Positions 1-64,000 of a DNA stretch of 64,000 nt are shown here, one piece after another. Each line of letters starts with the position of its first letter. The stretch's first letter is position 1. Below the pieces are notes generated by a model that saw only the letters and a program-made list of their open reading frames with translations, was not told the DNA's origin and searched no databases. The stretch covers positions 4,039,648 through 4,103,647 of the forward strand of contig NZ_CP168006.1 in NCBI RefSeq assembly GCF_041521385.1. The letters run 5' to 3'. This DNA is from Alcaligenes faecalis (lineage in GTDB: Bacteria > Pseudomonadota > Gammaproteobacteria > Burkholderiales > Burkholderiaceae_B). The translations under genes and the position numbers were made by a program.

Positions 1-1
1 G

Positions 2-538
2 GCGGTACCTGCCTTGCTGACAGGCTCCTTCCAGTTCAGTCTGGGTTCAGACGGCTTTACAGTGACAGCGCCTTACTCGCGCGTCATGATTATTGTCGTG
101 ACCGTCGTGCTGATGATCATGCTTAGCCTCTACATCAAATACTCGCGCCTGGGTCGCGCCTCGCGTGCTTGTTCGCAAGATTTGCGAATGGCCAATCTGC
201 TGGGAATCGACACCAATAAAATCATTTCCTTCACCTTTATCATTGGCGCCATGCTGGCTGCCGTGGGTGGTGTGCTGATTGCCACTGCCATTGGCAAACT
301 GAACCCCTTTATCGGCTTTATTGCCGGCATCAAGGCCTTTACAGCCGCTGTGCTGGGCGGGATTGGCAGTATTCCTGGCGCCATGCTGGGTGGTGTCTTG
401 CTGGGTCTGGCAGAGACCTTTGCGGCTGCCTTTATTTCGTCGCAGTACAAGGACATTGTGGCCTTTTCACTGTTGGTCTTTATCTTGCTGTTCCGCCCAA
501 CGGGCCTGCTGGGTAAACCTGAGGTGGAGAAAGTCTAA
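2..538 (+). CDS. livH: Branched-chain amino acid ABC transporter permease LivH (5' truncated)
   Basis: Inner-membrane permease of the high-affinity branched-chain amino acid ABC importer; it pairs with LivM to form the translocation pore. The reading frame is already open at base 2, so the N-terminal part lies outside the window and only about 178 residues are seen. The visible part has alternating hydrophobic helices and the conserved cytoplasmic loop [16 protein letters not shown], which contacts the ATPase in this family, followed by Gly-rich helices ([16 protein letters not shown]) and the C-terminal RPTGLLGK end. It overlaps livM by one base and is first of a visible livHMGF run. The family call is firm; substrate within the branched-chain/amide group is inferred. 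Confidence 0.93.
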
Positions 539-1761
539 TGATGAACCGCTTTAGCAATGCATTTATCGCCGCTGTCCTGGCAGGCATTATTGTGGCTCCC
601 GTCTTTGGTCTGCAAATTGTACGTGCCGGGATGAACACCCATCTGGAAAGCGATTGGCATATCATCCTCATCGGCATGGCACTGGTCTTTGTCGTTCAGT
701 TGATCCGCCCTAACGTCAATCGCACCAAAGTACGTGAAAGCCGTTGGACCTTGCCTAAACTGAGCATGCAGCACAAGAAGATCCTGCTGTACATCGTGAT
801 CGCTTGTGCCGTGGTCTGGCCCTTTTTTGGTGGTCGAGCCCAAGTGGACATTGCCACTCTGGTGCTGATCTACATCATGCTGGGCCTGGGGCTGAACATT
901 GTGGTTGGCTTTGCAGGCCTGCTGGACTTGGGTTTTGTGGGTTTTTACGCCGTGGGGGCCTATACCTACGCCTTGCTCTATCACTACGCAGGCTGGGGCT
1001 TCTGGGAAGCTTTGCCACTAGCCGGTGGCATGGCCGCCCTGTTTGGCTTCCTGCTGGGTTTCCCCGTATTGCGCTTGCGTGGCGACTATCTGGCTATCGT
1101 CACCCTGGGTTTTGGTGAGATCATTCGCCTCTTGCTTATCAATATGTATAACCTGACCGGCGGTCCGGACGGGATATCCGGTATTCCCAAGCCGACCGTA
1201 TTCGGTTTCCCCATGGCACGCCGTGCGCCAGAAGGGCAGACCACCTTCCACGATCTGATGGGCTGGACCTTCAGCAACCAGGATGTGGTGGTGTATCTGT
1301 ATTTGATGGCCTTGGCTCTGGCTCTGATTACCTTGTTAGTCTCCAGCCGTGTGGTGCGCATGCCTATTGGCCGTGCCTGGGAAGCCCTGCGCGAGGACGA
1401 GATTGCCTGCCGTTCGTTGGGCCTGAACCCCACCACCATCAAACTGTCTGCCTTTACCATGGGTGCCATGTTTGCCGGTTTTGGCGGGGCTTTCTTTGCC
1501 GCCCGTCAGGGGCTGGTCAATCCAGAGTCCTTCACCTTTATTGAATCCGCCCTGATCCTGGCCATCGTGGTGCTGGGTGGCATGGGTTCACAAATCGGCG
1601 TCATTCTGGCTGCTATTGTGCTGACAGTGGTCCCAGAATTGGCCCGAGAGTTCGCGGAGTATCGGATGTTGATTTTTGGTTTGGTCATGGTTGCCATGAT
1701 GGTTTGGCGTCCACAGGGCTTGTTGCCTGTGCAACGCCCTCATGTGGAGTTGCGTTCATGA
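538..1761 (+). CDS. livM: Branched-chain amino acid ABC transporter permease LivM
   Basis: Second permease subunit of the branched-chain amino acid importer, 407 aa. An N-terminal extension with three hydrophobic segments precedes the core beginning near [25 protein letters not shown], typical of LivM. The EAA-like loop [18 protein letters not shown], which contacts the ATPases, lies near residue 280, and the C-terminus ends with the family-typical WRPQGLLP. The start overlaps the livH stop (TAATG); a second ATG follows immediately, so the first residue is uncertain by one codon. Its stop overlaps the livG start as ATGA, indicating translational coupling. Length is typical of the long LivM form. 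Confidence 0.95.
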
Positions 1762-2522
1762 GCCCATTACTGCAAGTATCAAACCTATCGATGCGTTTTG
1801 GTGGCTTGCTGGCGGTGGATTCCGTCAGCTTCGATGTGGCAAAAGATGAAGTCTTTGCCATCATTGGCCCCAATGGCGCCGGTAAAACCACCGTATTTAA
1901 CTGCGTCGGTGGTTTTTACAAACCCACCTCCGGCTCTGTCGCCCTCGAAGGCCAACCCATCCACGGCTTGTCCAGCCACAAAGTGGCACAAAAAGGCTTG
2001 GTGCGTACCTTTCAGAACGTGCGCCTGTTCAAAAAACTGACCGTACTGGAAAACCTGCTGGTTGCCCAGCACGGTCAACTCAAGGCCGGTTTTCTATCTG
2101 GCCTGCTCAACCTGTCACGCTACAAGCAGGCTGAAAAAGAAGCCAAAGAACGGGCGGTAACATGGCTGGATTTCATGGGCCTGACCGATCTGGCCAACCG
2201 TGAAGCGGGTAACCTGGCCTATGGCCACCAGCGCCGCCTGGAAATTGCACGTTGCATGATTACCAAGCCCCGCTTGCTGATGCTGGACGAGCCTGCTGCG
2301 GGCCTGAACCCCCAAGAGAAACGCGATCTGCAGGCCCTGATCGACCAGTTACGCCGGGAGTTCGGCGTGGCCGTCTTGCTGATCGAGCACGATATGAGCC
2401 TGGTTATGGGCGTATCGGATCGGATCCTGGTCATGGAGTATGGCAAACCCATTGCCACCGGCCTGCCTGAAGAAGTGCGCAATGATCCGCGCGTCATCAA
2501 AGCCTATCTGGGGGAAGAATAA
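1758..2522 (+). CDS. livG: Branched-chain amino acid ABC transporter ATPase LivG
   Basis: Cytoplasmic ATP-binding subunit, 254 aa, powering the Liv importer together with LivF. Walker A is GPNGAGKTT near residue 37, the signature region reads [12 protein letters not shown], Walker B is [13 protein letters not shown], and the H-loop is IEHDM. The start was taken at 1758, where ATGA overlaps the livM stop and translation begins [14 protein letters not shown], the usual LivG N-terminus; a longer in-frame start at 1704 would lie inside livM and is not credible. The insertion between Walker A and signature (about 30 residues more than in LivF) is the normal LivG feature. livF begins directly after its stop. 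Confidence 0.95.
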
Positions 2523-3224
2523 GTGCTGAAGCTGGACTCCGTATCTACCCATTACGGCGCTATTCAGGCGCTGGATCAAGTTAGCGTGGACGTGAATCAG
2601 GGCGAGATCGTCACCCTGATTGGCGCGAACGGCGCTGGCAAAACCACCTTGCTCATGACCGTCTGCGGCTCACCCCGAGCCAGCTCGGGCAGCATCAGTT
2701 TCATGGGCGAGGACATTACCCAAGCCGATACGCACCGCATCATGCGCAAAGGCATCGCCATCTCTCCCGAAGGCCGTCGCGTCTTTCCAGACCTGACCGT
2801 ATCGGAAAACCTGAAGATGGGCGGTTTCTTTCTGAGCCGCAGCGAGATCGACGAAGGGGAAGAGCACGTTTATAAACTGTTCCCCCGTCTGAAAGAACGC
2901 GCTGCGCAGCGAGCAGGAACCATGTCAGGTGGTGAGCAGCAAATGCTGGCCATCGGTCGCGCACTGATGAGCAAACCGTCCTTGCTGCTGCTGGACGAAC
3001 CAACGTTGGGCCTGGCCCCGCTGATCATCGCACAGATTTTCGACATCATTCGCACCATTCGTGATGAAGGCGTAACGGTGTTTCTGGTGGAACAGAACGC
3101 CAACAAGGCCCTGCAAGTTGCAGACCGTGGCTATGTACTGGAAACCGGGAAGGTGGTGATGCAGGATACCGGCGCTAATCTGCTGGCCAATCCGGATATT
3201 CGGAAGGCGTATTTGGGAGCGTAA
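2523..3224 (+). CDS. livF: Branched-chain amino acid ABC transporter ATPase LivF
   Basis: Second ATPase of the importer, 233 aa, starting with GTG immediately after the livG TAA, so coupled translation is likely. Walker A is GANGAGKTT, the signature is MSGGEQQMLAIGRAL, Walker B is LLLLDEPTLGLAP, and the H-loop histidine is replaced in VEQN, as is usual for LivF proteins. The C-terminal ANPDIRKAYLGA is family-typical. It is the last gene of the operon; a strong hairpin terminator follows about 35 bases downstream. No periplasmic binding protein gene (livJ/livK) is visible in the window, so it must lie upstream or elsewhere. Confidence 0.95.
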   Translation: MLKLDSVSTHYGAIQALDQVSVDVNQGEIVTLIGANGAGKTTLLMTVCGSPRASSGSISFMGEDITQADTHRIMRKGIAISPEGRRVFPDLTVSENLKMGGFFLSRSEIDEGEEHVYKLFPRLKERAAQRAGTMSGGEQQMLAIGRALMSKPSLLLLDEPTLGLAPLIIAQIFDIIRTIRDEGVTVFLVEQNANKALQVADRGYVLETGKVVMQDTGANLLANPDIRKAYLGA

Positions 3225-3256
3225 AGCACTCGCAGCCAAGGAGAAGTTGAAAACCC

Positions 3257-3299
3257 AAAAAAACCAGGGATTGGCCGATACGCCATCCCTGGTTTTTTT
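3257..3299 (+). terminator. Rho-independent terminator of the liv operon
   Basis: Perfect 11-bp stem (AAACCAGGGAT at 3261-3271 pairing with ATCCCTGGTTT at 3285-3295) with a 13-base loop and a following T-run. A-rich sequence on the left makes it potentially usable from the opposite strand too, where the neighbouring leftward gene converges. Confidence 0.9.
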
Positions 3300-3384
3300 C
3301 TTCACCTCTACCCAGTCTCAATAAGCATCCGTTTTAACAAGGAGTGGAGCAAGGGCAAAAGAGGCTAGGCCACACCTCCCACTG

Positions 3385-4086
3385 CTACTCATTATCCAAG
3401 CAGAGTGTGAGCTGCTGCCCGTCGGGGCCAAAGGCGCAGTCAGGAAGAGGGGTACGTAAACTGAAATACAGCGGCAGCACTACGTAAAGTACGACCAATA
3501 GCCACGCAACAACAGTGTTAACCTTGCTTGGGTGGAATGCTATCGGGTGACACCGGAGCTGTCGATAGTTAACAATGCCGATCGCGGCGAGGCTTGCCCC
3601 TACCAGCATGGATACATAAAGTTCGCCAAGCCCAGGCGACAACACCTGATCCTCACGCTCAAACGCTTGCCAATAATGAATCCGCCATAACACGCTGATA
3701 CCCACTTGCAGCAGCCCCGCGACTACCCAAGCAATACGCCAGCCGGGAAGTCGGAACAGGGCCAGCGAACCAAGCCCAAATGCACCAAAAAACCAGTAGC
3801 TCAGATTAAATAGCGTGCCGAACATGCCTCCCAGCAGCGTTCCGCTGACATCCGTGGGCCTTAACACATGAAAATTAATGAAGGCGAACAAAGCCAGGAC
3901 GCCAGCTACGGCAAGCCAGCTTGCTGCATAATAGCCAAGGAGTCTGGGAGTAGGCCCATCGTGTCTTTGCCGATAAAAACTGAACAACCTGTCTTTACTC
4001 ACTATCGACCTGTCCCAAAGCATCACGCTGTGTTGTGCGCCAGATAAGTGCTTGATTCGTCCCCTGTGACCTGAAGGATAAATCAC
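3385..4086 (-). CDS. Hypothetical multi-pass membrane protein
   Basis: Unrecognised protein of up to 233 aa, convergent with livF. At least five hydrophobic segments are visible (around residues 50-70, 88-112, 118-135, 155-172, 190-210), with short polar loops and a polar C-terminus containing two cysteines. The first in-frame start is a GTG at 4086; an ATG 21 codons later is also possible and neither has a convincing ribosome binding site. No catalytic motif was recognised. The function is unknown; the sequence shows only an integral membrane protein. Confidence 0.6.
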   Translation of the reverse strand: MIYPSGHRGRIKHLSGAQHSVMLWDRSIVSKDRLFSFYRQRHDGPTPRLLGYYAASWLAVAGVLALFAFINFHVLRPTDVSGTLLGGMFGTLFNLSYWFFGAFGLGSLALFRLPGWRIAWVVAGLLQVGISVLWRIHYWQAFEREDQVLSPGLGELYVSMLVGASLAAIGIVNYRQLRCHPIAFHPSKVNTVVAWLLVVLYVVLPLYFSLRTPLPDCAFGPDGQQLTLCLDNE

Positions 4087-4110
4087 TCACTCGTCGCTTT
4101 GCGCACAAGC

Positions 4111-4725
4111 TTATTCCTTCAACAAGCCTTCGCCACGCAAGGCCGCCTTCACACCTTCGTTCTGCTCCATACGAGCAAAGAAAGCGTTCAGGTTCTTCAT
4201 GCCCGACAGGTCCAGCTTCATCAGACCGGCCCAGCGCAGCACAACGTACAGGTAAGCATCGGCCACAGACAAGGAACCCGACAAGGTTTCTTTGCCTTCC
4301 AGGTGCTTGTCGATCACGCCCAGTTGCTTGGTCAGCAGGGCAGCGGTCTTGCCCTTGACTTCGGCCTGGGTCGCTTCCTGATCCGCGTAGCGATGCACAC
4401 CGAACACCACGCCCACGTTGCGGTGGATTTCGGCGTTCAGGAAGGCCAGCCAGCGGCGAGCTTCAAAGCGTTGTTCGATGGTGCTGCCAATCAAATTGGC
4501 TTGCGGGTTCTTCTCGTTCAGGTATTCCAGAATGGCAATGCTTTGGGTCAGGACCAGATCACCGTCCACCAGAACCGGCACAGCGCCGTTGGGGTTCAGT
4601 TTCAAGAATGCTTCTTGTTGCAGTTCGTCGCGACTGACGCGCTGGGATTCAAACGGCTTGCCTATCCACTCCAATGCAATGCGGGTCACCAACGGACAAG
4701 CACCAGTCATGTAATACAGTTTCAT
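4111..4725 (-). CDS. Glutathione S-transferase
   Basis: Soluble GST of 204 aa with an N-terminal thioredoxin-like domain (MKLYYMTGACPLVTRIALE, then the cis-Pro/SNAIL-type region NGAVPVLVDGDLVLTQSIAILEYL) and an all-helical C-terminal domain. The start at 4725 is supported by a GGAAAGAGA ribosome binding site; longer in-frame extensions run into the upstream peptidase gene. The N-terminus resembles the beta-class/GstA type, which conjugates glutathione to electrophiles or uses a cysteine near residue 10 (Cys in TGACP). Physiological substrate cannot be told from sequence. It lies downstream of the S9 peptidase on the same strand but behind a terminator-like hairpin. Confidence 0.9.
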   Translation of the reverse strand: MKLYYMTGACPLVTRIALEWIGKPFESQRVSRDELQQEAFLKLNPNGAVPVLVDGDLVLTQSIAILEYLNEKNPQANLIGSTIEQRFEARRWLAFLNAEIHRNVGVVFGVHRYADQEATQAEVKGKTAALLTKQLGVIDKHLEGKETLSGSLSVADAYLYVVLRWAGLMKLDLSGMKNLNAFFARMEQNEGVKAALRGEGLLKE

Positions 4726-4751
4726 ACGTTCTCTTTCCAAAAGTGCGATAA

Positions 4752-4777
4752 ACAAAATGGCGCGAGCTTGTCGCGCC
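4752..4777 (-). terminator. Terminator between S9 peptidase and GST genes
   Basis: Read leftward, GGCGCGA (4771-4777) pairs with TCGCGCC (4759-4765) over a 5-base loop and is followed by a T-rich run. It lies just past the S9 peptidase stop, so it probably ends that transcript before the GST gene. Confidence 0.65.
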
Positions 4778-4789
4778 ACTCCAAAACCA

Positions 4790-6697
4790 TCAAGGCTGCA
4801 AATGTCGCGCCAGAAAGCGTTCCATGCGCTCGTAAAACTCGAACTTGTTCTCGTCGTTGTGGAAACCGTGGCCTTCGTTATCCTTGACCATGTACTCCAC
4901 ATCCACACCACGCGCCTTCAAGGCATCGACCATCTGATCACTTTCCGCCTTGTTCACCCGTGGGTCATGTGCGCCCTGGGCAATAAAGAGCGGGGTGCGA
5001 ATCTTGTCGGCATGCAAAACGGGGGAGTTGGCTTCCAGCAACTCCTTGTCCTTCTCCGGATCGCCCACCATGGCATGCATTTTCACCAGCAGGGGTTTCC
5101 AGTACGGGGGAATCGTGTTCATGAAAGTCAGCAAATTGGACACCCCCACATAATCGACCGCAGCCGCGTACAAGTCCGGGGTTTTGACGATACCGGCCAA
5201 GGTCGCGTAACCCCCGTAGCTGGCACCGTAAATGGCAATGCGCTTGGGGTCGGCAATCTTTTGATCGATCAGCCACTGAACTCCATCAGTAATGTCGTCC
5301 TGCATGCTCAGACCCCATTGCTTGAAGCCCGCTTCCCAGAATTTACGACCATAACCGGTCGAACTACGGAAGTTGATCTGCAAGACGGCGTAGCCACGGT
5401 TGGCCAGGAACTGTACCTCGGGGTTAAAGCCCCAATAGTCGCGCGCCCAGGGGCCACCGTGCGGGTTGATCACCACAGGCAGATTCCGGCTGGGCACACC
5501 CAACGGCAAGCTCAAGTAGCCGTGGATCTTCATGCCGTCACGCGCCGTAAACTCAATGGGCTGCATGACCGCCATATCACTCTCTGGCAAGGCACTGTTG
5601 ATGACAGCCAGCTTGTACAGGCTGTTGCTGTCCACATCGTAAAGATAGCGTGAGCCTGGATTGCGGTCGCTGTAGCTGGCCACAATCATTTTCTTTTCAT
5701 CACGGGTGATGGACTGGACGCTGATCTCGTAGCCAGGCAGTTGGCGCGCAATGGCCGCGTGGATCTTCTCGCTATGCTCGTCAAAGAAATACTGGCCAGG
5801 TTTGTCGGTGTAGTAATCCACCGAGGTCAGCACCTGGCGCAGGCGGGAATAGCCAGCGCCCATCAAATCATGATGGGGTAATTCGTAGATTCTTTCTTCG
5901 TCATCAGGTTTAGCTGGATCAATCAGAACCAAAGCCAAAGTGTCACGGCCACGATTGCTCAGCGCGTAAAAACGCTGGTTATCTGCGTGAAAGAAGAGGG
6001 GACTGACTTCGGTACGGAAGTCCGTTTGCAAAATGCTGCGGAAAGGCTCGGATTCGCTGTCACGGTAACGCAGTTCGGAATCTACGCCGGAGATCGAAAT
6101 CGCCAGACGCACACGTCCTTGATGGTCCGTGCTCCAGCCCAGCACATCGCCGGGGTTCTCGGCAGCCAGGGTGCTTTCGCCGGTCAGGACATTCACCTTG
6201 TAGACATCAAACACTTCCGGGTTACGGCCATTGTGCGACACCAGGATATGCTCCGGGTCGTCCGGCAAATCGTCCTGTACACCGGCGCGCACCCCTTCCA
6301 GCGGTGTCAGGTCCGTGACTTTGCCCGTGATCACATTTACAGCCAGAACGTGATAGTTCTCGTCTCCATTGACGTCCTTGGCGTAAATAACGGTCTCGTC
6401 GCCTTTCCAGAAGTACTCGGCAATATCCCGTTGGTGTTCGGCGGTGACACGACGAGGCTCACCGACCGGCTCACTGCCTCTTAACTCTTGCACAAAGATA
6501 TTTTGCCGAGCGGGGTGACCGTCGATTTTGACGGGTTCCATAAAGCCGAGCATGCTCCCCTGATCCGAAATTCGGAACCCGCTGCGCTTGGGATTCTGGA
6601 AGAAGTCCCGTATGTCGTACAGTGGGGGAGTGTTGCTAGCGACGTTATCCGGTATCAGGGTATGGGCGCCCAAAGAGAGCAAGAGGGACAAGAGCAT
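4790..6697 (-). CDS. S9 family peptidase (prolyl oligopeptidase family)
   Basis: Serine peptidase of about 635 aa. An N-terminal beta-propeller-like region is followed by an alpha/beta-hydrolase domain in the last 250 residues: oxyanion region VINPHGGPWARDYWGFNP, nucleophile motif GASYGG, acidic residue region AQGAHDPRVNKAESDQM and histidine in NEGHGF. This is the acylaminoacyl-peptidase/DPP-like subgroup, cleaving short peptides, often after Pro or releasing N-terminal groups. The first residues are hydrophobic (LLSLLLSLGAHTLI) and may act as a signal or anchor. ATG at 6697 was preferred to a TTG two codons earlier. It is divergent from the hydroxyacid dehydrogenase gene. Confidence 0.92.
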   Translation of the reverse strand: MLLSLLLSLGAHTLIPDNVASNTPPLYDIRDFFQNPKRSGFRISDQGSMLGFMEPVKIDGHPARQNIFVQELRGSEPVGEPRRVTAEHQRDIAEYFWKGDETVIYAKDVNGDENYHVLAVNVITGKVTDLTPLEGVRAGVQDDLPDDPEHILVSHNGRNPEVFDVYKVNVLTGESTLAAENPGDVLGWSTDHQGRVRLAISISGVDSELRYRDSESEPFRSILQTDFRTEVSPLFFHADNQRFYALSNRGRDTLALVLIDPAKPDDEERIYELPHHDLMGAGYSRLRQVLTSVDYYTDKPGQYFFDEHSEKIHAAIARQLPGYEISVQSITRDEKKMIVASYSDRNPGSRYLYDVDSNSLYKLAVINSALPESDMAVMQPIEFTARDGMKIHGYLSLPLGVPSRNLPVVINPHGGPWARDYWGFNPEVQFLANRGYAVLQINFRSSTGYGRKFWEAGFKQWGLSMQDDITDGVQWLIDQKIADPKRIAIYGASYGGYATLAGIVKTPDLYAAAVDYVGVSNLLTFMNTIPPYWKPLLVKMHAMVGDPEKDKELLEANSPVLHADKIRTPLFIAQGAHDPRVNKAESDQMVDALKARGVDVEYMVKDNEGHGFHNDENKFEFYERMERFLARHLQP

Positions 6698-6851
6698 AAG
6701 CAATAACCTATAAAACAGGGTTATGAGAGTGAGACCAGGGACAAGCCTGCATCAATCCCATTACTATATCGGATGATGGTCCCAAGCAAAGGCAAGAACC
6801 CTCTGAAAATAGGGCCAGAATACCAGGGGCAGCTCAAGGACAAGGACAGGC

Positions 6852-7823
6852 ATGACTTCTTTGACTCGTATCGTTTTTCTGGACAGGGAAACGCTTTCAG
6901 ACAGCGTCGAGCTGCCACAGGTTCCCTTTAAACATGAACTGTACGTTTACGGGCGTACCACTTCCGATCAAGTAGCCGAACGTATTGCTGATGCTGATAT
7001 TGTCATCAGCAATAAAGTGGCGCTGCGACGCGAGCATTTGCTGGCCGCACCCAATTTGAAAATGATCGCACTGGCCGCCACGGGTAGCGACAATATTGAT
7101 CTGGATGCCGCCCGCGAACGCCAGATTGTGGTCAGCAACATCCGCGACTATGCCGTACGTAGTGTTCCGGAGCACGTTTTTGCGCTGATCTTTGCCTTGC
7201 GTCGCAATATCTGCGCGTACCGCCAGTCCGTCAAGGAAGGCCGCTGGCAACAAGCCCAGCAGTTCTGTTATTTCGACTATCCCATCCGTGACTTAGCGGG
7301 CTCCACCTTGGGGCTGATTGGCTCGGGCTCTCTGGGGCAAGCCACTGCCAGTATGGGTCGAGCCTTGGGCATGAAGGTCATCTTTGCTCAGCGCCGTGGT
7401 CAGACCCTCGTCAGCAATGCGGACGACCGCGTGCCTTTCGAGCAGGTTCTGGAACAGGCGGATATCCTCTCCTTGCATTGCCCGCTGACTGCAGAAACAC
7501 AGAACATGCTGGGCATGGCCGAGTTCGAGCGCATGGCCCCACGCCGTCCCTTGCTGATCAATACCGCCCGTGGCGGGCTGATCGACAATCAGGCGCTGGA
7601 GCACGCCTTGCGGCAAGGCTGGCTGGGTGGCGCAGGTATTGATGTGTGCACGCCCGAACCGCCGCCTGCTGACCATATCCTGATGCGCTTGTTAGACTTA
7701 CCCAATTACATTTTGACGCCACACATAGGCTGGGCCAGTCAGGAGGCCATGCAGACACTGGCAAACCAGTTGATCGACAACATTGTGGCTTTCCACCGTG
7801 GCCAAGCACGCCATACGCTGTAG
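6852..7823 (+). CDS. D-2-hydroxyacid dehydrogenase (glycerate/hydroxypyruvate type)
   Basis: NAD(P)-dependent oxidoreductase of 323 aa that interconverts D-2-hydroxy acids and 2-oxo acids. The Rossmann loop is GLIGSGSLGQA (near residue 156), the substrate-binding arginine sits in INTARGGLID, and the catalytic histidine in LTPHIGWAS. Length and motifs fit the HprA/glycerate dehydrogenase group. PdxB, a relative that would follow the Epd reaction, normally carries an extra C-terminal domain that is absent here. It opens a compact run with an SDR gene 3 bases downstream and the Epd-like gene after that. Exact substrate is inferred only to class. Confidence 0.88.
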   Translation: MTSLTRIVFLDRETLSDSVELPQVPFKHELYVYGRTTSDQVAERIADADIVISNKVALRREHLLAAPNLKMIALAATGSDNIDLDAARERQIVVSNIRDYAVRSVPEHVFALIFALRRNICAYRQSVKEGRWQQAQQFCYFDYPIRDLAGSTLGLIGSGSLGQATASMGRALGMKVIFAQRRGQTLVSNADDRVPFEQVLEQADILSLHCPLTAETQNMLGMAEFERMAPRRPLLINTARGGLIDNQALEHALRQGWLGGAGIDVCTPEPPPADHILMRLLDLPNYILTPHIGWASQEAMQTLANQLIDNIVAFHRGQARHTL

Positions 7824-7826
7824 ATA

Positions 7827-8615
7827 ATGACTGATTTACGCTCCTACCAAGCCAATTTCTCCCTCGCCGGTCGTTGCGCGCTGGTAACCGGCTCGTCCGC
7901 CGGTCTGGGCCTGGAAATCGCCCGTGCCTACGCCGCCCATGGCGCCCATGTGATTTTGCATGGCCGTGACGCCCGCAAACTCCAGCCTCTAGCCGACGAG
8001 CTTAAAGCAGGCGGAGTCCAGATCGATACCTGGGAGCACGATCTGGCCGATCTGGGCTCCTTGCCCGGCTCCTATCAAGCCCTGTGCCAGCGCGTCGGCA
8101 CGCCCGATATTCTGGTGAACAATGTCGGTGTGCGACTACGCAGCCGCTTGCAGGATGCCGATTGGGACGATATTGAACAATTACTGCAGATTGACCTGCT
8201 AGCCACATTGAAACTGTCCAAATACGCCGCCCAGGCCATGCTCAAAATCCAGGCCCGGCAAGGCCGTATTGTGACCTTGACCTCCATTGCAGGCCCATTG
8301 GCTCGCCCAGGCGACGCTATTTACCCCGTTGCCAAGCAGGGTCTGGCCGGCATGGTGCGAGCACTGGCCGTAGAATTTGGCGGGCAGGGCATTACCAGCA
8401 ACGGCATCGCCCCCGGCACCTTTGCCACGGAAAGCAATGCAGCTTTGGCACAGGATCCGGTCAAGGGGCCTTTGGTCGTTGGCCGTAATCCCTTGGGGCG
8501 TTGGGCCAATCCGGATGAAATCCGCGCCGCTGCTGTGTTCCTGGCTTCTCCGGCTGCTTCCTATGTCAATGGCCATATTGTGGTTGTAGACGGCGGATTC
8601 TCTATTACCTTCTGA
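7827..8615 (+). CDS. SDR family oxidoreductase (gluconate 5-dehydrogenase-like)
   Basis: Classical short-chain dehydrogenase/reductase of 262 aa. The cofactor motif TGSSAGLGLEIA begins near residue 21, NNVGVR is the structural NNAG variant, the catalytic serine is in TLTSIAG, and the YxxxK dyad is YPVAKQG. The C-terminal PDEIRAAAVFLASPAASYVNGHIVVVDGGF is standard. Resemblance to gluconate 5-dehydrogenases is by eye; many SDRs of this form act on other secondary alcohols. It follows the hydroxyacid dehydrogenase after 3 bases and precedes the Epd-like gene by 12 bases, so all three are probably co-transcribed. Confidence 0.9.
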   Translation: MTDLRSYQANFSLAGRCALVTGSSAGLGLEIARAYAAHGAHVILHGRDARKLQPLADELKAGGVQIDTWEHDLADLGSLPGSYQALCQRVGTPDILVNNVGVRLRSRLQDADWDDIEQLLQIDLLATLKLSKYAAQAMLKIQARQGRIVTLTSIAGPLARPGDAIYPVAKQGLAGMVRALAVEFGGQGITSNGIAPGTFATESNAALAQDPVKGPLVVGRNPLGRWANPDEIRAAAVFLASPAASYVNGHIVVVDGGFSITF

Positions 8616-8627
8616 TTTTTCCTGATC

Positions 8628-9671
8628 ATGCCGCTACCTCGTCCCATCCGCATCGCGATCAATGGTTATGGCCGCATTGGCCGATGCCTGCTGCGCGCCA
8701 TCTACGAATCTCCTCGAGCCCAAGAGTTTGATGTCGTCGTCATCAACGAGCCCGCTACGATTGCCACCATGGCTTATCTGACGCGCTTTGATTCGACTCA
8801 TGGCGTGTTTCCGGCCCAGGTAGAGCACAATGAGCACGAACTGATTGTGGGCGGCAAAGCCATTCGGGTGCTGCATGAAACCGACCCCAAGGCCATAGAC
8901 TGGGCGGCACTGAATCTGGATATGCTGATCGAATGCAGTGGTGCCTTTGGTCGCCGCACCGAGCTGCAGCAGTTTCTGAACGCCGGTTGCCCGCGTGTTC
9001 TGGTGTCCAACCCCGGCAATAGTGCTCAAGATGTCGATTTCACCGCTGTGTTGGGCATCAATCATGAGCAACTGCAGGGGGACGAGCGGATTGTCTCCAA
9101 CGCCTCTTGCACCACCAATGCCATCATCCCGGTTCTGGCAGAGCTGGATAGAACCTTTGGCATACGCCATGCTTTTTTAAGCACGCTGCACTCGGTCATG
9201 AACGATCAGCCCATGATCGACGGCTACCACAGCAGCGATCTGGCCCGTACCCGTTCCGCCTTGCAATCCATGATTCCGGTTTCTACCGGGTTGGCTACCG
9301 GCGTAGAGCGCCTTTTGCCGCAACTTAAAGGCAAGGTTCAGGCCAAATCCATACGTGTGCCCATCTTGAACGTGTCGGCCATTGATTTGATGGTCAATCT
9401 GGAGCGTGACACCAGCCGGGATGAAATCAACCAGCTATTCCAGAAAGCAGCACAGCAATGGCCTGGTATTCTTGACTACTCCGATCAGGCCCATGCTTCG
9501 ATCGACTTCAATCACAATCCACACTCTGCTGTAGTGGACGGCTCGCAAACCCGAACCAATGGGGACGGGCTGGTCAATATGCTGGTCTGGTTTGATAACG
9601 AATGGGGGTTTTCCAACCGCATGCTCGATATTGCCTGTGTGTGGGCTGCGCGCTTTTTGCGCCAGCCGTGA
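8628..9671 (+). CDS. epd: Erythrose-4-phosphate / glyceraldehyde-3-phosphate dehydrogenase (Epd-like)
   Basis: GapA/Epd-family NAD-dependent dehydrogenase, 347 aa. The Rossmann motif is INGYGRIGR at residue 11, catalytic Cys161 lies in NASCTTN, and the partner histidine near 188 in STLHSVMNDQ. Several stretches match Epd better than glycolytic Gap, as remembered from E. coli Epd: HSVMNDQPMIDGYH, FNHNPHSAVVDGSQTR and LVWFDNEWGFSNRMLD. Epd oxidises erythrose 4-phosphate to 4-phosphoerythronate for pyridoxal phosphate synthesis. A Gap-like role cannot be excluded. It is third of a tight cluster with a D-2-hydroxyacid dehydrogenase and an SDR. Confidence 0.82.
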   Translation: MPLPRPIRIAINGYGRIGRCLLRAIYESPRAQEFDVVVINEPATIATMAYLTRFDSTHGVFPAQVEHNEHELIVGGKAIRVLHETDPKAIDWAALNLDMLIECSGAFGRRTELQQFLNAGCPRVLVSNPGNSAQDVDFTAVLGINHEQLQGDERIVSNASCTTNAIIPVLAELDRTFGIRHAFLSTLHSVMNDQPMIDGYHSSDLARTRSALQSMIPVSTGLATGVERLLPQLKGKVQAKSIRVPILNVSAIDLMVNLERDTSRDEINQLFQKAAQQWPGILDYSDQAHASIDFNHNPHSAVVDGSQTRTNGDGLVNMLVWFDNEWGFSNRMLDIACVWAARFLRQP

Positions 9672-9718
9672 ACACCCCATTTTCAAACTGAACTGTATTC
9701 CGAATTCTTACAGGAGCC

Positions 9719-11119
9719 ATGATGAGTACGACACGTATTGAACAGGATTCCATGGGAACCATTGAGGTTCCGGCCAACCACTATTGGGGCGCGCAGACAC
9801 AGCGCTCGATCCAGAACTTTCCGATTGGCCGTGACCGCTTTCAGTGGGGCCGCAGCATGATCGAGTCGCTGGGTATTCTGAAAAAATCTACGGCCCTGGC
9901 CAATCAGGAACTGGGCGAGTTGCCCGGCGATCTGGCCCAACTGATTGTCAAAGCGGCTGATGAAGTGATTGCAGGCCAGTGGGACACCGAGTTTCCGCTG
10001 GTCGTGTTCCAGACGGGTTCCGGCACACAAAGCAATATGAACGTGAACGAGGTGATCTCCAACCGCGCCATTGAGCTGGCCGGTGGCGAGAAGGGCAGCA
10101 AAAAGCCCGTCCACCCGAATGACCATGTGAACCGCGGCCAATCCTCCAACGATACGTTCCCCACCGCCATGTACATCGCGGTGGGTCTGGAATGTCAGCG
10201 CCGCCTGCGCAAAGACGTAGGCCAATTGCGCGACACCCTGGCGGCCAAAGCCAAGCAATTCAACAGCATTGTGAAAACTGGCCGCACCCACTTGCAAGAT
10301 GCCACCCCTATCACGCTGGGCCAGGAAATCGGAGCCTGGGTCGCCCAGATTGATTTCGGCCTGCAAACCGTGGACAAGGCGCTGGACGGTATTTATCAGT
10401 TGGCGATTGGCGGCACGGCGGTAGGTACGGGCCTGAACGCCCACCCTCAGTTTGGCGAGCGCACAGCGGCCCATATTGCCAAGATCACAGGCTTGCCTTT
10501 TCAGGCCGCCGAAAACAAATTCTTCGCACTGTCGGCTCACGATGCGCTGGTCAACCTGTCTGCTGCCCTGCGTACTCTGGCCGGTGCCTTGATGAAGATG
10601 GCCAACGACGTACGCTGGCTGGCCAGCGGTCCTCGCTGCGGGATTGGCGAACTGCAAATCCCTGAAAACGAGCCTGGTTCCTCCATCATGCCCGGCAAGG
10701 TCAACCCGACTCAATGCGAAGCCCTGACGATGGTGGCCGTGCAGGTCTACGGTAACGACGCCGCGGTGGGCTTTGCCGGCAGCCAAGGTAATTTCCAGCT
10801 TAACGTCTACAAGCCTGTGATGGTGCATAACGTGCTGGAGAGCATTGCCTTGATCAGTGACGCTTGCCTGGCCTTTGACGAGCATTGCGCCCAAGGTCTG
10901 GAGCCTGTCATGGGCAAAATTCAACACAATCTGGATCAGAACCTGATGTTGGTCACTGCCTTGAACCGCCACATCGGTTACGACAAGGCCGCCTACATTG
11001 CCAAGACCGCCCATAAAGAGGGCCTGACCCTGCGTGAATCTGCACTGAAATCAGGCTACCTGACTAACGAGCAGTACGATCAGTGGATTGTGCCACTGGA
11101 TATGACCCACCCTGGCTAA
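9719..11119 (+). CDS. fumC: Class II fumarate hydratase FumC
   Basis: Iron-independent fumarase of 466 aa, converting fumarate to malate in the citric acid cycle; it acts as a homotetramer. The family signature [11 protein letters not shown] is present near residue 320, with [16 protein letters not shown] and the [11 protein letters not shown] substrate-binding segment. An AGGAG ribosome binding site stands just upstream; two ATG codons are adjacent, so the start is uncertain by one residue. The length is normal. A GC-rich inverted repeat follows the stop. Confidence 0.97.
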
Positions 11120-11146
11120 GTTTCAGCCTCGGTTATGCTTGACTTT

Positions 11147-11170
11147 ATTCGCCCCTTCAATGGGGCGAAT
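11147..11170 (+). terminator. Inverted repeat after fumC, probable terminator
   Basis: Perfect 9-bp stem ATTCGCCCC (11147-11155) and GGGGCGAAT (11162-11170) around a 6-base loop, 28 bases after the fumC stop. There is no clear T-run behind it, so termination is likely but not certain. Confidence 0.55.
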
Positions 11171-11248
11171 ACATCCACAGTGCAGCCATTTGTCCCTATG
11201 AAAGAGTAGGGGAGTGTTTCATCCCACCTATCTGCCTTTCACTGCCTT

Positions 11249-12427
11249 ATGCGTATAAAGAAAACCTACCGTTTTTCCTCTGCATTTGTAGCCACCGTGC
11301 TGGGTTTGGCTATGGCCTTTGTGGCGGTATCGGCCCAGGCACAATCTGAACCTGTTCCTGCTATCCGTGGACCGGCCGTCTCGGTCGAGACCCTGGTCAG
11401 TGGGCTGGAACACCCTTGGGCCATGGCTTTTTTGCCCAAGAATGCTGGTATTCTGATTACCGAACGTCCAGGCCGCCTGCGTGTCTGGACGAAAGAAAAC
11501 GGCTTGTCCGAACCGATTGCCGGTGTGCCTAACGTCCACGCGCAATCCCAGGGGGGGTTGCTGGATGTGGCTCTGGCCCCGGATTTTTTCCGTAGCCGCC
11601 GGATTTATCTGGCTTATGCAGAACGGCGTGACAAGCAACACTCCGCCACCACCGTGGGCTATGGTGTGCTGTCTTCAGACCTGAAACGTATCGACGCCTT
11701 CCGCCCGATTTTCCGCCAGGAACCGGCCTTGTCCACCGGGCAGCACTATGGCGTGCGCATGGCTTTTGATCCGGGTGGACGAGATCTGTACATCGCCTTG
11801 GGCGAAAACAATCAACCGGCCACCGCCCAGCAACTCGATCACCTGCAAGGGAAAGTCGTACGTATCCGCCCAGATGGCATGGTCCCACGCGACAACCCCT
11901 TTCGCAGTCTACGCGGTGCCAGGGCGGAAATCTGGAGCTACGGCCACCGCAACCCGCAGGGCATGGCCTGGAATCCTTGGACGAATGAGCTGTGGGTGGC
12001 TGAACATGGTCCGCAAGGCGGCGATGAGCTGAACCGAATTCAATCAGGTGCCAATTATGGCTGGCCCTTGCGTACCGAGGGGCAAGGCTATGACGGCAAA
12101 CCCATTCCCAACGCCAGTTCCACACCTCTTGAGGGTCTGATCGACCCCATCCACTACTGGTCAGTCTCACCCGCGATCAGCGGCATGGCTTTCTATAAGG
12201 ACGAACGTGTCCCGGACTGGCAGTACAGCTTGTTTGTAGGAGCCTTGAAAGGACAAGCCTTGATTCGTCTGCAATTTGACGAAGAAGGCCATATTGTTGG
12301 AGAAGAACGCTTGCTGCAAGACTTGAAGCAACGCGTCCGGGACGTGCGCGTCGGGCCGGATGGTGACATTTATGTGCTGACCGACGAAAGCGACGGCCAA
12401 TTGCTACGCATTCAGCCCAGGTCTTGA
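11249..12427 (+). CDS. PQQ-dependent soluble aldose sugar dehydrogenase
   Basis: Secreted or periplasmic six-bladed beta-propeller dehydrogenase of the GSDH/YliI (Asd) family, 392 aa, which oxidises sugars or other alcohols using pyrroloquinoline quinone. The first 32 residues form a signal peptide ending AQAQ. Family landmarks include LEHPWAMAFLPKNAGILITERPGRLRV, GGLLDVALAPDF, SYGHRNPQGMAWNPWTNELWVAEHGPQGGDELN and YGWP. The WAEHGP-like segment and neighbouring histidines form the PQQ/Ca site in known members. No PQQ synthesis genes are nearby. The enzyme's substrate is not determined by sequence. Confidence 0.9.
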   Translation: MRIKKTYRFSSAFVATVLGLAMAFVAVSAQAQSEPVPAIRGPAVSVETLVSGLEHPWAMAFLPKNAGILITERPGRLRVWTKENGLSEPIAGVPNVHAQSQGGLLDVALAPDFFRSRRIYLAYAERRDKQHSATTVGYGVLSSDLKRIDAFRPIFRQEPALSTGQHYGVRMAFDPGGRDLYIALGENNQPATAQQLDHLQGKVVRIRPDGMVPRDNPFRSLRGARAEIWSYGHRNPQGMAWNPWTNELWVAEHGPQGGDELNRIQSGANYGWPLRTEGQGYDGKPIPNASSTPLEGLIDPIHYWSVSPAISGMAFYKDERVPDWQYSLFVGALKGQALIRLQFDEEGHIVGEERLLQDLKQRVRDVRVGPDGDIYVLTDESDGQLLRIQPRS

Positions 12428-12501
12428 GCCTTTACGCCAGCGTATACCCGCACCACCCCAGGCGTTGTGGCTTGAGCCACACAAGCTGATTCAAGCTCAT
12501 A

Positions 12502-12528
12502 CAAAAAAGGCCGTCATGTAGACGGCCT
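12502..12528 (-). terminator. Terminator of the universal stress gene
   Basis: Stem AGGCCGTC (12508-12515) with GACGGCCT (12521-12528) around a 5-base loop; leftward transcripts from the usp gene meet the hairpin and then a run of T. Located 25 bases past the usp stop. Confidence 0.85.
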
Positions 12529-12552
12529 GCCAAGACTGAATAGTCAACTCAA

Positions 12553-12978
12553 TTACTTGATCAAGGTGACGGGCACATGCACCAGGCTCAGTACCTTGGT
12601 TGTAACCGAACCCAGCACCAGGCCGGGCAGGGCGCTCAAACCGCGAGTACCCATCACAATGTGATCGATCTGGTTTGCTTCCACATACTCTTTGATCGTT
12701 TGCGCGGCATTACCGGCAATAATGCTCTCCTTGACTTTCAAGGGTGAGCCTGCCAATACGGAACGCGCGGGCAAAAGCGCATTGCTGCCTTCATCCTGAT
12801 AGTACGCCTGCAACACATCTTCCGAGAAAAAGCGTTTGACGTTACCCGACACGATTGGTGTAGGAACAGCCAGCACGTGCAAAGTGGCTTCTGGTTTGCC
12901 CGTTAGGATGTCAACCGCTGTTTTCAAAGCGCGCGTGGAAGCATCAGAGCCATCGACAGGAACGAGAACATTAAGCAT
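12553..12978 (-). CDS. Universal stress protein, UspA family
   Basis: Single-domain Usp of 141 aa. The N-terminal strand is NVLVPVDGSDASTRALK, and the C-terminal ATP-binding motif GTRGLSALPGLVLGSVT matches the G-x2-G-x9-G-S/T pattern of nucleotide-binding Usps. Such proteins help survival of starvation, oxygen limitation or respiratory poisons. A perfect FNR/Anr box and a well-placed -10 element lie upstream, so induction under low oxygen is likely. A convincing terminator follows. It is divergent from the cytochrome c gene. Confidence 0.93.
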   Translation of the reverse strand: MLNVLVPVDGSDASTRALKTAVDILTGKPEATLHVLAVPTPIVSGNVKRFFSEDVLQAYYQDEGSNALLPARSVLAGSPLKVKESIIAGNAAQTIKEYVEANQIDHIVMGTRGLSALPGLVLGSVTTKVLSLVHVPVTLIK

Positions 12979-13034
12979 GAAGACCTCTTGTAGTGTATGA
13001 ACTATTTAAGTATGAAGCACTAACTTCTACTAGG

Positions 13035-13076
13035 ACAGTACAGAATAAACGCAACGGCCAGCTTGATCAGTATCAA
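13035..13076 (-). promoter_or_regulatory. FNR/Anr-type promoter of the usp gene
   Basis: The perfect dyad TTGAT-CAGT-ATCAA at 13063-13076 is the classical FNR consensus. Read toward usp, a -10-like TACTGT (13040-13035) starts 29.5 bases from the dyad centre, the spacing expected for a class II site at -41.5. This predicts a start near 13028 and a leader of about 50 bases. The divergent cytochrome c gene starts 154 bases away on the other side and may share the site. Confidence 0.7.
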
Positions 13077-13229
13077 GACCCACCGCGATTTGTAAAAGCT
13101 TGTTCTATCATAACCGTATGATCACGGTGTGGATGCCACATGGCCCCGTTTATGTACGGAAAAATACAAGCGCAGCACCCACTCCACACTCCCATTTCTT
13201 GCGCCCGTTTTACTTAGGAGATACCCCTC

Positions 13230-13568
13230 ATGAGCTTGAAGCAGCTACTGGTCTGTATGGCCTTGTTCAGTGCCGGTTTCAGTGCCCAGGCGGCCGAGGC
13301 CAGCTTTGACTCGGTCAAGGATGTGTTGACCAGAAATGCTTGTCTGTCCTGTCACACCGTAGACAGAAAAGTAGTCGGTCCCGCGTACAAGGACATTGCT
13401 GCCATGCGCAAGGATGATCCAGCCAACGCTGAAGTGATTGCCCAGCATATCCGTCAAGGCAGCAAGGGGGTTTATGGCCCTTTGCCCATGCCCGCGAACC
13501 CGGCCATTTCCGACGCGGACATCAAGGCGGTGGTGGACTGGATCATGGCGGGTGCGCCGAAAGAATAA
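13230..13568 (+). CDS. Class I cytochrome c (c8/c551 type), periplasmic
   Basis: Small monohaem cytochrome c of 112 aa. A signal peptide (about residues 1-22, ending AQAA) exports it to the periplasm. The haem attachment site is CLSCH (Cys38, Cys41, His42); the likely axial methionine is Met87 in GPLPMPANP, as in the c551 fold, and the C-terminal helix DIKAVVDWIMAGAPK is typical. It carries electrons to terminal oxidases or nitrite reductases. TTAGGAGA precedes the start. A FNR box lies about 160 bases upstream between this gene and divergent usp. Confidence 0.93.
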   Translation: MSLKQLLVCMALFSAGFSAQAAEASFDSVKDVLTRNACLSCHTVDRKVVGPAYKDIAAMRKDDPANAEVIAQHIRQGSKGVYGPLPMPANPAISDADIKAVVDWIMAGAPKE

Positions 13569-13736
13569 GCAGCTTGAGTGCACACAGGGAAATGACCATC
13601 GGAGAATAGCCGTTTTGACTGGCTGTTCATCTGCTCAGGATTGCGGTTTTCCATGTAATCCGGCGCCCATCATTTCGATGTGCGAATACATGCGTGGCAG
13701 GTGGGTCAACGACCAAACTACAAAAAAACCAAGGCA

Positions 13737-13770
13737 AAAAAGCCTGGGTGCATCAACAAGCAGGCTTTTT
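13737..13770. terminator. Bidirectional terminator between cytochrome c and MFS genes
   Basis: Stem AAAAAGCCTG (13737-13746) with CAGGCTTTTT (13761-13770), loop of 14 bases, with A/T runs on both flanks. It lies in the convergent gap and abuts the MFS stop at 13779. The remaining 170 bases after the cytochrome stop show no other feature. Confidence 0.75.
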
Positions 13771-13778
13771 CCACAACA

Positions 13779-14996
13779 TCAGATCGTGTCATCCCGCTTC
13801 ATCTTTTTAGCGTACTGCGATGGCTGGAAGCTCCAAGCCATGATCGCGACCAAAACCGCCATTACCGCGTGCAACATCCAGCCTGCCTGAAAACCATGGC
13901 TGATCTCACGCAATTGCACGCTAATCATGGGAAAGAGAGCCGCTATCGGAAAACCACCCCCTTGCATCAAGGCGCTCAATGTCCCGGCACGCGCTGCATC
14001 GGGGAAATGATCCAGCGCCACCAGAAGCAGCAAGGAGAAGCAGCCGCCCAGACCGATGCCAATAATAATCGCCCACAGATACGGAGCCATGTCAGGAATA
14101 TAAGCAAAGGCCAGGAAGCCCACGCACTGACACGCCAGGGCCAACCACACCCACATGCGGCGATCCTTATTTTTGGCCGCCAAAGTCGGCAAGCCAAACG
14201 CAGCAATCGCTTGTGCCACCGACAAAACCGCCACCAGGCTGCCGCTGGCTTCCGCCGTCCAGCCTCGATCTTGGTAGAACGTCGCCAGCCAGGTCACCAA
14301 GGAGGCATAACCACCGTTAATCAGGCCAAAACACAGCATTAAGGTCCAGGTGCGGGGACGGGCCAGCAAAGACAGAGAGGGAGGTGACAAATTTGCGCCA
14401 GGCTCCTCACGTGGCACCACTTTCCAGGCAATCCACAAGGCCACGCTAATGGGCAAGGCCCAGAAGGCTAAGGCAATACGCCAGCTCTCGGTCATGGAAC
14501 TGACCCACGGTGTAATCTGGGCGCCCAAAGCACCCCCTCCCATCAAGGTGGCGGAATAGACTCCGGTGACCTGGGCGATATGTCGCGGAAACTGCTCCTT
14601 GATCAAACCGGGCATGCCTGCCTGCAGCAAGGAGACTCCCAAACCACAGACCAGCGCCGTCGCAATCAAACTGACGCCATTAGGCACAAACCAGCGCAGC
14701 ACACACCCCAGGCACAGCAGCAGCAAGGAGGCAATCAGTACTTGGCGCAGCGCCAGGACCCGCCGCAGGGAAGGCATACAGAAAGCCCCCAGCCCCATCA
14801 CCATCATGGGCAGCAAAGTCAACCAGGCCAGGTTGCTCAAAGGCATATTCAAACCTTCAGCCACCTGTCTGGCCAAAGTACCACTGGATGTCAGAAAAGG
14901 GCGCAGGTTCAGCCCGACCAAAATGACGAAAGCCAGCCACAACCCTGGGCTGGCCAATGCGCCTGACTGTGTCGGCGCAGTCTGAGTAAAGGACAT
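13779..14996 (-). CDS. MFS transporter, CynX/NimT (cyanate-type) family
   Basis: Twelve-helix major facilitator of 405 aa. It starts with a short polar N-terminus, then GLWLAFVILVGLNLRPFLTSSGTL, the characteristic first helix of CynX/NimT proteins, and continues with regular paired hydrophobic helices and a central polar loop (PREEPGANLSPPSLS) between the two six-helix halves. Members move cyanate, 2-nitroimidazole or other small solutes; the substrate here is unknown. It is convergent with the cytochrome c gene and followed upstream by the ankyrin gene on the same strand. Confidence 0.88.
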   Translation of the reverse strand: MSFTQTAPTQSGALASPGLWLAFVILVGLNLRPFLTSSGTLARQVAEGLNMPLSNLAWLTLLPMMVMGLGAFCMPSLRRVLALRQVLIASLLLLCLGCVLRWFVPNGVSLIATALVCGLGVSLLQAGMPGLIKEQFPRHIAQVTGVYSATLMGGGALGAQITPWVSSMTESWRIALAFWALPISVALWIAWKVVPREEPGANLSPPSLSLLARPRTWTLMLCFGLINGGYASLVTWLATFYQDRGWTAEASGSLVAVLSVAQAIAAFGLPTLAAKNKDRRMWVWLALACQCVGFLAFAYIPDMAPYLWAIIIGIGLGGCFSLLLLVALDHFPDAARAGTLSALMQGGGFPIAALFPMISVQLREISHGFQAGWMLHAVMAVLVAIMAWSFQPSQYAKKMKRDDTI

Positions 14997-15051
14997 AAAA
15001 TCGTTATTGTTGTTGATGAGAAGAAAAAAACAGTGGTCGAACAGGCCAGGC

Positions 15052-15726
15052 TTAGGGATTTGCCCCAGCCTGCTCCAGAATCTCGGCCATCTCGGTTTGG
15101 CTGCGTTGGCGCGCCAGGCTCAAAGGCCGCACGCCCTGACGATCTGGCAAGTTCACATCCGCCCCGGCCTTGATCAACAAGCGCAACACTTCCTGATGCT
15201 CTGGCCCCCCATCGGACAGCACGATGGCCTCATGCAGGGCAGTCCAACCCAAATAATTCACATGATTAGGGTCTACACCCGCTGCCAGCAGCAAACGTAC
15301 GATATCGACATAGCCATGTTCTGCGGCCGGGATCAAGGCGGTGCCGCCATAACGATTCACGCTACGCAGATCTGCTCCGTTTTTCAGGGTCATGCGTAGA
15401 ATTTCCAAACGGCCTTGTGCACCCGCAACTAAATAAGGGCTGTCGTGAATGGAGTCAGTCTGGTTCACATCCGCGCCCGCACGTATCAACTGCCCAGCAA
15501 TATCCACATGGTTCAACCAGGTCGCGCGCAGCAGGGGGCTTTGCCCTTGGTCGTCTCTGACACTGACACTGGCACGTGCTCGTTTTTCTGACAGAATTTC
15601 GCGCACCTTGGCGCTATCACCTTGTTCGACCGCTTCCAGCAAAACGGTTTGCGAGTGCACGCTGCTACTTCCTAAAGCCAGGCACATTGCCAGTCCAGCC
15701 AGCAAGCCTTGCATTGTTGCGCTCAT
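15052..15726 (-). CDS. Exported ankyrin-repeat protein
   Basis: A 224-aa protein with a signal peptide (about residues 1-25) followed by five or six ankyrin repeats. Recognisable repeat cores are GQSPLLRATWLNHVDIAGQLIRAGADVN, YGGTALIPAAEHGYVDIVRLLLAAGVDPN and GWTALHEAI...LRLLIKAGADVN. It has the general form of periplasmic ankyrin proteins such as AnkB, associated with catalase or oxidative stress in pseudomonads, but no catalase gene is adjacent. It binds a protein partner in all likelihood; the partner is unknown. It lies 55 bases upstream of the MFS gene on the same strand. Confidence 0.87.
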   Translation of the reverse strand: MSATMQGLLAGLAMCLALGSSSVHSQTVLLEAVEQGDSAKVREILSEKRARASVSVRDDQGQSPLLRATWLNHVDIAGQLIRAGADVNQTDSIHDSPYLVAGAQGRLEILRMTLKNGADLRSVNRYGGTALIPAAEHGYVDIVRLLLAAGVDPNHVNYLGWTALHEAIVLSDGGPEHQEVLRLLIKAGADVNLPDRQGVRPLSLARQRSQTEMAEILEQAGANP

Positions 15727-15827
15727 TTACCATCCCCTTAATGGCTTTGGCCAAAGGGGCCAAACGTTTATAAATAGCATAGTTAGGTTTTGATCAATAG
15801 CGCATCACGGCCATAGCACTTATATTT

Positions 15828-16781
15828 TCAAGGATAAGTCTGACCTGCTGCTGCAACATCCAGCTCCGGCTGCGACATCAATCGGTCCAGTTCGCTACGC
15901 AAATAGTTCAAAAACACACGGGTTTTTTGTGGCATCAAACGGGATGGCAATAGCGCCAGAATGGGGAAAGGTGCGAACTCCCAATCAGGCAAGACACGCT
16001 CCAACTGAGCACAATCCGGATCCAGACGGCGCTCCAGCAAAGAGGCCGCAGTAATGCCTAAATCATGCACAGCCAGTTTGCGCATCATGATGGCGTTATT
16101 CACAGTGATAGCCCCTTCCACAACAGCGTCATAACGCTCTTGATTTGGGCCACGCAGGGACCAGATACGATCGGCACTGGCAGGTCGGGCGCAGATACAC
16201 GTATGTCCCTCCAATTCCGAAGGGTGTTTTGGCCGCCCCTTGCGATCCAGATAATTGCCGGTTGCATACAACCCCAATCGAATCTGTCCCAACATGGTGG
16301 AGACCGCACTGGAGTCGGGTTGGGCACCTACACGAATGACGCAATCGTAATTGTCCGCCTGCAAATCAATAGGCCGGATCGTCAAGTCAAACTCCAGCTC
16401 AATATCAGGGTATTGCTGATTGAAGCCGCGGATGATGGACGGCATCAGCACAATGCTGAAGCTGGCCGGCATGGAAACGCGCAAGCGGCCTTTGGGTGTC
16501 TGTGCCACATCCAGCAACTGCTCGTGGGCGAGCCGTGCCTGTTCAACGACAGCCAGACAACGCTCGAAATACACTTGTCCGGCATCGGTCACATCCACAT
16601 TACGGGTGCTGCGTTTCAGCAAAGCCACCCCCACCTCTTTTTCCAGCTCACGGATACGGCGTGACACCGTGGAGACGGGCATTCCCAAGGCCTGGGCAGC
16701 ACGGCTAAAGTGACGGGCGCGGGCCACCTCCACGAAAATCGCGATGTCGTTGAGCAAGGGGCCGGCGATAATGGTACTCAT
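15828..16781 (-). CDS. LysR-family transcriptional regulator
   Basis: LTTR of 317 aa: N-terminal winged helix-turn-helix (FVEVARARHFSRAAQALGMPVSTVSRRIRELEKEVGVALLKRSTRNVDVT) and a C-terminal periplasmic-binding-like effector domain, of the CrgA-like subgroup. It is divergent from the DUF4148 gene, the usual arrangement for an LTTR and a target, though nothing else ties them together. A palindrome lies only 9 bases before its start codon and may be an autoregulatory site. The effector is unknown. Confidence 0.92.
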   Translation of the reverse strand: MSTIIAGPLLNDIAIFVEVARARHFSRAAQALGMPVSTVSRRIRELEKEVGVALLKRSTRNVDVTDAGQVYFERCLAVVEQARLAHEQLLDVAQTPKGRLRVSMPASFSIVLMPSIIRGFNQQYPDIELEFDLTIRPIDLQADNYDCVIRVGAQPDSSAVSTMLGQIRLGLYATGNYLDRKGRPKHPSELEGHTCICARPASADRIWSLRGPNQERYDAVVEGAITVNNAIMMRKLAVHDLGITAASLLERRLDPDCAQLERVLPDWEFAPFPILALLPSRLMPQKTRVFLNYLRSELDRLMSQPELDVAAAGQTYP

Positions 16782-16789
16782 TTGGATTG

Positions 16790-16803
16790 TTCCATGAATG
16801 GAA
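16790..16803. promoter_or_regulatory. Palindrome upstream of LysR gene, possible operator
   Basis: TTCCAT-GA-ATGGAA is a perfect 6-bp-arm inverted repeat 9 bases before the LysR start. Position suits autorepression. It does not have the classical T-N11-A form, so assignment to this regulator is only a suggestion. Confidence 0.35.
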
Positions 16804-16912
16804 ATACATTTGCAATATTAAGGGTTTTTACTAGGTTTAGAAAGGCTCATACTCCATCCAACGATTCGCTAAACATCACAGCGAACGACCGAAAAACACA
16901 CTGGAGTAAATA

Positions 16913-17230
16913 ATGAAAAACACCACACGCGCAACTATCGCCAGCCTGATTCTGAGTGCTACCGCCTTGAGCAGCACTGCCATGGCAGCCACCAACAATG
17001 ATGTCACTGGTGAAAACCTGAATTACCCAACGATTCAATCGACCGATGCTCCTTTGAGCCGTCAGCAAGTGGTTCAAGAGCTGGCTGCTGCTCAAGAGCA
17101 AGGTGACATTAGTGCGGGTTCCATGAGCGACTACCCGCGTATCGACACCCGCTCCGAGCTGAGCCGTGATCAAGTTGCAGCTCAAGCCAACGACTGGAAC
17201 AACAACAACGGCTCCTTCGTTGCTTACTAA
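16913..17230 (+). CDS. DUF4148 family exported protein
   Basis: Small exported protein of 105 aa with a cleavable signal peptide (about residues 1-24, ending AMAA) and the DUF4148 pattern LSRQQVVQELAAAQEQGDI, followed by a second LSRDQVAAQA. The family is abundant in Burkholderiales and has no established function; periplasmic location follows from the signal. GGAGTAAATA precedes the ATG. A strong terminator follows. The neighbouring LysR gene is divergent. Confidence 0.85.
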   Translation: MKNTTRATIASLILSATALSSTAMAATNNDVTGENLNYPTIQSTDAPLSRQQVVQELAAAQEQGDISAGSMSDYPRIDTRSELSRDQVAAQANDWNNNNGSFVAY

Positions 17231-17267
17231 GCCGATTGATTTCTAATTAGTCGTCGTTCCCCTTGAA

Positions 17268-17292
17268 ACGCCTCTTCGGAGGCGTTTTTTTA
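17268..17292 (+). terminator. Rho-independent terminator of the DUF4148 gene
   Basis: Stem ACGCCTC (17268-17274), tetraloop TTCG, GAGGCGT (17279-17285), then a T-run. The UUCG loop closed by C-G is an especially stable RNA hairpin. Confidence 0.92.
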
Positions 17293-17295
17293 CTG

Positions 17296-17460
17296 CTGAG
17301 CCGCCTCAAAGCCCGGCAGCTCCGGTAAAAACGCCCCCTTGGGGATGAGTCGGGACACACCGTAGTCCATTGCGGACTGCGGCGTGCCAGACGAATCCGA
17401 GCGGCATACCGGCCGCGAGGTGGAGCGCAAGCCGAAGGCGCAGCGTGGGGGCCTCTATTA
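17296..17460. other. GC-rich non-coding block upstream of copA
   Basis: About 165 bases, richer in GC than the flanks, between the DUF4148 terminator and the copA promoter. It has no gene of its own that can be supported: reading frames across it run into copA antisense or are about 60 codons long without a ribosome binding site. It may be a dispersed repeat or remnant; nothing in it was recognised with confidence. Confidence 0.3.
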
Positions 17461-17467
17461 TCACGTA

Positions 17468-17498
17468 TTGACCTTCCCATCGGGTCAAGCCCTAAAGT
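17468..17498 (+). promoter_or_regulatory. MerR/CueR-type copper-responsive promoter of copA
   Basis: -35 TTGACC (17468-17473) and -10-like TAAAGT (17493-17498) are separated by an over-long 19-base spacer, with a dyad TTGACC...GGTCAA inside it. This architecture, and the TTGACCTTCCC start, matches CueR-controlled copA promoters as known from E. coli, where the activator untwists the long spacer on binding Cu(I). No CueR-like gene is in the window. Confidence 0.7.
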
Positions 17499-17532
17499 GG
17501 CTTTATTGACGATCCATTGAAGGGTGATTTCG

Positions 17533-19995
17533 ATGACAACAGGCACTTCAAACAAGAGCTCACGCCTGACTGTAGACGTGGAAGGCATGAGCTGCGCCTC
17601 CTGCGTCAGTCGGGTTGAAAAAATTATTGGCAAGGTGCCAGGGGTGCAATCGGCCCAAGTCAACCTGGCCACCAACAAAGCCACTGTGGACTTTGAGGGT
17701 GCCGCCCCGATCGACGCCATTATGCAGGCAGTGGAAAAGGGTGGTTACACAATTTCCCTGCAAAACATTGTTTTAGATGTGCAGGACATGACTTGCGCCT
17801 CGTGCGTGGGCCGGGTGGAAAAAGCCCTGCTGAAAGTACCCGGCGTACAAAAAGCCTCGGTCAATCTGGCTACCGCCAAAGCCCATGTCCAGGTCGTGCA
17901 CGGTGTAAAAACTCCCGACCTGATCCAGGCCGTCAGTAAAGCCGGTTATCCCGCCAGCCTGGCCCAGGCCGCCGCCACAAATGACCAATTCGAGCGCGCC
18001 GAGCACAGCTACGAAACCCTGCGCAAACGTTTCTGGCTGGCAACCATTCTCGCCTTGCCCGTCTTCATTCTGGAGATGGGGGGCCATATGGTGCCCGCCT
18101 TTCACCATTGGGTGGCCAGCACCATAGGGACGCAAAACAGTTGGTTAATCCAGTTTGTGCTAACCACTTTGGTTCTGTTCTTTCCTGGCCGCGAGTTTTA
18201 CACCAAAGGGATTCCCGTACTGTTGCGGGGCGGCCCGGACATGAACTCGCTGGTCGCTGTTGGCACCTTATCTGCTTACACCTTCTCTCTGGTCGCCACC
18301 TTTGCCCCCCAGTGGCTGCCTGCCGAATCCGTTTATGTTTACTTTGAAGCCGCTGCCGTTATCGTGGCCCTGATTTTGCTGGGCCGTGTCATGGAGGCGC
18401 GTGCCAAAGGCCGGACGTCCGAGGCTATTCAACGCCTGCTCAGCCTGCAACCGCCGACCGCCCGTGTGCGTCGTGACGGCCAGGAAGTCGAGCTGCCCTT
18501 AGCCGATCTGCATACCGGCGATATCGTCCTGGTTCGTCCCGGCGAGCGTATTCCGGTCGATGGAGATATCGTTGCCGGTCAAAGCTATGTGGACGAATCC
18601 ATGGTGACGGGAGAATCCATTGCGGTCTCCAAATCCCAGGGCGATAAAGTCATTGGTGGCACTGTCAATCAAAAAGGTTCGCTGGAGTTTGAGGCCACGG
18701 CAGTGGGTCAGGATACGGTGCTGGCCAATATTGTTTCCATGGTTGAGCAGGCCCAAGGCTCCAAGCTGCCGATTCAAGCCGTGGTCGACAAAATCACGCT
18801 GTGGTTTGTGCCCGCTGTCATGACACTGGCTGTCTTGACCACCATTGTCTGGCTGGTTTTTGGCCCATCGCCTGCGCTAAGCTTTGCGCTGGTCAATGCC
18901 GTGGCTGTGCTGATTATTGCTTGTCCTTGCGCCATGGGCCTGGCTACGCCGACCTCCATCATGGTGGGGACAGGTCGTGCCGCACAGGCCGGTGTGCTGT
19001 TTCGTAAAGGGGACTCTCTGCAAGCACTGCGCGATGTGAAAGTCGTGGCCGTGGATAAAACCGGCACCCTGACCAAAGGCGCGCCCGAGCTGACCGATTT
19101 TGTCTGCGCTTCCGGTGAACACCAGGATCAAGCCCTGGCTGCCATCGCCGCTCTGGAAAACTACTCCGAACATCCGATTGCCCAAGCCATCGTCAGCGCC
19201 GCCAAGGACAAGCACATTGCGCTGCCCAAAGCCGAGCAATTCGAGTCTCTAACAGGCTTAGGCGTCACCGCCCAGATTGGTACCGACCAATGGCATGTAG
19301 GCGCAGACCGCTTGATGACACAGCTAGGCGCAGACTTGTCTGCCTTTACCGAGCAAGCCCAAACCTTGGCCCAGGACGGCAAAACCCCCATGTACGCCGC
19401 CCGCAACAAACAAGTGATTGCCTTGCTGGCCGTAGCTGACCCCATCAAGGAAACCACCCCGCAGGCCATTGAGCAGTTGCATGCCCGTGGCATCAAGGTC
19501 GTCATGATTACCGGCGATAACCGCCACACGGCCAATGCCATTGCTCGCCGTCTCAATATTGATGAAGTGGTGGCGGAAGTCATGCCCGAAGGCAAGGTCC
19601 AAGCGGTTCAGGCCTTGCGCAATACCCATCAACATCTGGCCTATGTCGGTGATGGCATCAACGATGCACCCGCTCTGGCTGTGGCAGACGTGGGAATTGC
19701 CATTGGCACCGGCACGGACATTGCCATTGAAGCGGCTGATGTCGTCTTGATGTCGGGGGATATGCAGGGTGTAGTCACCGCCATTTCCCTGTCCCACGCG
19801 ACCATGCGCAATATCCGTCAAAACCTGTTCTGGGCCTTTGCCTATAACGTGGCGCTGATTCCGGTTGCCGCCGGTGTGCTGTATCCCTTTAACGGCACCT
19901 TGCTCTCGCCCATGTTTGCGGCAGGCGCCATGGCCTTGTCCAGCGTCTTTGTGGTCAGCAATGCCTTACGCTTACGTCGTGTGAAGCTGAATTAA
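17533..19995 (+). CDS. copA: Copper-translocating P1B-type ATPase CopA
   Basis: Inner-membrane Cu(I) export ATPase of 820 aa. Two N-terminal heavy-metal-associated domains carry MSCASC (Cys21/Cys24) and MTCASC (Cys88/Cys91). Transmembrane helices follow, then the actuator loop MVTGES, the ion-binding CPC in IACPCAMG, the phosphorylation motif [12 protein letters not shown] in the ATP-binding domain (SEHPIAQAI) and [13 protein letters not shown] plus two HMA domains is diagnostic of class 1B-1 copper pumps. ATG at 17533 has a good AAGGG ribosome binding site; a GTG three codons earlier is less likely. The CueR-like promoter lies 35 bases upstream. Confidence 0.96.
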
Positions 19996-20031
19996 GAGCG
20001 TATCAAAACACCTCATACGGCAGATCTTTAC

Positions 20032-20059
20032 AACCCGTTGTTTTAACAGCGGGTTTTTT
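20032..20059 (+). terminator. Terminator of copA
   Basis: AACCCGTTG (20032-20040) pairs with CAGCGGGTT (20047-20055; one G-T wobble) and is followed by T6. Confidence 0.85.
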
Positions 20060-20060
20060 C

Positions 20061-20081
20061 TTCTCTCTTCTCTCTTCTCTC
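20061..20081. repeat. Three tandem copies of heptamer TTCTCTC
   Basis: Three exact head-to-tail copies of a 7-base pyrimidine unit lie between two terminators. No gene reads through it, so copy-number changes would not alter a protein. Confidence 0.8.
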
Positions 20082-20090
20082 TCAGAGAAG

Positions 20091-20121
20091 AAAAATGCCG
20101 CCACGGATGGACGGCATTTTT
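20091..20121. terminator. Bidirectional terminator between copA and ytoQ
   Basis: Perfect 10-bp stem AAAAATGCCG (20091-20100) and CGGCATTTTT (20112-20121) with A/T ends on both sides; serves the leftward ytoQ gene and backs up the copA terminator. Confidence 0.85.
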
Positions 20122-20167
20122 ATCGAGCAGGGCAGCATCGCCACACTCAGGATTCAGTTTTTATCGC

Positions 20168-20608
20168 TCAGGCTTTCAGTGTATAGCGCAAAATCTCGAC
20201 AATTTGTTCGGGTGTGGTCGCCCAGGCCTGTGCGCTGGCATCCACTTCCTTTAATGGATGGATGATGTCCTCGGCATGCAAGGTGACATAAGGTTTGCCC
20301 AAGGCGGCACAGAAACCGGCATCAAAAGCCGCATTCCACTGCTTGTACTTGTCGCCAAAGCGCACCACGACCAGATCCGCTTGCTCAATCAAGGTTCTGG
20401 TACGAATGGCGTTGATTTTGGATGATTTGTGATCACGCCAAAAACCTTCGCTGGCCGGCCCGAGGTGATCGCCTGCGGCATCGCTGGCATCATGATCGGT
20501 GACAGGGCTGGTAAAGGTGATCTCCAATCCAACGGCCTTTGCACCTTGAGCAATCTGCTCGCGCCAATCCGTGTGAATTTCGCCGGACAGATAAACGGTA
20601 TAAGTCAT
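20168..20608 (-). CDS. ytoQ: YtoQ family protein
   Basis: Small soluble protein of 146 aa matching the YtoQ family: MTYTVYLSGEIHTDWREQI at the N-terminus, then FTSPVTDHDASDAAGD, a central DLVVVRFGDKYKQWNAAFDAGFCAALGKPYVTLH and a helical C-terminus. The nucleoside-deoxyribosyltransferase-like pattern (GxxxxD...W...FDAG) suggests a nucleotide-binding fold, but no reaction is established. Start 20608 was chosen because GGAG stands 6 bases before it; the ATG four codons upstream overlaps that site. Confidence 0.88.
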   Translation of the reverse strand: MTYTVYLSGEIHTDWREQIAQGAKAVGLEITFTSPVTDHDASDAAGDHLGPASEGFWRDHKSSKINAIRTRTLIEQADLVVVRFGDKYKQWNAAFDAGFCAALGKPYVTLHAEDIIHPLKEVDASAQAWATTPEQIVEILRYTLKA

Positions 20609-20783
20609 TACGAACTCCATAAAGAAAAGCCGGACGCCTCTTCAACAGGCGCCCGGCGCATTCAAACCCGTCCAACAGTAGCATATTGCACGCTCGCTAA
20701 CAGCAGACAAACGCGATAGCCCTTATTTGCCAATACAGTCGTATGTCAGACAGGCGGGGTATCCGTCTGACTGTTCCCGTCAA

Positions 20784-21809
20784 TCAGCGAATCGGGATAG
20801 CAACCGGGCGAAGCGGAGCCGCATCGCCACCCCGGATCTTGAGCGGGCCACCAATAAAAGCGAATTCATAGACCTTGTCCTTGGACAATTCATCCAGCGC
20901 AATCAGCTCGATAATCGGTGCACCTTGTTGTGCCAGCAGGTACGTGTGCAAAGGCACGTAGTCGTCGGGCACTTCGGAAGGGAAGGTTTCAAAACTCAAG
21001 TTGTCCGCACCCACAACCATGGCGCCGCCTTCTTCCACCAGGTAGCGAGCGGCATCCAGGCCCATGCCAGGAGGCGCATTCATGTAGGCTTTGGGATCAT
21101 TGAAGAGCTTCATGCGGCCCGTGCGGATCAGGACAATATCACCTTCTTTCAGCACCGTTTTTTGACGGGCCAGGGCATCCTTCAAGTCCTGACGCGTGAT
21201 GCGGTATTGGTCAGGCAGCATGTCTACACCTTTGGCGGCGGCCACATCAATCAAGACACCACGGGCAATCAAGGGCGGGAATTTTTCGATACCCGTGCGG
21301 TTCCAGCCACGGTCACCCAGATGCTCATCAGCCTTGAAGCCATTCCAGATCTTTCCATGAATCCCGAAGTGATTCAGGGCATCAATATGTGTTCCCGTAT
21401 GGCTGTACATGGAAAAGGCCGTGCCCGTATAGCTACGCACCGCGTTCATGTCCTTGCCCACCCCCATCGGATCATCCACCTCAGTGCCACGGGGGGTGTG
21501 CGTCATCCAGAACTGATAGTGCGGGTCACCCGCATCCTGCCAGCTAGGCATGCCCAGGTAGTAATCAGTCGCCAAGTCATAGACTTTGCTGCCATCCAGG
21601 CGGGACAAAATGGCCGCCCGGGAAGCAGGGGTGATCAGATTCAGGCGGCCAATTTCATCATCCGGCCCCCAGGGGCTGATGCCTACTTCCTGAGCACCAA
21701 GAGACGGGGTGTTGCTCGCTTGGTGGGTGGAATGGGCCAGGGAGACGCTCATGCTGCTTGCGCCAACCAACAATAAACCGAGCAGACGGTAAGAAAAACG
21801 AATCGACAT
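20784..21809 (-). CDS. Cyclase family protein (kynurenine formamidase-like metal hydrolase), exported
   Basis: Putative cyclase/KynB-type amidohydrolase of 341 aa. An N-terminal signal sequence (about residues 1-25) suggests periplasmic export. The metal-binding motif HTGTHIDALNHFG (family HxGTHxDxPxH) is intact, and VLIDVAAAKG, GDIVLIRTG and GADNLSFE match the conserved core. KynB hydrolyses N-formylkynurenine; longer exported relatives like this one have mostly unknown substrates. The neighbouring DsbA-like gene lies 50 bases upstream on the same strand. The assignment is firm to family, not to substrate. Confidence 0.85.
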   Translation of the reverse strand: MSIRFSYRLLGLLLVGASSMSVSLAHSTHQASNTPSLGAQEVGISPWGPDDEIGRLNLITPASRAAILSRLDGSKVYDLATDYYLGMPSWQDAGDPHYQFWMTHTPRGTEVDDPMGVGKDMNAVRSYTGTAFSMYSHTGTHIDALNHFGIHGKIWNGFKADEHLGDRGWNRTGIEKFPPLIARGVLIDVAAAKGVDMLPDQYRITRQDLKDALARQKTVLKEGDIVLIRTGRMKLFNDPKAYMNAPPGMGLDAARYLVEEGGAMVVGADNLSFETFPSEVPDDYVPLHTYLLAQQGAPIIELIALDELSKDKVYEFAFIGGPLKIRGGDAAPLRPVAIPIR

Positions 21810-21859
21810 GGGATGTCCTTTTTTGTGAAGCGTAGATAGGAAAGGGGGGAGAGCCGCGT

Positions 21860-22537
21860 TTACAGCAAGGCGAGTAAACGGCTTTTGAGCATGTCGGCAG
21901 GCTGGGTCTGCAAACGGGCCAACACTTGGCCTGTCTCGCGTGAAGAAACTAATAAAGTAGGGATGGACTGGATCCCTAGCCGTACGGCTTCGGCACGATC
22001 GGCTTGAACCCGCTGATGAGCAACATCGCTATCCATAGCACTCAGAAAGGCCTGACTGTCAAAACCTTGCGCAACGGCGATGTTCAATAGCGTGTCCATA
22101 TCGCCAATATTGCGACTGTCTGTCAGATGCGCACGCTGCACAGCATCGAAGTAATCCCAATGACCTTGCTCACCAGCCAGCAGACAGGCCGCCTGACACG
22201 CCAGGGCGGACAGCATGCCGTGGGGATACTCGAAGTTCTGTGCCCGCATGCCCTCGATATTGATGGACTGGGTATCGTCGTGTTGAGCGCAGGCGGCCCA
22301 ATGCCCCAGGATTTCACGTTTGGCGCGCTCCATAGAGCCGAAAGCCCGCAGCATTTGCTCACGGCTGTCTTGCAGCACAAAGGTATGGTGGCGGACCTGG
22401 ATACCCAGGTCGGTAGCCACTTGCCGCAGACGTGGCGACATGACATAACACCATCCACAGACAGCATCATGGAAGAAATCAATAACTAAAGGGGAAACCA
22501 GCGGCTGAGTCGTGCCAGGGTGGGTTTGTTCGTGCAT
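21860..22537 (-). CDS. DsbA/FrnE family oxidoreductase
   Basis: Thioredoxin-fold protein of 225 aa with a helical insertion, like FrnE and DsbA-like cytosolic proteins. The redox motif is CGWC (Cys27, Cys30) in HDAVCGWCYVMSP, the cis-proline loop is GIQSIPTLLVSS, and no signal peptide precedes the fold, so a cytoplasmic location is likely. Family members act as disulfide isomerases/oxidoreductases or glutathione-linked isomerases. It lies upstream of the cyclase and downstream of a LysR gene, all leftward. Confidence 0.87.
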   Translation of the reverse strand: MHEQTHPGTTQPLVSPLVIDFFHDAVCGWCYVMSPRLRQVATDLGIQVRHHTFVLQDSREQMLRAFGSMERAKREILGHWAACAQHDDTQSINIEGMRAQNFEYPHGMLSALACQAACLLAGEQGHWDYFDAVQRAHLTDSRNIGDMDTLLNIAVAQGFDSQAFLSAMDSDVAHQRVQADRAEAVRLGIQSIPTLLVSSRETGQVLARLQTQPADMLKSRLLALL

Positions 22538-22640
22538 TGTGATGTCCTTGTAAGATGGTCATCACAATAGCGTTCCCCGGAGCGGAGAATAAGCACGTGG
22601 CGGTGCAGACTGTTTTTACTCCGGGTTCAGAAAGACCTGT

Positions 22641-23594
22641 TTACCGGGCTTTGGACATGGCATTGGGCAGTTGGGCGGCCAGATAATCCACGAAGGCTTT
22701 AACCTTGGGTTGCAGGTGTCGGTTGGTTGGATACACGGCATAAATATGCCGTGGCTCATTCACGAACTCGGGCAAAACGCGTTGCAACTGCCCGTTGGCA
22801 ATGGCCGGATCAGCCAAAAAGGAAGGCAGAGCACCAATCCCCAAACCGGCAATCAGAAAGTCGCGCAGCATCAGGCTGTTATTCACCTGACTATGTTCGC
22901 CTGAAAACAGCAAGGCCGTGCTGCCAGGAGCCGGCGTGTTAGGGACACTATCAATATCACTATCAAAAACAATGCCTTGAGTATGCGCCAGGCTGTAGCT
23001 GATCATTTTGTGATGACGTAAATCCTGCAACGTCTGAGGCTGACCATGTTGCTTCAGGTAGGCAGGAGCCGCGCAGAGTTGTTGCTCGATGGTGGCCAGA
23101 CGACGGGCAATCAAGGTGGAATCATCCAGGCTGGTACGTAAACGCACCGACACATCAAAACCATGAGCCACGGCATCCACAATCCGGTCTTCCATCACCA
23201 ACTCCAGCTTCAGGTCCGGATACATGCGTAGAAACTCCGTCATCAAGGGCGACAAGACACTAAGCGCAAAGGACAAGGGGGCATTCACGCGCAAGGTACC
23301 CGCTACGCGTTGGGATTGCTGTTTGACCGAGCGTTCCAAGGCGTCCAGCTCATCCAGTATCCGACAGCATTCGGCATAGTAGCTACGGCCGGTTTCTGTC
23401 AGACTCATGCTGCGCGTGGTGCGCTGGATCAAGACCGTGTCCAGATGCGCTTCCAGGCTGCGCAATTGCTTGCTCAAGCCGGCTGCCGATATCCCCAGAT
23501 CCTCGGCGGCCTTGGCCAACCCACCCAACTCCACAATGCGCCGGAAGGTGCGCATGACATTAAACGTGTCCATAAGGGATAGGTGCTCCAACAA
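22641..23594 (-). CDS. LysR-family transcriptional regulator
   Basis: LTTR of 317 aa with an N-terminal HTH (FRRIVELGGLAKAAEDLGISAAGLSKQLRSLEAHLDTVLIQRTTRSMSLTETG) and a CrgA-like effector domain (GTLRVNAPLSFALSVLSPLMTEFLRMYPDL). It lies 103 bases upstream of the DsbA-like and cyclase genes on the same strand, which makes those plausible targets, though no operator was identified. The start used, ATG or TTG within the first five codons (MLEHLSLMDTF), is uncertain; the later methionine at residue 8 is equally possible. Confidence 0.9.
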   Translation of the reverse strand: MLEHLSLMDTFNVMRTFRRIVELGGLAKAAEDLGISAAGLSKQLRSLEAHLDTVLIQRTTRSMSLTETGRSYYAECCRILDELDALERSVKQQSQRVAGTLRVNAPLSFALSVLSPLMTEFLRMYPDLKLELVMEDRIVDAVAHGFDVSVRLRTSLDDSTLIARRLATIEQQLCAAPAYLKQHGQPQTLQDLRHHKMISYSLAHTQGIVFDSDIDSVPNTPAPGSTALLFSGEHSQVNNSLMLRDFLIAGLGIGALPSFLADPAIANGQLQRVLPEFVNEPRHIYAVYPTNRHLQPKVKAFVDYLAAQLPNAMSKAR

Positions 23595-23720
23595 TCATCT
23601 ATAGCAAGGTTTGGGTGGGACGTGCTCCTTGGAACAGGTGCTCCGCCACGTCAGGAATCGTATCCTATCGCATTGCTGCTGGCGCTTACCATCTGACTTT
23701 CTTGTCTCGAAGCGAATGCC

Positions 23721-24920
23721 TTACTTCCAACCCAGGCTATGGGATTGCTCCAGCGCCTGGTGACGTTGATCATCATCGGTATGCAGGTAAATATTGGTCG
23801 TAGCGATGGACTCATGGCCCAGGGTGTCACGGATGATACGTAAATCCACGCCTTGATCAGCCAGGTGTGAACCTGCCGAGTGGCGCAGCCAGTGTGCCGA
23901 GGCCTGCTCCAGAATACGAGCCTGGGGCTCCTGATCAGGATGCAAGCTCCGTAAACGATCCGCACTACCTTGAAAAACCTGTTTGACCAGCACATGCGCC
24001 ATGGCCCGCGTCAGATGCTTGTCGCCGGCGCCGGCGGACATCAATAAAGGATAGGGCTCCAAAGCCTGGGGGAAACCTTCCAGGCCATACGCCTGCCGAT
24101 AGCGCATCAATTCGTCAAACAGCTCTTGCGTTAAAGGCACACGACGCCATTTGTCGCCCTTACCGTGGATATGCAGCCACCATTGGGCTGTCGCTCCCGT
24201 ATCAGCACGTTCCTGAACATCGGCCATACGCGCCTGAACCAGTTCGGAAATGCGTAGGGCACCGCCATAAAGAATAGAAAAGAGCCAGCGCACCCGGGCT
24301 TTGTAACGCAACTCGCTCTGTGTATCTTCAGGAAGGGCCTGGATGTATTCTTGCACCCAACGCCATTGCAGTCGGCTCAAATACCGTTGCTGAGGAGCGG
24401 TAGCTTTCTTTTGACGACGGCCCTGATGAGACAAGGCCAAAGGATTGCCCGCCAAATACCCCGCCTGTACCAGCCAGCTAAATAAAGAGTTCAGAATCAA
24501 TAAAGCCTGATTCCGGCTGCTTTCAGACAAAGGCCCCGCAAATGGCCGCCACGCCGCATGGTGACGGGCAGGGCGAGAGCCCCCTTGCACCACCCAGCGA
24601 TGCACTGGTTGGGGATCAGCCAAAAACAAACGATAGGCCAGGATATCCTCCAGGCTAAGCGAGGACAGATCCTTGCGACGCTCCAATACCGCCCACAGCA
24701 AAAGGCGCTCCGCCTCCTTGCGGTAGTTCGCGTAAGTGCGCGGGCTATCTATATAGCGTGCCAACCAGGCCCGCAGCGCCTCTATATCTGTTTGCGCCTC
24801 AATCTGCGCCCGCCCACCCAGAGAACGGTTTGCTCCTTGCCGCCCATCAAAACGGGCCAGTAATTGAGCAATATCGTCCGATCCCAAATCGGTTGAGGGC
24901 GAAGTATTGGCTATTTCCAT
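23721..24920 (-). CDS. Tyrosine recombinase / phage-type integrase
   Basis: Site-specific recombinase of 399 aa. An N-terminal SAM-like core-binding domain (about residues 45-180) precedes the catalytic domain. All catalytic residues are visible: Arg223 in GALRISEL, a lysine in HGKGDKW, His343 and Arg346 in HWLRHSAGSHL, His369 in LGHESIATT and the nucleophile Tyr378 in TTNIYLH. The enzyme appears complete. It is divergent from a kfrA-like gene across a 189-base AT-rich gap with a long palindrome. No element bounded by att repeats was found around it, so it may be an orphan chromosomal recombinase rather than part of a young island. Confidence 0.9.
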   Translation of the reverse strand: MEIANTSPSTDLGSDDIAQLLARFDGRQGANRSLGGRAQIEAQTDIEALRAWLARYIDSPRTYANYRKEAERLLLWAVLERRKDLSSLSLEDILAYRLFLADPQPVHRWVVQGGSRPARHHAAWRPFAGPLSESSRNQALLILNSLFSWLVQAGYLAGNPLALSHQGRRQKKATAPQQRYLSRLQWRWVQEYIQALPEDTQSELRYKARVRWLFSILYGGALRISELVQARMADVQERADTGATAQWWLHIHGKGDKWRRVPLTQELFDELMRYRQAYGLEGFPQALEPYPLLMSAGAGDKHLTRAMAHVLVKQVFQGSADRLRSLHPDQEPQARILEQASAHWLRHSAGSHLADQGVDLRIIRDTLGHESIATTNIYLHTDDDQRHQALEQSHSLGWK

Positions 24921-25007
24921 GAATAAGCAGAAAAACGGAGGCGTTAAAAGAGCAGGGAAGGGCTTTCAGACCCGTGCCTGTGCCATCTGAGCTATTTAAA
25001 GCTAGAT

Positions 25008-25035
25008 ATTTGACATTATAGAGATAATGTCAAAT
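25008..25035. promoter_or_regulatory. 28-bp palindrome between integrase and kfrA genes, probable KfrA operator
   Basis: Perfect 12-bp arms, ATTTGACATTAT (25008-25019) and ATAATGTCAAAT (25024-25035), around AGAG. The palindrome lies in the AT-rich divergent region 75 bases before kfrA and 88 bases from the integrase start. KfrA of IncP plasmids is known to repress its own promoter at an inverted-repeat operator, so control of both divergent genes is likely. TTGACA within the left arm could serve as a -35 element. Confidence 0.65.
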
Positions 25036-25109
25036 TATAGAATTCGATTTGTTGATAATTTTATATATTACATTGTATTATTAATTAAATTATTCACTGA
25101 GGTGGAAAA

Positions 25110-26177
25110 ATGGAGCAAAACCAGCCAAACGAGAGCCAAATCCTGGCCGATGTTGCCCAATTGCGGGATCGCTTCAGCCATACGCAGACCTTGTACAAAG
25201 AAGTGGCTGCACTCCTGTTTTTTCGCTACAGCGTCACGCCTACAGCCAATAAGCTGTACCAATTGGTGCGCAAGGGCAGCATGAGCGCACCGGCTCAGGC
25301 GTTGCAGACGTTCTGGGAAGATTTGCGAGATAAAAGCCGGGTTCGGCTGGACGTGGCCGATATGCCTGAAGAGCTGCAAACCCTGACAGGGGATTTGCTG
25401 GGCCGTATCTGGCAAGAAGCCATGGGACACTCGAAACAGCAAATGCGGCATTACCAGACCCAAGCAGATGAGCGCGTCACACAGGCTCAGGCCCAAACCC
25501 GGCAAGCCCAACAGGCGCTGGAAGTAGAGCAGGGGGCCTTGAAAAACGCCCAAGCCACTATAGAAAAGCTGAAAGAAGCACTGCAGACAGCCGGTCAGGA
25601 GCAAGCAGCTTTAAAACAAGACTTGCTGCACGCCAAACAACGCCAAAACGAGCTGGAAACCGAAAAGCAGCTAATTCAGCAAGAACTACGCCGCCAAGGT
25701 GAGCAATTCACCCAGGATCTGGAGCGGCTGCACAAAGCCATTGAGCTGACCGAGGAGCGCGCCCAGGCTAACGAGCGCCGTGCCTTACTGGAAATCGACA
25801 AGGAACGCTCCGTTCAAACGCGATTGCGCCAGCACATGGAGGAAGCCGAGCAAGCGCACAAAGCGCAGCATCAGGCGCACGAACAAGAGCTAAACAAGCA
25901 ACAAGATCACATGCAGAAACTGCGCCAAGAACTAGGACAAGAGCAGGGCGAGCGTCGTGCCATGCAGGCGGCTCTGGATATTAGCCATCGTTTGGCCAAA
26001 GAAATGCAGGGGCAATTGCAAATGCTGCGTACTCGGGCTGCCTTGTTGGAGCGGGAAAATGAAGAGGCGCGCAAGCAAGCCCAATTGCTCAGCCAGGAAC
26101 TGGAGCAAGCCCAGACTCAGCCCGTTCGGGCTGTACGTTTGAAGCGGCGCTTGATCAAAAGCGACCCTGAACAATAA
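25110..26177 (+). CDS. KfrA-like DNA-binding coiled-coil protein
   Basis: 355-aa protein with an N-terminal globular domain (about residues 1-110, KfrA_N type, helix-turn-helix region TQTLYKEVAALLFFRYSVTPTANKLYQLVRKGSMS) followed by some 220 residues of continuous coiled coil rich in Gln, Glu, Lys and Ala, and a basic tail RAVRLKRRLIK. KfrA proteins of plasmids bind DNA, autorepress and help partition. Here the gene is chromosomal and divergent from a tyrosine recombinase. AGGTGGAAAA provides the ribosome binding site. Gene function in the chromosome is unknown. Confidence 0.85.
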   Translation: MEQNQPNESQILADVAQLRDRFSHTQTLYKEVAALLFFRYSVTPTANKLYQLVRKGSMSAPAQALQTFWEDLRDKSRVRLDVADMPEELQTLTGDLLGRIWQEAMGHSKQQMRHYQTQADERVTQAQAQTRQAQQALEVEQGALKNAQATIEKLKEALQTAGQEQAALKQDLLHAKQRQNELETEKQLIQQELRRQGEQFTQDLERLHKAIELTEERAQANERRALLEIDKERSVQTRLRQHMEEAEQAHKAQHQAHEQELNKQQDHMQKLRQELGQEQGERRAMQAALDISHRLAKEMQGQLQMLRTRAALLERENEEARKQAQLLSQELEQAQTQPVRAVRLKRRLIKSDPEQ

Positions 26178-26388
26178 AGCCTGTTCAACACGCTAGGCCA
26201 AGCAGTACCAAGGCAGGCTGGGTGCGCTTTCAATCGCCTAAAGGGGTGTCAGCAGATTTAGCGGGATTTCAATCCAAAACAAGACAAAGCCCAGCCTCTA
26301 CCTTGAATGAACGACCAGCCGAACCGAAGGCAAGCACAATTCATCACCTTCCTCGTGCTTTGAGTCTCCTCCTGCTTCGCTAGCCATC

Positions 26389-26817
26389 ATGAATGGACTG
26401 CTGCGTGTAACGGTCTGTTTTAACGCAAACGACAAACAGAAGCCGCGTGCTAAGCTTCTGCCCATGCTGTGCACACCCATTTCATCTCGCAAAACCATAG
26501 GCTGGCTTTTAGTAGTCAGCCTTATTGTTTTGTTTGCCTGCATGGGGCTGGGTACCAGCATTGCCGCACACGCAACGACTCAGAGCAGCACTCACAGCAC
26601 GGTTCAGGTGCAATATGCCGCGTCAGGACAATCTCACCATGGCGCTGCCACGCATTGCAATACTCCACAAAAAGGTGGCTGCTGCGCTTGTCTGGCGACA
26701 CTCCTTCCCGTGCCTGAAGAGTTCGCCTTGCAGCCCGCTTTCCCTCCCATTCCTTTACACCAAGACTACCTTTCCCGGCTGATTGGCCCCGCTCAACCCC
26801 CTCCGCGTTGGTCCTGA
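26389..26817 (+). CDS. Membrane-anchored Cys/His-rich small protein next to multicopper oxidase
   Basis: Up to 142 aa, unrecognised with certainty. A single hydrophobic segment (KTIGWLLVVSLIVLFACMGLGTSIAAHA) is followed by a His-rich stretch and a cysteine cluster, HCNTPQKGGCCACLA, then a Pro-rich tail. The form resembles DUF2946-type proteins that sit beside copper genes. ATG at 26389 or at 26464 may be the start; neither has a strong ribosome binding site. Adjacency to the oxidase, 94 bases downstream, suggests a role in copper handling. Confidence 0.55.
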   Translation: MNGLLRVTVCFNANDKQKPRAKLLPMLCTPISSRKTIGWLLVVSLIVLFACMGLGTSIAAHATTQSSTHSTVQVQYAASGQSHHGAATHCNTPQKGGCCACLATLLPVPEEFALQPAFPPIPLHQDYLSRLIGPAQPPPRWS

Positions 26818-26911
26818 TCATCTTGTTTTAACTGCCGCCCCAAGCTTCCAAAGCCTGTGCTGACTGAGTATGGGCGGCGCATGTGTATTGATGATCCATA
26901 GGAATAAATCC

Positions 26912-28468
26912 ATGAAACGACGCGACTTTTTCAAACTGACCTTAGGTGCCAGCCTTTTGAGCAGCTTGCCACTGAGGGGCTGGGCGCAAGGAATGGTGGG
27001 CCACCACGGCCCCATGTCGGAAACTATGTCCGGCCGCGGCATGCTGGCTCAGCAAACCTTGATGCCCACCGAAAAAATGCCGGCAGGTCAGACTCTGCAA
27101 TCTTTACCTGTACTGAAAAACAGTAGTCAGAATAAAGGGCTATTTCAGGCCAAAATTACCGCAGCCGCCCATCAACGGGTGCTGGCAGATGGCAAAACCA
27201 CCGAGCTTTGGCTCTACAACGGCCAAGCTCCCGGCCCCTTGATTGAGCTCTACGAAGGCGACCAAGTAGAAATCGAGTTTGAAAACCAGTTGAATCAGGC
27301 CACCACAATTCACTGGCACGGCTTGCCCGTACCTTCTGATCAGGACGGCAATCCGCAAGATGCCGTTTTGCCGGGACAAAGCCGCTACTACCGCTTTACC
27401 TTGCCCGAAGGCTGTGCGGGCACCTACTGGTATCACCCACACCCCCATGGCCAAAGCGGTGAGCAAGTTGCGCACGGACTGGGCGGGACGATTATTGTTC
27501 GCTCTCCCAAAGATCCATTGAAGGACTACGCGGAACAACATTGGGCGATCAGCGACTTGCGGCTGGACATCAAAGGCCATATCCCAGCCAATACAGGCCC
27601 CGACTGGATGAATGGCCGGGAAGGGCAGTTCGTACTACTGAATGGTCAACGTCAGCCCCTTGTCCAAACCAGCACTGCAGAACGCATCCGTATCTGGAAC
27701 TCCTGTTCTGCCCGCTATTTGAAGCTGCATATCCCCGGTGCCCGCCTGATTCAAGTTGGCACGGATGGGGGACTGCTGGAGCAACCTTTAGCTGCTGTCG
27801 ACTCTGTTTTGTTGGCACCGGCCGAACGGGTGGAGTTCTTTATCCAGACGGCAAAAAACCTGGACAGCAGCTTGCAGGCGCTGTACTACGATAGGCAAAA
27901 AATGATGGTGCAGGAAAATCCCGAGACCTTGATATTGGCAACACTCAAAATCCGCCACGAGAAAATCGAGCTACCCGAGCAATTACGCGTAATGCCGGCT
28001 ATTCCTGCAGCCTCCAGCACCACAAAAGTCATATTTAGCGAAGTCATGCCCATGAGCCATGACATGCAGTCTGGGCACGGTTCTGGCATGACAGGAATGG
28101 ACAGCGACATGATGCCCAGGATGGCAGCCATGCGCTCCATGTTCCGCATTAACAACCAGGTCTACGACATGAACCGCATAGACCTGCGCTGCCCGACTGG
28201 TGAGTGGCAGTACTGGGATATCATCAACGACTCCCATATGGACCATCCTTTCCACCTGCACGGAACGCAGTTTCAGGTGCTGGCACGTCAAACCGGCAAC
28301 AGATCCGTCCCGGAGCCATTCCGGGCCTGGCGAGATACCGTCAATCTGCGCCCCAACGAGACCGTGCGCCTTGCATTCCGCCAGGACTTGCCAGGCCTGC
28401 GCATGTTTCATTGCCACATTCTGGAGCATGAGGACTTGGGCATGATGGCGCAGTTAATGGTGGAATAA
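26912..28468 (+). CDS. Tat-exported multicopper oxidase (CueO/CopA-like)
   Basis: Three-domain multicopper oxidase of 518 aa. The N-terminus MKRRDFFKLTLGASLL is a twin-arginine signal. Copper ligands lie in the four family motifs: HWHG (residues 134-137), YWYHPHPHGQ, HPFHLHG and FHCHILEHEDLGMM. A methionine-rich loop (about residues 377-405, MPMSHDMQSGHGSGMTGMDSDMM) resembles the Cu(I)-binding insert of CueO and points to cuprous oxidase activity in the periplasm. ATG at 26912 with an AGGA site was chosen; longer starts fall in front of the Tat signal. A Cys/His-rich gene lies upstream; no copper sensor is adjacent. Confidence 0.92.
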   Translation: MKRRDFFKLTLGASLLSSLPLRGWAQGMVGHHGPMSETMSGRGMLAQQTLMPTEKMPAGQTLQSLPVLKNSSQNKGLFQAKITAAAHQRVLADGKTTELWLYNGQAPGPLIELYEGDQVEIEFENQLNQATTIHWHGLPVPSDQDGNPQDAVLPGQSRYYRFTLPEGCAGTYWYHPHPHGQSGEQVAHGLGGTIIVRSPKDPLKDYAEQHWAISDLRLDIKGHIPANTGPDWMNGREGQFVLLNGQRQPLVQTSTAERIRIWNSCSARYLKLHIPGARLIQVGTDGGLLEQPLAAVDSVLLAPAERVEFFIQTAKNLDSSLQALYYDRQKMMVQENPETLILATLKIRHEKIELPEQLRVMPAIPAASSTTKVIFSEVMPMSHDMQSGHGSGMTGMDSDMMPRMAAMRSMFRINNQVYDMNRIDLRCPTGEWQYWDIINDSHMDHPFHLHGTQFQVLARQTGNRSVPEPFRAWRDTVNLRPNETVRLAFRQDLPGLRMFHCHILEHEDLGMMAQLMVE

Positions 28469-28503
28469 GGATTGTTTGCTTTTTAAGCTGAAATCTTGAA
28501 AAC

Positions 28504-28539
28504 GTCCGCCCCGCAGGCCGGTATGCCAGCAGGGCGGAC
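28504..28539 (+). other. Inverted repeat in the purT leader region
   Basis: GTCCGCCC (28504-28511) and GGGCGGAC (28532-28539) form a perfect 8-bp stem with a 20-base loop, between the oxidase stop and purT. There is no T-run, so it is not a normal terminator; it could be a leader structure or protein-binding dyad. Confidence 0.35.
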
Positions 28540-28624
28540 AAAGCAGTCCTGCTTGAAAAAAACCCGGCGTCGCCTGCATTACAATACCGCTTTTAAATTT
28601 CTCATTTTCAGCGGAGCACGCGCC

Positions 28625-29827
28625 ATGAGCCTGTTGGGCACCCCTTTATCGTCGTCGTCGGACAAAATCATGCTCTTGGGCTCGGGAGAGCTGGGCAAGG
28701 AAGTGCTGATTGCGCTGCAACGCCTGGGGGTAGAAACCATCGCGGTAGACCGCTACGAGAACGCACCCGGTCAGCAAGTCGCCCATCATTCGCGCACCGT
28801 CACCATGAGCGACGCCGAGCAACTGCGCGCCCTGATCGAACAGGAAAAGCCCACCTTGGTCGTGCCCGAGATTGAAGCTATCGCCACTGACGTGCTGGAA
28901 GAGCTGGAAGCCCAAGGCAAGGTGCGTGTCATTCCCACTGCCCGTGCCGCTCGCCTGACCATGGACCGCGAAGGCATTCGCCGCCTGGCCGCTGAAACCC
29001 TGGGCGTTCCCACCAGCCCCTACCAATTCTGCGAATCGCTGGAAGAACTGCAAGCCGCTATCGACGACAAGATCGGCTACCCCTGCGTGGTTAAACCCTT
29101 GATGAGCAGCTCGGGCAAAGGCCAAAGCAAAATCAGCGGGCCTGATGACGTCGCCAAAGCCTGGGACTACGCCATGGCCGGCGGCCGTGTCAGCCAATGC
29201 CGCGTCATTGTGGAAGGCTTTATCGACTTCGACTACGAAATCACCTTGTTGACCGTCCGTGCCGTCGGCGCAGACGGCCAGATCGAAACCCAGTTCTGCG
29301 ATCCTATCGGCCACAAACAGGTGGATGGTGACTACGTAGAAAGCTGGCAGCCCCAGCCCATGAGTCCCGCGGCTCTGCAAAGCGCCCGCGATATCGCCCA
29401 AGCCGTTACCCAGAACCTGGGCGGCCAAGGCTTGTTTGGTGTAGAGCTGTTTGTGAAAGGCGATCAGGTCTGGTTCAGCGAAGTCAGCCCCCGTCCACAC
29501 GACACCGGCATGGTCACCATGGCTACCCAATGGCAATCCGAATTTGAGCTGCACGCCCGCGCCATTCTGGGTCTGCCTGTCAATACCGCCTTGCGCATGC
29601 CCGGCGCCAGCGCCGTGATTTACGGTGGCGTAGACGCACAAGACGTGGACTTCCTGAATGTGGCCGAAGCCCTGCGCATCCCGCAAACCGATATCCGTCT
29701 CTTCGGCAAACCCGAGAGCTTTGAAAAACGCCGCATGGGTGTTGCCCTGGCAGCAGACACTGACTTGGAAACGGCCCGTGCCAACGCCCGCCAAGCCGCT
29801 GCCACTGTAAAAGTTCAAGCTCGCTAA
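28625..29827 (+). CDS. purT: Phosphoribosylglycinamide formyltransferase 2 (formate-dependent)
   Basis: ATP-grasp enzyme of 400 aa that formylates glycinamide ribonucleotide using formate and ATP, an alternative to PurN in purine synthesis. N-terminal [29 protein letters not shown], the ATP-grasp lid region [35 protein letters not shown] and the metal site [16 protein letters not shown] match PurT closely. Start 28625 gives the standard [10 protein letters not shown]-terminus; an upstream ATG lies in the structured leader. Length is normal. Confidence 0.96.
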
Positions 29828-29845
29828 AACTAGGCGTTTTCCACC

Positions 29846-30304
29846 ATGCCCATCATCCTCTTCCTGCTGTTCATAGGGATTATTGTGGCGCTTGTGTATG
29901 GTGGAATGCAGCTCTTTAACCTGGTCAGCGCCAGTGCCGGAATCCTCGCCGCGATCTTGAGCCTGTTGATAGCGGCGGCCATCCTGGTGGCGCCCTTTAT
30001 CGTCTGGCGACGCCGTTATCTGGCCATCCACGGCAAAGAACAACAAGGCCAGCGCATTCTGGAGCTGGCGTTACCCGAGGGCACGATACGCCTGGATGCC
30101 TTGCAAAAGCGTGGACAAATTCAAACCGGGCAGGGGACGCGTGGGTTTATTTTTGCGGATATAGAAGCCGTAGAACCACAGGGCAGGGGACTGACACTTA
30201 GGTTGCGTAACCCGGCGCAAAGCTGGGACATTCAGCCTGCCCATGCTGCAAAAGCCAAGCGTTGGCACAAGATACTTAGTCTGGCAGCGCGGCAGGATTT
30301 ATAA
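29846..30304 (+). CDS. Hypothetical two-helix membrane protein
   Basis: 152 aa, unrecognised. Two hydrophobic helices (about residues 3-25 and 31-53) form a hairpin ending in WRRRYL, followed by a soluble 95-residue domain with alternating strands (LELALPEGTIRLDALQ, GFIFADIEAVEPQGRGLTLRLRN). The gene begins 18 bases after purT and is probably co-transcribed. A membrane-tethered cytoplasmic domain is the simplest reading; no function can be assigned. Confidence 0.65.
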   Translation: MPIILFLLFIGIIVALVYGGMQLFNLVSASAGILAAILSLLIAAAILVAPFIVWRRRYLAIHGKEQQGQRILELALPEGTIRLDALQKRGQIQTGQGTRGFIFADIEAVEPQGRGLTLRLRNPAQSWDIQPAHAAKAKRWHKILSLAARQDL

Positions 30305-30408
30305 GGCTCCTTGTCTCTACAAACAAACAATACGTTCAACAGAAGTCAAGCCGTCGCTGTCTTATACAGTACGCAGCAAAGCCTTGCCGGTAAAAACCAC
30401 TTGCAGCC

Positions 30409-31938
30409 CTATACCTGCTCACTCACTTGATCCGACAAGGCTGGCTCATTCAGGCTGATCATGTGCTCATCCAAAGACTCCAGCGTTTCCACAACGGTAC
30501 GCAACACCTGAATACGAGCCGCTTTTTTATCCTTGCTGGGCACAATATGCCAGGGCGCCATATGAGTATCGGTCTGGGCAAACATCTCCTCAGCCGCGCG
30601 TTGATACGCCGTCCACTTGCCCCGATTACGCCAATCCTCTTCCGTAATCTTGTAGGCCTTGAAGGGAGTTTCTTCGCGAGCCTTGAAACGCTTGAGCTGC
30701 TCGTCCTTATCAATATCCAGCCAGAATTTAATCACTGCCGTACCATTGGCCAGCAGTTGCGCCTCAAACTCATTGATTTCCTCGTAAGAACGGTGCCAAG
30801 CAGCGCGGGTGATCAATCTCTCAACTCGCTCGACCAGCACTCGCCCGTACCAGGAACGATCAAAAATGGAGATCTCCCCCAGGCGCGGCAATTTACGCCA
30901 GAAACGCCATAGATACGGACGTGCCAGCTCCACCGCATTAGGGGCAGAAATAGGGTGGATGTCGTAAGTACGCACATCCAGAGCCTCGGTCAAACGGCGA
31001 ATAGTGCCGCCTTTACCCGCAGCATCACGCCCCTCAAAGACCAGCACCAAAGAATGCTTACGGAACGCTTTGCTACGTACCGCGCCGGACAAGCGGCCCT
31101 GCCAATGCAAAAGCTCCGCATCATAATCCAGCACAGGCTCCGCTGGAGGAGGGGACTGCAAGGTGGCGGTCGGCACATTCAAACGAAACGGGAAAGCATA
31201 CGGCTCTTTGACCTGTCGCGGGACAATCGGTTTGTCCAAGGCTTGCAACACGACTTTTGCCAAAGACACATTACGCAAGTTTGGATCGGCACTGGGGATG
31301 ACCACCCAAGGGGCGTAATTTCTATGAGTCAGATTAATGGTTTGTGTGGCCGCATTGCGCAATTGCTTGAATTTCTTGTGAACCTTCAAGTCTGCCTTGC
31401 TAACACGCCAAGCTGTATTTGGGTCGGCCATCAAAGCCGTGCATCGGTTCAACTGAGCTTGGGCGGAGAGGTGGAACCATAACTTCAACACCTGCACGCC
31501 CTGAAAGGCCAACTGCGCCTCAAAACGATTGATCAAATGGGTGTATAGGGCGATCTTGGTCGAATCCGGCTTTTTGCGGCCCAGCTCTTTCATCAAAGGG
31601 GCATACCAGGAGCCGAACACCAACCCCGTCTGACCGCGAACAGGCAGCCGATTCCAATAACGCCACATTAAAGGCCGCATGGCTTCTTCTTCACTTAACT
31701 TGCCAAAAGCCAAGGTATGGACGTGACGAGGGTCCAGCCAAGTATTCAAGGTATTAATCGCCGAGCCTTTCCCCACACCATCCATACCTGCCACCACAAT
31801 CAGCAAGGTTTGATCCGCCTTTTGCAAGCGTTCGTACTGCTTCATCAACAGCGCCTCGCGCAGCGCATCAATCTGCGTCTTGGCTAAGTCATCACTCAAG
31901 CTGGGATCGCGTTCGGCAAACTGTAATACATGGCCCAT
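30409..31938 (-). CDS. pap: Polyphosphate:AMP phosphotransferase (two PPK2 domains)
   Basis: Tandem PPK2 protein of 509 aa which transfers phosphate from polyphosphate to AMP (class II PPK2), making ADP. Each half has a Walker A: VVAGMDGVGKGSAINTL in the first domain and VFEGRDAAGKGGTIRRL in the second, each with a following DRSWY or FGSWY lid-type motif. Only the second half carries the fully canonical DRSWYGRVLVERV, fitting the known pattern of one degenerate and one active domain. Start 31938 (MGHVLQ) was preferred to an ATG 15 codons upstream. It is the last chromosomal gene before the ICE boundary. Confidence 0.9.
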   Translation of the reverse strand: MGHVLQFAERDPSLSDDLAKTQIDALREALLMKQYERLQKADQTLLIVVAGMDGVGKGSAINTLNTWLDPRHVHTLAFGKLSEEEAMRPLMWRYWNRLPVRGQTGLVFGSWYAPLMKELGRKKPDSTKIALYTHLINRFEAQLAFQGVQVLKLWFHLSAQAQLNRCTALMADPNTAWRVSKADLKVHKKFKQLRNAATQTINLTHRNYAPWVVIPSADPNLRNVSLAKVVLQALDKPIVPRQVKEPYAFPFRLNVPTATLQSPPPAEPVLDYDAELLHWQGRLSGAVRSKAFRKHSLVLVFEGRDAAGKGGTIRRLTEALDVRTYDIHPISAPNAVELARPYLWRFWRKLPRLGEISIFDRSWYGRVLVERVERLITRAAWHRSYEEINEFEAQLLANGTAVIKFWLDIDKDEQLKRFKAREETPFKAYKITEEDWRNRGKWTAYQRAAEEMFAQTDTHMAPWHIVPSKDKKAARIQVLRTVVETLESLDEHMISLNEPALSDQVSEQV

Positions 31939-32091
31939 CGTGTATCGCTCCGTTTCACATAGCTCGTCACTATAACCATGCAAGGGGAGACTTAACTACC
32001 TTGGAGGAAAAATAATCCGCAGAAAAACAGTAGCCAGAAAGAGCGTCGCGGCGATTCTTTAGGGGGAGAGACGAAATGCTATCACCCAATG

Positions 32092-32119
32092 ACTTTACAT
32101 AATATACATTATGCGATGT
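32092..32119 (-). other. dif-like Xer recombination site at the chromosome/ICE boundary
   Basis: Read on the minus strand: XerC-side arm ACATCGCATAA, centre TGTATA, XerD-side arm TTATGTAAAGT. Against E. coli dif as remembered, 22 of 28 positions agree, including the whole centre and the inner halves of both arms; the outer four bases of the XerC arm differ. It lies between the chromosomal pap gene and the first ICE gene. It may be the replichore dif site, an ICE attachment junction, or both. The remaining 350-base gap (31939-32288) shows no gene. Confidence 0.75.
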
Positions 32120-32170
32120 TTCCCAGCCGTCCTCTAGGGAGGAAAACGAGCCTGTTCAGCAGTCTTTTGC

Positions 32171-32182
32171 ATTATGTGAAGT
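32171..32182 (+). other. Second, partial XerD-arm-like sequence in inverted orientation
   Basis: ATTATGTGAAGT resembles the XerD half of the nearby dif-like site (one mismatch over TTATGTAAAGT) but faces the other way, about 70 bases away. No matching XerC arm accompanies it, so it may be chance. Confidence 0.25.
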
Positions 32183-32288
32183 TAGGCACCTCACAGTAAT
32201 CTAAACCGAAACCCCGTCGAAACGTTGAATTGCACGACTGATCGGACGGTAGCACAGCACTTTATCCTGTGTCAAACATCCCCTTCAT

Positions 32289-34736
32289 TCAACGATCCAA
32301 CTTTAATACTGGATTGACGGGCGGCACGGGTAAAACAAACCGGTCCGGGTCCATCAACACCACCGCCGCCAGCGAGGCGATCGGCACATTTCCTTTGCCA
32401 ATGATCTGGTAGCGCAAGATGTTGACCTTGCCACCACCTTCTACTTGCCGCATCCGATGCCACCCAGCTTTGATAACCTCTCGCTGAATCTGCATCCCCA
32501 TGGCGTCGGCCTGTTCTTCAGGCCCTGTTTGAGCCGCATAGAGCTTGAAAATCTTGGGTGAAATCAGTGCCATGCCTTCCTCTACGAAATGCACGGGTGC
32601 CCCGGATTCGTTGTACTTAATCTCACGGCTGGCCAAGCCTTGCTGCAGCCACTGTATAAACGCCGTCGCGGCTTCACTGGGTTCCTTCACAGGAGCTTCG
32701 TGCGGTAGTTCAGGCAGGCTCGGGGTCAACACGACAGGCGTGGTGTTGGCCTGGCTGAACATGCGTTGCGATTTTGCCTGTGTCTTTGGAGCAGACTCAG
32801 GCTCAAGAACCGGCGCTTTAGGCGTCGGTAAGGCTGGTAATGCTCCAGGTGTGTGCTCAACAGAGGCTGGCTCAACACTTTTAGCCTGTGCTGCAGCTAG
32901 GGCTGTTGCTTCATGTTTATGTAATTTTTTGCCTGGCACAGGCGTGGGTTTATGCGACGCTTGCGGTGGGCTGCGATGAATAATGTTGGATGCTGTATCA
33001 GCTTCATCTAGAAAGTCATCGTCAACATCAAAGCCATCTACGGCGAGTTCGGCTGGCAAAATCACCGTCTCGTCGTCGTATGCCTGAATCGAAGCAGTTT
33101 GGTGAGTATTGCTTGAGGTTGGCACAGGTTTGGGCTGGTTGCCGCTTTGCGTTGCGCCATTTTTCGGTGTTTGACGCTTGGCTGCGCCAGTTGACGCATT
33201 TTTGGGCTTTCTAAACTCCATTGCTGGTACGAGATTACGCTTGGGTGCTGCAGTTTGGGAACGAGCTGAAGCAGTTTTGGCCGTTGTGGCCACCTTTTGC
33301 GGCAATATTCCTTCATCAATGTGTTCTGGAGCAGCTTTGGCTTGAATGACTGTTGTGTCAGCGCTGTGCTCACAATCAACCGCAGCTGGATCAGCCTCTG
33401 TTTCAAACTCATCATCGCCACGCTTGGCCCGGACATGGATCTCTCCGGACATCGCCGGTGGGTATAAGTTTGGATCATCATAGAGCTTTGACAGTGGAAA
33501 GCGCAGCACACTTAGTCTGTGTCGATATTGATGGGTTTCTGTGCCCTCTTCTGTTGCCGGCGTTTGCCCGTTGATTTCAACGTGCCAAATAGCTTGGCCA
33601 GAATGAGGACTGACTTGCAAGATTCCATATTCCTGCCATGTGTCAAACAGCCTATCGTTCTTGGCCTCTCCAGGTACAGACTCGTCAGGCTCATGCTTTT
33701 TAATCCAGGCCCGCGTGGCATCGGCCAAACGCTTAGCCACAAACCACACAGAGCCGTCATACACCCATCCGGCAGCTCCAGTACGATTGAGCGGCAATTC
33801 CGTTCCAGACTGCAACATGCTTTTGAGCGCTTGCATGAGTAAATCCACCAGCGGTACTGCATTGGCTGTCGCAAAACGAGCCTTACTGCCCTTCATCAAT
33901 GCGTTGCTGGTGGAGGCCTGGTCAGCGCGTTTGATAATGTCAGCCAATAATCCATCCTTGTGGCCAGACAAATAATGAGTCAGCGCATCAAAGGCGTGAG
34001 GCGTTTGGGACAAAAAAGTTAAGGCAGATTTTGGTGCAATCTGATGAAGCAGGGTCAGTGCCAGGCGATTATGGGCCTGGTAGTCCCGGCTGGCTTTTGG
34101 CTCAAACTCGACCCGATACTCCAGATCCAGACGCCCCTGCCCCACTTCGAACAAGGAGCCAGCCAGCGGTTTCCATCGCAACGGTTCATCCATCGCCCCG
34201 CCTCGCCATAAGATCCGTAGGTCTGTCATCGGTTTGGCAATGTCATGAAGCAGTGCCGCGTAGAAGACCACATAGGTCCACTGATCACGCTCGGCGTCAA
34301 TCTGCTCAACGGGAGCATTCGTAGGTAAAAAATGCGCGTTTCGCCAGGTCATGGCTGCCAATACCATCTCAAGCGTATGGGCCAACAAACCACCAGCGTG
34401 GGCGTGATGGTGTGCTTCTGAGGCAGGCATAAGCTGGACGTATTCTGCATATCGTCGGATAGCTGGGATGAAATCTCGTCGAAAAACAGGATCTGCTACG
34501 CGAGACTGCAGGAACATTTGATGAACCGCTTTTTGAGCTTTCAGCAGACGGATCAAGTCATCAGACTCAAGAACACGCAACCACCCTTCCTCCCGCCCTG
34601 CTACACGTTGGGCAACTGGAACTGGTGGGGGGCTTGGAGGTGGCGGAACCGGTGCGGGCTTAGTCGTACTGGAGGCGCGTCGCGGAATAAAAGTGGAGAA
34701 CTTCGAGATCCAAGGCGGGGTTCGGCGGTGAGTCAT
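32289..34736 (-). CDS. traI: MobH-family ICE relaxase TraI
   Basis: Conjugative relaxase of 815 aa (TraI_2/TIGR03760 type), which nicks oriT and pilots the DNA strand. The N-terminal third holds the relaxase region with the HD-hydrolase-like histidine cluster SEAHHHAHAGGLLAHT (about 109-121) and LLHDIAKP (162-169), diagnostic of MobH. A low-complexity linker of Pro, Ala, Thr and Lys (about 470-690) leads to a C-terminal domain (FIQWLQQGLASREIKYNESGAPVHFVEEGMALISPKIF) of the TraI_2_C type. It is transcribed leftward toward the dif-like site, with a small gene 3 bases upstream. Confidence 0.93.
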   Translation of the reverse strand: MTHRRTPPWISKFSTFIPRRASSTTKPAPVPPPPSPPPVPVAQRVAGREEGWLRVLESDDLIRLLKAQKAVHQMFLQSRVADPVFRRDFIPAIRRYAEYVQLMPASEAHHHAHAGGLLAHTLEMVLAAMTWRNAHFLPTNAPVEQIDAERDQWTYVVFYAALLHDIAKPMTDLRILWRGGAMDEPLRWKPLAGSLFEVGQGRLDLEYRVEFEPKASRDYQAHNRLALTLLHQIAPKSALTFLSQTPHAFDALTHYLSGHKDGLLADIIKRADQASTSNALMKGSKARFATANAVPLVDLLMQALKSMLQSGTELPLNRTGAAGWVYDGSVWFVAKRLADATRAWIKKHEPDESVPGEAKNDRLFDTWQEYGILQVSPHSGQAIWHVEINGQTPATEEGTETHQYRHRLSVLRFPLSKLYDDPNLYPPAMSGEIHVRAKRGDDEFETEADPAAVDCEHSADTTVIQAKAAPEHIDEGILPQKVATTAKTASARSQTAAPKRNLVPAMEFRKPKNASTGAAKRQTPKNGATQSGNQPKPVPTSSNTHQTASIQAYDDETVILPAELAVDGFDVDDDFLDEADTASNIIHRSPPQASHKPTPVPGKKLHKHEATALAAAQAKSVEPASVEHTPGALPALPTPKAPVLEPESAPKTQAKSQRMFSQANTTPVVLTPSLPELPHEAPVKEPSEAATAFIQWLQQGLASREIKYNESGAPVHFVEEGMALISPKIFKLYAAQTGPEEQADAMGMQIQREVIKAGWHRMRQVEGGGKVNILRYQIIGKGNVPIASLAAVVLMDPDRFVLPVPPVNPVLKLDR

Positions 34737-34739
34737 GCT

Positions 34740-35279
34740 CTAACGTTCAAGCAAATGGGCTCGCAACGTCTCCAGAGTCGGACGAGGATGTCGCAATGTG
34801 AGCAAAATATGCAGTGACTCAGTGGGATGTTGCGGATCGCCCAGCTGCAGGAAATGGAACCAGCTCATCTGCAGTGGATTCCATTGAATTGAATCAGGAT
34901 CAGGCAGCATATTTTTGCCCCAGTGGGCCCGATAATGGACAAATGGCTGCTGCAAAATATCTTCAACAATGCTCTCTTTGCGCCCTGCGAGATCTACGGC
35001 CTGGCTGCTTTCTTGCGCCAGGTTCTGACAATGATTCTTCAAAATCTCTCTCACACACAGATGAGGATCATCTTCATCCTCGGCATAAATTTCTAATCCG
35101 TCATAACGCGATAGCCAGGCTGAAAAATGGGGGACCCATTCAGCCAATCCGAGCTCAGTCAGGAGCTCGACAATGCGGTAAATCGCATGAGCACGGTCGT
35201 GCGCATCACGCCCAAAATGGGGGAACCCAGGATCGGGGTATGGATGCTCGTTTTCAGCGAGGTGGGCGAGGATAGTCAT
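34740..35279 (-). CDS. Hypothetical protein upstream of and coupled to traI
   Basis: Soluble acidic protein of about 179 aa, unrecognised. It begins MTILAHLAENEHPYPDPGFPHFGRDAHDRAHAIYRIVELLTELG and has no signal or membrane segment. The stop lies 3 bases before the traI start, so the two are translated together. An ATG 12 codons further upstream is possible. Location at the head of the relaxase operon suggests a relaxosome accessory or conserved ICE protein. Confidence 0.7.
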   Translation of the reverse strand: MTILAHLAENEHPYPDPGFPHFGRDAHDRAHAIYRIVELLTELGLAEWVPHFSAWLSRYDGLEIYAEDEDDPHLCVREILKNHCQNLAQESSQAVDLAGRKESIVEDILQQPFVHYRAHWGKNMLPDPDSIQWNPLQMSWFHFLQLGDPQHPTESLHILLTLRHPRPTLETLRAHLLER

Positions 35280-35409
35280 AGCGGCCACTCTACAAAGCGG
35301 TTTGCTATCACTCAACGCGATACCGGGTGCGACGTAACCTAGGGTTCTCGCTTGCGCGCAACGTTAAGTTCTGATAAGTCACAGCCCGCTATGCTGGCCG
35401 AGGCCATTT

Positions 35410-35444
35410 GCAGCGCTTCACCCAGCCCCTGGGTGAAGCGCTGC
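35410..35444. other. 15-bp perfect inverted repeat in the traI/tra control region, oriT candidate
   Basis: GCAGCGCTTCACCCA (35410-35424) and TGGGTGAAGCGCTGC (35430-35444) around a 5-base loop. It lies 130 bases upstream of the traI operon and 366 upstream of the PilL-like gene. No T-run follows, which argues against a terminator. Strong dyads near nic sites are usual at oriT, and ICEclc has an oriT next to its relaxase gene. The rest of the 35,316-35,809 gap (494 bases) holds the site at 35,608 and presumably promoters. Confidence 0.5.
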
Positions 35445-35607
35445 GTAACCCGTAAGCCCCCTTTTCCCCTACCTGTAAAGCCTTTCCCGACGGCCACCGG
35501 ATTTTTAGGTGGACGGCGGCCCTTTGGATAAGGCCCTTGACCCGTAGCAACCTTTTCCCAGTAGCGGATTGACGCCCCGGCAGTCCGTCAACACATTCTT
35601 GTTCTAG

Positions 35608-35625
35608 TTGTATTGTGCAATGCAA
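35608..35625. promoter_or_regulatory. Palindromic operator candidate upstream of the tra operon
   Basis: TTGTATTG-TG-CAATGCAA is a near-perfect inverted repeat 185 bases before the first transfer gene. Thirteen bases plus the CAA end recur before the SprT-like gene at 61,334. A possible -35 TTGTAT inside it pairs with TTTAAC 17 bases later. Confidence 0.5.
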
Positions 35626-35809
35626 AACATTTTAACTTGAATACCCTTTCTTCACTTACTCAAAAACGCATATAGCAGGCCGCGCGGATAACGCACATAA
35701 CTGTTTTCGTCAAGCTGAAACCCCGTGTTACGTGACCTTGGGTTAACGAGCGACACCTTGGGGTGCCTTTGCAACACTGAACGCCATTCTCAATCGGATG
35801 GAGTACTTC

Positions 35810-36364
35810 ATGAGCTGGACAGCTAGACTCGCTGTTGCCGCGCCACTGGCTGTTTTGGCGTTGCAGGCCCAAGCCCAGGTCGGGGATACCTACGACAACG
35901 GCACACAGGTGCGAATAGGACAATACAGCACACAAGCCAGCACACCAGGGCATAGCGTTTCTGATCCCCTGTCTGTGTTTGTGGCACTGACTTACCCACG
36001 TCAAGACGTAGCCACCATTGATGGTGCGATTGAGTACACCCTCAAACGGACTGGCTGGCAGCTTGATCGCTCCAAGCTGTCGCTAGAAGCCGCGCAGTTT
36101 CTTCGCTTACCCCTTCCAGAGTCCCAGCGGTCGCTGGGCACGTATCGAGTGCGTGATGTCTTAAATGCACTCGTAGGTGAGACCTGGCGCTGGGACGAGG
36201 ACCCCATCCGTCGCAGACTGTGGATCAGTCTAGCGGCACAGCCGACTCTGTCAGGCGTCGAACTGACACAGAATTGGCTCCACGCCCAAACCTACCCCGT
36301 CACAGTTGACCCTAAAAAGCCGTGGTTGCCCCTGACCGAGCGCATCAGCGGGGTGCAGCCATGA
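35810..36364 (+). CDS. ICE type IV pilus/PilL-like protein (TIGR03748 family)
   Basis: Exported protein of 184 aa, first gene of the transfer operon. A signal peptide (about residues 1-19, ending ALQAQAQ) precedes a domain with the PilL-N/TIGR03748 pattern: DPLSVFVALTYPRQDVATIDGAIEYTLKRTGWQL, YRVRDVLNALVGETWRWDEDPIRRRLW. ATG at 35810 with GGAG upstream is preferred over the ATG four codons earlier. Its stop overlaps the next start as ATGA. PFGI-1-type elements carry this gene at the head of their transfer region. Exact role is unknown. Confidence 0.82.
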   Translation: MSWTARLAVAAPLAVLALQAQAQVGDTYDNGTQVRIGQYSTQASTPGHSVSDPLSVFVALTYPRQDVATIDGAIEYTLKRTGWQLDRSKLSLEAAQFLRLPLPESQRSLGTYRVRDVLNALVGETWRWDEDPIRRRLWISLAAQPTLSGVELTQNWLHAQTYPVTVDPKKPWLPLTERISGVQP

Positions 36365-37593
36365 ACCAACAAGATCAACAATGGCAACAGCAGCAAGACG
36401 ATCTTCGCCGCCGGGAGCAAGCCGAGCAGCTAGAGCGTGAACGGCTCGAGCGCTTGGAACATGAACGAATGGAGCAAGACCAGCAGCTTGAGCGTGAACG
36501 CCAAGAAAAGCTGGATCAGCACGACTATGACTCCCGTCGTGAGTTGGAGGACGCTACCCCAAACAAGCCAGGTGTCTTGCGAACACTCATGCAAATTTTG
36601 TTCTCTCGCAAAGAACCAACGGCAAGCGTTGAAAAACAGAACGTGGAGCCCGTGTTTTCGTCTGTAGTGGATCCCCTGACCGAGACGCAAAACAATGAAG
36701 CAGTCACCGATTTCTTTGCTGAACAAGAAAATCAACCGCAAGCAGTCAGCGTTTCGCCATCCCCATTGGCATCCGCAGCGCTTACCGATGCTCCAACGCT
36801 CAAGAAAAAGACAGGCTATCCGTGGAAGCTAATCCTGGCGTTGGTGCTTTTTGCTGTCCTTTTCTTGAGCTGGAAATACCTGTTTAACCAACCTGTGGTT
36901 GAGCAAACAGCCGCCTTGTCGGCAGCCGAACCTTCACTGGCTGAAATCGAAGACCAGGTCGCCCCTGTTGAGGATGAGGAAAAGGGTTCTGAGCCCTCCC
37001 CTGCTCCCACCACCAGTGAACTAGGCAATGTAGAGAAAGCTTCTGACATGCCCATGGGAACAGATCCGATAGACACGGCAGAGTCAACGGAATTCCAAGA
37101 ACTTTCCATTGATCTCGGAGAGTCGTTCCCATCGAACCTTGAAACATCGCAAGCCTCGTACGCCGTTCAAGAAACACCAACATTTGAGGTGCAAATCTCG
37201 TCCCTGCAACGTGATGTCACCGAAATCAGGCAGTTACTCAATGAGCTCTTACAACAAAACGAACAGTTGATTGCTCTGTCCACACCTGCACCTACACCTG
37301 AACCAGAACCAGAGGCGGTGCCAGTTGTTGAACCTGCCCCCGTGAAAAAGCCGGTCACTCGTCGAGCCAAGGCCGCACCGAAGCCAAGCGTTCGTCTGGT
37401 CTCAGTCGATATGTGGGATGGCAAACCCTCCGTTGTCGTCGCCAGTACACGCGCAGGCGACAACCAAACCTTAGTGATGCGACCAGGTGACACCGTCAAC
37501 GGCGTCACGCTGCAAAGCGCAAGCGCATCCGAGCGCAGCGCCTCTTTTCTCGTAAACGGAAAAACCACCAAATTAACTGTGGAGGGCCAGTGA
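36361..37593 (+). CDS. ICE coiled-coil inner-membrane protein
   Basis: 410 aa, not recognised with confidence. A charged N-terminal coiled coil of Gln, Glu and Arg (residues 1-60) leads through an acidic low-complexity stretch to one transmembrane helix (YPWKLILALVLFAVLFLSWKYLF, about 156-178). A second acidic linker and a short coiled coil (SSLQRDVTEIRQLLNELLQQNEQL) follow. The C-terminal 65 residues, VDMWDGKPSVVV...MRPGDTVNGVTLQSAS, have the beta-strand look of PilP-type pilus assembly domains. It begins as ATGA overlapping the PilL-like gene and ends overlapping TIGR03759. A scaffold linking membrane and periplasm is inferred. Confidence 0.6.
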   Translation: MNQQDQQWQQQQDDLRRREQAEQLERERLERLEHERMEQDQQLERERQEKLDQHDYDSRRELEDATPNKPGVLRTLMQILFSRKEPTASVEKQNVEPVFSSVVDPLTETQNNEAVTDFFAEQENQPQAVSVSPSPLASAALTDAPTLKKKTGYPWKLILALVLFAVLFLSWKYLFNQPVVEQTAALSAAEPSLAEIEDQVAPVEDEEKGSEPSPAPTTSELGNVEKASDMPMGTDPIDTAESTEFQELSIDLGESFPSNLETSQASYAVQETPTFEVQISSLQRDVTEIRQLLNELLQQNEQLIALSTPAPTPEPEPEAVPVVEPAPVKKPVTRRAKAAPKPSVRLVSVDMWDGKPSVVVASTRAGDNQTLVMRPGDTVNGVTLQSASASERSASFLVNGKTTKLTVEGQ

Positions 37594-38165
37594 TGCCGCG
37601 CCTTATGAAAATCAAAGCAGCAGCCATCAGCCTGCCCCTGTTTTTCCCTGCGATGGCGCATTCGCAAACCCAGGCCACCGCTCAGCAGCGTACCGAAGAA
37701 GTCGCCAACGCTACGCAGTCACAAGGGCGTAATCCGATTGCGCTGGATGCCGTAGATCGCCTGCGCGCCAATATTTGGGGCTTAACCGACGAAGAAATGT
37801 TGCGCGCCAAAACCTTGCTGGAAGGCCCTCGCAAAGCATTCTCGGTGGAAAACCTCTCGCCTATTGAAGCTCTGGGCATTCACGCGACCTCGGAAGCAGA
37901 GCGCCGTAAGTATGCCGAAATGTTCGCCCGCGCCTTTCATGCCGACGTGGAGCGCTCATTGGCATGGAATCGTGCTTTCACCGAAGCGATGGCACGCCTT
38001 TACCCAAATGAGCCAGTTGTCAATTTCAGTCAAATCCCACCCGTTCCCGCCACGGTAGGTGCGGCTGACACATTGAACGTGCCGCGCACGGCCATCATCG
38101 AGGTCCCCGCTCCGGGCTACACACCTCTGACTCAAAGTGAGCCAGCACAGGGCTCTGCGAAGTGA
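37593..38165 (+). CDS. ICE protein, TIGR03759 family
   Basis: Exported protein of 190 aa with a signal peptide (residues 1-26, ending MAHSQ). The WGLTDEEMLRAKTLLEGPRKAFSVENLSPIEALGIHATSEAERRKYAEMFARAFH stretch is the TIGR03759 signature. Function is unknown, but the gene is constant in PFGI-1-type transfer regions, between pilus-like genes and a lytic transglycosylase. It starts at TGATG on the preceding stop, with GGAGGG as ribosome binding site. Confidence 0.88.
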   Translation: MPRLMKIKAAAISLPLFFPAMAHSQTQATAQQRTEEVANATQSQGRNPIALDAVDRLRANIWGLTDEEMLRAKTLLEGPRKAFSVENLSPIEALGIHATSEAERRKYAEMFARAFHADVERSLAWNRAFTEAMARLYPNEPVVNFSQIPPVPATVGAADTLNVPRTAIIEVPAPGYTPLTQSEPAQGSAK

Positions 38166-38968
38166 TGGGTACCGCCATGCACCGCCGACAGTTTCTTGGC
38201 GCCCTCACCGCACTGACGGCCAGTGGCGTCATGACGCGCTCGTGGGCAATGGCTGTGCCTGCGCAATCGGAGCTGGCGCAGCCCGAAGGCCTGGACCCGC
38301 AGTGGTGGCCATATTGGTCAGATACGGCTGTGCGCATTGAACCCAAGATCACACCCCAGGGGCAGACGACCATCCCCCACGGGTATGTGCGTCAGATGCC
38401 TCGCACGCGCACCCGTCCTGGTGCGCCGATCGTGGCGGCATCTTTGTTGCCACCCCGCGCTTATGACTGGGCGGGACAGCGTTGGAACATTGATCCGTGG
38501 CTACTTTACGGCGTCGCACTACAAGAGTCGCAAATGAAATTTGGTCGGCAGACGCTGCCCTACCCTTGGACTCTGTGCGTCAGAGGTGCTGCTAAGCGCT
38601 ATGGCTCCTATGAGGCCACCCTCAAGGCCTTGCGTAAGTATGTGGATGTCAGAGGTATCCGCAATGTGGATTGCGGTGCAATGCAGGTGAACTGGGGCTA
38701 CCACAACGACAAGCTCCAAAGTTTTGAGCGTGCTCTGGATCCCTACCCCAATCTCGATGTAGGTGCACAAATTCTGCGTGAACACTTTGACCGCAACAGT
38801 TCCTGGCGTCTGGCGGTCGCCCTCTATCACACGGGCTCCAGAAATACGCAAGAACGGATCAGCCGCGGCAATCGTTACAGCCGTGGCGTATTCAACAAAT
38901 TGGCCAACCTGGGGTTAGATGCGTCGGAGTTGGCCACCTCGACCGGTTGGAGGCGATATGCGCCGTAA
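38165..38968 (+). CDS. ICE lytic transglycosylase, SLT domain
   Basis: Peptidoglycan lytic transglycosylase of about 267 aa that opens the wall for the mating channel. The start codon (TGATG) gives an N-terminus with a twin-arginine-like HRRQFLGALTALTASG export signal. The SLT domain begins near YDWAGQRWNIDPWLLYGVALQESQM, with the catalytic Glu in ALQESQM, and includes GAMQVNWGYH and NLDVGAQILREHF; TGSRN and YSRGVFNKL match family motifs. ATG at 38177 is an alternative start. It is followed by TIGR03765 with a short overlap. Confidence 0.9.
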   Translation: MGTAMHRRQFLGALTALTASGVMTRSWAMAVPAQSELAQPEGLDPQWWPYWSDTAVRIEPKITPQGQTTIPHGYVRQMPRTRTRPGAPIVAASLLPPRAYDWAGQRWNIDPWLLYGVALQESQMKFGRQTLPYPWTLCVRGAAKRYGSYEATLKALRKYVDVRGIRNVDCGAMQVNWGYHNDKLQSFERALDPYPNLDVGAQILREHFDRNSSWRLAVALYHTGSRNTQERISRGNRYSRGVFNKLANLGLDASELATSTGWRRYAP

Positions 38969-39551
38969 CGCCGCTCTCTTTTTGTACACCGCTACTGCAT
39001 TGGGCATCGCGATCGTCCTCGCTTTGAGTGCTGCGACCGTAATGGATTTCCCCCAAGCCTATGCACAAGAGGAACCATCCATTATTGATGAGTCTGTGCC
39101 TGCTGTTTCCTATTATTCGGCCTTAATTTCAGGTGCAGACCAACCTGGTGTTGGTGCCGGTATCCAGTTTCCGCTGACTTCTAACTTGCTACAACCTGGC
39201 GTGCTCAAGCCATCGGCTGTTCCAGTATTCAATCCAAAATGGATGACCCAAACATTAGCCATTGTGGGTGACGACAAAGGCTCAGAAGAATGGCTCAAGC
39301 TCCATCAGGCTCGCCTGCTTTCTCTGCAGGCCACTGTCATTGTGGTATCCGCAGCCAGTGAAAAACGCTTTAAAAACATCCAGCGACAAGCCAACGCATT
39401 GCCAATCGTCCCTGATCCCGGCCACTGGTTACAGAGCCGTCTTGCCGCAGCGCAAGTGACTGTCTATCCCGTGCTGATTGGCTTGGACGGTCAAGCGCGA
39501 CAGATCATCTTCTCAGAAGGTTTTGAACGAGTTGAAGCGCATGAAAAATAA
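38958..39551 (+). CDS. ICE protein, TIGR03765 family
   Basis: Exported 197-aa protein with an N-terminal hydrophobic signal/anchor (about residues 5-32). The pattern MTQTLAIVGDDKGSEEWLKLHQARLLSLQATVIVVSAAS and GHWLQSRLAAAQVTVYPVLI fits TIGR03765, a small family confined to these ICEs. No catalytic motif is visible. Both ends overlap neighbours (transglycosylase 11 bases, TraD 11 bases), giving strong translational coupling. Confidence 0.85.
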   Translation: MRRNAALFLYTATALGIAIVLALSAATVMDFPQAYAQEEPSIIDESVPAVSYYSALISGADQPGVGAGIQFPLTSNLLQPGVLKPSAVPVFNPKWMTQTLAIVGDDKGSEEWLKLHQARLLSLQATVIVVSAASEKRFKNIQRQANALPIVPDPGHWLQSRLAAAQVTVYPVLIGLDGQARQIIFSEGFERVEAHEK

Positions 39552-41805
39552 CGCCGTCTTGGAAGCGTTACTGCGTCCACCTGTCGAAATTTGGAGTGCG
39601 GCAACGGCCTGGTCCGTCACGGCCACGGCTGCCCTGGCGCCTTGGGCGCTGATGATGCCCCCTTCTTTGGGCTACGTTGCAGCAGCAGGATCGGGCTACT
39701 TTGGCGGGGTCCGCTTTAAGCAGGCGATGCGGATCAAGCGTTATCACCATCACCTGAAATACTACAAAGTCACGAAAATTGCTCCCGCCAAAATTCCCGT
39801 GGCACCGGGCGAGTTTTACCTGGGCGAAGGGTTCGAGTGGTCGCAAGCGCACACACAACGTAAACGTGAGGCCTTGCAACCGCAGGCCAAGCGTTTTGTG
39901 CGTCCATCGGGCAAAGAGCTGGCCCTACGCAGCCTGGGTTCGAAAGCCATTGAACAAGCGCAAGGCAAAGGCCCCGTCAAACCCATTGTGCGAGCCATTG
40001 CAGGAATTGCGGGCATTGATCATTGGCTCAACCCATTGCAGCCTCACCCAGACTTAGGTGGCTCACCCATCGTGCATGGCGTGGGCAGCATGGACGAAGC
40101 CCCCGTCAAGATTCGCCAGTCCTCTCGCAATGGACACATGCTGGTCATGGGCACCACGCGCGTGGGCAAGACCAGGCTGCTGGAGTTATTTGCCACCCAG
40201 GACATTCATGCTGGGCACGTCACTATCGTGATCGATCCCAAGGGGGATGCCGATCTGATGCTGCGTATGTATGCCGAATGCGCTCGTGCAGGCCGCCTGG
40301 ACCAGTTTTACATGTTCCATCTTGGCTATCCCGAGATCTCGGCCAGGTACAACGGCATCGGCAACTTCTCGCGCATCACAGAAGTGGCCACTCGTGCCAC
40401 CAACGCCTTGCCCAGCAGCGGAAACTCCGCCGCTTTTAAAGAGTTCTCCTGGCGTTTTACCAATATTGTGGCTCAAGCCCAGGTTGCGCTGGGACGTGTC
40501 CCGACCTATGAAGCCTTGCTCAAAGATGTGACCGGCATTGACGGCCTGTTCATGGACTATGCCCGCATGGTGTTTGCCCAGCAGGCCCGCCAAGGCCGTC
40601 TGATCGACTGGGAAGTAAGGCTGGCCAGCCTTGAGCTCGCGCTGCAAGACCGCAAAACCGCCCCGCCAGTGCCACGGGCATTGGCAGATCGACAGCCCGA
40701 GTTTGTAGCGATGTTCTTGCTCATTAAAGAAGCCAAGATCAACGATACGGTCCTCGCAGGCCTGGCAGCCGCCTTTAGTTATGAACGCAGCTTCTACGAA
40801 AAGATCATCGCCAGTCTTGGCCCGTTTCTGGAGAAACTGACTACCGGCGCGGTGGGCAAACTGATCTCTCCCGACTACTACGACCAAACCGATAAGCGAC
40901 CAATTTTTGATTGGATGAGCGTCATCCGTCAGGGCGGTGTGGTCTATGTAGGCCTGGATGCATTGTCTGACTCGGTCGTGTCCTCTGCCGTGGGTAACTC
41001 CATGCTGGCCGACTTGGTCAGCGTCGGCGGCAAGCTCTATAAGACCGGACTGGACCCCCATGCGCCAGATGGCAAAATCGTATTGCCGACCATTTGCGCT
41101 CACTTTGACGAGGTCAATGAGATTGCAGGTCCCGAATTTGTGCCCATGGTGAACAAGCTGGGGGGCTCGGGCTTTCGGATCACCGCGTACACACAGTCAG
41201 CATTTGATATTGAGGCAAAAGTCGGAGATAAGGCCAAAGCGGGCCAGATCCTGGACAACTTTAACCACCTGGTCATGCTGCGCGTGCGTAGTGTCACGAC
41301 GGCCAAGCTGCTGACGGACCAGGTTCCCGAAGTCGAGGTGGTCCATCTCACGCCAATGTCAGGCGTCACAGACACCGCCGCCCAAGGCACCGGCGTCGAT
41401 TTCATCAGTCGCAACGATGATATCTGGACCAAAACCAAGGTCCCTATGATTGAACCAGCCGATGTGCTGGAACTACCGCAAGGCCAAGCCTTTGCGCTAC
41501 TTGAAGGCAATCGACGCTTCAAGATCCGAATCCCGTTGGCTGATGCAAGAAACGACGAATTTGTACCGCAGTCTTTGCAAAACGTCGCCGCACAAATGAA
41601 GGCCCGCTACCGGACCTCCGAGCAATGGGCCAGTGAAACCGACTGGTTCACTGAAAACTGGCTCAATAGCCAGCCAATCGCCGATGGCACGGGCATGATC
41701 GCTACTGATCTAGCGGTGCAGGATCCTGACCCCGATGACGACACTCAAAGCAAAAGCGCGATAAACACTGACACGATGGGCCTGATCACAAGGGGGCACG
41801 GATGA
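39541..41805 (+). CDS. traD: Type IV coupling protein TraD
   Basis: Hexameric inner-membrane ATPase of 754 aa which links the relaxosome to the mating channel. Two N-terminal hydrophobic segments (about residues 15-55) are followed by the motor domain: Walker A GTTRVGKT (204-211), IDPKGDADL, and Walker B-like ICAHFDEVNEI. The start at 39541 (MKNNAVLEALLRPPVEIW) overlaps the previous stop; earlier in-frame starts lie inside it. This is the TraD group paired with MobH relaxases. Its stop overlaps the TIGR03747 start as ATGA. Confidence 0.93.
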   Translation: MKNNAVLEALLRPPVEIWSAATAWSVTATAALAPWALMMPPSLGYVAAAGSGYFGGVRFKQAMRIKRYHHHLKYYKVTKIAPAKIPVAPGEFYLGEGFEWSQAHTQRKREALQPQAKRFVRPSGKELALRSLGSKAIEQAQGKGPVKPIVRAIAGIAGIDHWLNPLQPHPDLGGSPIVHGVGSMDEAPVKIRQSSRNGHMLVMGTTRVGKTRLLELFATQDIHAGHVTIVIDPKGDADLMLRMYAECARAGRLDQFYMFHLGYPEISARYNGIGNFSRITEVATRATNALPSSGNSAAFKEFSWRFTNIVAQAQVALGRVPTYEALLKDVTGIDGLFMDYARMVFAQQARQGRLIDWEVRLASLELALQDRKTAPPVPRALADRQPEFVAMFLLIKEAKINDTVLAGLAAAFSYERSFYEKIIASLGPFLEKLTTGAVGKLISPDYYDQTDKRPIFDWMSVIRQGGVVYVGLDALSDSVVSSAVGNSMLADLVSVGGKLYKTGLDPHAPDGKIVLPTICAHFDEVNEIAGPEFVPMVNKLGGSGFRITAYTQSAFDIEAKVGDKAKAGQILDNFNHLVMLRVRSVTTAKLLTDQVPEVEVVHLTPMSGVTDTAAQGTGVDFISRNDDIWTKTKVPMIEPADVLELPQGQAFALLEGNRRFKIRIPLADARNDEFVPQSLQNVAAQMKARYRTSEQWASETDWFTENWLNSQPIADGTGMIATDLAVQDPDPDDDTQSKSAINTDTMGLITRGHG

Positions 41806-42584
41806 GTACCAACTCGACCAGCCGCCCTGTTAAGCCCACCACTCGCGGCCCCATTTTGATGACCTTTGAGATGGTCATGGGTTTGCTTATGGTCTCTGTC
41901 TCAGCGTGTGTGCTGGGGTTGATCATAGAGCTGGCCGGCATTCATACGATTTGGAAAGACCAAGGCACAGGCCATGCTCGCTCTATCGTGGAGCAGGACC
42001 TGAGCTATATCGAGGCTGCCCCGAAAAGCCTGATTATTCCAAATACCGTGGCCTTCTCAAACAAGATGCTCAGCTACATCTCATGGCCTTACGAGAAATT
42101 CGGAATCTTGCAGTGGTATGCCAATAGCCATGACCCCGCCATGCAGCGTCAACAGGCCCTTCGTCGTGCACAAGAAATAAAGGCAAACGGCAACAGCCTC
42201 TCCTCCAGGCTGAAAACGATTGGCGCTGATGCCGGCCAATTTATCAGCACGGTACTCGTGCTTTCCATGTATGTCGCCATGGATGTAGCGCTTCGACTTT
42301 CGATTGCCCTTTATGCGCTGCCAGCCTTTGTTCTTGCGTGCCTAGTGGGTGCGGTCGATGGCCTGGTACGGCGTGACTTGCGCAGGTGGAGCGGCGGCCG
42401 AGAGTCCTCCTTCGTTTATCACCACGCTAAGCGATACACAGCCTGGGCACTTACTGGAGGTTTCGGTCTGTATTTGACCTGGCCTTTCGGCGGCTTCAAC
42501 CCCGCTTACATGGTTCTGATTTTCACCGCGTTGGTCGCTGCAACGCTCAGCACCACAGTGGCTTCCCTCAAAAAGTATATGTAG
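41802..42584 (+). CDS. ICE membrane protein, TIGR03747 (DUF4400)
   Basis: Inner-membrane protein of 260 aa, four or five hydrophobic segments (about 25-50, 150-180, 190-205, 215-235, 240-255). It starts at ATGA on the TraD stop, and the DUF4400 core is recognisable in RLSIALYALPAFVLACLVGAVDGLVRRDLRRWSGGRESSFVYHHAKRY. In this ICE class it always follows traD and is believed to accompany the coupling protein, as TraG-like partners do elsewhere; the precise role is not known. Confidence 0.88.
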   Translation: MSTNSTSRPVKPTTRGPILMTFEMVMGLLMVSVSACVLGLIIELAGIHTIWKDQGTGHARSIVEQDLSYIEAAPKSLIIPNTVAFSNKMLSYISWPYEKFGILQWYANSHDPAMQRQQALRRAQEIKANGNSLSSRLKTIGADAGQFISTVLVLSMYVAMDVALRLSIALYALPAFVLACLVGAVDGLVRRDLRRWSGGRESSFVYHHAKRYTAWALTGGFGLYLTWPFGGFNPAYMVLIFTALVAATLSTTVASLKKYM

Positions 42585-42624
42585 CGCCTCTCGCTCACAT
42601 CACGACATTGGAGAAACGACAGAA

Positions 42625-42951
42625 ATGAAACCACAGCAATCTGGCCCCTCAGAACGTAAGACTCATCGCGCTTGGGCAACCGCGCTCATGCTCGTCGCAT
42701 GCGCCACCGTTCAGGCTGGTGATGCCGATAGTGAGCGCGAAAGTCTGGCACGGATTGAAAACGAGCTGGCCGTCGTTCAGCAGATGGTGGCCGCAGCCTC
42801 TCGTGATGCCCCTCCCTCTCAACGGGTCAATTTTCGATATGAGTGGTTGATCAATGATCTGGACGTGATGCGTCGGGGAATTCAACAACACCTTAATGCC
42901 CCTATGCAGCCGCGCCCAGTCGAGCCACTGCGAGGCGACTACCGCCAATGA
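42625..42951 (+). CDS. RAQPRD family ICE protein (TIGR01690)
   Basis: Exported 108-aa protein with a signal peptide (about residues 15-37, ending TVQAG). The helical core RIENELAVVQQMVAAASRDAPPSQRVNFRYEWLINDLDVMRRGIQQHL fits the family, but the eponymous RAQPRD motif near the C-terminus is altered to MQPRPVEP, followed by the typical GDYR. GGAGAAACG is the ribosome binding site. Function unknown; it precedes the small hydrophobic proteins of the mating channel. Confidence 0.85.
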   Translation: MKPQQSGPSERKTHRAWATALMLVACATVQAGDADSERESLARIENELAVVQQMVAAASRDAPPSQRVNFRYEWLINDLDVMRRGIQQHLNAPMQPRPVEPLRGDYRQ

Positions 42952-42973
42952 CGCAACTTCAGGAGATCCCCTT

Positions 42974-43225
42974 ATGGGCATGAACAATGCACAGCTGGGT
43001 TCCAACATGAGAGAGGCGTTTGCAGCAGGCTCGGGTGTTGACCCAAACGCCATGAAGGTCGTGCTGACGATCATCACGGTTGCGATTGTGGTTCTGTTCT
43101 TTGCCTGGCTAGGGATGACCGCCCTGGATAACTACCGGGAGGGCCAACTCAAGCAGGAAGAGGTGGTCTGGGCCTGCGTCAAATTAGTTGTGCTGTTGTC
43201 CTTAATCCTGTGGGTGTTGGTTTGA
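42974..43225 (+). CDS. ICE small membrane protein, TIGR03758 (DUF3262)
   Basis: 83-aa protein with two hydrophobic helices (about residues 27-48 and 64-82) joined by the loop DNYREGQLKQEEVVWACV. AGGAG stands 8 bases before ATG 42974; longer versions overlap the preceding gene without need. The two-helix form is like VirB2/TrbC-type pilin-related or VirB3-like components, but the equivalence is inferred. Confidence 0.85.
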   Translation: MGMNNAQLGSNMREAFAAGSGVDPNAMKVVLTIITVAIVVLFFAWLGMTALDNYREGQLKQEEVVWACVKLVVLLSLILWVLV

Positions 43226-43270
43226 CGCTCACAGGACTTCTTAACACATCAAACCATACGGAGTTTAGCT

Positions 43271-43681
43271 ATGACCACACTGAACGCTCTGTTGGCGGCA
43301 CCCCGAGCGGGGTGGCAAAAAGCCAAGCGTCACTTCGCGCAAGCCGCTTTGATCCCTGCTGTAGCGTTACTTTCGTCACCTACCATGGCAGCTTTGCCCA
43401 CGATGCCTACACCGGGATCTGGCATTGACGGGGCTCAAGTTGCTGACGGCGATTGGCTTGGAGCGATGGGTGCTTACTGGAAACAGGGCATCACGATTCT
43501 GGCCATGATCTTTGTTGGCTACTTTTTCCTGAAAGTCGTGATGGGCGCAATCACAAAGTGGACCCAATACACACGTGGCCAGGCTGATATTGCTGACCTG
43601 AAAGAATACGTAATCACTGGCGGTGTGCTTGCCATTGCGCTTGTCGCACTGGCCACGTATGCCATCGCCACGCTCGGGTAA
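43271..43681 (+). CDS. ICE membrane protein, TIGR03745 (DUF2976)
   Basis: 136-aa protein with a signal-like N-terminal hydrophobic segment (about residues 22-40), then two membrane helices (about 75-95 and 112-135) separated by TKWTQYTRGQADIADLKEYV. The MPTPGSGIDGAQVADGDWLGAMGAYWKQG part is family-typical. Size and topology suit a propilin-like subunit of the conjugative pilus; this is inference from topology and position. CGGAG upstream supports the start. Confidence 0.85.
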   Translation: MTTLNALLAAPRAGWQKAKRHFAQAALIPAVALLSSPTMAALPTMPTPGSGIDGAQVADGDWLGAMGAYWKQGITILAMIFVGYFFLKVVMGAITKWTQYTRGQADIADLKEYVITGGVLAIALVALATYAIATLG

Positions 43682-43696
43682 AGGGGAAAAGTCGAT

Positions 43697-44236
43697 ATGG
43701 CTCGCAAGCCCTCTGCCCCACACCTTGAACAGCTAGATGAGCAAGTTACCCAGGGCATCGCTACGCCGATAACCGATCGCGTGAATGTTCAACCAGCCAT
43801 TCTGAACGGTATGACGGTCGATGAAGCACAAATCATCGGTCTGATCTCCGTCGTGGTGTGTCTGCTGCTGGGCTTGGTACTGCTGGCCATAACCGGCTTC
43901 TGGCAAACACTTTTGGCCATCATGCTATTTGGACCATTAGTCATTTTGTGGTTTGCCTCTAAATACTTGGCGGGACTTAAGCGCAACCGTCCTGACGGCT
44001 ATTACAACCAGGCTATGCACCACTGGATGGCCTCTCGTGGGTGGGTGAAAGCCAAATTCATCCGCCACAACGGTTATTGGAGCTTGGGCCGGACCTTGCC
44101 CTTTAGCCTGTCCACTTCATTCAACCCTAAACCGTCCCGTCAGAACGTTGTTTCTACGAGCGAAACGGCCATCCCCTCTTCTTGCGCTGCTCAAGGTGTG
44201 ACACCGATAGCGGATAAAGCGAGCAACAACGTATGA
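43697..44236 (+). CDS. ICE membrane protein, TIGR03750 (DUF3487), VirB3/TraL-like
   Basis: 179-aa protein with two hydrophobic segments (about residues 50-70 and 76-92) near the N-terminus and a polar C-terminal part containing RPDGYYNQAMHHWMASRGWVKAKFIRHNGYWSLGRTL. This layout and position, after the small membrane proteins and before the TraE-like one, suggest the VirB3/TraL equivalent. It has the AAAGGGG ribosome binding site. Its stop overlaps the next start as ATGA. The last 35 residues look divergent and Ser/Thr-rich. Confidence 0.85.
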   Translation: MARKPSAPHLEQLDEQVTQGIATPITDRVNVQPAILNGMTVDEAQIIGLISVVVCLLLGLVLLAITGFWQTLLAIMLFGPLVILWFASKYLAGLKRNRPDGYYNQAMHHWMASRGWVKAKFIRHNGYWSLGRTLPFSLSTSFNPKPSRQNVVSTSETAIPSSCAAQGVTPIADKASNNV

Positions 44237-45033
44237 GTTCAAAATATTTAAACGCCCTGGCCACTGTTCAGGCGACAAATAAAAGACTGGGCGCACTTGT
44301 TTTAGTTGTCGCCGCTCTTGGGGCTGTGGGTATGTACTTTGCTGCCCGCACACCGCATCGAATCGACGTCAATTTGCACCCCAACATTCAAGGCGGGGAT
44401 GTCGTCACCGTGACCGACGGCCAGTCGCCGGTCCCTGACGTCAATGTGTATGGCTTTGCCTACTACATCTGGCAGCAGGTCAACCGCTGGCAAGCCGACG
44501 GGTACAAGGACTACGGCAAGCAAATCTACTACTACCAGGCCTACATCACCCCGTCTTGTCGCGCTCAGCTAGAGAACGACATGAACACACGGGATAGAGC
44601 CGGTGAGTTGCGCTCACGCACACGCATCATGACCGAGATTCCAGGGTTTGGGTTTTCACCCAGACGAGTCATTTCGCAAGGCACCAACACCTGGACAGTA
44701 CTGCTCGACATGCAATTGCAAGAGACATTTCGTGGTCAACAAATCAAAGACATCTACATCCGGTATCCGATGCGTGTCGTGCGATATGACGTTGACCCCG
44801 AGAAAAACCCCTGGAAGCTGGCCATTGACTGCTATGGCAACAACCGCCCTGCCCGCCTGAATCCTGACGAAGTCGCCGCAGTCCAGAAGAACAACCAAAG
44901 TCCCGAGCTGCCAACTGAGTCAGAAATCGTGCCCGCCACATTGCCCGGCACGATCACCGACCCGGCCACCAACGTGACCGACCCCGCTCCGACACCTATC
45001 CAGGTGCGACCCGTCCAACCTCAAAGCGAGTGA
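44233..45033 (+). CDS. ICE protein, TIGR03746 (DUF2895), VirB8/TraE-like
   Basis: 266-aa inner-membrane protein with one helix near the N-terminus (about residues 18-36) and a large periplasmic domain: GFAYYIWQQVNRWQADGYKDYGKQIYYYQAYITPSCRAQLENDMNTRDRAGELRSRTR. This gives the VirB8/TraE form (bitopic, NTF2-like periplasmic domain). A Pro/Thr-rich tail ends the protein. It starts at ATGA on the TIGR03750 stop and is followed closely by TIGR03749. Its role is a scaffold in the mating channel. Confidence 0.87.
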   Translation: MSSKYLNALATVQATNKRLGALVLVVAALGAVGMYFAARTPHRIDVNLHPNIQGGDVVTVTDGQSPVPDVNVYGFAYYIWQQVNRWQADGYKDYGKQIYYYQAYITPSCRAQLENDMNTRDRAGELRSRTRIMTEIPGFGFSPRRVISQGTNTWTVLLDMQLQETFRGQQIKDIYIRYPMRVVRYDVDPEKNPWKLAIDCYGNNRPARLNPDEVAAVQKNNQSPELPTESEIVPATLPGTITDPATNVTDPAPTPIQVRPVQPQSE

Positions 45034-45044
45034 GATTGTCATCC

Positions 45045-46205
45045 ATGAAAGCCATTCTTAGCATTCGCAAAACAGCTCTGGCCTGCGCTCTTTTGGGGCT
45101 GGCCCAGTACGCACAGGCACAAGTACGAGACTTGGGGCCAAACTTGGAGAGCGTACCAGCAGATCTTATTGCTCCAGCCCCTGACAGCGTCAACTCAAGT
45201 GTCAATGTGGGTTCTGCAACAAACGCAGCAGTGAATAACGCACCCGATCTGGGAGAGATTCCCAATCTTGGCTCCTCACCCTCTAACGCTGAGTATCAAA
45301 ACCCTAGCGTCAATGTGATGGGTGACCAAGCTATGGTGGAGAGCACTGTGGATGCAGCCATTCAACAGGCCAAGGATAATCAGGACGAAAGCGGCACGAC
45401 CATCCGCAAACCACCACAAAATAAACCGCATGGCGTCGAGCGAGCCGTGTTTAATCGAGCTCCGGTACGTGCGCCACTGCCTGTGGGCATCGAACGCATG
45501 ATTACCTTGCCTGCGCCTGCCGCCCTGCATGTGCCATCGGATATGTCCAAGATTGCCCGAATCGAAGTCATTGATCGCACGATGTACATCACGGCCCTCC
45601 AGCAGTTCACACCCGTGCGAATCATTGCTGAGCTCATTGACTCTGGGCAGCAAATTCCCTTCGATCTGGTTGCCGACAGCACAACAGCCAGTGCCCGTAG
45701 CGAACTTCAGGTTTTTGTCGTTGCTTCCTCATCGCCTGGTTCAGAGGAGATCGGAGGTGATGGTCCCGCTTCCCAAGCGGCAGCGCAAGCGACCAGCATG
45801 GCCAATGAACACACATTGAGCCAGCAAATGGCGGAATCAGCACCGACAGATATGGTCCAGCTCACCCGCTACGCCGCACGCCAGCTTTATGCCCCAAAGC
45901 GGCTTGCCACCCCGTTCTCAGGTGTGCAGCAGGTCGAAGTCACTGCTGAGCCAATTGCCAACCTAATACGTGGCGTCCATGTTGTATCCACCCCCGTTGG
46001 TCAGTGGCGTTCTGGCCAGCTCTATGTGACAGCCGTTCTCATCAAGAACCGGTCATATAGCCCCTTGGAGATTCCACTTGAGCAAGTGCGCGGCCAATGG
46101 ATTGCAGCCACCGCGCAGCACGGTCGAATTGGCCCAGCCGGTTCCGAGACGGACACCACCGCCATTTATCTGGTGTGCCAGCGCCAATTTGAAGCCTGCC
46201 GGTAA
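45045..46205 (+). CDS. ICE protein, TIGR03749 (DUF3438), VirB9/TraK-like
   Basis: Exported 386-aa protein with a signal peptide (about residues 1-26, MKAILSIRKTALACALLG, ending AQAQ). A Ser/Asn/Glu-rich linker precedes the domain starting ERMITLPAPAALHVPSDMSKIARIEVIDRTMYITALQQFTPVRIIAE and ending QHGRIGPAGSETDTTAIYLV, which fits a secretin-associated TraK/VirB9-type role. ATG 45045 gives the clean signal; a GTG at 45030 overlaps the previous stop and is an alternative. Confidence 0.85.
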   Translation: MKAILSIRKTALACALLGLAQYAQAQVRDLGPNLESVPADLIAPAPDSVNSSVNVGSATNAAVNNAPDLGEIPNLGSSPSNAEYQNPSVNVMGDQAMVESTVDAAIQQAKDNQDESGTTIRKPPQNKPHGVERAVFNRAPVRAPLPVGIERMITLPAPAALHVPSDMSKIARIEVIDRTMYITALQQFTPVRIIAELIDSGQQIPFDLVADSTTASARSELQVFVVASSSPGSEEIGGDGPASQAAAQATSMANEHTLSQQMAESAPTDMVQLTRYAARQLYAPKRLATPFSGVQQVEVTAEPIANLIRGVHVVSTPVGQWRSGQLYVTAVLIKNRSYSPLEIPLEQVRGQWIAATAQHGRIGPAGSETDTTAIYLVCQRQFEACR

Positions 46206-46220
46206 TAAAGGAACAACAGC

Positions 46221-47795
46221 ATGAGCAGCACGTCCAGCAACAAACTGATCCCCATCCTCGGTGGTGTCGCCGTCTTAATAGTCAGCGTGGTGATATACAG
46301 GCAATTTACGGGTTCAGGAGAATCTAGCAACTCGGTATTGACCTCCATTCCTACGCCTGAAAGTGCCACACTGCCTACCGCGCAAGGAGCGGACAACGAC
46401 AACGCCGCCGAAACCCTACGCACCGTCACCGCCAGCAATGAACAGTTGCGGCGTGATGTGGCACGCGTGATCGAGATGAACAATCAACTCATCGCTGAGA
46501 ATAAGCGCGTGGGTGGTGCTAATGCCACGGTCTCGCGTCGCATCGAACAAGAGCAACGCGACACGCTCAATCTTGACGGCCCCCGTACGGACTCGATCGA
46601 CCCAACCGGCGACGAGACGGGCGCCAAAAACGCAGTCAACCTCACCTTGAAGCGTGGCTCCGAAGCAGTCGATACTTTTTCACGCGCCTTTCAACTGTCA
46701 CCAGCCCGCTCTGAGACCGAAGCAGCCAATCGAGCTGCTCAGACGCGGACGACTCCCCTGGTCCCACGACAATCATTTTCCCTAGGAACAGAATCGCCCA
46801 CTCCGACTGTTACCTCATCAGGGCCATACCGTGTTTTACCTCCCATGGGGTATAGCGCGGTAACGCAGTCCGAGCAGGGCCGCAATGGCAATGACGGACC
46901 AGCCATTACGCGCTATGTCCGCACCAGTGGCAATCAGGCCTATGCCAATAGCTCCATGGGCCCTGTGTCCAGGCTCACCGCCACACAAACACGGTCAGCA
47001 CCACAATCCGCCAAGCCTGAACCGATTCCGTACTTTACTGTTCCCGAGAACTCGACACTGGTCGGCGCAGTATCGATGACCAGTCTCATCGGACGTGTGC
47101 CCATTGATGGCCGTGTCACTGACCCGATGCAGTTTAAAGCGATTGTCGGCCGCGACAACCTGGCAGCCAATGGCTTTGAATTACCAGCAGACATTGAGGG
47201 GATGATCGTCACCGGTGTGGCAATCGGCGATATGGCGCTGTCGTGCTCAGAAGGAAAAGTGCGCTCGGTCACCTTTGTCTTTAATGATGGCACGGTTCGC
47301 ACCATCTCTGAGCGCTCCAAAGGCGGGGGGAATGCCAACGTCAATGGTAGCGGCACCACCCAGGACCTGGGCTACATCTCAGACGTACATGGGAACCCCT
47401 GCATTCCTGGCAAATTCGTCACCAATGCACCGGCCTATCTGGCCGATCTGGCTGCGCTCAAGGGCTTGGATGTCGCTGCGCAAGCGTTCTCCGATGCTCA
47501 GCGCACCGTCTCGAACAACCTGGGCACAGGAAATACCACCTCTCAAATCACCGGCTCGCGTAGCAGCTACGCCATGGGACAAGCCGCCTCTGGCGCAACC
47601 AATGAAGTCGTCGCCTGGATGACCTCCCGCCTCAAGAATAGTTTTGACGCCGTTGTAACCCCGGCTGGCAAGCAGATGGTCATTCACCTGGATAAAGAAC
47701 TGCAGATTGACAAGATGCCCAACGCCCGCAAGCTGGTGTACCGCCAGCAAGGGACGCAGCAGCTTTCTCGTGGAGCACATTATGGTCTGGAATAA
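46221..47795 (+). CDS. ICE protein, TIGR03752, VirB10/TraB-like
   Basis: 524-aa protein with an N-terminal membrane helix (about residues 8-26), a coiled coil (ETLRTVTASNEQLRRDVARVIEMNNQLIAENKRV), a long Ser/Thr/Pro linker, and a C-terminal beta domain with TVPENSTLVGAVSMTSLIGRVPIDGRVTDPMQFKAIVGRDNLAANGFELP and MSCSEGKVRSVTFVFNDGTVRTI. This is the VirB10/TraB plan, an energy-transducing bridge from inner to outer membrane. AAAGGAAC supports the start. It overlaps the lipoprotein gene by 14 bases. Confidence 0.88.
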   Translation: MSSTSSNKLIPILGGVAVLIVSVVIYRQFTGSGESSNSVLTSIPTPESATLPTAQGADNDNAAETLRTVTASNEQLRRDVARVIEMNNQLIAENKRVGGANATVSRRIEQEQRDTLNLDGPRTDSIDPTGDETGAKNAVNLTLKRGSEAVDTFSRAFQLSPARSETEAANRAAQTRTTPLVPRQSFSLGTESPTPTVTSSGPYRVLPPMGYSAVTQSEQGRNGNDGPAITRYVRTSGNQAYANSSMGPVSRLTATQTRSAPQSAKPEPIPYFTVPENSTLVGAVSMTSLIGRVPIDGRVTDPMQFKAIVGRDNLAANGFELPADIEGMIVTGVAIGDMALSCSEGKVRSVTFVFNDGTVRTISERSKGGGNANVNGSGTTQDLGYISDVHGNPCIPGKFVTNAPAYLADLAALKGLDVAAQAFSDAQRTVSNNLGTGNTTSQITGSRSSYAMGQAASGATNEVVAWMTSRLKNSFDAVVTPAGKQMVIHLDKELQIDKMPNARKLVYRQQGTQQLSRGAHYGLE

Positions 47796-48291
47796 AACTG
47801 CCCAACGCCTGGCGCTGGCTCTAATCACCACCGCCATGTTCAGCGGTTGCACCGTCATGATGGATCGCGAATCCCCACTTAATGAGGTCACTAAGGATTC
47901 GCCAACGGTGCTGGACGTCTACCGAGGTACTGACTATCGAAACGAAGCGACCCGTCAGTCACGCATCACCCCCCAGGAACGGATGCGTGAGCGCACTCAA
48001 GCCAGACCGATTAATCCAGGTGATGAGTTAACCCAGCGATATTGGTCAGCTGTTGATTCCATGAACCAGCGATTTGCTCGGCTGCCAAATCCTGACCTGG
48101 TAATGGTGGTGTTTCCGCATCTGGCCAAGGGCCAGTATCCGGTTCCAGGCTACGTGACCGTCTTCCCGATGTACGACCAGACACAGTATGCGCTACCTGG
48201 TGAAGTCACCCAGGACTTACTGCAATGGAGACGTGACTACTTTTCTGCGAAACCAAGCCCCAACAAGAAGGGAGCCGCAGATGATCGCTAA
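47782..48291 (+). CDS. ICE lipoprotein, TIGR03751, VirB7/TraV-like
   Basis: 169-aa lipoprotein: signal ALALITTAMFSGC with lipidated Cys23, then a soluble domain with TVLDVYRGTDYRNEATRQSRITPQERMRERTQARPINPGDELTQRYWSAVDSMNQRFARLPNPDLVMVVFPHLAKGQYPVPGYVTVFPMYDQTQYA. Family TIGR03751; position between the VirB10-like and VirB4-like genes fits the outer-membrane lipoprotein (VirB7/TraV) of the channel. It overlaps both neighbours, by 14 and 11 bases. Confidence 0.88.
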   Translation: MVWNKTAQRLALALITTAMFSGCTVMMDRESPLNEVTKDSPTVLDVYRGTDYRNEATRQSRITPQERMRERTQARPINPGDELTQRYWSAVDSMNQRFARLPNPDLVMVVFPHLAKGQYPVPGYVTVFPMYDQTQYALPGEVTQDLLQWRRDYFSAKPSPNKKGAADDR

Positions 48292-51202
48292 TGTGGCCAG
48301 CCTATTCGGACTCAAGCGTCAAAGCGCAACACAGCCAAGTGGTAAGCGTTCACCACAGAGCACGATTCAGGCCCTCTCTCCAGGGCAGACCGTGGCAGAT
48401 CGTCGACGCATGGCCCTGCGGCCACCGTCGTTTACCGACATGCTGCCCTATATCAGCTATGCCCCCGATGAGCGCATTTTTGTGTTGCGTGATGGCAATA
48501 CCCTCGGGGCAATGTTTGAGCTCTCTCCCATTGCGACCGAGGCCATGCCTATCGAAATCCTGAATGAACACGCCCAGAAGATTCAGGAGGCCTTGCAAGC
48601 CATGCCATCGGTCAACGGCGCACCGTGGATTGCTCAGTTTTTTGTCAACGATGACCGTAACCTAGATCATCTTAATGACACTTTCACCGACTATATCCTG
48701 GAGCAACACAAGGACGATGGCCTGGGCCAGGAGATCCTGAACTCGCCGTTTACCCAGGCGGTATTGGATGAGGTGCGCTCGCATCTGTCGAATGTCTCGC
48801 AACCCAATGGCCTGTTCACCGATACGCTTGTCACCGGTCAAGTCTGGCGCGGGCAGATCCGCCGTGTCCGTTGTTGCCTGTATCGTCGATTTGGCGGTGC
48901 AGCCGATGATCCACAAACGCCGGTGCAGCAAATCGAGTCGGTGGCCAACACCATCATGGCCACGTTTTCCGAAGCCGGTGTAGCCGTTCGCCGCTGCACC
49001 GGCAAAGACCTGTATGAGTGGCTACTGCCGTTTTTTAACCGTGATCTGCCTTGGGCGCCAGGCACGCAAATGATGCGTGAATTACCCTATCCCGGCGACA
49101 CCCCGTTGACCGATGACGAGGATACGCCCATTTTTGGATGGGACTTGTCAGAGCTATTGAGCATCAATGAGCCCCGTTCGAACCTGGAACAGGGATTGTT
49201 TGAATTTGATGGCGTACCCGTCAAGGCGTTGACCCTGCAAAATATGCGCAAGCAGCCTGAGATTGGTCATTTCACGGCGGAGCTGGCCAACGGTAAAGAG
49301 CGATTTGCACGATTTGACCGTCTGCCTCCCGGCTCGATGCTCTCGGTCTCCATCACGATTGCGCCGCAGCACATCGTAGAGTCACAAATTGAGCGGATCC
49401 GGGATGCCTCACGCGCCAAGACCGCCCAGGCCATCGAGACCTACCGGGAATGCTCCAATGTTTTGAGTGAAATAGTTCGGGGCAACCACCTGTTTCCAAT
49501 GATGGTGACCCTGTACGCGACTGCCACCAGCACAGATGAACTCGATAGCAACATCAACACGATTAATGCGCTGTTGATCCCATCAGGCCTGAAGTTCATC
49601 AGCAATCAGCATGACCTGGTCCCGCTGGACACATTCATGCGGGCGCTGCCGTTTAACTATGACCCTGCCTTCGATAACCAGGTACTTCGTCGATCCCGTC
49701 TGACCTTCGCCTCCCATATTGCGCGTCTCTTACCGCTGTATGGCCGTGCCCGTGGCACACCCCACCCTGGTATGTGGTTCTGGAATCGCGGCGGGGAACC
49801 CTTGTTTGTGGATCCGCTCAACAAACGCGATCGTAAAAAGAACGCCCATATGTTGGTGCTGGGACCGACCGGAGCCGGTAAATCGGCCACCTTGAACTAC
49901 ATCGCCATGATGACGATGGCCATTCATCGGCCACGGCTGGTGATTGTCGATGCCGGGAACTCCTTCGGCCTTTTGGTGGATTTTTTTAAAGACAGAGGGC
50001 TATCGACCTACAAAGTTGAACTGAACAGTAGTGCAAAAGTGTCCTTGCCACCGTTCGTTCATGCGTACCAACTACTAGATGATAGTGAAGTGATGGAGAG
50101 CTTTGTGGCGGCCGAGCAGCAGGCACGAAGCAACGCAGGCCTGCCCGATGACGAGCTGCTCAATGCCCTGCTTGGCCAAGATGATGAGCCGTCGACTGCC
50201 GACGTGTCTTTTCATGAAACGTTCCAGGCCAGGGAAGAGGACGAAGAGCAGGACGACGAGCTGGATAAAAGAGACTTGCTGGGCGAGATGCTGATTGCCG
50301 CGATCCTGATGATCACAGGAGGTGAAGCGGACGAAGTCGCACAAATGAGTCGAGCCGACCGCTACCTGGTATCACGCGCCATCATTATGGCCGCGATCAG
50401 TTGCAAGGAACGGGGAGCCAAGCACCCGTTGACGCAAGATGTGGCCCTGCAGCTCATGCACATGAATAAAGACCAGACCATGTCACCGGCGCGGCGGGCC
50501 CGCGCCGAAGAAATGGGCCAGTCCATGATGACATTCACTCAGGCACTGCGAGGCAAATTATTCAATCGCGAGGGCCAGGACTGGCCGGATGCAGATGTCA
50601 CTCTAGTTGAGATGGGTACGCTCACTCAAGACGGCTATGAAGACGCCTTGGCAGTTGCATACACAAGCCTCATCGACTCAGTACAGTCCCGTGCCGAGCT
50701 GAACCAACACTCTGGTCGCCCGATGGTGTTCCTTACGGACGAGGGCCACTTGATCACAACCAATGAGCTGCTTGGCCCCAAGATAGCCAAGGGCACCAAA
50801 ATGTGGCGCAAATTCAATACCTGGTTCTGGCTTGCCACACAAAACCTGAAAGACTTCCCCGACTCCATGGAGCGCGTGCTCTCGATGTGTGAGTACTGGA
50901 TGCTGCTGACCATGGACAAAGCGGAGATTGAAGAAGTGGTGCGGTTCCGGTCGCTCACCAACGAGCAGCGAGCGATGATGGAATCCGCCCAAAAGGAGCC
51001 CCCGAAATACACGGAAGGGGTGCTGATTTCTGCGACCGGCCAGATGCTCTTTCGCAACGTCCCTCCTGCTCTTCCCATTGCGCTGGCCATGACCGAGGGT
51101 CATGAGAAAGCACACCGCCGTCGCCTGATGGATAAACATGGAATCAACGAAATGGGTGCGGCTCAAATGGTGGCACAAGAACTGGCCCGGAGTCGCTCAT
51201 GA
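48281..51202 (+). CDS. traC: ICE conjugative ATPase, VirB4/TraC-like (TIGR03744)
   Basis: 973-aa cytoplasmic/membrane ATPase that powers pilus assembly and DNA transfer. Walker A GPTGAGKS is at residues 528-535, and MVFLTDEGHLI supplies Walker B near residue 823, with NTWFWLATQNLKDFPDSM downstream. The N-terminal half has the VirB4-like TLGAMFELSPIATEAMP and AKTAQAIETYRECSNVLSEIVRGNHLFPMMVTLYA. An acidic insert (about 640-660, AREEDEEQDDELDKRD) is family-typical. ATG 48281 has GGGAG; longer starts lie in the lipoprotein gene. Its stop overlaps the TIGR03757 start. Confidence 0.94.
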   Translation: MIANVASLFGLKRQSATQPSGKRSPQSTIQALSPGQTVADRRRMALRPPSFTDMLPYISYAPDERIFVLRDGNTLGAMFELSPIATEAMPIEILNEHAQKIQEALQAMPSVNGAPWIAQFFVNDDRNLDHLNDTFTDYILEQHKDDGLGQEILNSPFTQAVLDEVRSHLSNVSQPNGLFTDTLVTGQVWRGQIRRVRCCLYRRFGGAADDPQTPVQQIESVANTIMATFSEAGVAVRRCTGKDLYEWLLPFFNRDLPWAPGTQMMRELPYPGDTPLTDDEDTPIFGWDLSELLSINEPRSNLEQGLFEFDGVPVKALTLQNMRKQPEIGHFTAELANGKERFARFDRLPPGSMLSVSITIAPQHIVESQIERIRDASRAKTAQAIETYRECSNVLSEIVRGNHLFPMMVTLYATATSTDELDSNINTINALLIPSGLKFISNQHDLVPLDTFMRALPFNYDPAFDNQVLRRSRLTFASHIARLLPLYGRARGTPHPGMWFWNRGGEPLFVDPLNKRDRKKNAHMLVLGPTGAGKSATLNYIAMMTMAIHRPRLVIVDAGNSFGLLVDFFKDRGLSTYKVELNSSAKVSLPPFVHAYQLLDDSEVMESFVAAEQQARSNAGLPDDELLNALLGQDDEPSTADVSFHETFQAREEDEEQDDELDKRDLLGEMLIAAILMITGGEADEVAQMSRADRYLVSRAIIMAAISCKERGAKHPLTQDVALQLMHMNKDQTMSPARRARAEEMGQSMMTFTQALRGKLFNREGQDWPDADVTLVEMGTLTQDGYEDALAVAYTSLIDSVQSRAELNQHSGRPMVFLTDEGHLITTNELLGPKIAKGTKMWRKFNTWFWLATQNLKDFPDSMERVLSMCEYWMLLTMDKAEIEEVVRFRSLTNEQRAMMESAQKEPPKYTEGVLISATGQMLFRNVPPALPIALAMTEGHEKAHRRRLMDKHGINEMGAAQMVAQELARSRS

Positions 51203-51678
51203 TTAAAGCCCGCTCATTTTTCACCGCTGCTTCTCAGCTCACAACTCGCATGGCGTTGCTTTCTGCGCTATGTACCGTGGCCACACCATCGTCCGCGCAA
51301 CAGCCTGGCCAAGATTTGTATGCAGGAGTCTTATCTGTAGAGGTATTTGTCAACACCGCCATGCCAGTCATATCAACCGATTGGCCCCCCTACATCCAGA
51401 CTGTCTACCGTTTGGATGCGCTGAGTAATCTCGAAGCTCAAATGAACGTCGGAATGCCACAAGACGAAAATGAAGCCCGACAGTGGGTGGCGGCCAATGA
51501 GACCCGCTTGCGACAAATGATCCAGCCCATGGTCGCCAGTGCCGTTAACGGCCTGGCACGCGCACAGCACTATCAGATTGACCGCATACCAGCCGTCGTC
51601 ATCAACCAACGATATGTGGTTTTTGGCTATGTCGACGTTGACCAGGCGCTTATGGCCTGGCGTGACAGCCAGCATTAA
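51199..51678 (+). CDS. ICE protein, TIGR03757 (DUF1525)
   Basis: Exported 159-aa protein with a signal peptide (about residues 12-33). The core VEVFVNTAMPVISTDWPPYIQTVYRLDALSNLEAQMN and IPAVVINQRYVVFGYVDVDQALMAWR fits DUF1525. The PAVVINQRYVVFG end resembles the thioredoxin-like fold seen in TrbC/TraW-type periplasmic proteins; this is inferred. It begins as ATGA overlapping the ATPase stop and ends 9 bases before the TraU-like gene. Confidence 0.86.
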   Translation: MIKARSFFTAASQLTTRMALLSALCTVATPSSAQQPGQDLYAGVLSVEVFVNTAMPVISTDWPPYIQTVYRLDALSNLEAQMNVGMPQDENEARQWVAANETRLRQMIQPMVASAVNGLARAQHYQIDRIPAVVINQRYVVFGYVDVDQALMAWRDSQH

Positions 51679-51687
51679 GGAGCACTC

Positions 51688-53034
51688 ATGTCGATCACTA
51701 CTTTGCGCTTCAGGCACATGCTGGCGGTCAGTTTGCTGGTGCTGGCCACCGCGCTGCGACCTGTAGAAGCCACAGCAGCAACCACCACGGCGGGCGTCGT
51801 CACCAACACGGTCGCCGCACTACCCAGTTGCACGTCCTATCAAGTCAAAGGCATCTGTGTCTGGTTGGTCTGCGTCCCGCTCATTGGCTGCTTCATCCGG
51901 ACGTCGGTTCGGGTTGCCCATTACGTGCCTGATGTCGTGATCAGCACCTACAACGACCCTCTGGCTCATCCTTGGGCCGAGGTGGGTAAGCCATTGGCAA
52001 CAACTATTTCCTCAGTGGGATCGGCTGTAGTCGGCGCCCCGATCGACGCCTCAGCAGGAACACAGCGCGAGGGCACCGAGGTGACGACCTATAAAAGTGC
52101 GGACGCCATCGGCAACCCGGCAGGCTTGATTGCCAGCATCGCCAGCGGCTACATCCCCAGCTTTGGCAGCTCATTCCAGTTTCCGGGCTATAGCGAATTG
52201 CTGGCTTTCACTCGCACAGAGCTGCCTCGTATCGCGCAGTCCTGGCGGCAAGTCCCCCAACAGCTGGGCAACGAGTTTATTGAAGCAACCCGTGCCATGG
52301 CCAATGCACCAGCAGACATCATTTCCTCCATTTCTGCCTTCCCAGCCAAACTGGGCCAGTTAAGTTCGTCGATTGGCAATTTAGGCAATGTCTTTGGGGG
52401 AAGCGTCAGCACCCAAGCCATTGGCTTGTCCGGCGTCGATATGGTGGGTGCCGATCTTGGGCCAATCAGAGACATGGTGCAGATCGCCCAGAGCCTGGGA
52501 GCCTCAGGGGGGCTATCGAGCATGTTCTGCCCTGGTTCAGCGTCGGTGTTCAATCTGCATTTTCAGTCGGACATGGATGCCATGAGCTGGCGCGGGTTCT
52601 GGCCGCTGGAGATGCTTTACCCCCAATCATGGGTGCCTGGTACAGGGGAAGTAAGCACCTCGCCCCTTTCCACTACCTGGGGGCCTATATACCCACGTAA
52701 CGGCGAACTGGTGCAGTCACACCCAGTCAAGGCCTCCGCCGTGCTGGCCACGCGTGTCGGAAGCATCATCTCGCAATCGGCACAGCCTCACATTTACAAG
52801 CGTCTACAACCAGGTAGGGGCTACAAGTACTTCCCCACCTCCAAGCCCACCACCTGGCAAATGATTTATCCGAGTGCCCAACGCTCCTGCATGACCTTTG
52901 GGGCCGATGACTCACTGAGCCTGGCCAGCTTTGGTGATTACAAGACCGATGGTGCCGACGGCTACATGTGGAACATGTGGAACCACTATGACTGCTGCCG
53001 TATCCGTGGTGAGTTTTTATACAGCATCCCTTAA
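51688..53034 (+). CDS. ICE protein, TIGR03756, TraU-like
   Basis: 448-aa exported protein with a signal peptide (about residues 10-28). Cysteines in LPSCTSYQVKGICVWLVCVPLIGCFIRTSVRVAHYVPDVVISTYNDPLAHPWAEVGKP match the TraU/TIGR03756 N-terminal hallmark, and the C-terminal FCPGSASVFNLHFQSDMDAMSWRGFWPLEMLYPQSWVPGTGEV and GYMWNMWNHYDCC are equally typical. TraU family proteins act periplasmically in pilus assembly or stabilising mating pairs, with multiple disulfides. AAGGAG precedes the start. Confidence 0.88.
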   Translation: MSITTLRFRHMLAVSLLVLATALRPVEATAATTTAGVVTNTVAALPSCTSYQVKGICVWLVCVPLIGCFIRTSVRVAHYVPDVVISTYNDPLAHPWAEVGKPLATTISSVGSAVVGAPIDASAGTQREGTEVTTYKSADAIGNPAGLIASIASGYIPSFGSSFQFPGYSELLAFTRTELPRIAQSWRQVPQQLGNEFIEATRAMANAPADIISSISAFPAKLGQLSSSIGNLGNVFGGSVSTQAIGLSGVDMVGADLGPIRDMVQIAQSLGASGGLSSMFCPGSASVFNLHFQSDMDAMSWRGFWPLEMLYPQSWVPGTGEVSTSPLSTTWGPIYPRNGELVQSHPVKASAVLATRVGSIISQSAQPHIYKRLQPGRGYKYFPTSKPTTWQMIYPSAQRSCMTFGADDSLSLASFGDYKTDGADGYMWNMWNHYDCCRIRGEFLYSIP

Positions 53035-53051
53035 GTGAAGGACGAATACTT

Positions 53052-54443
53052 ATGCAACAACCACGACGCCCCTTCTCACCGCGCTTAAAACCAGCCGCCA
53101 TGATGCTGGCTCTTGCGTTGACCGCCATGAGCGTGATGCCCGACGCCTACGCGCAACCCATACGCGGCTCTTCACTGTATTACCGAATGGGAGGTGGGTC
53201 GCCTGGCGGTTCTGCCAATTATCGCGGTCAGGTCGCACACAACCTAGGTTTTGGTGCAAATGCGCGGCTGAACTATTCATGTGGCAAGTTTGATATAGGC
53301 CTATCTTGGGCCAACATCATGAACAACCTCAACAACCTGGGCCAGACGGTGACTGGGGCGATTCAATCTGGTATCGCTGCCCTCCCCTTATACGTCTTGC
53401 AACGCGCACAGCCAGGCCTGTATCAGATTTTCCAAAACTACTCGCAAAAAGTGGATCTCCTGCTTGGGGCCAGCCTTAAATCCTGCGAAGAGATGGAGGC
53501 CATGGTCAAAGCGGGCCAGAATCCCTATGAAGATTGGATCAAGATGGCCAAAGGAGAAGGCTGGAAGATCAAGGCCTCTGCGCAAGGCGATATTTACCAG
53601 GCGAAAATCGACATTGAGAAAAATGAAGAGGCGAACAAAGCTGGAGTGCCATGGGTCTTTGGCCAAAATGCCGGGGGTGTAGGAGGACGACCCATTGAGC
53701 CGGTGCGAGATCTCTCTGTGGCAGGCTACAACGCTACCCTCAACAAACCAATCACCGCATCAGAGACCACGGACTACAGTAACTCACCTGCCGAGAAAAA
53801 CTCTCGCCTGGTTCGTGCGTTTAAATCGCCGGCAGAACTTGCCCAATGGACAACCGAAGTCTTGGGGGATCAGAAGGTCTATACCTGCGGCCAGCATCAC
53901 TGCCCCGCCCCAACTACGGTCGTGACCTCCAGCGGCCTGGGGCCCAAATATGAAGCCGAAGTCGATTTCGTCCAGCCTAAGCTAGAGGCAATGGCCAACC
54001 CATCGAACTCGGCCACGTATGCCGATCTCGCAGAAATCTCAGCTCCTGGCTTTGCCGTATCTCCCCAGTTGCTTGACTCATTACGGGCGATGCCGCCTGA
54101 CACCCGCAGCATCGCTGTGAACCGCATTGCTCAGGAAATGGCGATGCACCGGGTGATCAATAAGGCATTGGTGGCGCGTAGCGTGTTGATGACAGGTCTG
54201 ACCTTACCGGAGGTTACGGCCGCAGGAGATGCCATCCAAAACACCCAGGCTTCGGTCGATCGCTTAAGTGGTTACATTGACGACTTGATGTATGAGGCTC
54301 GGATCCGCAAGGATCTGACGTCCCAGACGGCATTGTCGATCATCAACACCCAGTCCGCCATTGACACACAATCACTGAACGTACCGGGTGGCAACCCTGT
54401 TGATCCTGCCCCAGCAGTGGGTGGACGGGTGCCTGGACTATGA
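53052..54443 (+). CDS. ICE protein, TIGR03755
   Basis: 463-aa exported protein with a signal peptide (residues 1-33, ending AYAQ). After GSSLYYRMGGGSP and CGKFDIGLSWANIMNNLNNLGQTVTGAIQSGIAALPLYVLQRAQPGLYQIFQNYSQKVDLLLGASLKSCEEMEAM it resembles TraH/TIGR03755 (a periplasmic assembly protein with helical central region). The tail ends in Pro and Gly-rich sequence. AAGGACG precedes the ATG. It is coupled to the next gene by ATGA. TraH equivalence is inferred. Confidence 0.85.
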   Translation: MQQPRRPFSPRLKPAAMMLALALTAMSVMPDAYAQPIRGSSLYYRMGGGSPGGSANYRGQVAHNLGFGANARLNYSCGKFDIGLSWANIMNNLNNLGQTVTGAIQSGIAALPLYVLQRAQPGLYQIFQNYSQKVDLLLGASLKSCEEMEAMVKAGQNPYEDWIKMAKGEGWKIKASAQGDIYQAKIDIEKNEEANKAGVPWVFGQNAGGVGGRPIEPVRDLSVAGYNATLNKPITASETTDYSNSPAEKNSRLVRAFKSPAELAQWTTEVLGDQKVYTCGQHHCPAPTTVVTSSGLGPKYEAEVDFVQPKLEAMANPSNSATYADLAEISAPGFAVSPQLLDSLRAMPPDTRSIAVNRIAQEMAMHRVINKALVARSVLMTGLTLPEVTAAGDAIQNTQASVDRLSGYIDDLMYEARIRKDLTSQTALSIINTQSAIDTQSLNVPGGNPVDPAPAVGGRVPGL

Positions 54444-54841
54444 CACAAGCCTCTCTCACCAAAAAACGCAGCTGGCTGTGGCGAGCACTGATATGGCTCG
54501 CCATCGGTTTGGCCGGATTTCTCCTGCTCATTGGGCTGCTCGGCGCACTAGCGCAGTCTTTTATCGGACAGGAACATAAACTCCTGACCCTGCTTGAGGG
54601 AACGACGTCAGTGCGAGATATCGGTGCTATCGCTCAATGTATGGCAGCACTACTCATAATCGGGCGCTGGCCATCCGTCGTTCGCTGGCTTCAAGCCAGA
54701 CATATTGTTCAAGAATTCGAATATGACGCCGTGCTGGCTAGCCGCCGCAAGGTGGCCGCATTTATCACACTGTACTTAATCTTGATCCCGATTGGCCTCG
54801 ACCGTATATGGCGCTTGGCAACAGCGCTCATGACGGCTTAG
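54440..54841 (+). CDS. ICE small membrane protein
   Basis: 133-aa protein with three hydrophobic segments (about residues 14-41, 60-78, 104-124) and a short charged N-terminus (MTQASLTKKRSW). Unrecognised beyond being the small gene that precedes traG in this ICE class. Start is ATGA on the TIGR03755 stop; the TraG-N gene begins 15 bases after its end, so co-translation is likely. Confidence 0.75.
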   Translation: MTQASLTKKRSWLWRALIWLAIGLAGFLLLIGLLGALAQSFIGQEHKLLTLLEGTTSVRDIGAIAQCMAALLIIGRWPSVVRWLQARHIVQEFEYDAVLASRRKVAAFITLYLILIPIGLDRIWRLATALMTA

Positions 54842-54856
54842 GTGGGGGAATAAGCC

Positions 54857-56485
54857 ATGCAACTAGACAGTTACCTCGAACTCTTTACCACTTTCTACGG
54901 GTGGGCTTTTGCCAATATTTTTGGCGAGATCGTGACCGGCACCGGCTTGGTCGTCATCCCTTTTCTGGTGGTAATTCTCAATGCCTGGCGCGAAGCTGGC
55001 CAGCGGGGAATGCAAGACATCGGCGTTATGGGGGTTATCAAAAGCGTACAAACGCAGCTCATCGTCATGTTATTTGTGATGTCGGTCTGCTTTTTCACTT
55101 CGCCCATCACAAGCCTAACGTATGCGCGCTTGTCGTACGTGCCTCCTCCTTCGATTGATAACCCTAACCCTGTAGAGGCAACGCCTGGAGCCAGTGGCAG
55201 CACCTACGATACGGCACTACGCGATGCTATTGATGGAAGCATGAGCCAGGCCAGCGGGCTGAGTAACGTGCCCCTATGGTGGTATTCCATCATGTCCATC
55301 AGCTCTGGGATAAACAATGCCTTTCGCAATGGCATGAATAATTCTGGATCTGATATGCGGGTTCTGGAGGATATGGCCAAGAATGCCACAATCGAAGACC
55401 CCGCCTTGCTCGGTGATGTGCAACGCTTCTATAGCGAATGCTTTATCCCGGCACGCAGTCAGTATCTGCGCAGCGATCGCAGCAGAATCAGTGCATCAGG
55501 TGCCTCGATCTTGGCAGAATCTAATACCGACTATGGGCCAACTGATGTGGATTGGATGGGCAGCCAGTTTTTCAGAACTGAGCCTGGGTATTACGCCTCC
55601 ATGCGCAGCCGTGCTCCAGTAACTGGTTTTGCGATCGATTACTCCCGCGATACTGAGTACTACGACCCATCGAGCAACGTGGACCCACAAGTTACTGGTG
55701 CCGTAAACCCAGAGTTTGGACGTCCAACCTGCAAGCAATGGTGGGAGGATCAGCTACGAGAAAAGCTGATCGATGGCAGCCCAGGTGTTCGAGCGTTCGC
55801 ATCCAGAGCGGCGAACGTTCTCACCTTTACGTCGTTCGACAAACAAAAGGATGAAGTGGCTCGTTTGGCGTCAACCGCAGCCAATCCAGTCTTTGTTGAT
55901 TTCGACCAGATGATGGGCACCCCTTATGACGCTGCTACAGTCGCAGGACGAACGATAACGGGCGCTGGGAGCACGCTCGGTGTAGGAGGCGCAGCTTTCA
56001 TGGCCAGCATGGCATGGATGCCATTGGTGACCTCGTTACCGATGATCCAGGCATTGGTTCTCATGGGTATCTACGCGTTTCTTCCCTTGGCCACCTTGGT
56101 CAGCGGCTTCAGTCTTCGGGTGTTGTTCTTAGGAGCCATGGCCATTCTTACCATCAAAATGTGGGCATCGATGTGGTACATCGCCACCTGGATCGACGGT
56201 CACCTAATCAACGCCATGTACCCTGGCGCTCTGGGCAATATATTTGTTCAAGAAGCCATGATGATCGGCAAAGGAGCGATTCCAGCAGGCTATAAACGAA
56301 TGGTTCTAAATACGATATTGCTGTCACTGTATGTCGGATTACCGATCATTTGGTCTTCGATGATGGCGTGGGCCGGGCTAAAAGTGGCGGGTGGTATCGA
56401 TAAAATGGTAAGCGAGGGAGGAAACGGAGCAGCCAACTCGGGACGAATTCCATTGTTAGGGAAAATGTTTGGAGGGAAGAAATAA
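54857..56485 (+). CDS. traG: ICE conjugal transfer protein, TraG N-terminal domain
   Basis: 542-aa polytopic membrane protein. N-terminal helices (about residues 10-45 and 63-90) enclose SYLELFTTFYGWAFANIFGEIVTG, the TraG-N start, and a large periplasmic loop leads to another helix group (about 380-500), including WMPLVTSLPMIQALVLMGIYAFLPLATLVSGF and MWASMWYIATWIDGHLINAM. TraG-N proteins stabilise mating pairs and carry out entry exclusion in F-like systems. GTGGGGGAA precedes the start. It is the last gene of the continuous transfer operon. Confidence 0.87.
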   Translation: MQLDSYLELFTTFYGWAFANIFGEIVTGTGLVVIPFLVVILNAWREAGQRGMQDIGVMGVIKSVQTQLIVMLFVMSVCFFTSPITSLTYARLSYVPPPSIDNPNPVEATPGASGSTYDTALRDAIDGSMSQASGLSNVPLWWYSIMSISSGINNAFRNGMNNSGSDMRVLEDMAKNATIEDPALLGDVQRFYSECFIPARSQYLRSDRSRISASGASILAESNTDYGPTDVDWMGSQFFRTEPGYYASMRSRAPVTGFAIDYSRDTEYYDPSSNVDPQVTGAVNPEFGRPTCKQWWEDQLREKLIDGSPGVRAFASRAANVLTFTSFDKQKDEVARLASTAANPVFVDFDQMMGTPYDAATVAGRTITGAGSTLGVGGAAFMASMAWMPLVTSLPMIQALVLMGIYAFLPLATLVSGFSLRVLFLGAMAILTIKMWASMWYIATWIDGHLINAMYPGALGNIFVQEAMMIGKGAIPAGYKRMVLNTILLSLYVGLPIIWSSMMAWAGLKVAGGIDKMVSEGGNGAANSGRIPLLGKMFGGKK

Positions 56486-56528
56486 AAACTCAATACTTTC
56501 TGAGACTAAGTAGACACAAATCACCTCT

Positions 56529-56570
56529 AGTTCTAGGAAATCCATACAATTCCTAGAACTTTCTTTACTT
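56529..56570 (+). terminator. Terminator at the end of the transfer operon
   Basis: AGTTCTAGGAA (56529-56539) and TTCCTAGAACT (56550-56560) form a perfect 11-bp stem with a 10-base loop, followed by TTCTTTACTT. The rest of the gap to 56,803 (about 230 bases) shows no gene. Confidence 0.7.
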
Positions 56571-56803
56571 GGGTAAGTCCAGGCCTGACCTGCCCAAACT
56601 ACCGGAACTGTAAAGTAGGAAACGCCCCGGCTTAGACGCTTAGCTCGCTGTTGAGCGCCCGTTCACCCGCCAATACTCCCTAGCCTTATTTTGTATGGTC
56701 ATCCAGCGCACAGCAAGTCTCTGTACCTCAAAGCGGCGTTAGGCTGCTACCTTCGTTCCTACACAGCTACAATTGGGCATTTACAACAAAGGAAGTCCTT
56801 AAG

Positions 56804-58135
56804 ATGCTCCGGACTGTAAGTCTGTTCAGTGGGTGTGGGGGCCTCGACTACGCCTTCCAGTCCAAAGGGTTCGACCTCGTGTTTGCGGCTGACAACGATC
56901 CCAAGGCGATCGAGGTCTATCGGCGCAACGTAGATGAGCGAGCCTACGTTTACGATGTGGTATCGGCTGAATTCCATGAGGCTATCGAAAAGATCGGTCA
57001 ATGCGACGTTGTACTGGGAGGGTTTCCCTGTCAAGGCTTCTCCAAGGCTGGCCCAAAACGAGCAGATGACGAACGCAATGCTCTCTATCAGGAGATGAAG
57101 CGAGCAGTCGCGGCACTTAAACCGACAATCTTTATTGCCGAGAATGTCGATGGGCTGCACCAAAATTTTGGCGGGCATTATCTGAAATCAATTATTAACG
57201 ACTTTGCCGACCTGGGTTATTCCGTTGAATTCAAAATTCTCGACGCTGCAGCTTTCGGTGTGCCTCAGCACCGTAGAAGAATAATCTTTGTCGGAACCAA
57301 GTTCGAGTCTCACCACTCCTTTCATTGGCCTCAGCCAACACACGCGGCTAAATCCCGTAACGGAGAATTCTCAATCGTAAATGACGCACTGTCATTATGG
57401 GATACTGAAAATACGGCGAGTGTGCTTGCACCACCAGTCACTATGCATGACGCAATTAGCGACCTTGTTACGCTAGGCGGTGTTTCCGACCATGCCGTTA
57501 TCAAAAAATGGCCAGAAAAGTATGAACACGTGTTCCGAGCCATTGGACCAGGTCAAAAACTTTGCAATGTACGACACGCTGCAACTGCTGTTTATACGTG
57601 GAACATACCTGAGGCTTTCGGTTACGTAACGGTACGCCAAAAAAAAATCTTAGAGACTATTGGCTTAAACCGTAGGCACAAGCAATACGGCGACATACCG
57701 AACGGAAACCCTTTGTCTTTAGAAGTTATACAGGAATTGTCCGGCTTATCAGAAATTAACTGTGACGAAATAGATGATTTATTGACCAAAAACTATATCA
57801 AGGAAGTAGCTGGAAAATATGATCTGAAGGGTGCTATGTTCAATTCCGGCCTCTTTAAGCGTCCGGATTGGAATGAACCGTCCCCCACAGTTCTTACTAT
57901 ATTTGATAACCCGCGCTATTTTCTTCATCCTTCCGAAAATAGACCCTTAAGCTTACGCGAATGTGCCCGACTGCAAAGCTTCCCTGATAGTTTTATTTTC
58001 TCACAAGGCGATGAGGCGTCTTTAAAAGCGGGCTACAGATTGGTCGGCAACGCGGTGCCCCCATTGCTTGGACAACATCTCGCGATATCTGTTAAAAACT
58101 ATGTCGAACAATCTAAAGGAAAGGTCACTCAGTGA
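56804..58135 (+). CDS. DNA (cytosine-5-)-methyltransferase
   Basis: C5-methyltransferase of 443 aa. Motif I is SLFSGCGGLDYAF, IV is GGFPCQGFSKAG with catalytic Cys, VI is ENVDGL, VIII is AAFGVPQHRRRIIFVG, IX/X is LRECARLQSFP with RLVGNAVPPLLGQ. The target-recognition region between VIII and IX contains a helical, winged-helix-like insert (VTVRQKKILETIGLNRRHKQYGDIPNGNPLSLEVIQELSGLSEINCDEIDDLL). AAAGGAAG precedes the start. The stop overlaps the next gene (GTGA). GC drops relative to the tra genes, suggesting a transferred cassette. Recognition sequence unknown. Confidence 0.93.
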   Translation: MLRTVSLFSGCGGLDYAFQSKGFDLVFAADNDPKAIEVYRRNVDERAYVYDVVSAEFHEAIEKIGQCDVVLGGFPCQGFSKAGPKRADDERNALYQEMKRAVAALKPTIFIAENVDGLHQNFGGHYLKSIINDFADLGYSVEFKILDAAAFGVPQHRRRIIFVGTKFESHHSFHWPQPTHAAKSRNGEFSIVNDALSLWDTENTASVLAPPVTMHDAISDLVTLGGVSDHAVIKKWPEKYEHVFRAIGPGQKLCNVRHAATAVYTWNIPEAFGYVTVRQKKILETIGLNRRHKQYGDIPNGNPLSLEVIQELSGLSEINCDEIDDLLTKNYIKEVAGKYDLKGAMFNSGLFKRPDWNEPSPTVLTIFDNPRYFLHPSENRPLSLRECARLQSFPDSFIFSQGDEASLKAGYRLVGNAVPPLLGQHLAISVKNYVEQSKGKVTQ

Positions 58136-59796
58136 AACTAAATGAACAACAAAAATCAGTTCCAGAATGGCTTGGTGAGTTTGACGTATGGGTAACACCA
58201 TCGCTAACTGATTTAAAAGATACTAGAAAATTTAAGGATGTATTAAGTAGCGTTGTAGACGTTTTCGATACCCTCGGCCCAATTGTGGCTGACTTTAAAG
58301 ATCCGTCGGTAGTTTCCACTGCGGGAATAGCCGAGGCTTATACAGCGTTAGTATGCTCACGGATAGAGCAGCGCTCAGAAAGTGCGTCTAAAAGCACTCC
58401 GGAGGGCATCGCACTCACAGCGCTTCAGGCTTTTGCATCAGCACTTTTCATCGTAACAGGCAAATCAGACAACAATCACAAATGTCAGTTTCCACTCTAC
58501 CTAAAGAACCAGTTGGGTTGGACATCTCTGCCCACTCGTAAAAAAACACGTGGGAAGGTTGAGATTGTTGAGCAAGCTATACCGAGGGTGCTGAAGTCGG
58601 ACGTATATATGGCACGCGTTGCGGCGTTGCTCGTCGAATTTGAAGACGGCGGTATGACTCCTGATGTCAATCCATGCCGCCAAATCGCCACTCAATTATT
58701 GAATCAATTCGTAGAGTTTGTTCTGGCTGGCGATCATGCTCGGGAGCAATTTACTGTCCTTACTCAAAGCTATTGGCAATTAAAGCAAAGTGGTAAAGCA
58801 GCCAGCGCTTTACTCGCACCTCTCGTTGCATTTCAAGTGAGAGGTTCGGTGTCTGCATCAGGAGGCCATGAACCAGAAGATCGGCTGAGGCGTTATATGC
58901 TGGACTGGGGCCTTAGGTCCGATGTTGATTTCAACAGAACTGATGTCGTGCTTGACGTCGAAGCTGGGAGACTTGAAGAGACTGACCTTCCTCCAGACGC
59001 TGCTGATGCAGAGGAATCTGCAAACCAAGACAAAAAAACCCGCGCATTTGATTTCGTCTTACCATTTCGGGTCGACGGCTGGAGTCCGCGCCTATTTGTT
59101 CAATCTCAATTTTACGCAGGTGACTCGGGCAGTGTTTCCCACAAGAATGTTGACCAAACAGATACATCTCGTTTGAACGCCGAGGCTGTTATGGCTAGAT
59201 CTTGGTCCAATTCGCCCGGTCCATTATTTTTAGAGTATGTTGATGGAGCAGGCTATTCATCTGCACTTGCGGGGGATTTGAGGAAAATACTTTCGAAGTC
59301 TACTACAGACGATTTTTTCCAAATTCGAAGTGCTGCTATTCGCTTACGCCGTAAGCTACAGCAGATTGGTTTCCTGACGCCTCTCGAGATTGCACACGCC
59401 ATTATCCGTACACAGGGCCAGAAAGATGGCGTTATAAATCTTCTGTCTAAAGAGGGCTACACCCCCGTCGAGATCTCTAGAGCAATCACAGTCTCCATAC
59501 AGACAGGTTTAGTCAAAACTGTTGACCAAGAGACTATCGCAGTTAATGTGGAGGGCGAAGATACAGTTCGCAGATATCTTTTGCTCGATTTAATCGCGAA
59601 TTCGGGAAAGACTTTTGATTCTGCAGTCGGGTTGCAAGGAGTTGTACTTGTGCCAGGCTTTGGACCATATTTTGGTGCGGAACTGGAAATGCTTGGTGTG
59701 CTTATAGAAACTGATATACCTGGAGTTTGGCGCACATCGACATTCACCGCTGATCTGAAATGGTTGTGCTCGGTAGGTTTCGTTATCCTACGATAA
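58132..59796 (+). CDS. Uncharacterised protein coupled to cytosine methyltransferase, probable restriction endonuclease
   Basis: 554 aa, unrecognised. It overlaps the methyltransferase stop by four bases, the usual layout of a type II restriction pair. A PD-(D/E)XK-like nuclease core is suggested: EPEDRLRRYMLDWGLRSDVDF near residues 247-268, Asp307 in RAFDFVLPF and Gln324-x-Gln326 in LFVQSQFYAGDSGSVSHKN. The canonical ExK is replaced by QxQ; BglII-type enzymes use an ExQ variant. A helix-turn-helix-like region follows at about 415-470, PLEIAHAIIRTQGQKDGVINLLSKEGYTPVEISRAITVS. Low GC. Not homologous by eye to any family I can name. Confidence 0.55.
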   Translation: MKLNEQQKSVPEWLGEFDVWVTPSLTDLKDTRKFKDVLSSVVDVFDTLGPIVADFKDPSVVSTAGIAEAYTALVCSRIEQRSESASKSTPEGIALTALQAFASALFIVTGKSDNNHKCQFPLYLKNQLGWTSLPTRKKTRGKVEIVEQAIPRVLKSDVYMARVAALLVEFEDGGMTPDVNPCRQIATQLLNQFVEFVLAGDHAREQFTVLTQSYWQLKQSGKAASALLAPLVAFQVRGSVSASGGHEPEDRLRRYMLDWGLRSDVDFNRTDVVLDVEAGRLEETDLPPDAADAEESANQDKKTRAFDFVLPFRVDGWSPRLFVQSQFYAGDSGSVSHKNVDQTDTSRLNAEAVMARSWSNSPGPLFLEYVDGAGYSSALAGDLRKILSKSTTDDFFQIRSAAIRLRRKLQQIGFLTPLEIAHAIIRTQGQKDGVINLLSKEGYTPVEISRAITVSIQTGLVKTVDQETIAVNVEGEDTVRRYLLLDLIANSGKTFDSAVGLQGVVLVPGFGPYFGAELEMLGVLIETDIPGVWRTSTFTADLKWLCSVGFVILR

Positions 59797-59905
59797 CTCT
59801 TTATTCAAATACGTGGGCCTGTCAGCGATTTCGTATTACGCTATAAAAATAGAATTTTTGACAGCCCCACCCCTGGCCCTTTAAATTAGTACCCGCTAAG
59901 CCAAA

Positions 59906-60115
59906 TTATTCACGATCTCCCCAGTAGAACTCCCAACTAGGATCCATCCGATCCAATGGATCGGGGACTTCTGGTGCGGCCATGTTGTTCCGATTTTCCC
60001 TGCTACTTGAATTCATCAACAACAGGAAGAAATCAACTGCGAGCATCATTCCTATCCATGCCACTCGGCCAAGAAAAATACTTCCATGTCGAGCTAGTTT
60101 CAGAGCATATTTCAT
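59906..60115 (-). CDS. Hypothetical small membrane protein
   Basis: 69-aa protein with one helix (GRVAWIGMMLAVDFFLLLM, about residues 16-34) and a polar, acidic C-terminal tail PEVPDPLDRMDPSWEFYWGDRE. Unrecognised. It lies downstream of the MazEF pair on the same strand, with a 27-base gap after the toxin stop, and may belong to that transcript. No function known. Confidence 0.55.
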   Translation of the reverse strand: MKYALKLARHGSIFLGRVAWIGMMLAVDFFLLLMNSSSRENRNNMAAPEVPDPLDRMDPSWEFYWGDRE

Positions 60116-60142
60116 ATACCTCAGCCCTCATCACACTCTGTA

Positions 60143-60469
60143 TTACTTAGCGATTCCCAAGAAAACAGCAAGGCACCGTTCAATTTCTACCAGTGTATCA
60201 GCACTAACAGATCCAAAGGCTTGGCCAATCTTATCCCGTTTAACAGTCAACGCCTTATCAATCATGATTTGCGAAGGTTTTTGTAGACCATTTTCTAGGT
60301 CTGGCTGAATGCTAATGCGCAATAAGGGCGCATTCACAATTGTGCTGGTTACTGGGAGCACTGTGACCGAGGAATGGGCAGCGAACAAATCCGCTTGGAT
60401 CACTAATGCAGGCCGAGGCTTTCCAAAATCCCCTTGCATTGCAACAGTAACTAGATCCCCACGTCTCAT
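60143..60469 (-). CDS. Type II toxin, MazF/PemK family
   Basis: 108-aa mRNA interferase, MRRGDLVTVAMQGDFGKPRPALVIQADLF at the N-terminus with the SH3-like fold pattern; HSSVTVLPVTSTIVNAPLLRISIQP and LQKPSQIMIDKALTVKRDKIGQAFGSVS are the usual second half. It cleaves mRNA ribosome-independently in this family. Start at 60469 overlaps the antitoxin stop as ATGA; an ATG three codons earlier is unlikely. The pair probably stabilises the element in the host. Confidence 0.9.
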   Translation of the reverse strand: MRRGDLVTVAMQGDFGKPRPALVIQADLFAAHSSVTVLPVTSTIVNAPLLRISIQPDLENGLQKPSQIMIDKALTVKRDKIGQAFGSVSADTLVEIERCLAVFLGIAK

Positions 60470-60684
60470 TCTGTCCAACCATCCAGGTCAGCCAGAGCCT
60501 CATCCATAAAATGTTCTGTATCCACATCGGTCTTGTCTGCCTTGGCTACCCGCTGCGCCTGGCGGCGGCATTCCGCCGCAAAATCGGGCCGACGTGTATC
60601 AGGCACCCAAAGCTGCACTGGGCGCAATCCTGCTTGCCGGAGGGAATCCCGGTGCTTCTGAACTCTCGCGTTTACATTTGCCAT
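60466..60684 (-). CDS. Antitoxin, MazE/DUF3018 family
   Basis: 72-aa antitoxin with the DUF3018-type N-terminus RVQKHRDSLRQAGLRPVQLWVPDTRRPDFAAECRRQAQRVA, an N-terminal DNA-binding region, and a C-terminal acidic tail (HFMDEALADLDGWTE) that would bind the toxin. Start 60684 follows a GGAGGTCAAG site. Stop overlaps the mazF start. Autorepression of the operon is usual in this family. Confidence 0.88.
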   Translation of the reverse strand: MANVNARVQKHRDSLRQAGLRPVQLWVPDTRRPDFAAECRRQAQRVAKADKTDVDTEHFMDEALADLDGWTE

Positions 60685-60845
60685 CTTGACCTCCATAACT
60701 ATGCACTTATAGTACGGCCATTACCCGTTACATGCAACATGCTTCGACAGTTGTATGCAACGCAAAGACAAGGCCCCTTGAGTTCGTGATCGATAGCCCA
60801 GCGTCCCCCGCTCAAGCCGAAACAGCCATCAATTACATCACCCCA

Positions 60846-61217
60846 TCAACGGAGCTTGCTTCGTGCCTGCTGGTTCCGCTCTTGCATCACCTGCATTACT
60901 TCCTCATGGGTGTACAACCTGGCATTGGGATCACTGACTTCACCCAGAGCTTCTTCAACCTCGCGGGCCATCCGCTCGTATTCCTCCGGCCATAGCACCT
61001 GCTCCATGCACAGCGACGCCTGCCCCAGCAAGTGCAGCAGGCCGAACAACCGCATGTCGTTGGTCGCGACGATATGATCCCGAATCCGTACCTGTATTGC
61101 TACGCTGGCTTGGTGTGCCGCAGGCGTGGCCGTCCCTTCGTAGTCGGTTGGGAATTCCGTTTCCTCAGCAATCCGTGCCCAAATGCTGGCCAGGGCCTCA
61201 ATGTTGGATGTACTCAT
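60846..61217 (-). CDS. Hypothetical helical protein
   Basis: 123-aa, mostly helical and acidic protein, unrecognised. It begins MSTSNIEALASIWARIAEETEFP and contains RLFGLLHLLGQASLCMEQVLWPEEYERMAREVEEALGEVSDPNARLYTHEEVMQVMQERNQQ. A longer form from 61271 is possible. It is divergent from the SprT-like gene and on the same strand as the MazEF pair, 160 bases upstream of it. Confidence 0.6.
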   Translation of the reverse strand: MSTSNIEALASIWARIAEETEFPTDYEGTATPAAHQASVAIQVRIRDHIVATNDMRLFGLLHLLGQASLCMEQVLWPEEYERMAREVEEALGEVSDPNARLYTHEEVMQVMQERNQQARSKLR

Positions 61218-61317
61218 TTCATTCCATATAGACTTTAAAAAAACTGCAATTTCAGGAGCACGAGATCTCACGCGGTGACTAGTTTAACTGTCTCCAATCT
61301 CAAATTCGGCCAATGCT

Positions 61318-61350
61318 TTGACGCCAAATGTAGTGTATTGTGCAATACAA
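61318..61350 (+). promoter_or_regulatory. Promoter and palindromic operator of the SprT-like gene
   Basis: -35 TTGACG (61318-61323), 17-base spacer, -10 TGCAAT (61341-61346). The palindrome TGTATTG-TG-CAATACA (61334-61349) overlaps the -10 and so could block it when bound. The same 13-base core TGTATTGTGCAAT lies at 35,609, upstream of the transfer operon. Confidence 0.6.
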
Positions 61351-61370
61351 ATTCATGCTTTAAGACCACC

Positions 61371-62177
61371 ATGAACATGAAAACGGCGCCGACCCATCAA
61401 ACATATACCGAGCTGCAACAAGCCTACGATCATTTTAATACCGCCCTATTCGACGGTAGGTTGCCTAACTGTTTGATTACTTTGCAACGCGAGAAACGCT
61501 CAATGGGCTACTTCTCAAGCCAGCGATTTGTCGATGCTCAAGGCACCTATACAGACGAAATAGCGATGAACCCGGCCTACTTTGCCGTCATGCCCTTGAT
61601 CGAAACCATGCAAACTTTGGTACATGAAATGTGCCATCTCTGGCAATTCCATTTCGGCAAGCCTGGGCGTGGCAGGTATCACAATGAAGAGTGGGCCTCG
61701 AAGATGGAAGCGATTGGACTGATGCCCTCTTCGACTGGCCAACCTGGTGGCGCTCGCACTGGCCAACTCATGGCTGATTATGCGATTGAGGATGGCAAAT
61801 TTGTGAAAGCATGCGCCGATCTGCTCACCCAGTCATTTTGTCTGACCTGGTACGATCGCTTTTCACATGCCGACGCACCTCGTAGCGCCGCTGAGCGCTT
61901 GGACAGCTCAGTAGGAGGTGGAGCCCCTCCATACATCGCGCTTCCAGCACTCACTCAAGCCTTGGCCTCCAGTGCCTCCTCAACGAGCAACGCCGCCCAT
62001 GGCGACGAGAGTGTGCCGATAAAACCCACCGGCAATTCAAACCGTTGGAAGTACGTCTGCCCATGCGGCACAAGCGTCTGGGGTAAACCAAAGTTGAAGA
62101 TTATCTGCGGATCCTGTGAAAGCACATTCACATCGCCGGACGCCGCACGACTAAACGCCAACAACGAATCGGCCTAG
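61371..62177 (+). CDS. SprT-like zinc metalloprotease
   Basis: 268-aa protein. Residues 9-130 form a SprT-like domain with the metal motif HEMCH (85-89) in TLVHEMCHLWQFHFGKPGRGRYHNEEWASKMEAIGL; HNEEW supplies further conserved residues. A long Ala/Ser linker precedes a C-terminal zinc ribbon, CPCG then CGSC, typical of SprT/SPRTN-like proteins. SprT-like genes recur in ICEs of this kind but their target is unknown. Start 61371 follows the operator by 21 bases; an ATG at 61377 is possible. Confidence 0.87.
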   Translation: MNMKTAPTHQTYTELQQAYDHFNTALFDGRLPNCLITLQREKRSMGYFSSQRFVDAQGTYTDEIAMNPAYFAVMPLIETMQTLVHEMCHLWQFHFGKPGRGRYHNEEWASKMEAIGLMPSSTGQPGGARTGQLMADYAIEDGKFVKACADLLTQSFCLTWYDRFSHADAPRSAAERLDSSVGGGAPPYIALPALTQALASSASSTSNAAHGDESVPIKPTGNSNRWKYVCPCGTSVWGKPKLKIICGSCESTFTSPDAARLNANNESA

Positions 62178-62203
62178 AATTGATTTAAAGGCTTGTCAAG
62201 TCG

Positions 62204-62231
62204 AAACCCTTGGTTATGTGCCCAAGGGTTT
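62204..62231 (+). terminator. Hairpin after the SprT-like gene
   Basis: AAACCCTTGG (62204-62213) and CCAAGGGTTT (62222-62231) form a perfect 10-bp stem around an 8-base loop, 27 bases after the stop. No extended T-run follows, so it may be a weak terminator. Confidence 0.55.
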
Positions 62232-62269
62232 GAACAGACACACACTTCATGCGGCCCTACAGTGGCCAC

Positions 62270-62758
62270 ATGGACCCATTCGACACCCCTCCCCCACTAT
62301 CGCAGGCTGCTGCCAGCCACATTGCGCCTCCTGCATCCACGCGAGAGACAGAACTTATCTGGGTAGGCACAGAAGGCCAGCTCATCAATGCGGGCTGGTT
62401 CATTGTCGCTATCCTGTTCTGCTGGACAGTCATTCCTGTCCTGTGGGCGATCTACCGATACCTTAAGGTTGCCAATCATCGCTATGAACTGACGAACCAA
62501 CGCCTACTGGAATACAGCGGGATCCTCGTCAAACGTGTCGAAACCCTGGAGTTATACCGGGTAAAAGACATCGCCGTTTCCGGCACCCTCTTTCAAGCCC
62601 TGTTTGGCCGTGGCCGTGTCGTTTTGCAAACCACTGACGCCTCGACGCCGACCGTGCACATCAGCGCGATCGCTAGCCCTCAGCACGTCTCCCAACTTAT
62701 TCGTGACGCGGTCGAACAATGCCGTGTCGCCCGAGGCGTTCGCGCCTTTGATTACTGA
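62270..62758 (+). CDS. PH-domain (DUF304/bPH2) membrane protein
   Basis: 162-aa protein: a 25-residue Pro/Ser/Thr-rich lead, one hydrophobic helix (AGWFIVAILFCWTVIPVLWAIYRYL, about residues 41-65), then a domain NHRYELTNQRLLEYSGILVKRVETLELYRVKDIAVSGTLFQALFGRGRVVLQTTDASTPTVHI typical of bacterial PH (bPH2) proteins. ATG at 62270 was preferred to 62249. It lies 21 bases upstream of the DsbC-like gene. Function in the ICE is unknown. Confidence 0.85.
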   Translation: MDPFDTPPPLSQAAASHIAPPASTRETELIWVGTEGQLINAGWFIVAILFCWTVIPVLWAIYRYLKVANHRYELTNQRLLEYSGILVKRVETLELYRVKDIAVSGTLFQALFGRGRVVLQTTDASTPTVHISAIASPQHVSQLIRDAVEQCRVARGVRAFDY

Positions 62759-62779
62759 CAACCAGGATTCTTCCGAACC

Positions 62780-63523
62780 ATGCTTACCTCAACCTACTCC
62801 CCTTCTTCTTTGCTGATTCGCCTGGCAGCCAGTTCAAGCCTTAGCCTGGGACTGGCCACAGCGTCCTGGGCTCAAGGCGTACCGTCTGACGTGCAAGCAG
62901 CTATTGAGGAACACACTCAAGGTTCTGTCCCCATCGATAGCATCTCAACCACGCCTATTGCCGGCATGTACCAGGTCGTCAGTGGCAACGAGATTTTCTA
63001 TAGCGACTCAACCGGACGGTACGCATTTGTCGGGGGGGCCCTCATGGACATGAAAGACCGCCGTGACGTGACCGCACCAGCCCTTGAAAAGCTCAACGCG
63101 ATCCCATGGGAATCACTACCGCTGAGTCAAGCCATTGTGCAGGTCCATGGCAACGGACAACGCAAGATGGCCGTCTTTGAGGATCCGCTCTGCCCCATCT
63201 GCCGCGTGTTCACAAAATTCGTCGATCAGCTTGAAAACGTAACGGTCTATCGATTTGTCTTTCCCGTTATTGACCCGCAATCAGCCCCCATCGCCCGCAA
63301 AGCCTGGTGTTCACCAGACCGAAACACTGCTTGGAGCATGGTCATGAATGGTCGAAATATTGATGGCCGTGAGGACTGCGACATTTCTGGTCTGGTGGAG
63401 ATTTTAATGTTTGGAGAAGCAAACAATATCGCTAACACACCTACAGTTATATTGGGCAACGGAAAGCGGTTAGTTGGCGCAACACCTCCAGAGCAATTTA
63501 TTGCAGAATTAGATGCTTCTTAA
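62780..63523 (+). CDS. Exported DsbC-like thiol:disulfide interchange protein
   Basis: 247-aa periplasmic protein with a signal peptide (residues 1-32, ending SWAQG). An N-terminal dimerisation-like region leads to the thioredoxin-fold core with CPIC (Cys138, Cys141) in FEDPLCPICRVFTKF, and the cis-proline segment NIANTPTVILGNGKRL. Additional cysteines (KAWCSP, EDCDI) match DsbC. It would isomerise disulfides in the Cys-rich TraU/TIGR03756 channel proteins; this is inferred. AGGATTCTTCCGAACC precedes ATG. Confidence 0.88.
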   Translation: MLTSTYSPSSLLIRLAASSSLSLGLATASWAQGVPSDVQAAIEEHTQGSVPIDSISTTPIAGMYQVVSGNEIFYSDSTGRYAFVGGALMDMKDRRDVTAPALEKLNAIPWESLPLSQAIVQVHGNGQRKMAVFEDPLCPICRVFTKFVDQLENVTVYRFVFPVIDPQSAPIARKAWCSPDRNTAWSMVMNGRNIDGREDCDISGLVEILMFGEANNIANTPTVILGNGKRLVGATPPEQFIAELDAS

Positions 63524-63545
63524 AAAAAAGCAAAAGGAATAGGAA

Positions 63546-64000
63546 ATGAAAATAAGTACAGCGTCAGTCCTAGCAATTGCAATTACGTTAGCCAGTACAA
63601 ATGCAACACTGGCCCAAACAAGCATGAACTATAAGGATGACACAAAAGATCATCTGCAATGGCGACCCATGGCTATAGCTTCATTTAATTACGGAAAAAT
63701 AAATGTTCCTGATGTATCGCGTGCAGATATGAACCTAGCCAGAACCGTCTGGAATCAAGAAATCAACTCTGCCCCCCTGGACGATGACGGAACAAAACTG
63801 CCTTCTTTCATCTTAGTTAGCTCAGTTACGAATCAAGGTGTGCAGTACACATTTTCAATCTTTAGTTCAGCTGGGACACCAGGATGCATAGAGCCTGGTA
63901 ATGGCAGTGGGATTGAAGACATGTACGAGACATGCCCATTGCGAGTGACAGAATTTCAAGGTTCTCAGTCGCGCACTCAAGAGTTTCAGAACTATTGTCA
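63546..64000 (+). CDS. Exported hypothetical protein (3' truncated by window edge)
   Basis: The frame from ATG 63546 stays open to the last base (151 codons). AAAAGGAATAGGAA gives a ribosome binding site. It begins with a signal peptide, MKISTASVLAIAITLASTN, cleaved near TLAQT, then a polar domain with WRPMAIASFNYGKINVPDVSRADM and several cysteines in the visible part (GTPGCIEPG, YETCPLRV, QNYC). Codon use and GC are lower than the tra genes. It lies 22 bases after the DsbC-like gene, suggesting it could be a disulfide-bonded client. Not recognised. Confidence 0.7.
   Translation, partial: MKISTASVLAIAITLASTNATLAQTSMNYKDDTKDHLQWRPMAIASFNYGKINVPDVSRADMNLARTVWNQEINSAPLDDDGTKLPSFILVSSVTNQGVQYTFSIFSSAGTPGCIEPGNGSGIEDMYETCPLRVTEFQGSQSRTQEFQNYC

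Follow-up and report, generated by a model that had tools for sequence, protein, structure and literature searches.

The dif site and its neighbourhood

The window, by which we mean the whole 64,000-nucleotide stretch analysed here, belongs to Alcaligenes genome G000 and to its contig C1; the other Alcaligenes genomes used for comparison are labelled G001 to G009. At 32092–32119 the window reads ACTTTACATAATATACATTATGCGATGT (reverse complement ACATCGCATAATGTATATTATGTAAAGT), an intact genus-type dif that lies on the minus strand as ACATCGCATAA-TGTATA-TTATGTAAAGT, with its XerD arm at 32092–32102, its centre at 32103–32108 and its XerC arm at 32109–32119. It shares 22 of 28 bases with what we take to be the E. 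coli dif, so that both the number and the placing of the differences had been given correctly in the initial annotation. The Bordetella pertussis dif, as printed in the passage of PMC2731167 that deals with it, is identical to the site at 26 of 28 positions. The 19-bp core is unique in the window, and none of 100 shuffles of the window contains a match to it at up to three mismatches; across the genome (4,147,169 bp), the site is the sole full dif at the same threshold. At up to two mismatches, exactly one dif is present in each of the ten Alcaligenes genomes and at least one in 50 of the 61 genomes of the whole draw. Measured from dnaA, dif lies at 0.49 of the genome length in G001, G003 and G006 and at 0.44 in the G000 assembly, which identifies it as the dif of the terminus. 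The GC skew, which the initial annotation had proposed as a further check, is negative on both sides (-0.037 to the left, -0.073 to the right) and is thus no marker of the terminus at this locus.

On the XerD side of dif lies the chromosomal gene for polyphosphate:AMP phosphotransferase (30409–31983, minus strand; TIGR03708), whose frame lies 108 bp from the site and which aligns beside dif in ICE-free relatives. On the other side, a gap of 169 bp that holds no integrase gene separates dif from traI. The site had been placed between these two genes, exactly at the junction of chromosome and ICE, and the alignments bear this out: those of the ICE-free genomes G006 and G008 to G000 stop at window position 32121. 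In window orientation the left junction reads ACTTTACATAA-TATACA-TTATGCGATGT-TTCCC, and the DNA beyond the XerC arm is that of the element, near-identical in G000, G001 and G003. These three genomes have the ICE left terminus (GTTTCCCAGCCGTCCTCTAGGGAGGAAAACGAGCCTG..., 32118–32164, plus strand) in common; it is also found, with few substitutions, in G005, where it diverges after ~50 bp. The suggestion that the divergent outer XerC arm derives from the element fared unevenly. The outer bases ATGT also occur in the ICE-free genomes G004, G006 and G008, so that in G000 the difference from E. coli is no evidence of such an origin, but from the junctions of G001 and G003 it is clear that the left-end arm is indeed the element's.

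Neither an integrase nor a tRNA had been noted near this end, and this stands: ARAGORN finds no tRNA in the window, and its sole PF00589 match is a frame at 23721–24920, ~7 kb from dif on the chromosome side. There is no Rfam match in window 31900–36000, and a candidate hairpin at the ICE left terminus was discarded (z -0.75; 45 of 200 shuffles fold equally well).

Gene content of the element

The part of the ICE inside the window spans 32120–64000 and continues to C1:31048–31076. Its first gene at the dif end is traI (32289–34736, minus strand), a MobH relaxase of the PFGI-1 class with matches to NF041494 and TIGR03760 above cut-off. The transfer module follows at 35798–56485 (plus strand), with PilL2, a TraD coupling protein, a TraC-type ATPase (48188–51202) and proteins of the families TIGR03749, TIGR03750, TIGR03752, TIGR03755 and TIGR03756, as assigned by profile scans on part of its frames. 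These five families and TIGR03748, TIGR03754, TIGR03744, TIGR03761 and TIGR03764 were likewise matched above cut-off, and TIGR03759 below it. At the far end of the ICE are genes for a ParA-like ATPase (Pfam AAA_31 and CbiA; under the NCBIfam ParA cut-off), ParB (TIGR03764), a TIGR03761 protein and ssb, which make up the opposite end of a PFGI-type element. The PFGI-1-class backbone is thus represented by its relaxase, coupling protein, T4SS and ParB, in agreement with the initial reading of a PFGI-class ICE with MobH and a T4SS beside dif, and from this gene set the ICE is predicted to transfer itself by conjugation. As judged by the one protein compared, the TraC-type ATPase, the T4SS is not the F-like one of the gonococcal island family: the score is 1218 bits to TIGR03744 (PFL_4706) versus 111 to F-type TraC, for which the cut-off is 567.

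The second junction and the crossover interval

A strict search for a second dif gave one match only, the site already described, and the second site emerged from comparison with ICE-free relatives. It lies at the far ICE end in direct orientation, at C1:31048–31076 (L013:11048–11076), and is degenerate with a 7-bp centre, which is why the strict search missed it. Below, the intact dif is called attL and the degenerate site attR. The initial annotation had suggested looking for just such a direct repeat, and a degenerate one is present at the other ICE end in all three ICE-bearing genomes; it had also held that a single dif with unrelated ICE ends would speak against the proposal. One full dif is literally what there is, but the far end is a dif mimic and the two ends are related. 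Nor are there the tRNA-derived att repeats, or the tyrosine integrase beside traI, of a PFGI-1-type arrangement: the att sites are of dif type at both ends, and scans for tRNA genes were negative for the window and for all but one of six other loci, the exception being a tRNA-Trp in L011, inside a misplaced chromosomal piece at the contig end.

In window orientation the right junctions read ACTTAACATAA-AGCGACA-TTATGCGATGT-TTATAAAG in G000, ACTTAACATAA-AGCCACA-TTATGCGATAA-TTGCC in G001 and ACTTAACATAA-AGCGACA-TTATGCGATTT-TTATAATT in G003. The XerD arm and centre of attR come from the element; the outer XerC arm and the flank vary among the three genomes, and the flanks match ICE-free chromosomes (G006 and G008 for G000 and G003, G002 for G001). 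The XerD arm is identical to the host arm at 10 of 11 positions, and only the three XerC-proximal bases of the element's 7-bp centre match dif. In G001 and G003, attL and attR have no longer stretch in common than ACATTATGCGAT (32106–32117), and the crossover that these two junction pairs imply falls within ATCGCATAATGT, on the XerC side. G000 is consistent with this, as its common stretch of 16 bp contains ACATTATGCGAT. If the cleavage positions are those that we take to be established for dif, the interval spans the cleavage point of XerC but not that of XerD.

That an ordinary dif merely happens to lie beside the end of an ICE inserted by unrelated means might seem to draw some support from the differing extra DNA that several Alcaligenes carry next to dif on its XerC side, but with a second dif-like repeat at the other end in three of three cases, and with exact junctions, we regard such a coincidence as scarcely credible.

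The assembly of G000 deserves comment here. C1:1–19,686 is identical to window coordinates 65189–84874, an overlap of 19,686 bp; the base that follows it is N, and a chromosomal piece then runs to the contig end, which together mark an apparent mis-join (C1:1–19686 and C1:4104836–4147169, or window coordinates 65189–107522 as continued). The end piece, which the assembly puts near the terminus, holds rpoB (PF00562) and, by eye from translations, rpoC, nusG and fragments of tuf, and the distance from rpoB to dnaA is 45–58 kb in G001, G003 and G006 versus 1.87 Mb in G000. The most economical explanation is a contig that closes within the ICE and an end piece of 22.6 kb that is misplaced, in which case the G000 ICE would be ~64.1 kb long. 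Its two ends are linked only through the identical 19,686-bp overlap, whereas in G001 and G003 an ICE with the same two ends (~81.5 and 100.5 kb) is held in one contig, so that the conclusion rests more safely on those genomes.

Occupied and empty sites in Alcaligenes

Comparison of the locus with ICE-free strains of the genus, another of the checks put forward at the outset, revealed empty sites that are contiguous in G006 and G008 and, for the G001 flank, in G002. The alignments of G006 and G008 to G000 resume at attR, ~106 kb further along the joined contig, and both genomes match G003 from its attR onward; G002 matches the G001 flank from attR at 83% over the first 163 aligned bases and at 98% further out. 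A TraI at E <= 1e-30 is present in three of the ten genomes of the genus, each time beside dif. In Alcaligenes faecalis AU14, a gene with the coordinates of the G003 traI is 95% identical to the traI of the ICE.

Relative to G000, the 24-kb left arm of the ICE is 95.1% identical in G001 and 95.3% in G003, versus 78.2% and 86.0% for the left chromosome; between G001 and G003, the corresponding values are 96.3% and 79.5%. The excess is smaller for the right arm (89.1% and 93.9%, with 83.9% and 88.2% for the right chromosome). The identity of the left arm, above that of the flanking chromosome, points to horizontal transfer. These values bear on the proposal that the ICE entered dif once, by whatever mechanism, and has since been passed on by inheritance or homologous swapping with no active exploitation of Xer. 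Site and orientation are the same in all three genomes, and an ICE with these ends was not seen outside the genus among the genomes searched, both of which such a history would account for. It sits poorly with a left arm whose identity exceeds that of the left chromosome by 9 and 17 points, with three different attR flanks, each matching ICE-free chromosomes, and with the precise empty sites; we think it improbable, although in-place swapping between ICEs may occur.

In G005, dif is bordered (G005:C16, L055) by ~50 bp from the left end of the ICE and then by 614 bp of ICE cargo that is 87% identical to window 60129–60742. This genome has no TraI at E <= 1e-30 and no second dif-like site in the 60 kb read on that side, and the two pieces together are probably a remnant of an ICE.

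The ICE left end was matched in six of 268 genomes of the family, four of them Alcaligenes (G000, G001, G003 and G005); the two others have three mismatches and were taken as chance. For attR, two of 399 genomes of the order matched, in a draw that did not include G001 and G003: G000 itself and one with three mismatches, again put down to chance. A TraI at E <= 1e-30 occurs in 17 of the 399 genomes of the order and in 46 of the 268 of the family. When 49 TraI loci among the matches listed were scanned for dif-like sites, three Alcaligenes had one with no mismatch, and sites with three mismatches at five other loci were attributed to chance. Among ten named TraI loci, dif lies only at that of A. 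faecalis AU14; four-mismatch matches at two of the others were discounted in the same way. Plasmids yielded two weak matches to the ICE left end and none to the traI end (in near mode) or to the right end, and the viral_contigs collection, a poor place in which to look, yielded none to the circular attP or a free left end.

Absence of a recognised integrase

The ICE of G000 contains no match to PF00589 or PF00239, the two Pfam families that made up the recombinase search together with one-by-one scans of some ICE proteins; this answers the integrase check that the initial annotation had called for, although the ICE may contain a recombinase of an unrecognised kind. The ICE of G001 has three resolvase matches and a 337-aa integron integrase, and that of G003 has a 402-aa integrase. 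All of these fall in stretches not shared with G000, and the shared backbone is thus devoid of PF00589 and PF00239 matches.

Two chromosomal integrase-like genes flank the dif locus, at window 23721–24920 and at L007:1393–2643 (C1 ~32.7–33.9 kb). It is conceivable that one of these, or some other tyrosine recombinase, uses the dif-like sequence, as both genes are present and their positions are covered in alignments to ICE-free relatives. Yet both lie outside the ICE and align in ICE-free genomes, so the ICE does not carry them to a new host, and the att sites retain both 11-bp dif arms, as would fit XerC together with XerD; we consider this explanation very unlikely. As for the host's own recombinases, XerD scores above its curated cut-off, and a XerC homologue has XerC as its best family at 322.5 bits, under the cut-off of 335.15.

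A model for integration by XerC

It had been proposed that the ICE might be a Xer-exploiting conjugative element. What can be read directly from the DNA (both junctions, the empty sites, the crossover interval, the absence of PF00589 and PF00239 matches from the G000 ICE and the identity excess) supports this proposal, and the use of XerCD is suggested by the sites themselves. Xer-dependent integration of a PFGI-1-class ICE at dif, taken as a whole, appears to us highly probable, and this confidence takes in the XerD-first alternative discussed below, which differs only in the recombinase that acts first; for XerC-first integration by itself we would still say that it is probable, if with more reserve. 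The design of the att sites, like that of VGJphi and unlike that of the gonococcal island, favours XerC-catalysed integration of a double-stranded circle.

From these data we infer the circular form, the action of XerC, excision and transfer as follows. The circular ICE would carry a 29-bp dif mimic, ACATCGCATAA-TGTSGCT-TTATGTTAAGT (XerC arm, 7-bp centre, XerD arm), and host XerC would exchange strands between this attP and dif inside the shared ATCGCATAATGT. With the XerD side of the centre mismatched to dif, a standard exchange is unlikely to be completed by XerD, and resolution of the Holliday junction would then fall to replication or to a host resolvase. Such a reaction would leave dif intact at the traI end (attL) and a hybrid site at the parA end (attR); with attL intact, dimer resolution by FtsK and XerCD could go on. 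Excision would proceed by the same XerC reaction.

The main alternative is an integration that resembles dimer resolution, as for the gonococcal genetic island: XerD would act first, in dependence on FtsK, and XerC would finish the exchange. The target is the same, the pairing of an intact with a degenerate dif at the two ends recalls what is described for that island in the relevant passages of PMC3334931 and PMC5357621, and XerD should be able to bind an attR arm that matches the host's at all but one position. Against it, the mismatches on the XerD side of the 7-bp centre should block XerD strand exchange, the crossovers in G001 and G003 fall on the XerC side, with G000 compatible, and the gonococcal site is, in the account of PMC5357621 available to us, of the opposite design, with a homologous centre and a divergent XerD arm. 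We therefore regard XerD-first integration as unlikely, if slightly less so than the single ancestral entry considered above, and retain XerC-first integration as the preferred model.

Comparison with known elements at dif

Some cholera phages borrow the host's XerC and XerD to integrate at dif. The attP of one phage, VGJphi, is 29 bp long, with homology to dif on the XerC side and, on the XerD side of the centre, a mismatch that excludes XerD, and its double-stranded integration is catalysed by XerC, according to the section of PMC5357621 that treats it. The attP deduced for the Alcaligenes element is of the same length and design, with XerC-adjacent homology and a divergent XerD-adjacent part of the centre. 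The difference lies in the element, a filamentous phage of Vibrio as opposed to a conjugative element of ~64–100 kb, for which XerC catalysis is a prediction compatible with the crossover interval.

The gonococcal island had been invoked as a parallel, and the parallel holds for the dif target, the T4SS and the relaxase, its TraI being presumably MobH; it does not hold for the att sites, whose design resembles that of VGJphi, on the XerC side and not XerD-first. That island carries a T4SS, TraI and a ParA/ParB/SsbB cluster between a perfect and an imperfect dif, as described in parts of PMC3334931, PMC4207684 and PMC5357621, and the Alcaligenes ICE is likewise a large T4SS-bearing island with TraI and ParA/ParB/ssb genes at dif, flanked by one intact and one degenerate site. 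However, the T4SS of the gonococcal island is described as most like the F plasmid system, whereas that of the Alcaligenes ICE is of PFGI/ICEclc type. The gonococcal attP has a homologous XerC arm and centre with a divergent XerD arm, and is XerD-first; here we find the reverse, a divergent 7-bp centre and a good XerD arm.

With PFGI-1, PAPI-1 and the relatives of ICEclc, the element shares the MobH relaxase, TraD, the TraC-type ATPase, PilL2 and ParB, as well as a traI at one end. Pac_ICE1 is an element that we take to belong to this PFGI-1 class. In the Alcaligenes ICE, unlike in Pac_ICE1, dif is the target, traI comes first and there is no recognised integrase. In the portion of PMC6053426 that describes Pac_ICE1, that element lies next to tRNA-Lys and begins with a gene for a tyrosine recombinase, followed by traI. 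Both dif-integrated elements and PFGI-1-class ICEs are known, and their combination may be new; in the open-access literature, no PFGI-class ICE at dif was found among the matches listed, as far as their accessible passages go. In these passages, the gonococcal island is the sole T4SS-bearing element at dif, and the cell-to-cell passage of its excised circle is raised there only as a possibility. If the model is correct, an ICE of a widespread class relies on the host Xer system, conjugative elements can dispense with an integrase, their host range could extend to any cell with a compatible dif, and the Alcaligenes ICE would offer a clean system in which to study how XerC-only exchange, FtsK and conjugation coexist. 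ICE finders that rely on integrases may overlook such elements or set their boundaries wrongly.

FtsK motifs

The FtsK motif GGGNAGGG is polarised around dif, with forward/reverse counts of 11/0 in the chromosome to the left and 0/9 to the right, and it is skewed within the ICE as well (1/14 in G000, 3/15 in G001 and 0/14 in G003). For all 56 permutations of six G, an A and a free base, among them the motif, the pooled counts are 67/303, 160/295 and 106/414; as these are skewed too, the polarity in the ICE does not demonstrate selection on GGGNAGGG. It is nonetheless tempting to propose that a PFGI-1-class ICE lineage has swapped its own integrase for a dif mimic of VGJphi type, so that host XerC alone would integrate and excise 64–100 kb, and that insertion in one orientation beside an intact dif, with G-rich FtsK-orienting motifs pointing toward dif, would let it circulate between species with no harm to dimer resolution. 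We lean towards this fuller scenario, with less assurance than for XerC-first integration itself.

Cargo and other DNA at the locus

Several further features of these ICEs and their surroundings may be recorded. The G000 ICE encodes a Gabija-like defence pair at L009:2964–6525 (window coordinates 66964–70525), with PADLOC scores of 758 bits for GajB and 761 bits for GajA. A block of low GC content (~47%) at window 56804–59796 contains a gene for a C5-cytosine DNA methylase and then one for a 554-aa protein that has no family match in Pfam or PADLOC; the block may be restriction-modification cargo. The integron integrase of G001 (L067:14577–15590) scores 798 bits to its curated model, and the cargo of that ICE may include an integron. 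In G003, ~28 kb of the ICE, ~62.5–90.6 kb from dif, has no match in G000 and holds the integrase gene; this stretch sits at an SNF2-like helicase gene (window coordinate ~128691), where the flanking matches overlap by 7 bp, and is probably a nested insertion.

Extra DNA on the XerC side of dif is present in G001 (beyond attR), G002, G004, G007 and G009. No dif mimic stands out in the stretches of it that were read, which gave only four-mismatch matches. G001 and G002 share 19.6 kb at 98% identity on this side, which looks like a hotspot for insertion.
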